Positions 1 to 36,903 of a stretch of 36,903 bases of DNA are shown here, in pieces (positions within the stretch are counted from its first letter, which is position 1; every line of letters begins with the position of its first letter). The notes beneath the pieces were generated by a model. That model was not told the DNA's origin, searched no databases, and was given only the letters and a program-made list of their open reading frames with translations. Made by a program: the position numbers and the translations under genes. The stretch spans positions 1 to 36,903 of the forward strand of contig JAJTXQ010000023.1 of assembly GCA_021462855.1 (NCBI GenBank). The letters are read 5' to 3'. Source of the DNA: Dehalococcoidia bacterium. Lineage in GTDB: Bacteria; Chloroflexota; Dehalococcoidia; DSTF01; JACRBR01.

Positions 1-105
1 CGGTGCAACGGCGTCGGTGCCGCCGCAAACGTACGCGTATGCGAGCGGGCGCGTCAAGTGCCATGCGGGTGCCAGTCTGTTGTCAACCCCGCGATCATGG
101 CGCGG

Positions 106-609
106 TTACCGGGACTCCTGCTCCCACTCCCAGCGGTCGTTCTGCTGGTGAATCGCTCGCAGGTGGTTTACCTCGCCGGCGTGGAATCCGTCGTGACGGA
201 TCAGCGAGTTGACGATCCAGCGCGTCGGCATGGCGCCGCCCCAGGTGACCGGGCGGCCGCGCAGCAGCTCCGCGTCGTCGCCGATCGCATCGACATTTCG
301 CAGCACGCGGAACTGCGATTCGCGCAGCCACTCGACGAGGCGCGCCGGCGTGAACCCGCCAGCCTCCGGCTCCGACTGCGCATCGTTGAAGAGGGGGTCC
401 GTCCACGTCATCGACGCGTCGCCGAAGGCGTGGTTGTCGTACATCACCTTCACCGAGGCGACGTGCCCTACGATCGCGCTGATCGATCGCGCGCCGCCGG
501 GCGGGAGCCACAGCCAGTCGTCGTCGCGCAGGTCCTTGAGGTTGGCGTAGAGCGCGTCGAACGCCTGCCCCATCTCCCAGATGATGTAGTCGAGCACGTC
601 GCGCGCCAT
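106..609 (-). CDS. DinB-family protein (putative metal-dependent hydrolase/transferase)
   Basis: The 167-residue product looks like a DinB/YfiT four-helix-bundle protein, a family that binds a divalent metal through three histidines and includes thiol transferases. Candidate ligands are the His in GHVAS near residue 49 and the RHDGFHAGEVNH stretch near residues 138-149. Length is normal for the family. The ATG is preceded by no Shine-Dalgarno sequence but by TATCCT five bases upstream, so the message is probably leaderless. It lies 22 bp downstream of the methyltransferase gene on the same strand. The substrate cannot be told from sequence. Confidence 0.8.
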   Translation of the reverse strand: MARDVLDYIIWEMGQAFDALYANLKDLRDDDWLWLPPGGARSISAIVGHVASVKVMYDNHAFGDASMTWTDPLFNDAQSEPEAGGFTPARLVEWLRESQFRVLRNVDAIGDDAELLRGRPVTWGGAMPTRWIVNSLIRHDGFHAGEVNHLRAIHQQNDRWEWEQESR

Positions 610-614
610 GCCGA

Positions 615-620
615 AGGATA
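615..620 (-). promoter_or_regulatory. Leaderless-type -10 box of the DinB gene
   Basis: On the minus strand TATCCT is followed by five bases and then the ATG at 609. This places the expected transcription start at or next to the start codon. No convincing -35 was found. Confidence 0.45.
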
Positions 621-631
621 GCGCGGCGACG

Positions 632-1276
632 CTACCGGACGAACGTGAACAGGCGCACGCCGGGCTCGAGGGGCGGCGGCGGGACGGCCAGCCGCGCGGC
701 GCCGACGCCGAACGTCTCCGGTTCGCCGTCGTACGCCAGTTCGTCGAACCCGCATTCGATGAACCATGCGCGCACCATGGCGCGGATGTCGCGGCCGGCG
801 CCGGCGCCGCGCGTCCAGAGCACCGTGGCGCCGGGGGCGCACAGGCGCGGCAGCCAGGCGATCGTGGCGCGGATCTCGTCGTCCGGGATGTTGCCGAAGA
901 CGCCGCACGCGAGCACGACCTCCGCCGGCGCCGCGCCGGCGTAGCTGTCGCTCAGCGCCGCGTCGGCCTCGCGCACCTCGACGTGCTCGAGGCCGGCGGC
1001 GCGCACCGCTTCGCGCGCGGCGCGCGTGTTCCGCGGGTCGAGCTCGATGAGCGCCGCGCGGATATCGCCCGCGCGCTGGTGGCCGGCCAGCACGCCGATG
1101 ACGTCGCGGCCCTGCCCGGCGCACATGCTGATGATGCGGATGTTGCCGGCGTGGCGGTCGATGGCCTCGCGCAGCCGGCGCTGCACCACGCCGAGCCGTC
1201 GCGCGAGGCGCGAGCCGGGTTCGTCGTATGCAGTGTGCCACGCCTGCCAGTCGCGACGGTCGCTGTCCGCAGTCAT
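632..1276 (-). CDS. Class I SAM-dependent methyltransferase, substrate unknown
   Basis: The 214-residue protein has a Rossmann methyltransferase layout. IRIISMCAGQGRDVIGVL (about residues 47-64) is the glycine-rich SAM-binding motif I, LIELDP (about 76-81) carries the acidic ribose ligand, and VVLACGVFGNIPDDEI (about 119-134) is the motif IV region. Closest in style are small uncharacterised methyltransferases of high-GC bacteria. There is no Shine-Dalgarno; TACACT stands five bases before the ATG, so it is probably leaderless. It precedes the DinB gene and may be co-transcribed with it. The acceptor substrate is unknown. Confidence 0.75.
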   Translation of the reverse strand: MTADSDRRDWQAWHTAYDEPGSRLARRLGVVQRRLREAIDRHAGNIRIISMCAGQGRDVIGVLAGHQRAGDIRAALIELDPRNTRAAREAVRAAGLEHVEVREADAALSDSYAGAAPAEVVLACGVFGNIPDDEIRATIAWLPRLCAPGATVLWTRGAGAGRDIRAMVRAWFIECGFDELAYDGEPETFGVGAARLAVPPPPLEPGVRLFTFVR

Positions 1277-1281
1277 GCCGC

Positions 1282-1287
1282 AGTGTA
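1282..1287 (-). promoter_or_regulatory. Leaderless-type -10 box of the methyltransferase gene
   Basis: Minus-strand TACACT is followed by GCGGC and then ATG. The spacing places the transcript 5' end at the start codon. Confidence 0.45.
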
Positions 1288-1371
1288 GCGGCGCCGCGCG
1301 GCGATCACGGCGGACCGCGCACCCCCGTTCGGTACGATGAAACGACCGGAGATGGAGCAGAGGAGGCGGAG

Positions 1372-1866
1372 TTGGACGAGCTGTCGAACGACCTGATATT
1401 CGTCGCGCGCATGGCGCTGGCGGCCGGGCTCGCGTTCCTGGTGGGCTGGGAGCGCGAGGGCCGCGGCAGCCCGGCGGGCGACCGCACGCACGCGATGGTG
1501 GCGCTCGGTGCCGCCGCGTTCACCAGCATTGGCGTAGAGTCGTTTCCGGCGACGGCCGAGAAGCTGATCGCCGGCGTGGTGACGGGCGTCGGGTTCCTCG
1601 GCGCGGGCATGATCATGCGCGAGGAAGGCAGCGTGCGCGGGCTGACGACGGCGGCCGGCATCTGGTCGGTCGCGGCGGTCGGCGTGGTCGTCGGAGCGGG
1701 CGAGTACGTGATGGGCGTAGCGCTGACGGCGTTCATCCTGCTGATCCTGATGTGGGAGCGCGTCCCGCTGATCTCGAACCTCGGTGTCGTGAAGCGGCAC
1801 CTGGAGGTATCGGAGGAGTTCAAGGCGGAGCGGGCGGCGCAACGGCGCGCGCGCGGCGAGGGGTAG
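1372..1866 (+). CDS. MgtC/SapB-family inner-membrane protein
   Basis: The 164-residue membrane protein matches the N-terminal MgtC domain. It has an early segment with GLAFLVGWERE (about residues 16-26), then a DRTHAMVALGAA motif, then GVGFLGAGMIM and GLTTAAGIWSVAAVG, which are typical MgtC signatures. Four to five hydrophobic segments are visible. The family is linked to survival in low magnesium and to control of the F-ATPase, but many members are uncharacterised. The TTG start is chosen because a perfect AGGAGG lies at 1361-1366; a TACAT-like -10 (TACGAT, 1333-1338) lies upstream. The cytoplasmic C-terminus is short, so no ACT-like extension is present. Confidence 0.85.
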   Translation: MDELSNDLIFVARMALAAGLAFLVGWEREGRGSPAGDRTHAMVALGAAAFTSIGVESFPATAEKLIAGVVTGVGFLGAGMIMREEGSVRGLTTAAGIWSVAAVGVVVGAGEYVMGVALTAFILLILMWERVPLISNLGVVKRHLEVSEEFKAERAAQRRARGEG

Positions 1867-1874
1867 CGCGACGG

Positions 1875-2651
1875 CTACCGCGGGTCGACGAGCGAGTACG
1901 TGTTGCCGAGCTCGTCCTGCACGACGGTGGACTCAGCGGCGCCGCTCCCGATGCGCAGCGTCTCGTGGAGCACGCGCGCGACGTACGTCCAGCCGGCGGG
2001 CGGCGCGATGATGCCGCCGAGCTTCGGCAGGTCGAGCTCGGTGAGCGCGGCGTTGCGCTGCGTGCTGTACGCCTGCATCACGTACACGCGGCCGGTGGGG
2101 GCGGTGAGCTCGTAGACCTCCGAGCCATTCTCGAACTCGAAGACGGCGTTGCGCGCGACCTGGCGCTCCGTGTACGGCGCGAGGTCTGGCGGCGGCGGCC
2201 CGAGGTCCACCGTGGCGGCGAGGAACATGCGGATCGCGCCGAAGTCCGCCTCGCGGCGGTCGGACGGCGCCTTCTCGATGGCGTCCATGAGCCAGTAGCG
2301 CGGGCCGTTGAGCAGCGCGACGAGCGCGCCGTGCTCGGACTTGATCGCCCCGGCATCGAGCGCGGCCCACGCGCTGGCCGGGCAGTCGCCGAGGCCGTAC
2401 GAGTTCCAGACGTCGGCGACGAGGTGGCCATCGATGATGCGCGCGAGCAGCACTTCGCAGTAGCGCTGGCCGCGCAGCCCCTCGACGCGCGGCCAGCCCG
2501 GCGCCGCGGTGGGCGCGGGCGTGGCGGAGGCGGCGTCCCGTGCGTCCTCGCTGCCGGCGGAGTCGTTGCAGGCTGCGGCGATCAGCGCCCCGGCGACGAG
2601 CGCGGCGGCGGCCAGCGCGATCGCCCGGCGGCGCGACGCGCGCGCGCTCAC
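1875..2651 (-). CDS. Putative lipoprotein of unknown function
   Basis: The 258-residue product begins with [19 protein letters not shown] followed by Cys28. This looks like a Tat-style signal with a weak lipobox, so it is probably anchored outside the membrane. A low-complexity Ala/Thr/Pro linker follows, then a folded domain from about residue 55 with [24 protein letters not shown] and [10 protein letters not shown] motifs. I recognise the pattern only as a conserved hypothetical protein. The GTG start overlaps the stop of the upstream Ddn-family gene (shared GTGA at 2648-2651), so the two are translationally coupled. Longer in-frame starts exist but would lie inside the upstream gene. Confidence 0.65.
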
Positions 2652-3085
2652 GCGCGCGGCTCGAGCACGAAGACGGGGATGACGCGCGGCGTGCGCGCCT
2701 GGTACTCGTTGTACGCCGGCCAGACGCCGGCGGCGCGCGCCCACCATGTCGCCTTCTCGTCGCCGGTGACCTCGCGTGCGCGCAGCTCGTGCACGACCGG
2801 CCCGTCCTGCAGCGTGACATCAGGGTTGGCGACGACGTTGTGGTACCACATCGGATGCTGCGGGGCGCCGCCCATCGACGCGACGACGGCGTAGCGGCCG
2901 TCGTGCTCGACGCGCATCAGCGGCGACTTGCGCACGGCGCCGCTGCGCCGCCCGCGCGTGGTGAGGATGATGCAGGGCTTGTCCTGCAGGGTGCCGCCCT
3001 CGCGGCCGCCCGTCGCCTCGTACGCCGCGACCTGGTCGGCGGCGTACTTCCACGGGCTCGGCCTGTACTCACCTTCGATCGGCAT
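2648..3085 (-). CDS. Deazaflavin (F420)-dependent nitroreductase-family (Ddn-like) protein
   Basis: The 145-residue split-barrel protein carries the Ddn signatures: [20 protein letters not shown] (about residues 38-57) and [23 protein letters not shown] (about 64-86). Members bind F420 or another flavin and reduce quinones or nitro compounds at the membrane. The start [10 protein letters not shown] is preferred over an ATG 36 bases upstream because TACAAT stands six bases before it, matching the leaderless pattern seen elsewhere here. Its stop overlaps the lipoprotein start, suggesting a shared role at the cell surface. F420 use is an inference from the family. Confidence 0.8.
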
Positions 3086-3091
3086 GCGGCG

Positions 3092-3097
3092 ATTGTA
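3092..3097 (-). promoter_or_regulatory. Leaderless-type -10 box of the Ddn-like gene
   Basis: Minus-strand TACAAT is followed by CGCCGC and ATG. It is a near-consensus -10 with six bases to the start codon. Confidence 0.5.
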
Positions 3098-3226
3098 GCC
3101 CGTGTCCCGGCGTTGGGCCATTTCGGCGCGCCGCGCATCACTGATGCCGTTGTATCAGCCGGTGCTGTCATGCATCGCGCACGGACGAGAACGGCGCCCG
3201 GAAGCGCCGAATTCGATGTTGCGTGA

Positions 3227-3303
3227 TGGTCCCAGGGGCTGGATTCGAACCAGCGATACACGGTTTTACAGACCGTTGCCTTAGGCCTCTTGGCTACCCT
3301 GGG
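3227..3303 (-). tRNA. tRNA-Tyr (GTA), archaeal-type with encoded CCA
   Basis: Read on the minus strand, a 7-bp acceptor stem CCCAGGG/CCCTGGG is followed by TA at positions 8-9. Next come a 3-bp D stem (GCC/GGC), the anticodon stem ACGGT/ACCGT with loop CTGTAAA (anticodon GTA, Tyr), a five-base variable loop, and the T arm GCTGG-TTCGAAT-CCAGC. Discriminator A and an encoded CCA end the gene. It starts with a C1-G72 pair and has a short variable loop. Typical bacterial tRNA-Tyr has G1-C72 and a long variable arm; this gene has the archaeal/eukaryotic identity set instead. Confidence 0.95.
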
Positions 3304-3311
3304 GCGCCTCT

Positions 3312-3340
3312 ATTCTAATTGCTCGCGTCTGCGCGCTCAA
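3312..3340 (-). promoter_or_regulatory. Promoter of tRNA-Tyr
   Basis: On the minus strand TTGAGC (3340-3335), a 17-base spacer and TAGAAT (3317-3312) form a sigma70-type promoter. Initiation would fall within a few bases of the tRNA 5' end at 3303. Confidence 0.7.
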
Positions 3341-3350
3341 ACGACGCGCG

Positions 3351-3413
3351 ACCCGCACGCGGCGCTCCGCCCGCTTGCGTGCGGAGCGGCCGCGGCGTGC
3401 GTGCGGGTGTTTT
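3351..3413 (+). terminator. Two-part hairpin followed by TTTT, in the leader side of the flippase-like gene
   Basis: ACCCGCACGC (3351-3360) pairs perfectly with 3399-3408, and inside it GCTCCGC (3364-3370) pairs with 3381-3387. TTTT follows at 3410-3413. It has terminator shape on the + strand although no + strand gene ends just upstream. It could stop read-through antisense to tRNA-Tyr, or attenuate the next gene. Confidence 0.4.
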
Positions 3414-3461
3414 CCGGGCGGCTTCGGGGGCGTTCCCCTGTGAAGCAGCGACCGCCGCGGG

Positions 3462-3467
3462 TACGCT
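3462..3467 (+). promoter_or_regulatory. Leaderless-type -10 box of the flippase-like gene
   Basis: TACGCT is followed by ACGGCG and the GTG start at 3474. The spacing fits leaderless initiation. Confidence 0.4.
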
Positions 3468-3473
3468 ACGGCG

Positions 3474-4493
3474 GTGAACGTATCCCGCATCCGCGGCCGG
3501 CTGCTGTTTTCGATCCTCTTTGGCGTGCTGGTGTATGCCGGGCTGACGGCGTTCAGCGATTTCAACAAGGTTGCCGACAGCTTCAGCGAGTTCCGCTGGG
3601 AGTTGCTGCCCGTGATCCTGCTGGTCACGTGCGGCAACTACGGGCTGCGCTTCGTGAAGTGGGAGTATTACCTGCGCGCGATCGGTGTCGAGGGTCTGCG
3701 CCGCAGTGACAGCTTCCTTATCTATTTCTCCGGGCTGGGCATGGTCGTCACGCCCGGCAAGGTCGGCGAGTGGCTGAAGAGCTACCTGCTGCGCGAGGTG
3801 CACGGCACGTCGGTGATGCGCTCGGCGCCGATCCTGTTCGCCGAGCGGCTCACGGACAGCCTCGCGCTGCTCGTGATCGGTGGCGTCGGCGTGGCGTTCT
3901 TCGGGCCGGAGTACTGGTGGGTGGTCGCGGTGATCGCCGGCGGCTCCGCGCTCGCCGTGTTGGTCGCGCGGCACCGCCCGACGGCCGGCGGACTGATCGG
4001 CCTGCTCGAACGGATGCCCGGCATCGGCCGGTTCGCGCCGCGGTTCATGGATATGTACGAGAGCACGTACATCCTCATGGAACCGCGCGGCGTGCTGCTG
4101 ATGACGGCACTCAGCGTCGCATCGTGGTTCTTCGAGGTGCTGGCGTTTTACCTGACGCTGGTCGGCCTCGGCGTCGATGGCTCGCTCGACACGCTGCTCA
4201 AGGCGGCGTTCATCCTGCCGATCGCGACGCTCGTCGCGGCGATCGCGGTGTTCGCGCCCGGCGGGCTCGGCGTGGCCGAGGGGCTGCTGTCGACGCTGCA
4301 GATCGAGTTGCTCGACATGGGCAAGGGCCCGGCGGCCGTTGGCACCGTGATCATCCGCATCGCCACGTTGTGGTTCGGCGTGGCCGTCGGCCTCGTCGCG
4401 TTCACGCTGCTCGCCCGCCGCCTCGCGAGCGAAGGCAAGACGCTCGACGCGGACGACGAGCCGCCGGTCGCGGCCGGCGATCCGGCCGGGTAA
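3474..4493 (+). CDS. Lysylphosphatidylglycerol-synthase-type membrane protein (flippase-like)
   Basis: The 339-residue integral membrane protein has about eight hydrophobic segments. It shows the LPG_synthase_TM pattern: an early RFVKWEYYLRAIG, then TPGKVGEWLKSYLL (about residues 94-107), AERLTDSLALL, and FAPGGLGVAEGLLSTL (about 262-277). Members move or modify lipids, or act as glycosylation-linked flippases. The soluble aminoacyl-transferase domain of MprF is absent. The C-terminus is a short charged tail. The GTG start is supported by the -10 box six bases upstream. A small membrane protein follows 29 bp downstream. The lipid handled is unknown. Confidence 0.8.
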   Translation: MNVSRIRGRLLFSILFGVLVYAGLTAFSDFNKVADSFSEFRWELLPVILLVTCGNYGLRFVKWEYYLRAIGVEGLRRSDSFLIYFSGLGMVVTPGKVGEWLKSYLLREVHGTSVMRSAPILFAERLTDSLALLVIGGVGVAFFGPEYWWVVAVIAGGSALAVLVARHRPTAGGLIGLLERMPGIGRFAPRFMDMYESTYILMEPRGVLLMTALSVASWFFEVLAFYLTLVGLGVDGSLDTLLKAAFILPIATLVAAIAVFAPGGLGVAEGLLSTLQIELLDMGKGPAAVGTVIIRIATLWFGVAVGLVAFTLLARRLASEGKTLDADDEPPVAAGDPAG

Positions 4494-4522
4494 CGCCCGC
4501 GCTGCCGCCGGGAGCGAGAGAC

Positions 4523-4975
4523 ATGCGCTCCGCGTTCAACTGGCCGCTGTTGCTCGCCGCCGCGCGTGTCTGGGCGACGGAGATCCTGGTGTCCGGCTTC
4601 AACTACTTCGTGATGATGATGCTGGTGTGGGAGCCGCTCTGGGGTGAGCGCACCGCGCACCAGATCGGCATGTCGACGCGCATCGTCTATCTCTTCGTGT
4701 TCGCGTGGCTGCTGTTGAAGTATGCGGATCACTACTCGCCGCGCGACCTGTGGCAGGTCGGCGGGCTGTGGCTGGCGCTGGCGCTGATCTTTGAGTGGGG
4801 AGGGAGCGCGCTGATCAATCGCCCCGTCCGCGAGACGACCGAGGGGTGGCACGTATTGGACGGATACATGTGGCCGTTCGTCTTGCTCGCGTACGCGTTC
4901 GCCGTGCCGATCGTCGGGACGGTCGTGCGCCCGCGACGTGTCCGTCCGGGACGGCGCCGCGCGCCGTCCGCGTAA
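4523..4975 (+). CDS. Small polytopic membrane protein, unknown
   Basis: The 150-residue product has about four transmembrane segments (around residues 28-40, 56-70, 81-98 and 115-136) and a strongly basic C-terminal tail RPRRVRPGRRRAPSA. The ATG has a purine-rich ribosome site (GGGAGCGAGAG) just upstream. It lies 29 bp after the flippase-like gene and 27 bp before folC, so it may share the first gene's transcript. No family was recognised. Confidence 0.6.
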   Translation: MRSAFNWPLLLAAARVWATEILVSGFNYFVMMMLVWEPLWGERTAHQIGMSTRIVYLFVFAWLLLKYADHYSPRDLWQVGGLWLALALIFEWGGSALINRPVRETTEGWHVLDGYMWPFVLLAYAFAVPIVGTVVRPRRVRPGRRRAPSA

Positions 4976-4989
4976 CGCGCGCCGCGCGG

Positions 4990-4995
4990 CATACT
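4990..4995 (+). promoter_or_regulatory. Possible leaderless-type -10 box of folC
   Basis: CATACT is followed by seven bases and the ATG at 5003. The overlapping TACTGT, with five bases, is an alternative. No Shine-Dalgarno is visible. Confidence 0.35.
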
Positions 4996-5002
4996 GTCGC
5001 CG

Positions 5003-6349
5003 ATGGACTACTACGAAGCGCTGGACTGGCTCGCGACGTTGCCCGACTTCGAGCGCACCGGCGAGTTTTCCGCGCGCGGCGATGTCGCGCCGATGCGCGC
5101 GCTGCTGGCGGCGCTCGGCGACCCGCACCACGGGCGGGCGACGGTGCACATCGCCGGTTCGAAGGGCAAGGGCAGCACCGGCGCGATCGCCGAATCGATC
5201 CTGCGCGCGGCGGGAGTCGCCACGGGGTACTACATCAGCCCGCACCTGCACCGCTACAACGAGCGTATCCGCACAGGCGGCGCGGCGATCGACCCCGGGG
5301 CGTTCGGCGCGGCGCTCGGCCGCGTGCGCGACGAGGTTGCCGGCATCGAAGCGCGCTTCCCCGGCAGGCGGCTCATCGCGTTCGATGCGCTGACCGCGGC
5401 GGCGTTTCTCGCGTTCACCGACGCCGGGATGCGCGCGCAGATCATCGAGGTCGGGCTCGGCGGCACGCTCGACTCGACGAACGTGTTCGGCCGCACCGAC
5501 GTGGTCGTGATCACGCCGATCAGCCTCGAGCACACGGCGATCCTCGGCGCCACGATCGCGGAGATCGCGGCGCAGAAGTGCGGCATCATCACGCCGGGCG
5601 CGACGGTGGTGGTGGCGCCGCAGCGCGAGTCCGCGCTCGACGTGGTCCGCGCGACGGCGGCGGGGCGCGACGCGCGCGTTGTCGAAGTCGTCGCGGCGTG
5701 CCAGGTGGCGCGCACATCGGCGTCGATCGACGCGCAGGAGATCAAGCTCAAGACGCCGCGCGCGACGTACGCGGCGAAGCTGGCGCTGATCGGCCGGCAC
5801 CAGATCGACAACGCGGCGGCGGCCGTGCTCGCGTGCGAGGAACTGGCGCCGGCGCTCGGCATCGAGCTGAGCGCGCGGCACGTGCAGGAGGGGCTCGCGT
5901 CGGTGCGCTGGCCGGCGCGGCTCGAGGTGATCCGCCGCAGCCCGCTCGTGATCATCGATGGCGCGCACAACGGCGACTCGGCGAAGCGCATGGTGGCGGC
6001 GCTGCGCGAGCACGCGGGCGCCGCGCGCGCGACGTTCGTGCTCGGCACGCTCGCCGACAAGGACATCGCGGCGATGGCGGGCGCGATCGCTCCGGTGGCG
6101 GACGCCGTCCTCGCGCCGGCGTGGGCGCACGTCCGCGCAGCCGACGCGCGCGGCGTCGCCGCCGCCTGCCGCGAGGCCGGCGCAGACGCCACCGTGTTCC
6201 CCGGCATCGCATCGGCGATGGAGGCCGCGAACGAGCGGGCCGGAGCGCGCGGCGCGGTCGTCGCCTTCGGCTCGCTCGCGTTCGCCGCGGCGGTGCGCGA
6301 GTATCTCCTCGGGATCGAATCCGATATGATCAGGCAAGCGTTCCGATAG
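5003..6349 (+). CDS. folC: Bifunctional folylpolyglutamate synthase / dihydrofolate synthase
   Basis: The 448-residue Mur-ligase-type enzyme adds glutamate to dihydropteroate and to folates in the cytoplasm. The P-loop GSKGKGST is at residues 52-59. YISPHLHRYNERI follows near residue 77, the central motif GLGGTLDSTNVF near 153-164, ITPISLEHTAILG near 172-184, and the C-terminal IIDGAHNGDSAK near 318-329. Length is normal. It sits directly before fabF, and about 8.6 kb from folP/folK, so the folate genes are split in two. An ATG start with no Shine-Dalgarno suggests leaderless translation. Confidence 0.95.
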   Translation: MDYYEALDWLATLPDFERTGEFSARGDVAPMRALLAALGDPHHGRATVHIAGSKGKGSTGAIAESILRAAGVATGYYISPHLHRYNERIRTGGAAIDPGAFGAALGRVRDEVAGIEARFPGRRLIAFDALTAAAFLAFTDAGMRAQIIEVGLGGTLDSTNVFGRTDVVVITPISLEHTAILGATIAEIAAQKCGIITPGATVVVAPQRESALDVVRATAAGRDARVVEVVAACQVARTSASIDAQEIKLKTPRATYAAKLALIGRHQIDNAAAAVLACEELAPALGIELSARHVQEGLASVRWPARLEVIRRSPLVIIDGAHNGDSAKRMVAALREHAGAARATFVLGTLADKDIAAMAGAIAPVADAVLAPAWAHVRAADARGVAAACREAGADATVFPGIASAMEAANERAGARGAVVAFGSLAFAAAVREYLLGIESDMIRQAFR

Positions 6350-6393
6350 GGGAGAGGCGCCCGCCGGGTGCGCCACGCTCCCGGAGAATCTGC

Positions 6394-7653
6394 ATGACCG
6401 AAGCCAGTAACGGCCGCCGCAGGGTGGTGATCACCGGGATGGGGACGATCAACCCGCTCGGCAACACCGTCGCCGAATTCTGGGAGGGCGCGCTCGCCGG
6501 CCGCTCGGGCGTCGGGCCGCTGACGGCGGTTGATTCGTCCGGCTACGAGATCCACATCGCGGGCGAGGTCAAGGGCTTCGTGCCGGAGGACTTCATGGAC
6601 CGCAAGGAAGCGCGGCGGATGTCGCGCTTCTCGCAGCTCGCGATCGCCGCTTCGCGCGAGGCGATGGCATCGGCGAAGTTCGACATGGGGGACATGGACG
6701 CGTACCGCGTGGGCGTGTTGTTCGGGAACGGCATGGGCGGCTACCCGGACACCGACCAGGCGGTGAAGGACATCGTGCTCAAGGGCGGGCGCCGCATCGA
6801 CCCGTTCTACATGGTGAAGATGCTGCCGAACATGGCCGCCGCGCAGGTGGCGATGCAGACCGGCGCGCGCGGGTACAACGCCACGATCTCGACCGCGTGC
6901 GCGTCGGCCGGAAACGCGATGGGCGAGGCGCTCGAGATGATCCGCTGGGGCCGCGCGGACGCGATGCTCACCGGCGGCACCGAAGCGGGCCTGTCGGAGC
7001 TGGGCCTTGCGGCGTTCCAGGTGATGAAGGCGCTGTCGACGAACCCCGAGCCGGAGAAAGCGAGCCGGCCGTTCGATGCGAAGCGCGACGGCTTCGTGTC
7101 GGCGGAGGGCGCGGCGGTGTTTGTGATCGAGGCGGAGGAGCACGCGCAGCGGCGCGGCGCGCCGATCCTCGCGGAGCTCGCGGGCTACGGTTGCACGTCG
7201 GACGCGCACCATGTCGTCGTGCCGGTGGAAGACGGCGAGACGACGGCGGCCGCGATGACGCTCGCGCTCCACGACGCCGGCGTTACGGCGGAGCAGGTCG
7301 ACTACGTCAACGCGCACGGCACGTCGACGCAGATGAACGACAAGTACGAGACCGTCGCGATGAAGCGCGCGCTCGGCGAGAGCGCGTACGCGGTGCCCAT
7401 CAGCTCGACCAAGTCGCTGATCGGCCACACACTCGGCGCCTCAGCGGCGATCGAGGCGGTGGCCTGCGTGCAGTCGATCCTCACCGGCTGGGTGCACCCG
7501 ACGATCAACCAGGAGTACCCGGACCCGGACTGCGACCTCGACTACATCCCGAACGTGGCGCGCGAGGCCGGCGACGTGCGCGTCGTGCTCAAGAACAGCT
7601 TCGGGTTCGGCGGCCAGAACGCGTGCCTCGTGTTCAAGAAGTACGAGGGCTAG
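6394..7653 (+). CDS. fabF: Beta-ketoacyl-ACP synthase II
   Basis: The 419-residue condensing enzyme elongates acyl-ACP with malonyl-ACP in fatty-acid synthesis. The Cys-His-His triad is intact: Cys169 in STACASAGNA, His308 in NAHGTST and His345 in LIGHTLGAS. The N-terminal VVITGMGTINPLG and the C-terminal NSFGFGGQNACLVF are typical of FabF. The start follows GGAGAA at good distance. The gene is 44 bp after folC and three bases before the epimerase gene. No other fab or acpP gene lies nearby, which is unusual, since fabF is often next to acpP. Confidence 0.95.
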   Translation: MTEASNGRRRVVITGMGTINPLGNTVAEFWEGALAGRSGVGPLTAVDSSGYEIHIAGEVKGFVPEDFMDRKEARRMSRFSQLAIAASREAMASAKFDMGDMDAYRVGVLFGNGMGGYPDTDQAVKDIVLKGGRRIDPFYMVKMLPNMAAAQVAMQTGARGYNATISTACASAGNAMGEALEMIRWGRADAMLTGGTEAGLSELGLAAFQVMKALSTNPEPEKASRPFDAKRDGFVSAEGAAVFVIEAEEHAQRRGAPILAELAGYGCTSDAHHVVVPVEDGETTAAAMTLALHDAGVTAEQVDYVNAHGTSTQMNDKYETVAMKRALGESAYAVPISSTKSLIGHTLGASAAIEAVACVQSILTGWVHPTINQEYPDPDCDLDYIPNVAREAGDVRVVLKNSFGFGGQNACLVFKKYEG

Positions 7654-7656
7654 CGC

Positions 7657-8577
7657 GTGCGCGTGCTCGTGACGGGCGGCGCCGGGTTCATCGGCTCCGC
7701 CGTCGCCCGCGTGCTGCTCGAAGAGCGGCACGACGTGACGGTGCTCGACAACCTGTCGAAGGGGTTCCGCTCGATCGTGCCCGAGGGCGCGCGGTTCATC
7801 GAAGGCGACCTGTGCGACGAAGAGCGCCTGCCCGGCTGGCTGCGCGGCCACGACGCCGTGATCCACATGGCCGCGTTCATCGAGGTCGGGCGGTCGGTGC
7901 AGGAGCCGCTGCTGTTCGCGGAAAACAACATCATGAACTCCGTGCGCCTGCTCGAGGGTATGCGCAAGGCGGAGGTGCCGAAGATCGTGTTCTCCTCGAG
8001 CGCGACGGTGTACGGTGCGCCGCAGTCGCTGCCGATCCGCGAGACCGACCCGCTCGGCGCTCAGTCGAACCCGTACGGCGCGTCGAAGGTGGCGACGGAG
8101 GCGTTCTGCGCGACGTACCACGCGCTGCACGGCATGGACGCGATCATCCTGCGCTACTTCAACCCGTATGGGCCGAACGAACTGCACGAGCCCGAGACGC
8201 ACGCTATCCCGAACTTCATCATGGCGGCGCTCGCGCGCCGGCCGATACCGCTGTACTGGAAGGGCGAGCAGGTCCGCGACTTCATCTATGTCGACGACCT
8301 CGCCCGCGCGCACACCGCGGTGCTGGGCCTGCGCGGCCTCGACTACTTCAACGTCGGATCGGATACGGGCACGAAGATGATCGACGCCGTGCGCACGATC
8401 CTCGACATCGTCGGGTACGACGTGCCGGTGGAGGACCTGGGCGAACGCCCGGGCGACGTGCACGCCACGTACGCGTGGTCCCGCAAGCTCGCCGAAGCCA
8501 CCGGCTGGCGCGCGCAGATCGGCCTGCGCGAGGGCCTCGAGCGCACGATCGCCTGGTTCCGGGAGCGTCGCCAGTAG
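7657..8577 (+). CDS. NAD-dependent sugar-nucleotide epimerase (UDP-glucose 4-epimerase-like, SDR)
   Basis: The 306-residue extended short-chain dehydrogenase has the NAD motif TGGAGFIG (residues 6-13), SSSATVYG (113-120) and the catalytic Y140-x3-K144. It also has LRYFNPYGPNE and VRDFIYVDDLARAH, which are typical of UDP-sugar epimerases. GTG begins three bases after the fabF stop, so translation is probably coupled. The role could be in cell-envelope glycan synthesis. Whether it acts on UDP-glucose, UDP-glucuronate or another sugar is not clear from sequence. Confidence 0.85.
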   Translation: MRVLVTGGAGFIGSAVARVLLEERHDVTVLDNLSKGFRSIVPEGARFIEGDLCDEERLPGWLRGHDAVIHMAAFIEVGRSVQEPLLFAENNIMNSVRLLEGMRKAEVPKIVFSSSATVYGAPQSLPIRETDPLGAQSNPYGASKVATEAFCATYHALHGMDAIILRYFNPYGPNELHEPETHAIPNFIMAALARRPIPLYWKGEQVRDFIYVDDLARAHTAVLGLRGLDYFNVGSDTGTKMIDAVRTILDIVGYDVPVEDLGERPGDVHATYAWSRKLAEATGWRAQIGLREGLERTIAWFRERRQ

Positions 8578-8633
8578 CCGGCGGCCTTGAGCGCCGCGCC
8601 GTCCCCCGTCATCTCGATACCCGTCGGGCGCAT

Positions 8634-8655
8634 CGCGGGAGCTTCAGCTCCCGCG
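8634..8655. terminator. Perfect 9-bp hairpin between convergent genes
   Basis: CGCGGGAGC and GCTCCCGCG flank a TTCA loop. It lies 56 bp after the epimerase stop and 34 bp before the end of the convergent gene. There is no T-run, so it is a candidate bidirectional terminator or mRNA-end stabiliser rather than a clear intrinsic terminator. Confidence 0.45.
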
Positions 8656-8688
8656 CCACGTCTGCGTTTGCGCCGGCTGCGCGATGGG

Positions 8689-9351
8689 CTACTCGCCGCA
8701 CTCCGCGCGGAGCGACGCGAGGAAGCGCTCTCCGGTGTCGCGCATGTACGGCGTGATGGCGGGCTCGCCGGGGGCAGGGTCGGGCGAGAAGTACATCTGC
8801 ACGTCGAGCACGAGGCCGCGGCAGGGGAGCGTGGCGACGAGCAGGCGCGGCGCGGACGCGCTCTGCTTCAGCACGCCGTCGACGCCGGCGCCGGGCGCGC
8901 CCTGCGCTTCGATCAGCACCACGAGCGGGCCGCTGACGCCATCGGCCGCGCGGCCGTCCGCGGCGGAGAAGGCGACGCGGCCGGCGCGCCGGCCCTGCTC
9001 ATCTGGCAGCGTCGCCGCGAATGACGGCTCGGGCAGCGTCTGTTCCGGCAGCTCGCCCGGGATGAACGGCGCGAACCCGGTCATGCGCTCGAACGCGCGC
9101 GCGTCGGCGGCCGGTTCGACGATCATCATGCCCTCGGGCGCCTCCACGTCCGGCGCCGGGACGACGATGACCTCGGTGTCGTGCGCGCCGCGGATGTCCT
9201 GCACGAGCCACGTCAGCACGTAGGCGCCGGCGGCGATGACGGCGGACACGGCGACACTCGTCGCGAAGACGGCGACGAGCCGCAGCGGGTGATTGGGACG
9301 AGCCAGCACGGTCACACGAAGATCAACGCTGGCGGCTGACGGCTGTATCAC
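8689..9351 (-). CDS. Hypothetical single-pass membrane protein
   Basis: The 220-residue product has one N-terminal transmembrane segment (about residues 26-49, LVAVFATSVAVSAVIAAG...) and a predicted extracytoplasmic domain. That domain contains GFAPFIPGELPEQTL (about residues 92-106). This resembles the N-terminal part of regulator or sensor-like lipoproteins often described only as conserved hypothetical. The GTG start has GGGAGA just upstream; another GTG (VTVLARPNH) lies 12 codons in. It is convergent with the epimerase gene and divergent from the tail-like cassette. Function is unknown. Confidence 0.6.
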   Translation of the reverse strand: MIQPSAASVDLRVTVLARPNHPLRLVAVFATSVAVSAVIAAGAYVLTWLVQDIRGAHDTEVIVVPAPDVEAPEGMMIVEPAADARAFERMTGFAPFIPGELPEQTLPEPSFAATLPDEQGRRAGRVAFSAADGRAADGVSGPLVVLIEAQGAPGAGVDGVLKQSASAPRLLVATLPCRGLVLDVQMYFSPDPAPGEPAITPYMRDTGERFLASLRAECGE

Positions 9352-9512
9352 GCGTCTCCCGTGGTGACGGACGTGCTTCGAGATCCGGCGCCGCCTGCAC
9401 CATAGTGCTTGCCACGGCGCCGCCGCATCGCCGATGTCAAGCGCGCCGCGCTGCAGCGCTCTCTTCCCGGCTGCCGCGCTCTCAATTCACAAGGAAAGGC
9501 CATGACCGTCCC
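9352..9512. other. Divergent intergenic region before the tail-like cassette
   Basis: These 161 bp separate the minus-strand membrane protein from the cassette. I see no clear promoter. A four-codon reading frame (9502-9516) follows AAGGAAAGG, and its stop overlaps the ATG of the first cassette gene. Confidence 0.4.
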
Positions 9513-9926
9513 ATGACCTGGCCCGAACCCCTCACTACCGCAATCGAAGCGTTCTCCGAACGCCGCTTCCGCGCCACCGTCCTCGCCGCCGACGGCCGTG
9601 CCGTCGCATCCGTCGACTCGGTCGTCAACTCCGCGCGCATCGGCGCCTTCGGCAGCATGACCACCCACGGCGAGGGCGGCAGCCCGCGCCAGCGCCAACG
9701 CGCCCTCGTGTTGCTCGTGCGCGCATCGCTCGCCCACGCTGCCGCGCTGGGCGTACGCCACGTCGAAACGCGCGCGCCGGCGCGCATGGCGGCCTTCGCC
9801 GCCCGCATGACCGGCTTTCACGGCGAGCGCCGGCCAGACGGCACGATCCGATTTTCCGGGGACCTCGCCGCCATCCGCACCCACGCACTGGACACGACCG
9901 ATGCCAACGGCGACCTTTTACCCTAA
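9513..9926 (+). CDS. Small GNAT-like protein at the head of a phage-tail-like cassette
   Basis: The 137-residue protein has the outline of an N-acetyltransferase fold. There is a central helix RQRALVLLVRASLAHAAALG, then a strand VRHVETRAP, then MAAFAARMTGFHGERRPDGT, similar to the GNAT tail (helix, strand, GF-containing loop). The acetyl-CoA P-loop is not clear, so catalytic activity is doubtful. The ATG overlaps the stop of a four-codon ORF (ATGA at 9513-9516). The C-terminus overlaps the next gene by 26 bp. Codon use favours GCC and CTC, unlike neighbours. Confidence 0.55.
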   Translation: MTWPEPLTTAIEAFSERRFRATVLAADGRAVASVDSVVNSARIGAFGSMTTHGEGGSPRQRQRALVLLVRASLAHAAALGVRHVETRAPARMAAFAARMTGFHGERRPDGTIRFSGDLAAIRTHALDTTDANGDLLP

Positions 9927-10908
9927 CGCCTATCACTCAATCGACCTGCTCACGCCGAACGATTGCATCGGCGATCAGTTCGACTGCGGCGTCTTTTATC
10001 TCGGCGCGCCAAAGAACATGCTCCGCCGCGCCTTCCTCTCCTTCGACGTGTTCGGCCCCGCCGCCGAAGGGCGGCCCCTCACACCCGCCGACGCGCTCAC
10101 CGCCGCCGACCTGCTCACGAGCTCCGGCACATTGCTCGGCACCACCGGCTTCGCGTGTACGCTCAGCCGCATCGACCGCGCCGGGTACGACCCGACGCGC
10201 GCCACGTGGAACACCTACGACGGGACGAACGCCTGGGCATCGCTCGGCGGCGACTTCAACACGCCGACGCTCAGCCTCACATCGCCCACGGTGCCCCTCG
10301 CACCCTTCACCGTCAGCAACCTCCTCCCCTTCGTCACCGACGCCATCGCCTTGCGCGGCGGCCTCGTGCGCTTCGCCTTCTACGCCGTCAACGAAGCCCC
10401 CGGCACAACCGCGCTCTGGGCATGCGATGACGGCTCCCTGCCGACGCGCCCGCGCCTCCGCGTCACATGGGAAGCCGCCGACCCCACGCCCATCGCCCCG
10501 CCGCTCCGAGGCCTCGGCGGCCTTTTGCCGGCGCCGGCCGCGAACCCCTCGCGGCCCACGCCTCCGAGCCACCCCGCGCCCCCCTCGCGCCTGTCGGCGC
10601 GGTCCTCAACCGCCGGCGTGGCCGGCGGACACCCACGGCCTACGGCCAGGGCGGCGATGCCGCCAACTGCTCAACCGCCGGCGGCGCCGGCGGACACTCA
10701 CGGCCTTCGGCCCGGGCGGCCTTGCCGCCAACTGCTCTACCGCCGGCCGCGCCGGCGGACACTCACGGCCTTCGGCCCGGGCGGCGATGCCGCCGACTGC
10801 TCACGGCCTTCGGCCCTCACGGCCTTCGGCCCGGGCGGCGATGCCGCCGACTGCTCACGGCCTTCGGCCCTCACACGACCACCCAGCAGCGAAAGGAACA
10901 CACCATGA
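9901..10908 (+). CDS. DNRLRE-like structural protein with repeat-encoded tail
   Basis: Of 335 residues, about the first 195 form a beta-rich domain. LRRAFLSFDVF, DRAGYDPTRATWNTYDGTNAW and a closing RPRLRVTWE resemble DNRLRE/TGF-propeptide-like domains found in secreted and phage structural proteins. From about residue 200 the sequence is Pro/Ala/Arg-rich. From 10605 onward it is encoded by 65-bp tandem repeats whose length is not a multiple of three, so each copy is read in a new frame. The stop overlaps the next start (ATGA at 10905-10908), which supports the frame shown. The tail is unlikely to be folded. Confidence 0.6.
   Translation: MPTATFYPNAYHSIDLLTPNDCIGDQFDCGVFYLGAPKNMLRRAFLSFDVFGPAAEGRPLTPADALTAADLLTSSGTLLGTTGFACTLSRIDRAGYDPTRATWNTYDGTNAWASLGGDFNTPTLSLTSPTVPLAPFTVSNLLPFVTDAIALRGGLVRFAFYAVNEAPGTTALWACDDGSLPTRPRLRVTWEAADPTPIAPPLRGLGGLLPAPAANPSRPTPPSHPAPPSRLSARSSTAGVAGGHPRPTARAAMPPTAQPPAAPADTHGLRPGRPCRQLLYRRPRRRTLTAFGPGGDAADCSRPSALTAFGPGGDAADCSRPSALTRPPSSERNTP
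10605..10876 (+). repeat. Tandem 65-bp repeat array (three full, one short, one partial copy)
   Basis: Full copies lie at 10605-10669, 10670-10734 and 10735-10799. A 54-bp variant is at 10800-10853 and a partial copy at 10854-10876. Each full copy holds inverted pieces: GCCGGC twice around a short spacer, GGCCTTCGGCC, and GGCGGCGATGCCGCC. Copies differ by a few bases. No stop codon occurs in any + strand frame across the array. Confidence 0.85.
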
Positions 10909-11540
10909 ACCTCGCACAGATGCGCGCCGCCGTGCGCCAAGACCTGCACGACGAAGATTCCGGCAACTACCGCTGGACAGATGCCGTGCTGGAACGCCAC
11001 ATCACCCGCGCCGTTGCCGAATTTTCACTCGCCAGCCCGCTCGAACAAAAGACCACCCTGCAGACCACGGCCGGCTCGCGCGATATCTCGATCGCCACGC
11101 TCACCGACCTCATAAAGATCGAAGCCGTCGAGTGGCCCGTCGGCGAATTCCCACCGGCGCGCGTCGGTTTCAGCCAGTGGCAGACCACAATCACCCTCGA
11201 CATCGTGAACGCCCCGTCCGCCGTCGAGAACGTCTACGTCTACTGGACGAAGCCCCACGCGATGCTCACCGGCAGCACGACAGTTCCTGTCGCGCTCGAC
11301 CACATCATCGCCGCCGGGGGCGCGGCGTACGCCGCGCTCGACTGGACGAGCTACGCGGCAAACCGCGTCAACGCCGGCGGCGAGGATGTCTGGGGCCGGT
11401 ACAAGGCGTTCGGCGACGAGCGCCTCCGCTACTTCCGGCGCGAGTGCAACCGCGTTGCCCGCGCCAACGCCGTGCGGCAAAACCGCATGTACACCACCGA
11501 CGCGCCATCCGTATTCGAACAGAACCGCGTCAAGTACTGA
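10905..11540 (+). CDS. Phage connector/adaptor-like protein
   Basis: The 211-residue protein resembles phage head-tail adaptor proteins. It has an N-terminal helical start (LAQMRAAVRQDLHDED, RWTDAVLERHITRAVAEFSL), then a beta section (GSRDISIATLTDLIKIEAVEWPVG) and a helical C-terminus (IIAAGGAAYAALDWTSYAANRVNAGG). A GAAAGGAAC ribosome site precedes the ATG, which overlaps the previous stop. This frame is also open backwards through the repeat array. The assignment to a connector is by overall pattern, not by a diagnostic motif. Confidence 0.6.
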   Translation: MNLAQMRAAVRQDLHDEDSGNYRWTDAVLERHITRAVAEFSLASPLEQKTTLQTTAGSRDISIATLTDLIKIEAVEWPVGEFPPARVGFSQWQTTITLDIVNAPSAVENVYVYWTKPHAMLTGSTTVPVALDHIIAAGGAAYAALDWTSYAANRVNAGGEDVWGRYKAFGDERLRYFRRECNRVARANAVRQNRMYTTDAPSVFEQNRVKY

Positions 11541-11541
11541 C

Positions 11542-13506
11542 ATGCGCTCCCTACACGCCGACCTCCTCGCCGCGCAGCAGACGCGCTCCTACGAGCCCTA
11601 CATCTCTTGCACCGTACAAAACACCGTCGAGGCCGTGCGCCGCCTCGACTACACCATCCTCGATACCACCAGCAACACCAGCGCGCGGCACGACATAGCC
11701 GTCGCCGCAGACGGCTCCGTGACGCGCGTCCGCATCGACGCGGGCGCGCTCAAACAGCAGCGCGTCCCCCCGGACAGCTCGCCGAACTGGACGACATGGA
11801 ACACCCGCGCCGCCGGCATCGGCACCGAGTGCGCATGCGCCGCGCGCGGCGCGCGCGTCGGCATGGTCTACAACGTCGGCGTCACCATCTACCTCAAGGA
11901 AAGCACCGACAGCGGCCAGAACTACGGCGCCGCCGTCGCCATCATCAACGCCGGCGGAGCCATCACCGACCTCGCCGTCGCCTACAAGAACACCACCGGC
12001 GACCTCGGAATCGCCTGGACGGAAGCCGCCACCCTGCGGATCATCATCCGCAACGCCGGCGTCTGGACAGCCACCCTCACCAGCCCCGCCACGTTCGCCA
12101 CGCTAAACGGAGTAGCCCTCACCTACGGCCTCGACTGGGATATCCTCATCACCGGCACCGAAATCACCACCACCCGGCCCACCGTCTGGACGGTCATCTA
12201 CGGCGATGGCAACGACGCCGCCGCCGCCACATGGACAACGCCGCGCATCCAGCAGCAAGCCGAGGCGGCCGCCGCCACAACCTTTTCGTGCCCGTTCCTC
12301 GCGTGGGTCGACACCTACCGCGCGAATTATCTCGAGACAGCCACCTACACCGGCGGAGCCCCCCGCGTCTATCGGATGTACCTCCAACCGTCGCTCTCGT
12401 ACGACCACGGCGCGTACACATGGCGATCGCCGCTACCGTCCAACCAAGCCCCGGCGCAAGGCCTCGCCCTCGCGGCCGAGCCCAGCGCCACCTACACCTA
12501 CGAGAGCCATCCCGCCCTCGTGCAGCGCGCCGACACGCGCCTCGTCACGCTCGACCTGGCCGCCGACGTGCTCGCCGTCGACCTGGACGAAGATACGCGC
12601 CGCGTACGCTGCACCGTCGAGCTCAACAACGACGCCGGCCAGTACGCCGGCCCGCCCGCGCCGCTCGCGCTCGGCAACCTCATCGACCTCCGCTTCGGCT
12701 ACCGCACCGTCTCCGGCAACCGCACGACCACCATGCCGCTCGGCCTCTGGGTCGCCGCGATGGAGCACCGCCGCAGCGGCGGGCGCTCCACGCTGCTCCT
12801 CACGCTGGAATCTGGCTGGGAGCGCCTTCGCCGCTCGAGCCAGCGCACCAGCGTCATCCACACCACGAGCCACTACCGCGCCATCCTCAGCGCGATCATG
12901 GCCCGCGCTGGCCTCGAGATGACAACCAACGGCTCATCCACCCGCGCCGGAGCCATCACCCCCCAACTCACCATCGACCCCGCCCAGCACGGCCACAGCG
13001 CCGCCACGGGCGTACTGCAGTTCCTCGCCGACCGGCTGCGAATGATGGCCGCCTCCACCGTGCGGCTCACCGAGCCCCTCACCGGAGACGCCTCCACATA
13101 CACATTCGGCACAGCCCACCCCATTTACGGCCTCGAGGTCCGCACCGCTGCCGCGCCGCTCAGCGCCGCGCAGACGTTCGGCGCGGCGGCCTACGGCCAC
13201 GCCGTCGACCACGCGCTCGCCCGGCACGGCCTCGCGCCCCACGACATCCTCCGCGACCTCACCAGCGCCACCGGGAGCGCCGCCGGCAACACCGCCGTCG
13301 CCCACCTGCGGCAACGCGAGCTCGACGCCTCGCACGGCCGCCTTATCGTGCCGCCCAACGTCGGCCAGGAGCTGCTTGACGTGATCACCTTCACCGACGG
13401 CCTCGTCGCCTCCGGCGACATCAAGCGCCGCGTGATGGGCATCCACTGGCGCTACGACAAACGCCGCAGCGTCTACCAGCAAGAACTACGGTTAGGCCCG
13501 CTATGA
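11542..13506 (+). CDS. Large phage tail hub/baseplate-like protein
   Basis: The protein has 654 residues. An N-terminal region (1-60) is followed by a section up to about 330 with sialidase/BNR-like strands (YLKESTDSGQNYG, VAYKNTTGDLGIAWTEA). From about 345, RRVRCTVELNNDAGQYAG, LGNLIDLRFGYRT, LLLTLESGWERL and a C-terminal DVITFTDGLVASGDIKRRVMGIHWRYD resemble the repeated beta-barrels of tail hub proteins. It starts one base after the connector-like gene and ends in an ATGA overlap with a 63-residue ORF. No tape-measure, capsid or terminase gene is nearby. The role in host attachment is inferred. Confidence 0.6.
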   Translation: MRSLHADLLAAQQTRSYEPYISCTVQNTVEAVRRLDYTILDTTSNTSARHDIAVAADGSVTRVRIDAGALKQQRVPPDSSPNWTTWNTRAAGIGTECACAARGARVGMVYNVGVTIYLKESTDSGQNYGAAVAIINAGGAITDLAVAYKNTTGDLGIAWTEAATLRIIIRNAGVWTATLTSPATFATLNGVALTYGLDWDILITGTEITTTRPTVWTVIYGDGNDAAAATWTTPRIQQQAEAAAATTFSCPFLAWVDTYRANYLETATYTGGAPRVYRMYLQPSLSYDHGAYTWRSPLPSNQAPAQGLALAAEPSATYTYESHPALVQRADTRLVTLDLAADVLAVDLDEDTRRVRCTVELNNDAGQYAGPPAPLALGNLIDLRFGYRTVSGNRTTTMPLGLWVAAMEHRRSGGRSTLLLTLESGWERLRRSSQRTSVIHTTSHYRAILSAIMARAGLEMTTNGSSTRAGAITPQLTIDPAQHGHSAATGVLQFLADRLRMMAASTVRLTEPLTGDASTYTFGTAHPIYGLEVRTAAAPLSAAQTFGAAAYGHAVDHALARHGLAPHDILRDLTSATGSAAGNTAVAHLRQRELDASHGRLIVPPNVGQELLDVITFTDGLVASGDIKRRVMGIHWRYDKRRSVYQQELRLGPL

Positions 13507-13694
13507 GGCGCGATGCCATCCCGCGCGCCCCCGCCGCGCTCCGCCGCTACCTGCTCGCCGCCGGAACGCTGCACCTCCCCCTCCGCACCAGAGCCCACGG
13601 CGCGCGCTGGCAACTCGCGCACCGCGTTACGCACCAGTGCGGCACGCCGGCGTGCCTAAACGTGCCGCTCACCCGAGGGAGAAACCACCCGTGA
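13503..13694 (+). CDS. Small basic protein in the tail-like cassette, unknown
   Basis: The 63-residue product is rich in Arg, Ala and Leu and has two cysteines (HQCGTPAC). It is joined to its neighbours by ATGA at the front (13503-13506) and GTGA at the back (13691-13694), the same coupling used across the cassette. This is the main support. The composition could also arise from a chance frame, so it may be only a translational bridge. Confidence 0.4.
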   Translation: MRRDAIPRAPAALRRYLLAAGTLHLPLRTRAHGARWQLAHRVTHQCGTPACLNVPLTRGRNHP

Positions 13695-13918
13695 CGCAAC
13701 AGACGCCCGAACTCCGCCACGGCATCCTAAAGGCGTTCGACGCCCCCACCTACACCGCCACCGTACAATTCACCGGGTCCCTGCTCCTCTACGTTGCCGC
13801 GATCCCCGTCGCCCGCGACATCGCGGGCGCCGAAATGACCGCCGGGCGAAAGGTCGCCGTCGCCTTTTTCGACCCCCTCAACCACTCCGACGCCGTCCTA
13901 TTCGCCGTCTGGACATAG
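13691..13918 (+). CDS. Small OB-like/spike-like protein, last gene of the tail-like cassette
   Basis: The 75-residue protein has strands GILKAFDAPTYTATVQF, LYVAAIPVARDI and GRKVAVAFFDPLNHSDAVLFAVW. This outline fits the small OB-fold barrels found in phage spike/baseplate proteins and their relatives. The GTG start follows GAGGGAGAAA at good spacing and overlaps the previous stop. An MBL gene with its own -10 starts 33 bp later, so the cassette ends here. The assignment is by pattern only. Confidence 0.55.
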   Translation: MTQQTPELRHGILKAFDAPTYTATVQFTGSLLLYVAAIPVARDIAGAEMTAGRKVAVAFFDPLNHSDAVLFAVWT

Positions 13919-13938
13919 CGCACCCCCGCCGCGCTTGC

Positions 13939-13944
13939 TAGCGT
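13939..13944 (+). promoter_or_regulatory. Leaderless-type -10 box of the MBL/folP/folK operon
   Basis: TAGCGT is followed by GACGCC and the GTG at 13951. The six-base gap repeats the leaderless spacing seen at other genes here. Confidence 0.35.
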
Positions 13945-13950
13945 GACGCC

Positions 13951-14937
13951 GTGAGCGAGTCCGAACGCATCGCGCTGGAGCCGGTCGACGGCGTCGAAGT
14001 GCTGACGCTCGTCGACAACGCGTGGGACGCGCTGCTCGGCGGCGACGAGCGCGTGCGGCGAGCCGGCCTCGGCAGCCCGCGCCGGCTCGCGGCGCCATTG
14101 ATGATCGAGCGGCAACTGCCGGAGACGCTCGTCGCCGAGCACGGCTTCTCGGCGCTCATCACGGTGACGAAGGGCGGCCGCACGCGCCGCGTGATGTTCG
14201 ACGCCGGCCTCAGCACGTGGGCGCTCTCGCGCAACATGGACGCGCTCGACGTCGCGATCGATGACGTCGAGGCGATCGTGATGAGCCACGGGCACTTTGA
14301 CCACGTCGGCGGGCTGCACGGACTGGTCGAGCGGAAGGGCGCGCGCCGCCTGCCGATGCTGCTGCATCCGGACTTCTGGCTTCGGCGGCGCATCGCCATT
14401 CCCGGGCGCGACGCGCTGGAGCTGCCGACGGCGAGCCGCGCCGCGATGGAGGGCGCGGGGTTCGAGGTGATCGAGGGCCCGGCGCCGTCGCTGTTGCTCG
14501 ATGGCTCGGTGCTGGTCACGGGGGAGGTCGCCCGCACGACGGAGTTCGAGCGCGGCTTCCCGGTGCACCAGGCGCAGCGCGATGGCGCGTGGGTCGCCGA
14601 CCCGCTGATCCTCGACGACCAGGCGCTGGTCGTGCACGTGCGCGACCGCGGACTCGTCGTCCTGACCGGGTGCGGACACGGCGGCATCGTCAACATCGTC
14701 CGGCACGCGCAGGCGCTGACCGGCGAGCCGCGCGTGCACGCGATCATCGGCGGGTTCCACCTGACGGGCCCGGTGTTCGAGCCGATCATCCCGGCGACGG
14801 TCGAGGCGCTGGCGCTCGTGGCGCCATCGCTCGTCGTGCCCGCGCACTGCACGGGGTTCCCCGCCGTGCGCGCCCTCGCCGACGCGTTGCCCGGCGCGTT
14901 CACGCTGAACTCCGTCGGCACGCGGTTCGTGCTGTGA
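13951..14937 (+). CDS. MBL-fold hydrolase of the dihydropterin synthase-like (COG1237) type
   Basis: The 328-residue metallo-beta-lactamase fold has the metal motif HGHFDH at residues 113-118, a TGCGHGG strand-loop near residue 236, and HCTG near 305. The arrangement, with the C-x-H and late H-C-T-G motifs, matches the group named after 7,8-dihydropterin-6-methyl-aminobenzene phosphate synthase. That enzyme belongs to methanopterin synthesis, and most bacterial members have no proven reaction. Its stop overlaps the folP start (GTGA), so a role near pterin metabolism is suggested by context only. Confidence 0.75.
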   Translation: MSESERIALEPVDGVEVLTLVDNAWDALLGGDERVRRAGLGSPRRLAAPLMIERQLPETLVAEHGFSALITVTKGGRTRRVMFDAGLSTWALSRNMDALDVAIDDVEAIVMSHGHFDHVGGLHGLVERKGARRLPMLLHPDFWLRRRIAIPGRDALELPTASRAAMEGAGFEVIEGPAPSLLLDGSVLVTGEVARTTEFERGFPVHQAQRDGAWVADPLILDDQALVVHVRDRGLVVLTGCGHGGIVNIVRHAQALTGEPRVHAIIGGFHLTGPVFEPIIPATVEALALVAPSLVVPAHCTGFPAVRALADALPGAFTLNSVGTRFVL

Positions 14938-15806
14938 GCGCGCGCGCGCTCGCCGCGCGTGAGATGCGCATCGGCCCGGCGACGTTCGCCTGGGGCGCGC
15001 GCACGTACGTGATGGGCGTTGTGAACGTGTCGCCGGATTCGTTTTCGGGCGACGGCCTGTCGACGGCGGACGCCGCGGTCGAACAGGCGCGGCGCTTTGT
15101 CGACGATGGCGCGGACATCCTCGACCTCGGCGGGCAGTCGACGCGGCCCGGCCAGAACAAGAGCGAGGCGGGGTTCGACGAGATCACGCCCGAGGACGAG
15201 ATGGCGCGCGTTCTGCCGCCGCTCGAGCGCATCCGCGCGGCGCTGCCGAACGCGGTGGTGAGCGTCGACACGTACAAGCCGGCGGTGGCGCGCGCGGCGG
15301 GCGAAGCGGGCGCGCACATGCTGAACGACATCGAAGGGTTCCGCCGGGGCGGCGAGGAGCTGGCGCGCATCGCCGCCGCCGCGCGCGTGCCCGTGGTGAT
15401 CATGCACAACCAGCGCCGGCGTCCGGCGACCGACGTCATCGCGGGCATCCTGGAAGGGCTGCGGGCGTCGATCGCGATCGCCGACGGCGCGGGCATCGAC
15501 CGGTCGATGCTGATCGCCGACCCGGGCTTCGGGTTTGGCTGGAGGGAGGAGCAGAACATCGAGATGCTGCGCCGGCTGCGCGAGCTCGATGCGCTCGGGC
15601 TGCCAATCCTCGTCGGCACGTCGCGGAAGTCGACGATCGGCGCGGCGCTTGGCGGCGCGCCGGTGGAGGACCGCGCGTTTGGCACGGCGGCGACGGTGGC
15701 GCTGGCGATCGCCAACGGCGCCGACATCGTGCGCGTGCACGACGTGCGGGCGATGAAGCACGTCGCGCTGGTTTCCGACGCGATCGTGCGCGGATGGCGC
15801 GGGTGA
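14934..15806 (+). CDS. folP: Dihydropteroate synthase
   Basis: The roughly 290-residue TIM-barrel enzyme joins 6-hydroxymethyl-dihydropterin pyrophosphate to p-aminobenzoate. Signatures in order are MGVVNVSPDSFS (about 24-35), ILDLGGQSTRPG, VVSVDTYKP, DIEGFRRG, VIMHNQ, DPGFGFG, LVGTSRKSTIG and VRVHDVRAM. The GTG start, overlapping the MBL stop, is preferred because coupling is common here; ATG at 14964 is a possible shorter start. folK begins inside its 3' end. Confidence 0.95.
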   Translation: MSARALAAREMRIGPATFAWGARTYVMGVVNVSPDSFSGDGLSTADAAVEQARRFVDDGADILDLGGQSTRPGQNKSEAGFDEITPEDEMARVLPPLERIRAALPNAVVSVDTYKPAVARAAGEAGAHMLNDIEGFRRGGEELARIAAAARVPVVIMHNQRRRPATDVIAGILEGLRASIAIADGAGIDRSMLIADPGFGFGWREEQNIEMLRRLRELDALGLPILVGTSRKSTIGAALGGAPVEDRAFGTAATVALAIANGADIVRVHDVRAMKHVALVSDAIVRGWRG

Positions 15807-16339
15807 GCGAGCGGGTCTTTCTGGCGCTCGGCGCGAATCTTGGCGACCGGGCGGCGAACATGCGCGAGGCGCTGCGAAGGATCGGCGAGCGGTGCCGCAT
15901 CGTCGCCGTGTCGTCGCTGTACGAGTCGCCCGCGCTCGTCGACGAGGGGTCGCCCGCGGGCCCGGACTACCTCAACGCCGTCGCCGAGGTCGAGGCTTCG
16001 CTGGCGCCGGGGGAAGTGCTGCGGCTGGCGAAGGAGGTCGAACGCGCGCTCGGGCGTGAGCCGGGCGGCCACTGGGCGGCGCGGCCGATCGACATCGACA
16101 TCCTGCTGTACGGAGAGCGCGCGATCGATACGCCGGAGCTGACCGTGCCGCACCCGCGGATGGCGGAGCGTGCGTTCGTGCTGGCGCCGCTCGCCGAGAT
16201 CGCGCCGGAGGCGGCGCATCCTTCGCTCGGCGGCACGGCGGGCGACCTGGTGGCCGAGGTGGACCTTTCGGGCTTGCGCCATGTCGAGGGGCCGGAGTGG
16301 GCCGGCGACGAGTGCGCGCGGCCGCCGGACGCACGTTGA
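15794..16339 (+). CDS. folK: 6-hydroxymethyl-dihydropterin pyrophosphokinase
   Basis: The 181-residue HPPK makes the pyrophosphorylated pterin used by FolP. Key features are LALGANLGDR near the start, SSLYESPAL, and the catalytic RPIDIDILLYGE, followed by LTVPHPRMAERAFVLAPLAEIAP. ATG at 15794 is used here; GTG at 15803 would instead give the GTGA overlap seen at folP (15803-15806) and is equally possible. No folB (dihydroneopterin aldolase) gene accompanies it. Confidence 0.93.
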   Translation: MARVSERVFLALGANLGDRAANMREALRRIGERCRIVAVSSLYESPALVDEGSPAGPDYLNAVAEVEASLAPGEVLRLAKEVERALGREPGGHWAARPIDIDILLYGERAIDTPELTVPHPRMAERAFVLAPLAEIAPEAAHPSLGGTAGDLVAEVDLSGLRHVEGPEWAGDECARPPDAR

Positions 16340-16364
16340 CACACCCGGCGGCGTGCGATGCAAT
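16336..16364 (+). promoter_or_regulatory. Promoter of the small-gene/PTPS operon
   Basis: TTGACA (16336-16341), a 17-base spacer and TGCAAT (16359-16364) form a sigma70-type promoter overlapping the folK stop. It would drive the genes from 16391. Confidence 0.5.
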
Positions 16365-16390
16365 GGGGCGCGCCCCGGAGGAGGATGCTC

Positions 16391-16648
16391 GTGGAGATCA
16401 ATCCCGCCGACCTCGGCACGCTTGAGCTCGACCGGCAGTGGGTCCCGTACATCGACCTCGCCGACGCCGGCTTCATGCCGACGCGCCTGACGATCGCGAA
16501 CGAGGAGTACGCGTTCGATGGCAGCTACCTGGTACTCGGGCACGGCGCGGTGTTGCCGGGGCGCGTGCGCGAGCTGCGGAGCGCGGGCAAGAAGCCGGTG
16601 GTCGTCGAGCGCAAGGACCGCTACTACGTCTTCGTGACGCCGCCCTGA
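16391..16648 (+). CDS. Small hypothetical protein
   Basis: The 85-residue protein has mixed beta strands (WVPYIDLADAGF, RLTIANEEYAFDGSYLVLG, KPVVVERKDRYYVFVTPP). The GTG at 16391 is chosen because GGAGGAGG (16377-16384) then sits at ideal spacing; the ATG at 16385 would abut the ribosome site. It lies between folK and the PTPS gene with its own promoter. I do not recognise the family. Confidence 0.6.
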   Translation: MEINPADLGTLELDRQWVPYIDLADAGFMPTRLTIANEEYAFDGSYLVLGHGAVLPGRVRELRSAGKKPVVVERKDRYYVFVTPP

Positions 16649-16652
16649 AGCG

Positions 16653-16844
16653 ATGCCCCCCAAGAAGAAGGTCAACGAGCCGCACGTCAAGCTCTACCAG
16701 TCGGACTGCCCGGCGTGCCGCCGGCATTACGAGGGCAACTTCCCGATGTATGTGCGCATCGGCGACTTTCCGTGCATCTGCGGCGCGACGGTGCCGGCGC
16801 CGGCGGGGCAGGGCGGCTACTACGACTACCGGCACGACGACTAG
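16653..16844 (+). CDS. Small zinc-ribbon-like protein
   Basis: The 63-residue protein has a lysine-rich start (MPPKKKVNE). Two cysteine pairs, CPAC near residue 19 and CIC near residue 41, are spaced like a small zinc ribbon. It starts four bases after the preceding stop and ends 24 bp before the PTPS gene. Metal binding is inferred; function is unknown. Confidence 0.55.
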   Translation: MPPKKKVNEPHVKLYQSDCPACRRHYEGNFPMYVRIGDFPCICGATVPAPAGQGGYYDYRHDD

Positions 16845-16868
16845 CGCCGCGGCGCGGGAGGATGGCGC

Positions 16869-17348
16869 ATGGAGTATCGCGTCCGCGTCGAGCGCAACAA
16901 GCTGAAGTTCGCCGCCGCGCACTTCGCGACGTTCGAGGGCCAGTGCGAGCCGTTGCACGGCCACAACTACGCCGTGACGATCGAAGTCGCGGGAACGCTC
17001 ACCGACGACTCGTGGGTTGTCGATTTCTCGACGCTGAAGTCGCTCGGCCGCGCGATCTGCGACGAGCTCGACCACAAGTTCCTCCTGCAGCGCGACAGCC
17101 GCGTCCTGCAGCTGGACGAGGGGATGAGCAACTGGAAGGTGCGCTTCCTGGAACGCGGCTGGGTGTTCCCGAAGGGCGACGTGCTGCCGCTGCCGATCGA
17201 TAACACGACGGCGGAGCGGCTCGCGGAGTACTTCGTCGCGCGCCTGTACGATGCGCTGCACAGCCGCGGCGCGACGAACCTCACGACCATCACGGTCGGC
17301 GTCGAGGAAGCGCCCGGCCAGACCGGGTGGTGCACGACCGCGCTGTAG
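16869..17348 (+). CDS. 6-pyruvoyl-tetrahydropterin synthase / QueD-family enzyme with CExxHGH motif
   Basis: The 159-residue T-fold protein acts on dihydroneopterin triphosphate. Zinc ligands are His18 (AAAHF) and His30 and His32 in HGHNY. Cys26 and Glu27 form CEPLHGH. QueD-type members use the Cys, and the PTPS-III type that replaces FolB uses a Glu next to it; having both is the pattern of the dual PTPS-I/III group. VGVEEAPGQTGW closes the protein. GGGAGGA gives a good ribosome site. Closeness to folK/folP favours a folate role, but queuosine synthesis remains possible. Confidence 0.85.
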   Translation: MEYRVRVERNKLKFAAAHFATFEGQCEPLHGHNYAVTIEVAGTLTDDSWVVDFSTLKSLGRAICDELDHKFLLQRDSRVLQLDEGMSNWKVRFLERGWVFPKGDVLPLPIDNTTAERLAEYFVARLYDALHSRGATNLTTITVGVEEAPGQTGWCTTAL

Positions 17349-17434
17349 CCGCGGCTTCATCCATTCGCCCGATGATCTCACTCGCGCCCGGGTGTGCGAT
17401 ACTTCGCTCCTCACGCGGACCTGGGGAGGGGCGC

Positions 17435-18667
17435 ATGGAACAGGCATATGACGTTGTCATCATCGGCGGCGGGATCGGTGGCGGGGCGCTGGCGACGGTG
17501 CTGGCGCGCGCCGGGAAGTCCACGCTGGTGCTCGAGAAATCGACCGTGTACCGCGACCGGGTGCGCGGCGAGTGGATGGCGCCGTGGGGCGTCGCGGAGG
17601 CGCGGCGCCTGGGCCTGTACGATGCGCTGATCGCCGCGGGCGGCCACCACCTCACAACGCACCGGACCTACGGTGACCACATCGAACCGGCCGAGGCCGA
17701 AGCGGCGCAGCTGGATATGTCGGCGCTCGTGGCGGACGTTGCCGGCCCGCTGTGCCTCGGCCACCCGAAGCACTGCGAGACGCTCGAGCAGACGGCGCGC
17801 GCCGCCGGCGCGACGGTATTGCGCGGCGCCGGTGTCCCGGAGATCACGCTCGGCCGCGCGCCCTCGGTCAGGTATGAGCACGAGGGCGCGGCGCATGTCG
17901 CGCGCGCGCGGATCGTCGTCGGCGCCGACGGGCGCGGCTCGATGGTGCGGCAGGCGGCGGGCATCGCGCTGCACCGGAACCCGACGCATCACTTCATGGG
18001 CGGCATGCTCATCGAAGGCGCCCACGGATGGGACGATCGCCTGCAGGCGATCGCGTCGGAGGGCGAGGGGCACTATCTCGCGTTTCCGCAGGGTGGCGGG
18101 CGCATCCGCCTGTATCTCGGCTTCCCGAAGGACGACCCCTCGCGCTATGCCGGGGCGGGGGGGCCGCGCGCGTTCCTCGACGCGTTCCACATCGCTTCCT
18201 TGCCGGGGAGCGAGCACATCGCAAACGCGACGCCGGCGGGGCCGTGCAGCGCGTACCCGAACGAGGACGCGTGGACCGATGAACCGTGCGCCGATGGCGC
18301 GGTGCTCGTGGGCGACTCGGCCGGGTGGAACGACCCCATCATCGGGCAGGGGCTGTCGATCACCTACCGCGATGTGCGCCTCGTCGGCGAGATCATGCTC
18401 GCGTGCGACGACTGGTCGCCGGCGGCGTTCGCGCCGTACGGCGTGGAGCGCGCGGAGCGCATGCGCCGCCTGCGCTTTTCCGCCGCGCTGCAGTCGGCGA
18501 TCGAGAACGAGTTCGGCGAGGAGGCGCGCGCGCGCCGCCGCCGGGTGCACGAGCGGCGGCGCGCGGACCCGACGTTCATCCTGCCGGCGCTGGCGACGAT
18601 GGTCGGGCCCGACGCCGTCCCGGCGCTCGCGTTCGAAGAGACGCTGCGGGAGCGGCTGCTGGCCTAG
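17435..18667 (+). CDS. FAD-dependent monooxygenase (PHBH-type fold)
   Basis: The 410-residue flavoprotein has the FAD motif VVIIGGGIGGGALATVLARAG (first about 30 residues). RGEWMAPWGVAEARRLGL follows near residues 47-64, VVGADGRGS near 161-169, and the FAD ribose motif GDSAGWNDPIIGQGLSIT near residues 293-310. This is the pattern of aromatic hydroxylases, halogenases and geranylgeranyl-reductase-like enzymes. The start follows GGGGAGGGGC at good spacing. It lies nine bases before the enoyl-CoA hydratase gene, so they form one operon, perhaps for degradation of an aromatic or acyl substrate. The substrate is not known. Confidence 0.8.
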   Translation: MEQAYDVVIIGGGIGGGALATVLARAGKSTLVLEKSTVYRDRVRGEWMAPWGVAEARRLGLYDALIAAGGHHLTTHRTYGDHIEPAEAEAAQLDMSALVADVAGPLCLGHPKHCETLEQTARAAGATVLRGAGVPEITLGRAPSVRYEHEGAAHVARARIVVGADGRGSMVRQAAGIALHRNPTHHFMGGMLIEGAHGWDDRLQAIASEGEGHYLAFPQGGGRIRLYLGFPKDDPSRYAGAGGPRAFLDAFHIASLPGSEHIANATPAGPCSAYPNEDAWTDEPCADGAVLVGDSAGWNDPIIGQGLSITYRDVRLVGEIMLACDDWSPAAFAPYGVERAERMRRLRFSAALQSAIENEFGEEARARRRRVHERRRADPTFILPALATMVGPDAVPALAFEETLRERLLA

Positions 18668-18676
18668 GAGGCGACG

Positions 18677-19477
18677 ATGCCCGAGTACCAACACATCGAA
18701 CTGCGGCGCGAGGGGGCGGCGGCGGGGGCGACGCTCGTGAACCCGCCGCGCAACTTCATGAACGGGCGGATGGTGGAGGAGCTGCTCGGCCTGACGGCCG
18801 CGCTCGCGCGGGACGAAGCGGTGCGCGCGGTCATCTTCACCGGCGGCGCAGACGGCATCTTCATCACGCACTATGACGTCGGCGAGCTTTCGCGACTGTC
18901 GGACGTCGCGCGCGGGCGCGAGTCCACGGACGAGGTCACGGAGTTGCACTCGCTCAACCGACTGTCGCTGCAGCTGCGGGCGATGCCACAGCCGGTGATC
19001 GCGGCGATCAACGGCGTGGCGATGGGCGGCGGCTGCGAGCTGGCGCTGGCGTGCGACTTCCGGATCATGGCGCTCGGGCACCAGATCGGCCTGCCAGAGG
19101 TGCGCGTCGGCATCCTTCCCGGCGCGGGCGGCACGCAGCGCATGACGAAGCTGATCGGCGCGCCGAAGGCGATGGAGCTGATGTTGCTCGGCAACACCGT
19201 CGAGGCGAGCGAGGCGGAGCGCATCGGGCTGGTGCACCGGGCGGTGGAACCGGCGCGCGTGCTGCCCGACGCGCTCGCGCTGGCGGCAGAACTCGCGTCG
19301 CGGCCGCGGACCAGCATCGCCGAGATCAAGCGCTGCGTGTACTACGCGACCGAATCGCCGATCGAGGACGGGCTGCGCTTCGAGCAGGCGGCGTTCGCGC
19401 GCACCATGCGTTCCGACGACGCGTCCCGCTTGATGCGCGCGTACCTGCAAAGCGCGCGCCCGCTGGACCAGCAGTAG
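18677..19477 (+). CDS. Enoyl-CoA hydratase/isomerase-family protein (crotonase)
   Basis: The 266-residue crotonase-fold enzyme keeps both glutamates that act in hydratases: GGGCELALACDFR near residues 117-129 and LPEVRVGILPGAGGTQR near residues 138-154. The oxyanion loop near GADGIFITHYDVGELSRL differs from the classic ADI-K motif, so the precise reaction is uncertain. An AGGAGG site precedes the ATG. It follows the FAD monooxygenase by nine bases and converges on the ABC binding protein with only eight bases between stops. Confidence 0.87.
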   Translation: MPEYQHIELRREGAAAGATLVNPPRNFMNGRMVEELLGLTAALARDEAVRAVIFTGGADGIFITHYDVGELSRLSDVARGRESTDEVTELHSLNRLSLQLRAMPQPVIAAINGVAMGGGCELALACDFRIMALGHQIGLPEVRVGILPGAGGTQRMTKLIGAPKAMELMLLGNTVEASEAERIGLVHRAVEPARVLPDALALAAELASRPRTSIAEIKRCVYYATESPIEDGLRFEQAAFARTMRSDDASRLMRAYLQSARPLDQQ

Positions 19478-19485
19478 CTACCGCG

Positions 19486-21171
19486 TTACAGGTCCATCCA
19501 CGCGCTGTTGACGATGTACTGGGAGGTGCCGATGCCGGAGGGGATGTTCTTCACCAGGCGGTTCCAGACGAGGTGGTTGTACGGCGTCACGAGCGGCAGC
19601 ATCATCGGGTCCTTCGCGTAGATCACGCGCTGCGCCTCAAGCACGGCGGCGATGCGCGCATCGGTCTGCATCTCGGCGCTTGCCTTGCGGACCGCCTCCT
19701 CGATCTCGGGGTCGCCGAGCCCGCGGATGTAGGTGCCGTCGCCGAAGGGGCCGCGCTCGGTGTGGAAGTTGAGCGGCAGCTCGGGCGTCTCGTACGGCTG
19801 GTTGAGCGCGAGCGAGCACTGGTAGTTGACATCGCGGTAGTTGTTGATCCACGCCCCGAAGTCCTGCGCGTCCTGCTCGATGTCGATGCCGGCGTCGTCC
19901 ATCTGCTTGAGGAAGATGGGGATGTGCTGGTTGTGTTCGAGGATCGCCGTCCCGGCGGGGTACATCATCTTCACCTTGATCCCGCCGACCTGGTCGACGA
20001 GTGCGCGCGCCTCATCGAGATTGAACGGCTGGTACGTCGCCTCGAGCTCTTCGGCGGGGAGCGCGTATGAGCCGAGCGACCATTGCACCAGGCCGTCGGC
20101 CTGCGCGTCGCCGCCGTACACGAGGTCGACGAACGGCTGGCGGTTGATCGCGCGCGAGAACGCGCGGCGCACGCGCGGGTCGTCGAACGGCTTCTCGCGC
20201 GGGTTCATGGTGAAGGAGATGTAGGCGAAGTACGGGTCGCGCTGGATCGTGGCATCGCCCAGGCTGCGGGCTTCGTCGCCGCTGCCGGTCATGTAGTAGT
20301 GGATCTGGCCGGACTGGAAGGCCGTGCGCTGCGTGGCCTTGTCGAAGATGACGCGGATCTCGAGCGCGTCGATGTACGGGAGCTGGGCGTTGTTGTTCGT
20401 CACGTCGCGGCGGTAGTAGTTCGGGTTGCGCTTGAGGCGCGCGGCCTCGCCCTCGGTCACCGAATCGAGGCTGTACGCGCCGGCGCCGGCGGCCTTGTTC
20501 GTCAGCCGCTTCAGGTCGCCGGCCATCAGCTCGCGGGGCGTGATGGCGCTGATGAACAGGCCGATGCGGTTCTGGAACCACGCGTAGGGCGCGGGCGTGG
20601 TGATCGTCACCGTGTCCCCTTCGACCTGTACCGATTCGATGTGGTTGCTGGCGAAGGAGTAGTTGTTCGTCGCCTTGTCGGTCTTGACGCGCTCGAGCGA
20701 GGCGCGCACATCCTCGCCATCGAGGTCGCGCTCGGGCACGCCGAGGTCGTTCGGCGCGACCTTCACGCCCGGGCGGAGCTTGAAGATATACGTCGTCTCG
20801 TCGGGCTGTTCGAGTGACTGCGCGAGGTCGAAGTACATGAACTCCGGCCGTGTCGCCGACTGGTTGATCAGCACGTTGTAGATGCGCGGAAAGAGGGCAG
20901 AGGCGACCTGGATGCCGATGTGCGGGTCGAACGTGCCGAAGTTCGCGGCGTTGGCGGAGACGAGCGTGCCGCCCTGCCGCGGCGGGCCGGCCGGATTGAG
21001 CAGGTCGTAACCGAGCTCGGAGCGCTCGCGGACCGTGCCGCCGTTGCCGCCGCCGCCGCTGCAGCCGACGAGCGGGAGCGCCGCGGCGGCCGCCGCAGCC
21101 ACGCCGGTCGCGGCGAGCGCGCGGCGGCGCGAGATGCGCGCGCGCGCGTACTGCGCCCAGAATGTGGTCAA
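19486..21171 (-). CDS. ABC transporter substrate-binding lipoprotein, family 5 (peptide/nickel type)
   Basis: The 561-residue SBP_bac_5 protein starts with a Tat motif (S14-R-R-R-A-L) and a lipobox ending at Cys37 (LVGC), then a glycine linker. Body motifs include the family opening GGTLVSANAANFGTFDPH and YIFKLRPGVKVAPNDL. The TTG start is supported by GGGAGGA upstream and a strong promoter. No permease or ATPase gene is next to it, so the transporter partners must lie elsewhere or it acts alone. The substrate cannot be told. Confidence 0.9.
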   Translation of the reverse strand: MTTFWAQYARARISRRRALAATGVAAAAAAALPLVGCSGGGGNGGTVRERSELGYDLLNPAGPPRQGGTLVSANAANFGTFDPHIGIQVASALFPRIYNVLINQSATRPEFMYFDLAQSLEQPDETTYIFKLRPGVKVAPNDLGVPERDLDGEDVRASLERVKTDKATNNYSFASNHIESVQVEGDTVTITTPAPYAWFQNRIGLFISAITPRELMAGDLKRLTNKAAGAGAYSLDSVTEGEAARLKRNPNYYRRDVTNNNAQLPYIDALEIRVIFDKATQRTAFQSGQIHYYMTGSGDEARSLGDATIQRDPYFAYISFTMNPREKPFDDPRVRRAFSRAINRQPFVDLVYGGDAQADGLVQWSLGSYALPAEELEATYQPFNLDEARALVDQVGGIKVKMMYPAGTAILEHNQHIPIFLKQMDDAGIDIEQDAQDFGAWINNYRDVNYQCSLALNQPYETPELPLNFHTERGPFGDGTYIRGLGDPEIEEAVRKASAEMQTDARIAAVLEAQRVIYAKDPMMLPLVTPYNHLVWNRLVKNIPSGIGTSQYIVNSAWMDL

Positions 21172-21209
21172 CGCGATCCTCCCGCATCATTCCCCGGCGC
21201 GCGATCCCG

Positions 21210-21238
21210 ATTATCTGGGAGCGGTCGGCGGGTGTCAA
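21210..21238 (-). promoter_or_regulatory. Promoter of the substrate-binding protein gene
   Basis: On the minus strand TTGACA (21238-21233), a 17-base spacer and GATAAT (21215-21210) form a near-consensus sigma70 promoter. It leaves a leader of about 30 bases before the TTG start. Confidence 0.75.
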
Positions 21239-21373
21239 AGCGCGGTCATAGCGCCCGGTTTCGCTCGCGCTGCCGGCGGCGCGGGAGCATCGCGACGCTT
21301 CTTGCTATTCTCAGGCTGGACCGCCCGGTCGACAGGGCACGCCGTTCCTGCGTGCCGCGCGAGGAGTGATTCC

Positions 21374-22660
21374 GTGCCTGATGACAGCCTGACCGTCAAG
21401 GACAACCGCCCCGGCAAGACGTACGAGATCCCGATCACCGACGGCACCGTGCGCGCCATCGACTTCCGGCAGATGAAGGCATCGGAGGATGACTTCGGGC
21501 TCATGACGTACGACCCGGCGTTCACGAACACGGCATCGTGCCGAAGCGAAGTGACGTTCATCGATGGCGACGTGGGCATCCTCGAGTATCGCGGCTATCC
21601 GATTGAGCAGCTCGCGGAGCAAAGCACGTACCTCGAGACGGCGTTCCTGATCCTCTACGGCCACCTGCCGAACAAGCAGGAGCTCGAGGAGTGGACGCAC
21701 AACATCACGTATCACACGATGCTCCACGAGAACATCAAGAAGTTCGTCGAGGGATTCCGTTACGACGCGCACCCGATGGGCATGATCGTCGGCACGGTCG
21801 GCGCGCTGTCGACGTTCTATCCCGACGCGCGACACATCGACGACCCGGAATCGCGCGAGATGCAGACGTGGCGGCTGATCGCGAAGATGCCGACGCTGGC
21901 GGCGTTCTGCTACCGGCACAACCGCGGCCTGCCGTACGTCTACCCGGACAACGAGCTCACGTACGCGGGGAACTTCCTGAACATGCTCTGGCGGATGGGC
22001 GAGACGGACTACAAGCCCGACCCGGTGCTGGAGAAGGCGATCAACGTGCTGTTCATCCTCCACGCGGACCATGAGCAGAACTGCAGCGCGAACGCCATGC
22101 GCGCGGTCGGCAGCTCGAAGACGGACCCCTACTCGGCAACGGCGGCCGCGGCGGCGGCGCTGTACGGCCCGCTGCACGGCGGCGCCAACGAAGAAGTGAT
22201 CCACATGCTCACCGAGATCGGCGACAAGAAGCGGATCCCCGAGTTCGTGCAGAAGTTCAAGTCCGGCGAGGGCCGACTGATGGGCTTCGGGCACCGCGTG
22301 TACAAGAACTACGACCCGCGCGCGAAGATCATCAAGCGCACGGCCGAGGAAGTGCTCGACCTGACCGGCCGCAACCCGCTGCTCGACATCGCGATGGAAC
22401 TCGAACGGATCGCGCTGGAGGACGAGTACTTCGTGTCGCGGAAGCTGTATCCAAACGTCGACTTCTACTCGGGGATCATCTACCAGGCGCTGGGATTCCC
22501 GGTGGAGATGTTCCCCGTGCTGTTCGCGATCCCACGCACGGCGGGCTGGCTCGCGCAGTGGCGAGAGATGGTGGTCGATCCCGAGCAGAAGATCGCGCGG
22601 CCGCGCCAGATCTACACCGGCGACCGCGGGCTGAAGTACGTGCCCATCGGCAAGCGCTAG
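21374..22660 (+). CDS. gltA: Citrate synthase
   Basis: The 428-residue type II-like citrate synthase condenses acetyl-CoA and oxaloacetate. LHGGANEEVI and GFGHRVYKNYDPR supply the two active-site histidines, and YPNVDFYSG the aspartate. The N-terminal domain and GDVGILEYRGYPIEQLAE are typical. The GTG start follows GAGGAG (21361-21366); upstream codons lack family similarity. The stop is shared in opposite phase (CTAG) with the convergent gene. It stands alone without other TCA-cycle genes nearby. Confidence 0.95.
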   Translation: MPDDSLTVKDNRPGKTYEIPITDGTVRAIDFRQMKASEDDFGLMTYDPAFTNTASCRSEVTFIDGDVGILEYRGYPIEQLAEQSTYLETAFLILYGHLPNKQELEEWTHNITYHTMLHENIKKFVEGFRYDAHPMGMIVGTVGALSTFYPDARHIDDPESREMQTWRLIAKMPTLAAFCYRHNRGLPYVYPDNELTYAGNFLNMLWRMGETDYKPDPVLEKAINVLFILHADHEQNCSANAMRAVGSSKTDPYSATAAAAAALYGPLHGGANEEVIHMLTEIGDKKRIPEFVQKFKSGEGRLMGFGHRVYKNYDPRAKIIKRTAEEVLDLTGRNPLLDIAMELERIALEDEYFVSRKLYPNVDFYSGIIYQALGFPVEMFPVLFAIPRTAGWLAQWREMVVDPEQKIARPRQIYTGDRGLKYVPIGKR

Positions 22661-23334
22661 GCGCGGCGCCCGGGCGCCTGCGTATAGCTCTGGATGATGG
22701 CGTTGCACAGCGCCTCGACACTGCGGCGCGCGACGGTGATCTTGCGCAGGCCGGCGGGTGTCTCTTCCGTGTACAGGCTGCTGATCGCATGGCGCAGTTC
22801 CGTCGAACCCCAGACGATCATGAGTTGCGCGCGCATCATCTTCTGCATCGCTTCGCGCTGCGAGTGCGAGCGCTTCGTGCCGTCGACGATCTCGATGGTG
22901 ATCCCGAGCGGCTCGAGTGTAGCCGTGAGCTCGTGCCACACGCCGGGCGCGCCGCCGAGGACGAGGAGCCGCGTGACGCCGTTCTCCTGCATGACGCGCG
23001 CGCATTCGAGCGCGGCGCGCCGGTTGTTCGACCCGGCGCACAGTTCACAGGTGGCGCCGGCGACGATCACGGGCGCACGGGCGTCGGACTTGCGGGCGAG
23101 CGCCTCGCACTTCTTACCGCACACGCGGATGATCGCGGCTGACAGCGCCAGTTCGACCCGCTGCCGTTTCGATGACGCGATGCCCTGCTTTCCGGGCCGC
23201 GTCAGGCCGGCGTTGTGGAGCACCTCGCGGGCGCGCGCGCGGGCACGCGGCGTGTCGTAGCCGAGCTCGGCAAGCAGCGCGTCGATGAGGAGCGCATCGT
23301 CGCCGCCCTTGCTCGCCGGCTGCCGTGCCGCCAT
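22657..23334 (-). CDS. DUF2325-like cysteine-containing protein
   Basis: The 225-residue protein has an N-terminal helical part (LIDALLAELGYDTPRARARAREVL), two cysteine pairs (CGKKC near 96-100 and CELC near 120-123), then a Rossmann-like domain. That domain has RLLVLGGAPGVWHELTATLEPLG, EIVDGTKRSHSQREAM, and MMRAQLMIVWGSTELRHAI. The last domain is similar in pattern to DUF2325, which often carries CxxC and GG motifs. GGAGGA precedes the ATG. It converges on and overlaps citrate synthase by four bases. Family assignment is tentative. Confidence 0.5.
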   Translation of the reverse strand: MAARQPASKGGDDALLIDALLAELGYDTPRARARAREVLHNAGLTRPGKQGIASSKRQRVELALSAAIIRVCGKKCEALARKSDARAPVIVAGATCELCAGSNNRRAALECARVMQENGVTRLLVLGGAPGVWHELTATLEPLGITIEIVDGTKRSHSQREAMQKMMRAQLMIVWGSTELRHAISSLYTEETPAGLRKITVARRSVEALCNAIIQSYTQAPGRRA

Positions 23335-23414
23335 GGGCGATCCTCCGCATGCGAACTTTCCCGCGCATTGTACGCCGCGCCACAGGGCGCTGTCACCAGG
23401 CCGCGGCACGCGCG

Positions 23415-23420
23415 TACAAT
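23415..23420 (+). promoter_or_regulatory. Leaderless-type -10 box of the alpha/beta hydrolase gene
   Basis: TACAAT is followed by CGCCC and the ATG at 23426. It is a near-consensus -10 at five bases, without a Shine-Dalgarno. Confidence 0.5.
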
Positions 23421-23425
23421 CGCCC

Positions 23426-24211
23426 ATGCCGTTCCTCGAACTCCCCGACGCGCGCATCTACTACGAGACGCATGGCCCGGCGGACGCGACTCCGCTGGTG
23501 TTCCTGCACGGCGCCGGCGGCAACCATCTGTCGTGGTGGCAGCAGGTGCCGCATTTCCGCGACCGTTACCGCTGCGTGACGATGTCGCACCGCGGTTTCG
23601 GGGAGTCCGTCGAGACGGCGCGGCCGCGCGGCGGTGCGGCGTTCGCCGATGATCTGCGCGCGCTGCTCGACCACCTGCGGATCGAACGCGCGCCGCTCGT
23701 GGCGCAGTCGATGGGCGGGTGGACGGCGCTCCGGTTCGCCCTCGCGCATCCGCAGCGCGTCGAGCGGATCATGATGTGCGACACGCACGGCGGCATCGAG
23801 AGCGACGAGATCAACGCAGCGTGGGGAGCGGCGCTCGGCGCGCTCGCGTCGCTGCCGGCGGACGTGCACCCGGCATGCGGGGAGCGGATGCTGCGCGAGC
23901 AGCGCGACCTGTACTTCCTGTACCTGGAGATCGACGCGCTCAATCCGGCGCGCACCCGCGAGGAACTCGGCGCGCTGCTGCGTTCGACGGGCGCGCTGCG
24001 CCGCGAGGACGTCGCGTCGATGGCGATGCCGGTGCTGTTCCTCGCCGGTGATGAGGACATAACGATTCCGCCGGCCGTGATCGAAATCGCGGCGAGCTAT
24101 GTGCCGGGCGCGCGCGTCGTGCGTGTGCCGGAGGCGGGGCACTCGGTGTATTTCGAGCGCGCGGGCGCGTTCAACGCGACACTGGACATGTTCCTGCGCG
24201 GCCCGGCGTGA
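23426..24211 (+). CDS. Alpha/beta-hydrolase-fold protein
   Basis: The 261-residue hydrolase has the oxyanion region FLHGAGGNH, the nucleophile Ser95 in AQSMGGW, an acid in LAGDEDITIPP and the histidine in EAGHSVYFE, giving a complete triad. Length and pattern fit small esterases, lactonases and 3-oxoadipate enol-lactonase relatives. The start is divergent from the DUF2325-like gene, with about 90 bp between. The substrate is not known. Confidence 0.85.
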   Translation: MPFLELPDARIYYETHGPADATPLVFLHGAGGNHLSWWQQVPHFRDRYRCVTMSHRGFGESVETARPRGGAAFADDLRALLDHLRIERAPLVAQSMGGWTALRFALAHPQRVERIMMCDTHGGIESDEINAAWGAALGALASLPADVHPACGERMLREQRDLYFLYLEIDALNPARTREELGALLRSTGALRREDVASMAMPVLFLAGDEDITIPPAVIEIAASYVPGARVVRVPEAGHSVYFERAGAFNATLDMFLRGPA

Positions 24212-24537
24212 CGCCGAATCTGGCAGTGGGAATTGCGACAGGCGTCATTGGAAATCCCGATAGCAACAGGGGTTGGCAAGACCCGGTGGCTCCGCTAGGG
24301 TAGAGCCGCCGGGGTAGCCCGGCACTGCCTCTGACACCCGGCGAACACCTTGTCGCGAACAGTCGGCACGGCACGAACTCGTGCCCCCAGCTTCGTTGTG
24401 CCCGTTCGCGCCCGGTGTGAGGCGCATTCGGGGTCGAGGCGCCCCGCCAGGAGGCGGGTGACCGTCAGGATCCGCCTCGCGGCGACAACAGAGTTACCGA
24501 TCCGGTCCGATGTTGGATCAGGAGAGGGAGGCTTTCG
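24212..24537 (+). ncRNA. Long hairpin-rich leader before the CAP-domain gene (candidate structured RNA)
   Basis: This 326-bp gene-free stretch holds several pairings: 24209-24215 with 24241-24247 (7 bp), GGCTC with GAGCC (24287-24306 region), GGCACG/CGTGCC around AACT (24370-24385), CCCGCC/GGCGGG around AGGA (24442-24457), and GAGGCG/CGCCTC enclosing the last. GATCC/GGATC lies near the ribosome site. I tested it by eye against c-di-AMP, cobalamin and c-di-GMP riboswitch cores and found no match. The class is unknown. Confidence 0.35.
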
Positions 24538-25044
24538 TTGACCACCTGGCGCACGCTCCGCCGCCCGCGCATCATCGCCGCCGCCGTATTCGCCTCGCTG
24601 GCGATCGCTTCGATCGCGTTCGCGGGCTGCACGGCCGAAGTGCAGGCTGAGCTCCAGACGTACTCCGGCATCAACGGGATCCGCCAGGATGCGGGGCTGC
24701 CGCCGCTGACGCCCGACCCCGCGCTGATCGAGCTCGCGCGCGCCCGCAGCCGGGATATGGCGGCGAACGACTACTTCAGCCACAGCCCGCCGGATGGCTG
24801 CAACTTCATCTGCCTGATGGATCGCGCGAATGTGCGGTACGCGTACACCGGCGAGAACATCGCGTGGAACACGTGGAACTGGAAGGAGACGGCGGCGGTC
24901 GCCGTCGACATGTGGTACCGCAGCCCGCCGCACATGGAGAACATCCTGAACTGCCATTACACGCGGTTCGGCACCGGCGTAGCCGAGGGCCCCGGCGGCA
25001 AGATCTACTACACGATGCTGTTCGAAGGAAACGCGGCATGCTGA
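24538..25044 (+). CDS. CAP/SCP-domain lipoprotein
   Basis: The 168-residue protein has a signal peptide with basic LRRPR and a lipobox ending at Cys31 (AFAGC), then a CAP domain. The family's histidine and glutamate positions appear as YFSHSP, GENIAWN and SPPHMENILNCHYTRFGTGVAEG, and a final YYTMLFE. Such proteins act outside the membrane and some bind lipids; many bacterial members are linked to envelope or spore biology. The TTG start follows GAGGGAGG at ideal spacing. The long leader before it suggests post-transcriptional control. Confidence 0.88.
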   Translation: MTTWRTLRRPRIIAAAVFASLAIASIAFAGCTAEVQAELQTYSGINGIRQDAGLPPLTPDPALIELARARSRDMAANDYFSHSPPDGCNFICLMDRANVRYAYTGENIAWNTWNWKETAAVAVDMWYRSPPHMENILNCHYTRFGTGVAEGPGGKIYYTMLFEGNAAC

Positions 25045-25173
25045 TCCTGATCCCCGCGCCATTCGTGCCGCGCGCGCCGGCGCCGAGGCGCCGCCCGCGC
25101 CGGTAGTTCCTCGCCCGGTGCCGCGCTACACTTCCGCGCACAGCGCACCGGTGCGTGCGCGCGGGGGCGCTCC

Positions 25174-26448
25174 GTGGAAGGCCATCTGTACCACCGCACG
25201 ACGCTCGACAACGGCCTGAGGGTCCTCTCCGCGCCGATGCCGGGCACGCGGTCCGTCGCCGTCGGCGTGTACGTCGGCACGGGCTCGCGGTACGAGACGC
25301 CGGAGGAAGCCGGACTCTCGCACCTGCTCGAACACCTGCTGTTCAAGGGCACGCCGAAGCGCCCCTCGGCGCCGGAGATCTCGGAGCTGATCGAGGGCGT
25401 GGGCGGCGTGCTGAACGCGAGCACCGACCGCGAGCTGACCGTGTACTACGCGAAGGTCGCCCGCATGCACTTCGACCGCGCGGCGGACGTGCTGACCGAC
25501 ATGGTGCGCAACCCGCTCATCGCCGCCGAGGAGCTCGAGAAGGAGCGCAAGGTGGTGATCGAGGAGCTGGCCTCGATCGAGGACTCGCCATCGCAGATCG
25601 TCGATGTGCTGCTCGATGCGACGATGTGGCCGGACCAGCCGCTCGGGCGCGACGTCGCGGGGAGCGAGGCGTCGGTGTCGGCGCTCACGCGCGAGTCGAC
25701 GCTCGACTACCTGCGCCGGCAGTACGTGCCGAACAACATCTGCATCGCCGTCGCCGGCGCGATCGAGCACGATGAAGTCGTCGAGGCGATCGGGGGCCCG
25801 CTCGGCGACTGGGCGCGCGGGACGCCGGGCTCGTACTTCCCGGCGGTCAACGGGCAGCAGTCGGCGCGCATTGCCCTGCAGCACAAGAAGACGGAGCAGG
25901 CGCATTTCGAGATCGCGGTGCACGGGCTGTCGAGCCAGGACCCGGACCGCTTCGCGCTCGACCTCATCAGCGTCGTCCTCGGCGAAGGGATGAGTTGCCG
26001 TCTGTTCATCGAGCTGCGCGAGAAGCGGGCGCTGTGCTATGACGTCCACAGCTACGCCAGCCACTATCTGGATGCCGGCTCGTTCGCCGTCTACGCCGCC
26101 GTCGACCCCCAGCGCGCGGTAGAAGCGGCAGGCGCGGCGCTCGAGGAGCTCGAGAAGGTGCGCGCGCACGGCGTCACCGACGGGGAGCTGCTCAAGGCGA
26201 AGGAGCTGTCGAAGGGCCGCCTGCTGCTGCGGATGGAGGACACGCGCGCCGTCTCCGGCTGGCTCGGCGGGCAGGAGATGATCAATGGCTTCGTCCGCTC
26301 ACCCGACGAGGTCGTGGCGCTGATCGACGCCGTGACGCCAGACGACGTCCGCCGCATCGCCGGCCAGCTGTTCGACCGCGCCCGCATGACGATGGCGATC
26401 GTCGGTCCCTACCGCAGCGGCCGCCGGTTTGCCCCGCTGCTGAAGTAG
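25174..26448 (+). CDS. M16-family zinc metallopeptidase (processing peptidase-like)
   Basis: The 424-residue peptidase has the inverted zinc motif H50-x-x-E53-H54 (HLLEH), a downstream glutamate in KVVIEELASIEDSP, and the C-terminal pseudo-symmetric half with GEGMSCRLFIELREKRALCYDV. The length fits a one-chain family member similar to mitochondrial processing peptidase beta and bacterial PqqL-type enzymes. The role in peptide or protein turnover is inferred. The GTG start has a G-rich stretch before it. The sigma-factor gene is 80 bp downstream, with its own promoter. Confidence 0.9.
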   Translation: MEGHLYHRTTLDNGLRVLSAPMPGTRSVAVGVYVGTGSRYETPEEAGLSHLLEHLLFKGTPKRPSAPEISELIEGVGGVLNASTDRELTVYYAKVARMHFDRAADVLTDMVRNPLIAAEELEKERKVVIEELASIEDSPSQIVDVLLDATMWPDQPLGRDVAGSEASVSALTRESTLDYLRRQYVPNNICIAVAGAIEHDEVVEAIGGPLGDWARGTPGSYFPAVNGQQSARIALQHKKTEQAHFEIAVHGLSSQDPDRFALDLISVVLGEGMSCRLFIELREKRALCYDVHSYASHYLDAGSFAVYAAVDPQRAVEAAGAALEELEKVRAHGVTDGELLKAKELSKGRLLLRMEDTRAVSGWLGGQEMINGFVRSPDEVVALIDAVTPDDVRRIAGQLFDRARMTMAIVGPYRSGRRFAPLLK

Positions 26449-26478
26449 CGCCCCCGCGTACGCACGCATCTGGCCGTT

Positions 26479-26506
26479 GTAACCTTTCCCTGCGTCTCCG
26501 CGTCTA
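26479..26506 (+). promoter_or_regulatory. ECF-type promoter before the sigma-factor gene
   Basis: GTAACC (26479-26484) and CGTCTA (26501-26506), separated by 16 bases, match the AAC / CGTC pattern of ECF promoters. This suggests that the sigma factor drives its own operon. A second CGTCT lies at 26493. Confidence 0.6.
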
Positions 26507-26528
26507 ACGGATCGAAAGGGGAGTGGGC

Positions 26529-27212
26529 GTGGAATCTCGGGGCACCGGCGGAGCGCTTGCGCTGCTGGAGCGCGCGAAGTCCGGCGACCGCGACGCTTTT
26601 GGCGCGCTCGCCGAGGAGCACCGCGACGGCCTCCTGCGCCTCTGCTTCAAGATGACCGGATCGCACGAAGAGGCGGAGGACCTCGTCCAGGAGACGCTGC
26701 TCCGCGCCTACCAGCACATCGCCGAGTTCGAGCTGCGGGCGTCGCTGTCGACGTGGCTGTACCGCATCGCCACGAACGCCTGCCTGGACCAGCAGCGCGG
26801 CAAGAAGCCGTGGGACATGGACAAGCGGTGGCAGTGGTTCCGCGAGAACGGCGAGCTCGTGGACCAGGTCGAGCAGAACATGTTCATCTCGCCGGAGCGG
26901 GCGGTCGAGGTGAAGGAAGTCGCGGCCACGTGCATCAACTGCATCACCATGTCGCTGCCGGCGAAGCAGCGTGCCGCGATCGTGCTGTGTGACCAGGCCG
27001 GCCTCTCGCGCGAGGAGGCGGCGCGCGCGATCGGCGCATCGGTCGCGTCGGTGAAGACGGAGCTCCACCGCGCGCGCAAGGCGATGACCGAGGTCTTTGA
27101 GCACCACTGCCAGCTCGTCGACCCGAAGAACGAGTGCAACGGCTGCAGCCGCATGGGCCGCGTGCGCCAGGCGCAGCGCCTCCGCGAGCGCGGGGAAGGA
27201 GACACGGCGTGA
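26529..27212 (+). CDS. ECF-type RNA polymerase sigma factor with Cys-rich C-terminus
   Basis: The 227-residue sigma factor has region 2 (DAFGALAEEHRDGLLRLCFKMTGSHEEAEDLVQETLLRAYQHI..LSTWLYRIATNACLD) and region 4 (LPAKQRAAIVLCDQAGLSREEAARAIGASVASVKTELHRARKAM). A C-terminal extension carries HHC and a NECNGC pair. GTG at 26529 is chosen because AAAGGGGAG then sits at good spacing; GTG at 26523 would abut it. Its stop overlaps the anti-sigma start (GTGA). The cysteines could sense redox or metal state, but this is inference. Confidence 0.92.
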   Translation: MESRGTGGALALLERAKSGDRDAFGALAEEHRDGLLRLCFKMTGSHEEAEDLVQETLLRAYQHIAEFELRASLSTWLYRIATNACLDQQRGKKPWDMDKRWQWFRENGELVDQVEQNMFISPERAVEVKEVAATCINCITMSLPAKQRAAIVLCDQAGLSREEAARAIGASVASVKTELHRARKAMTEVFEHHCQLVDPKNECNGCSRMGRVRQAQRLRERGEGDTA

Positions 27213-27517
27213 ACTGCGAATCGGCCGATGCTCTGCTGTCCGACCTCATCGACGGCGAGCTTTCGCGGGACGATCGCGTCGCCGTCGAGGCGCACGTCGC
27301 CTCGTGCGAGCGATGCGCGCGCGCGCTGCACCAGTTGAAGCGCACGGTGCGCTTCGTGCGGACGAACGCCGGCCCGGAGCTGGCGCCCGGCACGCCCGGC
27401 GGCACCTACATGGAGATGACGCGCGCGATGTCCGACACGTCGTTGCGCGGCGATGCGGAGCGCGTGCTGCGCGACGCCGGGGCGGCGAAGCCCGCCGCGG
27501 AAGGAGATGCGCGATGA
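27209..27517 (+). CDS. Zinc-containing anti-sigma factor (zf-HC2/ZAS type)
   Basis: The 102-residue protein has Cys3, then His29-x3-Cys33-x2-Cys36 (HVASCERC), the classic ZAS motif that binds zinc and holds the partner sigma factor. No transmembrane segment follows, so it is soluble. It overlaps the sigma gene by GTGA and the FAD gene by ATGA. The genes therefore form one coupled unit, and the signal sensed may act through release of zinc or oxidation of the cysteines. Confidence 0.85.
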   Translation: MNCESADALLSDLIDGELSRDDRVAVEAHVASCERCARALHQLKRTVRFVRTNAGPELAPGTPGGTYMEMTRAMSDTSLRGDAERVLRDAGAAKPAAEGDAR

Positions 27518-28851
27518 ACGACGACGTGGTGGTCATCGGCGGCGGCATGGCGGGACTCGCGACGGGCGCGCTGCTCGCGAAGCGCGGCTACGGCGTGACG
27601 GTGATCGAGAAAGGGAACCAGGCGGGCGGGCGGGCCTACACGTACGCCGACCAGGGGTTCACGCTCAACTATGGCCCCCACGCGATGTACCGGCCGGACA
27701 CCGGCGCGCTCGGCGAGGTCCTCGCCGCGCTCGGGCACGCCCCGCTGCCATATGGCCGCCCGGACCCGTTGCGCACGTACTGGTCCGATGGCGAGCGCTG
27801 GGGCGCGATCGGCGCGAAACCACAGCAGCTGATGTCGACGAAGCTCTTTGGCCTGCGGCAACGGCTCTCGCTGGCGAAGGTGATGGCCACGCTGCGCATG
27901 GCGAACATCGATCGTATCGATGCGGAAGTCACGTTTGGGGAATGGGTCGACAGGCAGACGCCGGATGCGGCGGTGCGGCGGTTCCTGCGCGCGCTCGCGA
28001 CGGTGAACTCATACGCGCGCCCGGCTGGCGACCTGGAGGCGCGCTTCTTCATCGGCCACCTGCAGCGCAACCTCTTCGCGAAGGACTACGTCGGCTATAT
28101 GGATGGCGGCTGGGCGAGCGTCTACCGCGTGTTCGCGGACGAGATCCGCGCGTCCGGCGGCACGGTCGTTACGGGCACGGCCGCGCGGGAGATCGAAGTG
28201 CGCGACGGCGCCGTCGCGGCGGTGATGGCGGGCGGGACGCGCTACGAGGCGCGCGCGTTCGTCTGCGCGGTGCCGCCGCAGGATGCGATGGCGCTGGTGG
28301 AGGGAGGACCGTTCGCTGCGGAACTCGCCCGCTGGTCATCGATGCAGGACGTGCGCGCGTGCTGCATCGACCTCGGATTCTCGCGCCGGCTGCGGACCGA
28401 CCTGACGCTCGTGTTCGACGTCGAGCGCGACCTGTACTACAGCCTGCACTCCGAGGTGACGCCGGGGCTGGCGCCGCCCGGCGGTCAGCTGCTGCACGCG
28501 ATGGCGTACCTGTCGGCCGCGGAGGCGGCGAGCGATGCGCTGGCCGAGGCTCGGCGCCACGAGCTGCTCGCCGGGCTCGACCGCTTCTTCCCGGGGTGGC
28601 GGGAGGCGACGGTCGTCGAACGCACGCTGCCGAGCGCCCGCGTGTCGCCGTTGCGCCGCACGCCGGGGCACGCGGGCGTGCCGCTGCGCTCGCGGTCGGC
28701 GGCGAACCTGTACTTCGCGCACGACGGCCGCGACCTGCCGTACGCGCTCGCGGAGACGTTGCTCCGCGCGGCGATGGAGGTGGCGGCGGCGATCGGCGCG
28801 GCGCCCCCGCCGGGCGCGGCCGGGGCGAAGGCCGCCGCGGCCGTGGCATAG
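27514..28851 (+). CDS. FAD-dependent oxidoreductase, phytoene-desaturase/amine-oxidase-like
   Basis: The 445-residue protein has VVVIGGGMAGLATGALLAKRG at the N-terminus, then EKGNQAGGRAYTY, the second part of the dinucleotide motif shared by carotenoid desaturases and flavin amine oxidases. The C-terminus has NLYFAHDGRDLPYALAETLLRAAMEVA, which resembles the family's FAD-contacting end in part. It is coupled to the anti-sigma gene by ATGA. Being in the same unit as an ECF/anti-sigma pair suggests it is the system's output. A carotenoid role would fit light- or oxidation-driven ECF systems, but the substrate is unproven. Confidence 0.8.
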   Translation: MNDDVVVIGGGMAGLATGALLAKRGYGVTVIEKGNQAGGRAYTYADQGFTLNYGPHAMYRPDTGALGEVLAALGHAPLPYGRPDPLRTYWSDGERWGAIGAKPQQLMSTKLFGLRQRLSLAKVMATLRMANIDRIDAEVTFGEWVDRQTPDAAVRRFLRALATVNSYARPAGDLEARFFIGHLQRNLFAKDYVGYMDGGWASVYRVFADEIRASGGTVVTGTAAREIEVRDGAVAAVMAGGTRYEARAFVCAVPPQDAMALVEGGPFAAELARWSSMQDVRACCIDLGFSRRLRTDLTLVFDVERDLYYSLHSEVTPGLAPPGGQLLHAMAYLSAAEAASDALAEARRHELLAGLDRFFPGWREATVVERTLPSARVSPLRRTPGHAGVPLRSRSAANLYFAHDGRDLPYALAETLLRAAMEVAAAIGAAPPPGAAGAKAAAAVA

Positions 28852-28956
28852 GGCGTTCGCCGGCGCAGCGGACGCGCGCCTCACTGGCGTTGGGCGTCGA
28901 TCCGCCGGCGCGGCCACCTCCGCGAGGCGCGGATCTGCGCGGCGTCGGGCGGGCGC

Positions 28957-29856
28957 TTACTCCGGCAGGGAGACGCGGCCACGGCGCACGCGCACAAGGC
29001 CCTGCGCCTCGAGCGCGGTGAGCCACGCGGCCACCTCGCCGGGCGCGGGTGGCGTGTGCCCGTTGGCGATGCGGGACGGCAGCGCGCCGATGCGGAGCGA
29101 CGCGCCGGGCGGTAGCGACCGCAGAACGTCGATGATCCGGCCGCGGAAGTAACGCGGCGACCCTTCGTATCTTGTCTGCGGCCGGGCGCGATACGACGCC
29201 CGCGTGTCGGCGGCGCGCGGCGCGCCAGCCGCCTCGCGCGAGGGGCACCAGCGCGCGACGGCGCAGTCGCCGCACTTCGGGCGTGGCGTGCAGACGCGCG
29301 CGCCGTAGTCCATCAGGGCCTGGTTCCAGCGCGCGGGCGCCGTGGCGGCCATCGCCGCATCGGCGATGCGCTGCAGCGCCGCGCCATCGAGCGACGGGTC
29401 GCCGGCGAGCCGCGCAAGCACGCGCCGCACGTTGGTGTCGACGCACGCCGCCGGCTCGCCGAAGGCGAACGAAGCGACGATGGCCGCCGTGAACGGCCCG
29501 ATGCCGTCGATCCGCGCGAGGCCCAGCGCATCTCGCGGCCAGCCGTTGGCGGCGATCGCCCGGGCCGCGCGATGCAGGCGCACGGCGCGCTGGTTGTAAC
29601 CCATCCCGGTCCATGCACGGATGACGTCGCCCGGCGAAGCGGCGGCGAGCGCCCCTATCGTCGGGAACGCGGCGGTGAAGCGCGCGAACGAGGGCATCAC
29701 GCGCGACATCTGCGTCTGCTGGGCCATGACGGCGGCGACGAGGCACGCGTACGGGTCGCCGGATTCGCGCCACGGTGCGCGCAGGCCGTGCGCCTCGTGC
29801 CAGCGCAGCAGCGCGCGCTGCACGGCGCGGAGGTTGCGGATCGGTGGCCGGCTCAC
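28957..29856 (-). CDS. MutY-like DNA glycosylase lacking the usual catalytic Glu
   Basis: The 299-residue HhH-GPD protein has MAQQTQ, a helix-hairpin-helix near IDGIGPFTAAIVASFAFG, the catalytic Asp140 in VDTNVRR and a four-cysteine iron-sulfur loop (C189, C195, C198, C204). The Glu that removes adenine in MutY aligns with Ala42 (VAAVMAQQ). The first cysteine gap is five residues, not the usual six. The NUDIX-like C-terminal domain is missing; a winged-helix-like end is seen. The GTG start has TATACT six bases upstream. It may be an inactive or altered-specificity repair enzyme. Confidence 0.8.
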   Translation of the reverse strand: MSRPPIRNLRAVQRALLRWHEAHGLRAPWRESGDPYACLVAAVMAQQTQMSRVMPSFARFTAAFPTIGALAAASPGDVIRAWTGMGYNQRAVRLHRAARAIAANGWPRDALGLARIDGIGPFTAAIVASFAFGEPAACVDTNVRRVLARLAGDPSLDGAALQRIADAAMAATAPARWNQALMDYGARVCTPRPKCGDCAVARWCPSREAAGAPRAADTRASYRARPQTRYEGSPRYFRGRIIDVLRSLPPGASLRIGALPSRIANGHTPPAPGEVAAWLTALEAQGLVRVRRGRVSLPE

Positions 29857-29862
29857 CGCCGG

Positions 29863-29868
29863 AGTATA
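29863..29868 (-). promoter_or_regulatory. Leaderless-type -10 box of the MutY-like gene
   Basis: Minus-strand TATACT is followed by CCGGCG and the GTG start. The adjacent palindrome at 29884-29910 covers the expected -35 position. Confidence 0.5.
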
Positions 29869-29883
29869 GCCGCGGAAAAACGG

Positions 29884-29910
29884 ATGAGACGGGGGTGTAC
29901 CCCGTCTCAT
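29884..29910. promoter_or_regulatory. 11-bp perfect inverted repeat between divergent genes
   Basis: ATGAGACGGGG and CCCCGTCTCAT flank GTGTA. The left arm covers the predicted -35 region of the MutY-like gene. On the minus strand TTTTT follows the hairpin, giving terminator shape. It may be an operator or an attenuator for minus-strand transcription. Confidence 0.5.
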
Positions 29911-30031
29911 GAAGAAGGAAGCGAGCCGATGGATCCACGCGCGGCCGCCGTCCGCCGACTCGATGGCAGCGTACTGCCGCCGCGGCGCGCACGTTGTTTC
30001 GAACCCGTGACGGCGTGCCGATGGCCGGCGG

Positions 30032-30060
30032 TTGCCCGCCGCCCCGGCGCCGCCTACGAT
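30032..30060 (+). promoter_or_regulatory. Promoter of the MBL hydrolase gene (leaderless)
   Basis: TTGCCC (30032-30037), a 17-base spacer and TACGAT (30055-30060) form a promoter. The ATG at 30067 lies six bases after the -10, placing transcription start at the start codon. Confidence 0.6.
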
Positions 30061-30066
30061 CCGCGC

Positions 30067-30987
30067 ATGACCGAGCAGATCTCGCCGCACGTGACCAGCC
30101 TGCACGTCCCGCTGGCGTGGTTCCCGCAGCCGTACCCGCCGAATGTGTTCCTGGTCGCCGACGGCGGCGAGGCGGCGATCATCGACAGCGGGTTCGGCGA
30201 CGACGAGTCGTACAACAAGCGCATCGAGGTGCTGACGGCGGCGGGCGCGCCGAAGCTCAAGTACATCATCATCACGCACCACCACTACGACCATTCGAGC
30301 GGCGCGCACCGCCTGCGCGAGGCCACCGGCGCGCAGATCGTGCTGCACGCCGACGAGGTCGACCTGCTGCTGAACCCGAAGGCGGAGACCGGCGATTTCG
30401 AGATACCGGAGGACCAGAAGGAAGCGCGCGAGATGGCGGCGAAGTGGCGCGCCGAGGCGGCAAAGGCCACGCCGGATGTCCGCGTACGCGATGGCGATGT
30501 GCTCCGCGTCGGCGGGCTGCGGCTGCGGTGCATCCACGCGCCGGGCCACACCGACGGGCACCTCTGCGTGTACCTCGAAGAGGACGGCGTGCTGTTCGCC
30601 GGCGACAACGTGCTCGGTGTCGGCACGGCGGCGATCGCGCCGCCGCCGCACGGCGACATGGCGCTCTACATCGCGTCGCTGCGGATGATGCAGGACGTCG
30701 GCGCGGCGCTGCTGGCGCCGGGGCACGGGCCGGTGGTCAAGGACCCCGTGCGCAAGATCCAGGAGTTGATCGATCACCGCCAGCAGCGCGAGGACCAGGT
30801 CGTCGCGCTGATCGCGTCCGGAAAGGACACGGCGAAGTCGCTCGTGAAGGCGATTTACCCGGAGCTCGACAAGCGGCTGCTGTTGATGGCGACTGGGCAG
30901 GTGCTCGCGCACCTGCACAAGCTGCAGGCCGAGGGCAAGGTGTCGCTCGAGGGGAGCGGCGCGGAGACGCGCATCATCGCGCGCTGA
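30067..30987 (+). CDS. MBL-fold metallohydrolase (LACTB2/glyoxalase-II-like)
   Basis: The 306-residue protein has the two-metal motif H71-x-H73-x-D75-H76 (HHHYDH), then HAPGHTDGHLCVYLEEDGVLFAGDNVL and a late PGHGPVV. The C-terminal helical extension (IQELIDHRQQREDQVVALI...) is typical of the LACTB2-like subgroup. Some members are nucleases and some are thioesterases or hydrolases of small esters; this cannot be resolved here. It is divergent from the MutY-like gene and convergent with the Bat operon, with seven bases between stops. Confidence 0.85.
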   Translation: MTEQISPHVTSLHVPLAWFPQPYPPNVFLVADGGEAAIIDSGFGDDESYNKRIEVLTAAGAPKLKYIIITHHHYDHSSGAHRLREATGAQIVLHADEVDLLLNPKAETGDFEIPEDQKEAREMAAKWRAEAAKATPDVRVRDGDVLRVGGLRLRCIHAPGHTDGHLCVYLEEDGVLFAGDNVLGVGTAAIAPPPHGDMALYIASLRMMQDVGAALLAPGHGPVVKDPVRKIQELIDHRQQREDQVVALIASGKDTAKSLVKAIYPELDKRLLLMATGQVLAHLHKLQAEGKVSLEGSGAETRIIAR

Positions 30988-30994
30988 GGCTGCG

Positions 30995-32761
30995 TCAGTA
31001 GTCGGGAAGACGCGCGTTTCCCGGCCCCGGGGGAGATGCAAGCTGCCCGCGGTTGCGCTCCTCGAGCGCGTCGAGCACCTCCAGCGCTTCTTCGAGCGTG
31101 AACTCCTCGTCGATGCCGGCGAGCGCTTCCTCGAGCGTGCGCTGGACGCCGGCCGGCGGCGGGGCCGCGGTGCCGCCGGGCTGCGGCGTGGAGAACGCGG
31201 GCTGGTCGGGCGCGGGCGTGCCCGAAGCGCCGGGTGTGCCGGCTCCCGGCGTCGCGGCGCCCGGCGTGGCGCTGCCTTCACCTCCGCCGTTCTCACCTTC
31301 GCCCTCACCGGGCTCGGCGGATGGCGTCGGCGTCGGCGCTGCGGGCGTGGGGCTGAGCATCGCCAGCACCAGTTCGAGGTTGTGCTTCGCGTCGGCGTCG
31401 CCCGGGTCGGCGAGGAGCGCGCGCTTGTACGCGGCTGCGGCCTCGCGCAGGTCGCCGCTGGCGACGTGGTGGTTGCCGAGCGCGTACTCGGCCTTCGCTA
31501 CGAGCGCGCGCTCGCCGGAGGGCAGCGCGCGGCGCGTCTCCTCGATCGCGCTTGCGAATTCGCCCTTGCGGTTGAACGCATTGCCGGCGTTGTAGTGCGC
31601 CTCGCCGCGGCCGGGCGCCTGCGCGGCGGCGGTCGCGTAGGCGGCGATGGCGCCGTCGTAGTCCTCGGCGGCGTAGCGGTCGTTGCCGCGCCGGTTGCTT
31701 TCGGCGGCATCGCCCGCGCAGATGGCGCCGGCCAGCAGGCCGCCGGCGAGCAGCGGCCACGCGCGCGTGCGTCCGCGCGCCGCCGCCGCGCCGAACGCCG
31801 GGAGGAGCATCGCGAGCGCGGCGGCGGCGAGCGCCACGGCGGCGAATGGCTGGAAGCGCTCCGTGCGCGCGGGAGCCTCGCGCTCGGCGAAGGTCGTCGC
31901 GGCCAGCGAGTCGAACTCGGCGGCGAGCGACGCCAGGGGGCGGCCTTCACCGGCGAGCGCGATGTACCGGCCGCCGCCGCCGCCGGCGATGCCGCGCAGC
32001 GCGTCCTCGTCGAGCCGCGTCAGCACCGGGCTGCCGTCGGGCCCGAGGCGCGGCGCCGTCGCGCCGGTCTGCCGGTCGATGTCGAGCACGGGCGCGCCGG
32101 TTGCGGTGCCGGCGCCGGCGCTGTAGATGCGGATGCCATCGCGGCGGGCTGCGGCGAGCGCTTCGCTGATCCCGCCGCGGTGGTCCTCGCCGTCGGAGAT
32201 GATGAGCATGGCGCGCGTGTCCGCGCGGCCGGTCGACAGCAGGGTGTGCGCCTCGGTGATCGCGGCGCCGAGGTCCGAGCCCGGGTCGACGAGCCCGCGC
32301 TCGCGGTCGACGCCTTCGACGATGCGCGCAACGGCGGCCAGGTCGGCGGAGATCGGCGAGCGCACGAACGTCTGACCGGCGAAGATCACCAGCCCGGCGC
32401 GGTCGCCGTCCATCCGCTCGAGAAGAGCGATGAGCTCCGCCTGCGCGCGCGCCAGGCGCGATGGCTCAGCGTCGGTCGCCAGCATGCTCTGCGACACGTC
32501 GAGCACCGCGACGAAGTCGATGCCGCGGTCCTGCACGCGCGCATCCTCGTCACCGAACTGCGGGCGGGCGGCGGCGAACGCGGCGAACGCTGCCGCGACG
32601 AGCAGCAGCGCGAGCGATACGACGGGCGCGCCGCCGCGGTCGGGCGCCGCGCCGAACCGCGCTCGGGCGGCGGTGCGCCAGCGCATCCACGCCAGCAGCG
32701 CGAGGGCGGCGAGCGCGACCGGCGCCAGCAGCGCGAGGTAGCCCGGCGCCCCGAACGTCAC
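30995..32761 (-). CDS. BatB-BatC fusion: VWA domain plus TPR protein of the Bat (aerotolerance) type
   Basis: The 588-residue membrane protein begins with two hydrophobic segments, then a von Willebrand A domain with MIDAS residues D88-x-S90-x-S92 (DVSQS). A second membrane region is followed by TPR repeats (about 353-470, e.g. NRRGNDRYAAEDYDGAIAAY) and a low-complexity Pro/Thr/Glu tail. BatB and BatC are usually two genes; here they are one. Its GTG start overlaps the BatA stop (GTGA). The complex is thought to act in envelope or stress functions with a MoxR ATPase, which is not in this window. Confidence 0.87.
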   Translation of the reverse strand: MTFGAPGYLALLAPVALAALALLAWMRWRTAARARFGAAPDRGGAPVVSLALLLVAAAFAAFAAARPQFGDEDARVQDRGIDFVAVLDVSQSMLATDAEPSRLARAQAELIALLERMDGDRAGLVIFAGQTFVRSPISADLAAVARIVEGVDRERGLVDPGSDLGAAITEAHTLLSTGRADTRAMLIISDGEDHRGGISEALAAARRDGIRIYSAGAGTATGAPVLDIDRQTGATAPRLGPDGSPVLTRLDEDALRGIAGGGGGRYIALAGEGRPLASLAAEFDSLAATTFAEREAPARTERFQPFAAVALAAAALAMLLPAFGAAAARGRTRAWPLLAGGLLAGAICAGDAAESNRRGNDRYAAEDYDGAIAAYATAAAQAPGRGEAHYNAGNAFNRKGEFASAIEETRRALPSGERALVAKAEYALGNHHVASGDLREAAAAYKRALLADPGDADAKHNLELVLAMLSPTPAAPTPTPSAEPGEGEGENGGGEGSATPGAATPGAGTPGASGTPAPDQPAFSTPQPGGTAAPPPAGVQRTLEEALAGIDEEFTLEEALEVLDALEERNRGQLASPPGPGNARLPDY

Positions 32762-33714
32762 GCGTACCTCCTCGCGAGCGTGGTGCGGAGCGCGACTTCG
32801 GCGAGCAGCGCGGCCGCGGCGGCGGCGAGCAGCAGCGGCGCCATCTCGGCGAACCGCGTGAACGTGCGGCCTTCGATACGCGACGTCTCGAGGCGGTCGA
32901 TCGTCGCGTACACCTCGGCGAGCGATGCGGTGTCCTCGGCGCGGCTGTAGGTGCCGCCGGTGATGCCGGAGATCTCGCGCATCGACGCCTCGTCGACGTT
33001 CGCGTTGCCGCGGCCGAACTGGTCACCGGCGCCGACCACGCCCACGGTGTACACGCGGATGCCGAGCCGTTCGGCGATGCGCGCGGCGGCGAGCGGCTGC
33101 ACCTCGCCGGCGTTGTTCTCGCCGTCGGTCATGAGGATGACGATGCGGCTCGCCGCGCCGGAGCCGCGCAGCACGTTGACCGATTCGCCGAGCGCCGTGC
33201 CGATCGCCGTGCCGTCGAGCAGGCGCACGCGGTCGGCGCGGTCGACGGACTGCGCGAGCGCGTCGTAATCCGTCGTCAGCGGGCTGAGGGTGATGCTCGA
33301 CCCCTGGAACGCGACGAGGCCCACGCGGTCGCGCTCCCGCGACTGCACGAAGCCGGTGAGCACGCGCTTCGCCGCCTGCAGGCGGTTCGTGGATCCGGCG
33401 AACGTCGCCGTCATCGATGACGAGACATCGAACGCGAGCACGATGTCGATGCCCTCGCCCTGCGTCTCGCCGCTGGCGCTGCCGCGCTGCGGCCGGGCGA
33501 GCGCGAACACGAGCAGCACGGCCGCGACGAGGCGCAGCGCCGGCGCGAGGGCGTCGAGCCGCATGCGCCACGTCGGGCCGGCGCGGCGGATGCCGGCGAG
33601 CGATCCGAAGCCCACGGCGCCGGCGCGGCGCGCGGCCCACGCCCACGCGGCGACCGCGACGAGGGGCGCGAGCAGGAGCAGCAGCCACGGGTCGGCGAAG
33701 CGCAGGCCGTCCAT
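32758..33714 (-). CDS. BatA-like von Willebrand factor A protein
   Basis: The 318-residue protein has an N-terminal membrane segment, a VWA domain with MIDAS residues D96-x-S98-x-S100 (DVSSS), MTDGENNAG near the fourth strand, and a C-terminal hydrophobic segment. This is the BatA layout. It is the first gene of the pair and has TACACT seven bases before the ATG, so it may be leaderless. No DUF58 or MoxR gene, which usually accompany Bat genes, is present here; they may be elsewhere. Confidence 0.88.
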   Translation of the reverse strand: MDGLRFADPWLLLLLAPLVAVAAWAWAARRAGAVGFGSLAGIRRAGPTWRMRLDALAPALRLVAAVLLVFALARPQRGSASGETQGEGIDIVLAFDVSSSMTATFAGSTNRLQAAKRVLTGFVQSRERDRVGLVAFQGSSITLSPLTTDYDALAQSVDRADRVRLLDGTAIGTALGESVNVLRGSGAASRIVILMTDGENNAGEVQPLAAARIAERLGIRVYTVGVVGAGDQFGRGNANVDEASMREISGITGGTYSRAEDTASLAEVYATIDRLETSRIEGRTFTRFAEMAPLLLAAAAAALLAEVALRTTLARRYA

Positions 33715-33721
33715 CTCGACC

Positions 33722-33727
33722 AGTGTA
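33722..33727 (-). promoter_or_regulatory. Leaderless-type -10 box of the BatA/BatB-C operon
   Basis: Minus-strand TACACT is followed by GGTCGAG and the ATG at 33714. The spacing of seven bases is at the edge of the leaderless range. Confidence 0.4.
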
Positions 33728-33844
33728 CGGGCTTCGGACGGCGGCGGATGGGCGAGCGTGGCCTGCCGTCCCTGCGCCCGACGATCGGCCCGGCCCGGTC
33801 AGATCTTCGTACGGGTGGTTCACGTCCGTGCGCCGCCGGGGGTT

Positions 33845-33850
33845 TATGAT
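33845..33850 (+). promoter_or_regulatory. Possible -10 box of the secreted FxLYD-like gene
   Basis: TATGAT lies seven bases before the ATG at 33858. It supports this internal ATG as the start of a leaderless message. Confidence 0.35.
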
Positions 33851-33857
33851 GTTGATG

Positions 33858-34925
33858 ATGAAGCAAATCCTGACGATGGCCGCGCCGCTGCTGCTGACCG
33901 CGGCCACGTGCGTGGGCGCGGTGCGGCAGGCAGCGCCCGACGGCCCGTGGATCGGCGAGGTGACCAACACCGGGGATCAGCCCGTGCAAGGCGTGGCGGT
34001 GCCGGTGGAGGTGTACTACGACGCCGGAGAGCTTGCGCTGGCGCGCGGTGACGCGGGCGTCTGCCCATCGGTGCTGCTGCCCGGCGAGCGCGGCGCGTTC
34101 GAGTTCACGACGGACGACGCGGCGATCCCGGCTTCGGCCGGCCCGCCGTTCGACGCGCAGTTCCCGCCGGTTGCGCGCGAGTCCGCCGGCTACGGCACAC
34201 GCCGCAGCGAAGGGCTGCACGCCGTCGAGGTCGAGCGCAGCGAGGACGGCCGCACCGTGACCGTCGACATCGTGAACAACGGGCAACTCACGCTGCGCGA
34301 TGTGCAGGCGTGCGCCGTGGCGCGCAACGGCGATGTCAGTGTCGCGTCGGTCGCGGCGGGCGCCGTCGTGACGCGCCGCGACCCGCTCGCGCCCGGCACG
34401 AAGATGACGTTCCGCTTCGAGTTCAGCGCCGCGTTCGACGGCCGCGTGCACGTCTTCCCGAGCGGCACGCTCGACGCGCCAGACCCCTCGTGCTGCCCGG
34501 CGGGCGCCGAGGGCTGGAGCTCAACCGACGTAGGCCCGTTCAGCGTCATGCTGCCGCCGGATTGGGCGTACATCGAGCGCCAGGGCACGGATTCGTTTGT
34601 CGGCGAGTTCGCCGGCGACGGAATGTCGTTGTCCTTCGATTACGGCTGGTATTCCGGCGGACCGCCGCTTCCCGACGACGACGGCGGCTACGACCTGCAC
34701 CACGAGACGATCGGCGGCATCGACACGGTGATCGCGACGCCGCGCACGCCCTCCGGGTTCACCGGGCTGTTCGTCGAGCAGGTCGAGGAGTTCGACCGGA
34801 GCATGAGCGTGCGGCTGTCGCTCGCGGGGGAGGCGCTTTCGTACGAGCAGAACCAGGTCGCGCTGCAGATCTTCCGTTCGCTCCGCTTCGACCGCGCCGC
34901 GCTCGATGGCACGCATCCGTGGTGA
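33858..34925 (+). CDS. Secreted or lipid-anchored protein with FxLYD-like and PsbP/LpqN-like domains
   Basis: The protein is 355 residues from the chosen ATG. The N-terminus (MKQILTMAAPLLLTAATC) is a signal peptide, possibly with an acylated Cys18. The first domain (VTNTGDQPVQGVAVPVEVYYD..LLPGERGAFEF) fits FxLYD-type domains, and a similar segment (VTVDIVNNGQLTLRDVQACA) repeats it. The C-terminal domain (GPFSVMLPPDWAYIE..VALQIFRSLRF) looks like PsbP/LpqN-type lipoprotein domains. Upstream ATGs at 33846, 33849 and 33855 are possible; 33858 gives a cleaner signal peptide and fits the -10. Function is unknown. Confidence 0.65.
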   Translation: MKQILTMAAPLLLTAATCVGAVRQAAPDGPWIGEVTNTGDQPVQGVAVPVEVYYDAGELALARGDAGVCPSVLLPGERGAFEFTTDDAAIPASAGPPFDAQFPPVARESAGYGTRRSEGLHAVEVERSEDGRTVTVDIVNNGQLTLRDVQACAVARNGDVSVASVAAGAVVTRRDPLAPGTKMTFRFEFSAAFDGRVHVFPSGTLDAPDPSCCPAGAEGWSSTDVGPFSVMLPPDWAYIERQGTDSFVGEFAGDGMSLSFDYGWYSGGPPLPDDDGGYDLHHETIGGIDTVIATPRTPSGFTGLFVEQVEEFDRSMSVRLSLAGEALSYEQNQVALQIFRSLRFDRAALDGTHPW

Positions 34926-35011
34926 GTCGCGGCGCTGCCAGCGGTGACGATTCCCTGGCCGCCGCCGCTGGTGTACTGCGCTCCGCGATGACGCGCGCCC
35001 GGCGATGCGCG

Positions 35012-35368
35012 TTAGCGTTTTCGGTCGATGATCGCCTTGAGCGCGACAGCGTCGTTGTGTTCGGCGTCCTTCGCGCCAAACACCAGCGTTACCGTGCCGC
35101 GCCTGGAGCGCCGGGCGAGGTCGCTGAGTAAGGCTTGCGCGGTCTCCCCGCGGAGCTCGCGCCGGTACCTTGCGCCGAACTCCTTCCAGCGCGCCGGATC
35201 GTGGCCAAACCAGACGCGGAGATCAGCGCTCGGCGCCAGGTCTTTCAGCCAGGCATCGAGCTGGAGGTCGGCTTTTCGCCGGCCTCGCGGCCATAGCCGG
35301 TCGACGAGCACCCTGTACCCGTCATCGTCAGAAGGCGCTTCGTAGGCGCGTTTGATCCGGACTGGCAT
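35012..35368 (-). CDS. DUF488 (YeaO-type) protein
   Basis: The 118-residue protein has the full DUF488 pattern: VRIKRAYEAPSDDDGYRVLVDRLWPRG, WLKDLAPSADLRVWFGHDPARWKEFGARYRREL and a final VTLVFGAKDAEHNDAVALKAII. GAGGA precedes the ATG at good spacing. It is 10 bp after a small Cys/His-rich gene on the same strand and may be in one operon with it. The biochemical role of the family is not established. Confidence 0.92.
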   Translation of the reverse strand: MPVRIKRAYEAPSDDDGYRVLVDRLWPRGRRKADLQLDAWLKDLAPSADLRVWFGHDPARWKEFGARYRRELRGETAQALLSDLARRSRRGTVTLVFGAKDAEHNDAVALKAIIDRKR

Positions 35369-35378
35369 GTTGTCCTCG

Positions 35379-35615
35379 CTACACCCGGGTGATCGCGGCG
35401 CCCGGGGATGCGGCCGCGAGGCGCCGCGCCGACGCCGGGCAGTTGCGTGCCGAGTGCTCGGTGAAGTGGACGTGAGGACACGTCCAGACGATGTTGCCGG
35501 ACCGCAGGATCACCGAACGATAGCCGCCCCCGCTCGCGACAACGCCGGACGCCGGCGCGGGGGAAGCGCCATCGCCTGGTGATTTCGGTGCAACGGGTGC
35601 CTGAGCTGTTGCCAT
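35379..35615 (-). CDS. Small Cys/His-rich protein, unknown
   Basis: The 78-residue product has a Pro/Ala-rich N-terminal half and then YRSVILRSGNIVWTCPHVHF, TEHSARNC. The residues C-x-H-x-H-x3-H-x4-C could bind a metal. ATG at 35615 follows a purine-rich stretch; a longer start at 35681 is less likely. It lies upstream of the DUF488 gene. I do not recognise the family. Confidence 0.5.
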   Translation of the reverse strand: MATAQAPVAPKSPGDGASPAPASGVVASGGGYRSVILRSGNIVWTCPHVHFTEHSARNCPASARRLAAASPGAAITRV

Positions 35616-36020
35616 CGTTCTCGACCCTGCGTTGTCTGTGCTCCTGTCAGTTTGACTCGCGGTGGCCTCCCGCGGACGCACTCACCGCCCGGGCGGGCGA
35701 GCATGCAATCAGATTGCAACGCTTCCACGGTCTGCTGTGACGGGAGGTGCACGGAGCGCCGACGCGCCACGGCAAGCAGCAGCGATACGATCATCGCCCC
35801 GACCATCCACGCCGGAATGCGCAGGCGTGTCATTGCGCGGCCGTGGCTCACAGGGGAAGCGGTGTCGCCCGAGCAGGGCCAGATTGCGCCCGGCCGGCGC
35901 TGCGTCGCAACGGCCACCTCCCCCGAAAGTCCGAGGCGCAATTCATCCTCATGCCCGCTCTGGGATGGAGCGCGCTCGCCTACTATCTCCTCATACAGGC
36001 AGATAGCAGGAGGAAATGGT
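35616..36020. other. Gene-poor 405-bp region
   Basis: No supported gene is seen. A minus-strand frame starting at 35833 would encode one hydrophobic helix (IPAWMVGAMIVSLLLAVARR), but it has no ribosome site and overlaps the small Cys/His gene. A strong AGGAGGA stands at 36008-36014 for the next gene, with TACTAT at 35981-35986 as a possible -10. Confidence 0.4.
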
Positions 36021-36218
36021 ATGTCTCTCGCGGAAATGTACGTGCAGCAGGTCCTGATCGAGATGCAGACGCGCGGCAGCGAGGCCCGCGACCGGCGAGC
36101 TACCGGCCCGCAGGATGCCGAGATCCCTCGCCCCTACGCGCGCATGAAGTCGGAGGTCTTCCGGCGCATTGCCGAGGGCGCCCGTCACGACGAGCCACGG
36201 CGGACCGCATGGGCGTAG
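36021..36218 (+). CDS. Small hypothetical protein
   Basis: The 65-residue basic protein (MSLAEMYVQQVLIEMQTRGSE...) has an N-terminal helix and many charged residues. It is supported by a perfect AGGAGGA site with six bases to the ATG. The C-terminus lies seven bases before the MFS start. No family was recognised. Confidence 0.55.
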   Translation: MSLAEMYVQQVLIEMQTRGSEARDRRATGPQDAEIPRPYARMKSEVFRRIAEGARHDEPRRTAWA

Positions 36219-36225
36219 CACGCGC

Positions 36226-36903
36226 ATGACGACCACTCGCGACGATGCCACCGCATCCCGCGTCCATCCGGCGCGGGATGCGGGCGTTTTCGACGCCGAG
36301 CGCCGCGCCATGACCACCGGCCTGGTGCTCATCGTCACCCTCGTTGCGTTCGAGGCGCTCGCCGTCGCGACGGCGATGCCGGCGGCGGAGCGCGACCTCG
36401 GCGGCATTCGCTTCTACGGGTGGGCGTTCAGCGGCTTTCTGCTCGCGAGCCTCATCGGCATCACCGCCGCGGGCGAGGAATGCGACCGGCGCGGCCCGGC
36501 GCGGCCGTTCGTCGCGGGCATCGTGCTGTTCAGCGCCGGGCTCGCGGTCGCGGGGCTCGCGCCATCGATGCCGGTGCTGGTGCTCGGACGGGTGGTGCAG
36601 GGGCTGGGCGCGGGCGCCGTTCCGTCGGTCGCGTACGTCGCGATCGGGCGCGCGTACGATCCGGGGCTGCGCCCGCGCATGTTCGCGGTGCTTTCGAGCG
36701 CATGGGTGATCCCGGGGCTGATCGGCCCGGCGATCGCCGGCGCCGTCGCGGAGTACGCGACGTGGCGCGCGGTGTTCATCGGCCTGTTGCCGTTGATCGC
36801 GCTGGCGGCGGCGCTCGTCGTCCCGCCGTTGCGCGCGCTCGGCCCGCCGCCCCGCATCGCCGGTGCGCCGAGCCGCGTCGGCGGCGCGCTGCGCCTCGCG
36901 GCC
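36226..36903 (+). CDS. MFS transporter (drug/H+ antiporter type), truncated by the window end
   Basis: The visible 226 residues contain about six transmembrane segments. FEALAVATAMPAAERDLGG is typical of the first segment, ECDRRGPARPF is the family loop between segments 2 and 3, and GLIGPAIAGAVAEYATWRAVFIG is the antiporter motif C region. The frame runs to the last base without a stop. ATG at 36226 gives a 28-residue cytoplasmic N-terminus; ATG at 36310 is the alternative because a terminator-like hairpin lies between them. The substrate is unknown. Confidence 0.82.
   Translation, partial: MTTTRDDATASRVHPARDAGVFDAERRAMTTGLVLIVTLVAFEALAVATAMPAAERDLGGIRFYGWAFSGFLLASLIGITAAGEECDRRGPARPFVAGIVLFSAGLAVAGLAPSMPVLVLGRVVQGLGAGAVPSVAYVAIGRAYDPGLRPRMFAVLSSAWVIPGLIGPAIAGAVAEYATWRAVFIGLLPLIALAAALVVPPLRALGPPPRIAGAPSRVGGALRLAA
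36251..36290 (+). terminator. Terminator-like hairpin overlapping the MFS 5' end
   Basis: A perfect 12-bp stem (36251-36262 with 36272-36283) has a nine-base loop and is followed by GCGTTTT. It has intrinsic terminator shape for the preceding small gene. If used, the MFS gene would start at 36310 or be attenuated. Confidence 0.55.

Follow-up and report, generated by a model that had tools for sequence, protein, structure and literature searches.

RcGTA, the alphaproteobacterial type I gene transfer agent (GTA), has a long tail with a tape measure and a tube. By published criteria for viriforms, a GTA has proteins derived from caudoviricetes, forms caudovirion-like particles, and is endogenised in the host genome, often at several loci (PMC9662315). 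Furthermore, its genome is not fully packageable and is inherited mostly vertically, and its particles package mostly random host DNA and deliver DNA to other cells (PMC9662315). Experimentally documented GTAs are few and are mostly alphaproteobacterial (PMC9662315, PMC12946183).

We analyzed a window of 36,903 nucleotides (the whole of the stretch presented here) from a Dehalococcoidia bacterium. Positions 9513-13918 of the window hold a run of genes that, by their ORF coordinates, are all on one strand and are tightly packed. Judging from comparisons of sequences, this cassette quite probably encodes the tail tip of a virus-like particle that is ancient and domesticated in Dehalococcoidia, is inherited vertically, and is GTA-like, with its genes at multiple loci. 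Because three of the published criteria apply to it and because the particle is known here from its genes, we call it GTA-like and not a GTA.

The cassette and its proteins

The features of the cassette are:

9513..9926, + strand: first ORF of the cassette, 137 aa, labeled GNAT-like (unproven)
9901..10908, + strand: DNRLRE-like beta-sandwich protein (conserved part 9901-10500; repeat-rich C-terminal extension)
10605..10874, + strand: GC-rich 65-bp tandem repeats, about four copies, within the 3' end of the gene for the DNRLRE-like protein
10905..11540, + strand: head-tail adaptor of the SU10_adaptor family (PF24175)
11542..13506, + strand: tail hub, 654 aa (from its predicted fold)
13503..13694, + strand: small basic ORF, 63 aa (unsupported)
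13691..13918, + strand: OB-fold protein, candidate base of a tail spike or plug (from homology and predicted fold)

The first-pass annotation of this DNA described six overlapping genes on one strand. The tight run and its overlaps stand (26 nt at 9901/9926, and 4 nt at each of 10905/10908, 13503/13506 and 13691/13694), but the adaptor and the hub are separated by a 1-nt gap (11540/11542), and one of the six genes, the small basic protein at 13503-13694, is unsupported. We found no homologs of this 63-aa ORF and no match to it in Pfam or PHROGs. Because it lacks homologs and because the hub and OB genes are nearly adjacent in most relatives (median spacing 18 nt, and within 200 nt in 49 of 56), it is probably not a gene of the particle system.

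At the head of the cassette, the 137-aa ORF has a homolog only in one other genome (G005), with 47% identity and at the equivalent position. It has no match in Pfam or PHROGs, and its description as GNAT-like is unproven. The DNRLRE-like label of the next protein fared better: its orthologs precede the adaptor in 5 other genomes of the order and keep the W..Y..W..GGDF pattern, although the protein has no match in Pfam. We infer that it is a candidate surface-binding or sugar-binding fibre. The exact core of the 65-bp repeat within its gene was absent from every other genome's locus that we compared; the repeats were seen in this genome only.

The coding strand of 9400-13950 has third positions that are strongly C-rich (C 0.57-0.68, G 0.19-0.30), and the C-rich stretch is sharply bounded. 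This is not seen in the TerL, portal, or capsid genes of the same genome, and it varies among orthologs. We considered this composition as a sign of recent transfer but dropped the idea: because the C-richness varies among orthologs, it decides nothing.

The protein that was described as connector-like (10905-11540) matches Pfam's SU10_adaptor (PF24175, E = 5.4e-10) with 40.5 bits, against a cut-off of 27, and on this sequence evidence it is a real phage neck protein. The adaptor family is present in 111 of 294 genomes of the class, often adjoining the hub. In a tblastn comparison, neither the hub nor the adaptor matched any INPHARED phage.

Neither the hub nor the OB protein has a match in Pfam or PHROGs, and no match was confirmed when the hub was compared to IMG/VR as a single-sequence query. 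An AlphaFold model of the hub, which was built from an alignment of 36 orthologs, has a pLDDT of 91 and a pTM of 0.89. Its structural matches include 3d37_B (TMt 0.72), 1wru, and 9gtr_q (Z = 25.6), and its propeller domain matches fucose lectins (Z = 24-25), with sialidases also being similar. Among the matches listed, there was no clear structural alignment that spanned the hub and the propeller together. As modeled, the hub is a tail hub of the Mu gp44/gp27/VgrG type, in agreement with its earlier description as hub-like, and a six-bladed beta-propeller is inserted into it (about residues 42-335). The OB protein, which adjoins the hub, is 48-74% conserved, and its AlphaFold model (pLDDT 88.6) fits the label OB-like. 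The best fold match was to the P2 gpV spike (E = 8.4e-4); T4 gp5 was lower, and other OB folds had similar scores. In its modeled fold the protein resembles a spike base, and we consider it a candidate for this role.

Head and packaging genes on other contigs

The first-pass annotation noted that capsid, portal, and terminase genes were missing. This is correct for the window, but the genome has these genes on other contigs. In relatives with compact clusters, the neighbors of the adaptor, hub, and OB genes are an HTH protein, the portal, a coiled-coil scaffold-like protein, and an HK97 capsid, with TerL nearby. We made profiles of the head genes from these relatives and ran them against the window's own genome, which has single copies of the capsid (C41:46177-47061; phrog_212, E = 1e-75), of TerL (C36:104187-105539), and of the portal, which runs from C36:106000 to the end of the contig and continues on C50. 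There is a scaffold-like ORF at L124:11636-12103 (E = 2e-31) and a TerS-like ORF at L122:13612-13938; a Dehalogenimonas-like member of the TerS family matches phrog_370, a terminase small subunit (7e-5). A relative's portal matches phrog_64 (8e-33), and TerL matches TerL phrogs and has invariant nucleotide-binding and nuclease residues (12 sequences). The group with TerL and the portal also holds an HTH ORF and, before TerL, a single-TM ORF. We considered whether the latter is a holin and found only a weak match, to a PHROG of unknown function.

These genes form three groups, which lie on separate contigs of the window's genome:

Group A: TerS-like protein, single-TM protein, TerL, HTH protein, and portal
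Group B: scaffold-like protein and HK97 capsid
Group C (the window): DNRLRE-like protein, adaptor, propeller-hub, and OB protein

All three loci lie among housekeeping genes: one is flanked by luciferase-like and aconitase genes, one lies between glutamine synthetase and gyrB/dnaE, and one has an epimerase upstream and MBL/FolK/PTPS downstream. There are no integrase or replication genes in the window's cassette, and none were recognised among the scanned neighbors of the other two loci. These results support one of the suggestions of the first-pass annotation, that the cassette belongs to a GTA-like particle with further parts encoded elsewhere.

We recognised no genes for a tube, a sheath, or a tape measure, and found no lysis gene in the window's genome. 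In another genome (G034), a protein with a C-terminal Amidase_2 domain lies directly after the OB gene (L140:8939-10264); this is a possible release gene.

The PDB includes structures of RcGTA. When we searched PDB sequences, no chain matched the capsid or hub profiles; the portal profile matched only a phage portal (9gb3), and the TerL profile matched only phage terminase nuclease domains.

Could the particle have a different job, such as delivering toxins or proteins, serving as a decoy, or killing relatives, with little or no DNA packaged for transfer? Contractile injection systems and tailocins have hubs and spikes of the same folds, and sequence cannot reveal the cargo. However, the terminase, with its invariant active-site residues, is inherited together with the portal, the scaffold-like protein, and the capsid, and a sheath or tube is not among the recognised genes. 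We consider a different job to be unlikely. A tailocin would have tail proteins without head and packaging genes, so the co-inheritance of capsid, portal, and terminase also disfavors the earlier suggestion of a tail-derived particle.

Distribution, inheritance, and phage relatives

All 8 genomes of the family and all 18 of the order have the hub, usually as a single copy; the portal and TerL are each present in 17 of the 18. The flanking genes are conserved within the family. To look for the block and its neighbors in related genomes was a check proposed in the first-pass annotation. These observations bear on whether the cassette might be a chance run of unrelated ORFs or a phage contig that contaminated the assembly. 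Spurious ORFs are common in GC-rich sequence, and the cassette does have its own strand composition, but since every genome of the order has orthologs and independent assemblies agree on the flanking genes, we give this explanation practically no credence.

Across 288 genomes of the class, we found the hub in 141, the portal in 144, and the capsid in 127; 105 genomes have all three and 142 have at least two. The three genes co-occur (Fisher p < 1e-35). The gene set is absent from about half of the class and is mostly single copy where present. In three closed Tepidiforma-type chromosomes (including Tepidiforma flava), the genes are spread across 202-243 kb, too far for a phage-sized unit to carry all of them together. 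Dehalogenimonas-like genomes have them within a cluster of about 11 kb.

In other classes of the phylum, we found 10 capsid-positive genomes. Four genomes from other classes (loci L417, L418, L419, and L420) carry the capsid and the portal, and TerL in 3 of the 4, with no recognised hub. That related head genes occur in a few Chloroflexota genomes outside the class hints at an origin that is wider or older still.

We built gene trees for the hub, capsid, portal, and TerL from 45 genomes, with taxonomic family labels as the host reference. In each of the four trees, families were monophyletic in 8-10 of 10 cases. The trees are correlated with each other (Mantel r = 0.32-0.78; 0 of 2,000 permutations reached this), and the members of a family share flanking synteny at both the capsid locus and the window's locus. 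The capsid trees were the least congruent (between-family r = 0.19-0.32), and some capsid replacement appears to have occurred, for instance in family f4. Capsids of families f4 and f3 that lie on long or misplaced branches (L130, L131, and L126) suggest replacement.

The genes are under purifying selection in relatives: close pairs have dN/dS of 0.01-0.32. Saturation affects more distant pairs, among them the window's own; the window's hub and its nearest relative gave a dN/dS of 0.80, but at 48% identity and 90% GC3 this value is uninterpretable. Furthermore, the hub has full-length open frames of 638-690 aa over much of the class. A prophage remnant, which was another of the earlier suggestions, would be an old phage insertion that was broken up and is decaying. 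The head genes are clearly derived from phages (the capsid is up to 42% identical to those of free siphophages), and decay has happened in Dehalococcoides-type genomes, where the N-terminal part of the portal lies beside the C-terminal part of the hub and the capsid is gone. For the window's lineage, however, the open frames, the low dN/dS in close pairs, the conserved flanks, and the co-varying gene trees make a remnant very improbable.

In the Dehalococcoides-type remnant at L057:16463-18755, the portal fragment is followed directly by the hub fragment and the OB gene; the scaffold and adaptor are missing as well, and TerL is kept on the opposite strand. In these genomes the system has decayed to a fused remnant, which is a natural case of loss.

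Among INPHARED phages, TerL matched only one, Bacillus phage vB_BboS-125 (32% identity). In IMG/VR, hundreds of contigs, mostly of 4-15 kb, have these capsid and portal genes. We considered the possibility that all of these contigs were chromosomal and dropped it, as some bear integrase and replication genes. Specifically, nine contigs have integrase or O-like replication genes beside the same head genes; on L244:6221-7611, L245, L267:6210-7538, and L226, integrase and/or O-like replication genes lie beside TerL-portal-capsid. Counted apart from these nine, a 27-kb IMG/VR contig has a serine recombinase gene just upstream of a portal fragment (L152:4936-7292).

All nine of the contigs fall outside the window's clade (support 0.998 for the portal and 0.75 for the capsid), which implies the coexistence of two lineages, one of temperate phages and one that is domesticated. 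Because this sister clade has integrase and O-like replication genes, the gene family is not purely domesticated, and the sister-clade relatives are probably small temperate phages of Dehalococcoidia. This raises the alternative that each genome has its own prophage, due to repeated infection by related temperate phages; the hundreds of short IMG/VR contigs would fit with this as well. But linked integrase or replication genes were seen only in the sister clade, the genes of the window's clade are mostly single copy and occupy the same chromosomal sites in relatives, and in closed genomes they are too far apart for a prophage. Repeated infection thus seems quite improbable. The first-pass annotation named two observations that would count against a domesticated cassette, namely orthologs always within complete prophages and dN/dS near one. 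In the window's clade the orthologs lie outside prophages, and dN/dS is far below one in the closely related pairs.

Proposed working and comparison with known systems

Under our preferred explanation, a domesticated GTA-like particle, the scaffold and the capsid would build a head on the portal, and TerS and TerL would fill it with DNA by headful packaging. Because the genes are dispersed and do not form a single packageable unit, the packaged DNA would be mostly host DNA. The adaptor, the hub, and the OB protein would then cap the portal, forming a very short tail; we propose that it is very short because we recognised none of the genes for a tube, a sheath, or a tape measure. The propeller and the DNRLRE-like protein may bind envelope glycans of a related cell, to which the DNA would be delivered after the particle's putative release.

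Of the published criteria for GTAs, three describe what we found. The proteins derive from caudoviricetes (capsid to phrog_212, a relative's portal to phrog_64, the adaptor to SU10_adaptor at 5e-10, and TerL to TerL phrogs). The system is fully endogenised at several loci, on separate contigs of the window's genome and 200-243 kb apart in closed chromosomes. And inheritance is mostly vertical, given the monophyly of families in four trees (relative to family labels for the hosts), the correlation of the trees, and the synteny. A further criterion, that the genome does not fit in full into the particle, very likely applies as well, given the dispersal of the genes over more than 200 kb.

We lean towards the view that these genes represent a new and independently domesticated family of GTAs that have a tubeless tail on a propeller-bearing hub. 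About half of the sampled Dehalococcoidia would have it, cultured Tepidiforma among them and probably Dehalogenimonas as well. Our search of the open literature (subscription papers and preprints were outside it) turned up no GTA described from Chloroflexota, Tepidiforma, Dehalogenimonas, or SAR202. If our explanation is correct, then this widespread, selected, and dispersed particle system is an additional and likely independent domestication, and it would give slow-growing lineages a concrete means of exchanging genes. A sister clade that still looks like temperate phages would open the domestication step to study. Also, because these genes are on hundreds of short IMG/VR contigs, host DNA may account for some of the entries in viral databases.

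Like RcGTA (Rhodogtaviriformidae), the Dehalococcoidia element has the head, packaging, and tail proteins of tailed phages in host genomes, at several loci and with mostly vertical inheritance (PMC9662315). Unlike RcGTA, it is found in another phylum and has no recognised tube or tape measure. The GTAs of Bartonella (BaGTA) and Brachyspira (BhGTA, or VSH-1) are independently domesticated (PMC9662315), as this element would be, in unrelated hosts. They are experimentally proven, whereas the Dehalococcoidia element, in this respect also unlike RcGTA, is known from its genes.

Among free phages, Bacillus phage vB_BboS-125 has the similar TerL (32%) but is a 58-kb phage. Phage SU10 and similar podophages are alike in their adaptor, which is of the SU10_adaptor family, and a relative's capsid weakly matches SU10_MCP; in contrast, the genes described here are chromosomal and dispersed, without accompanying replication or integrase genes. 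Finally, the predicted fold of the window's hub is like that of the Mu gp44, T4 gp27, and VgrG hubs, but with the insertion of a six-bladed, lectin-like propeller.
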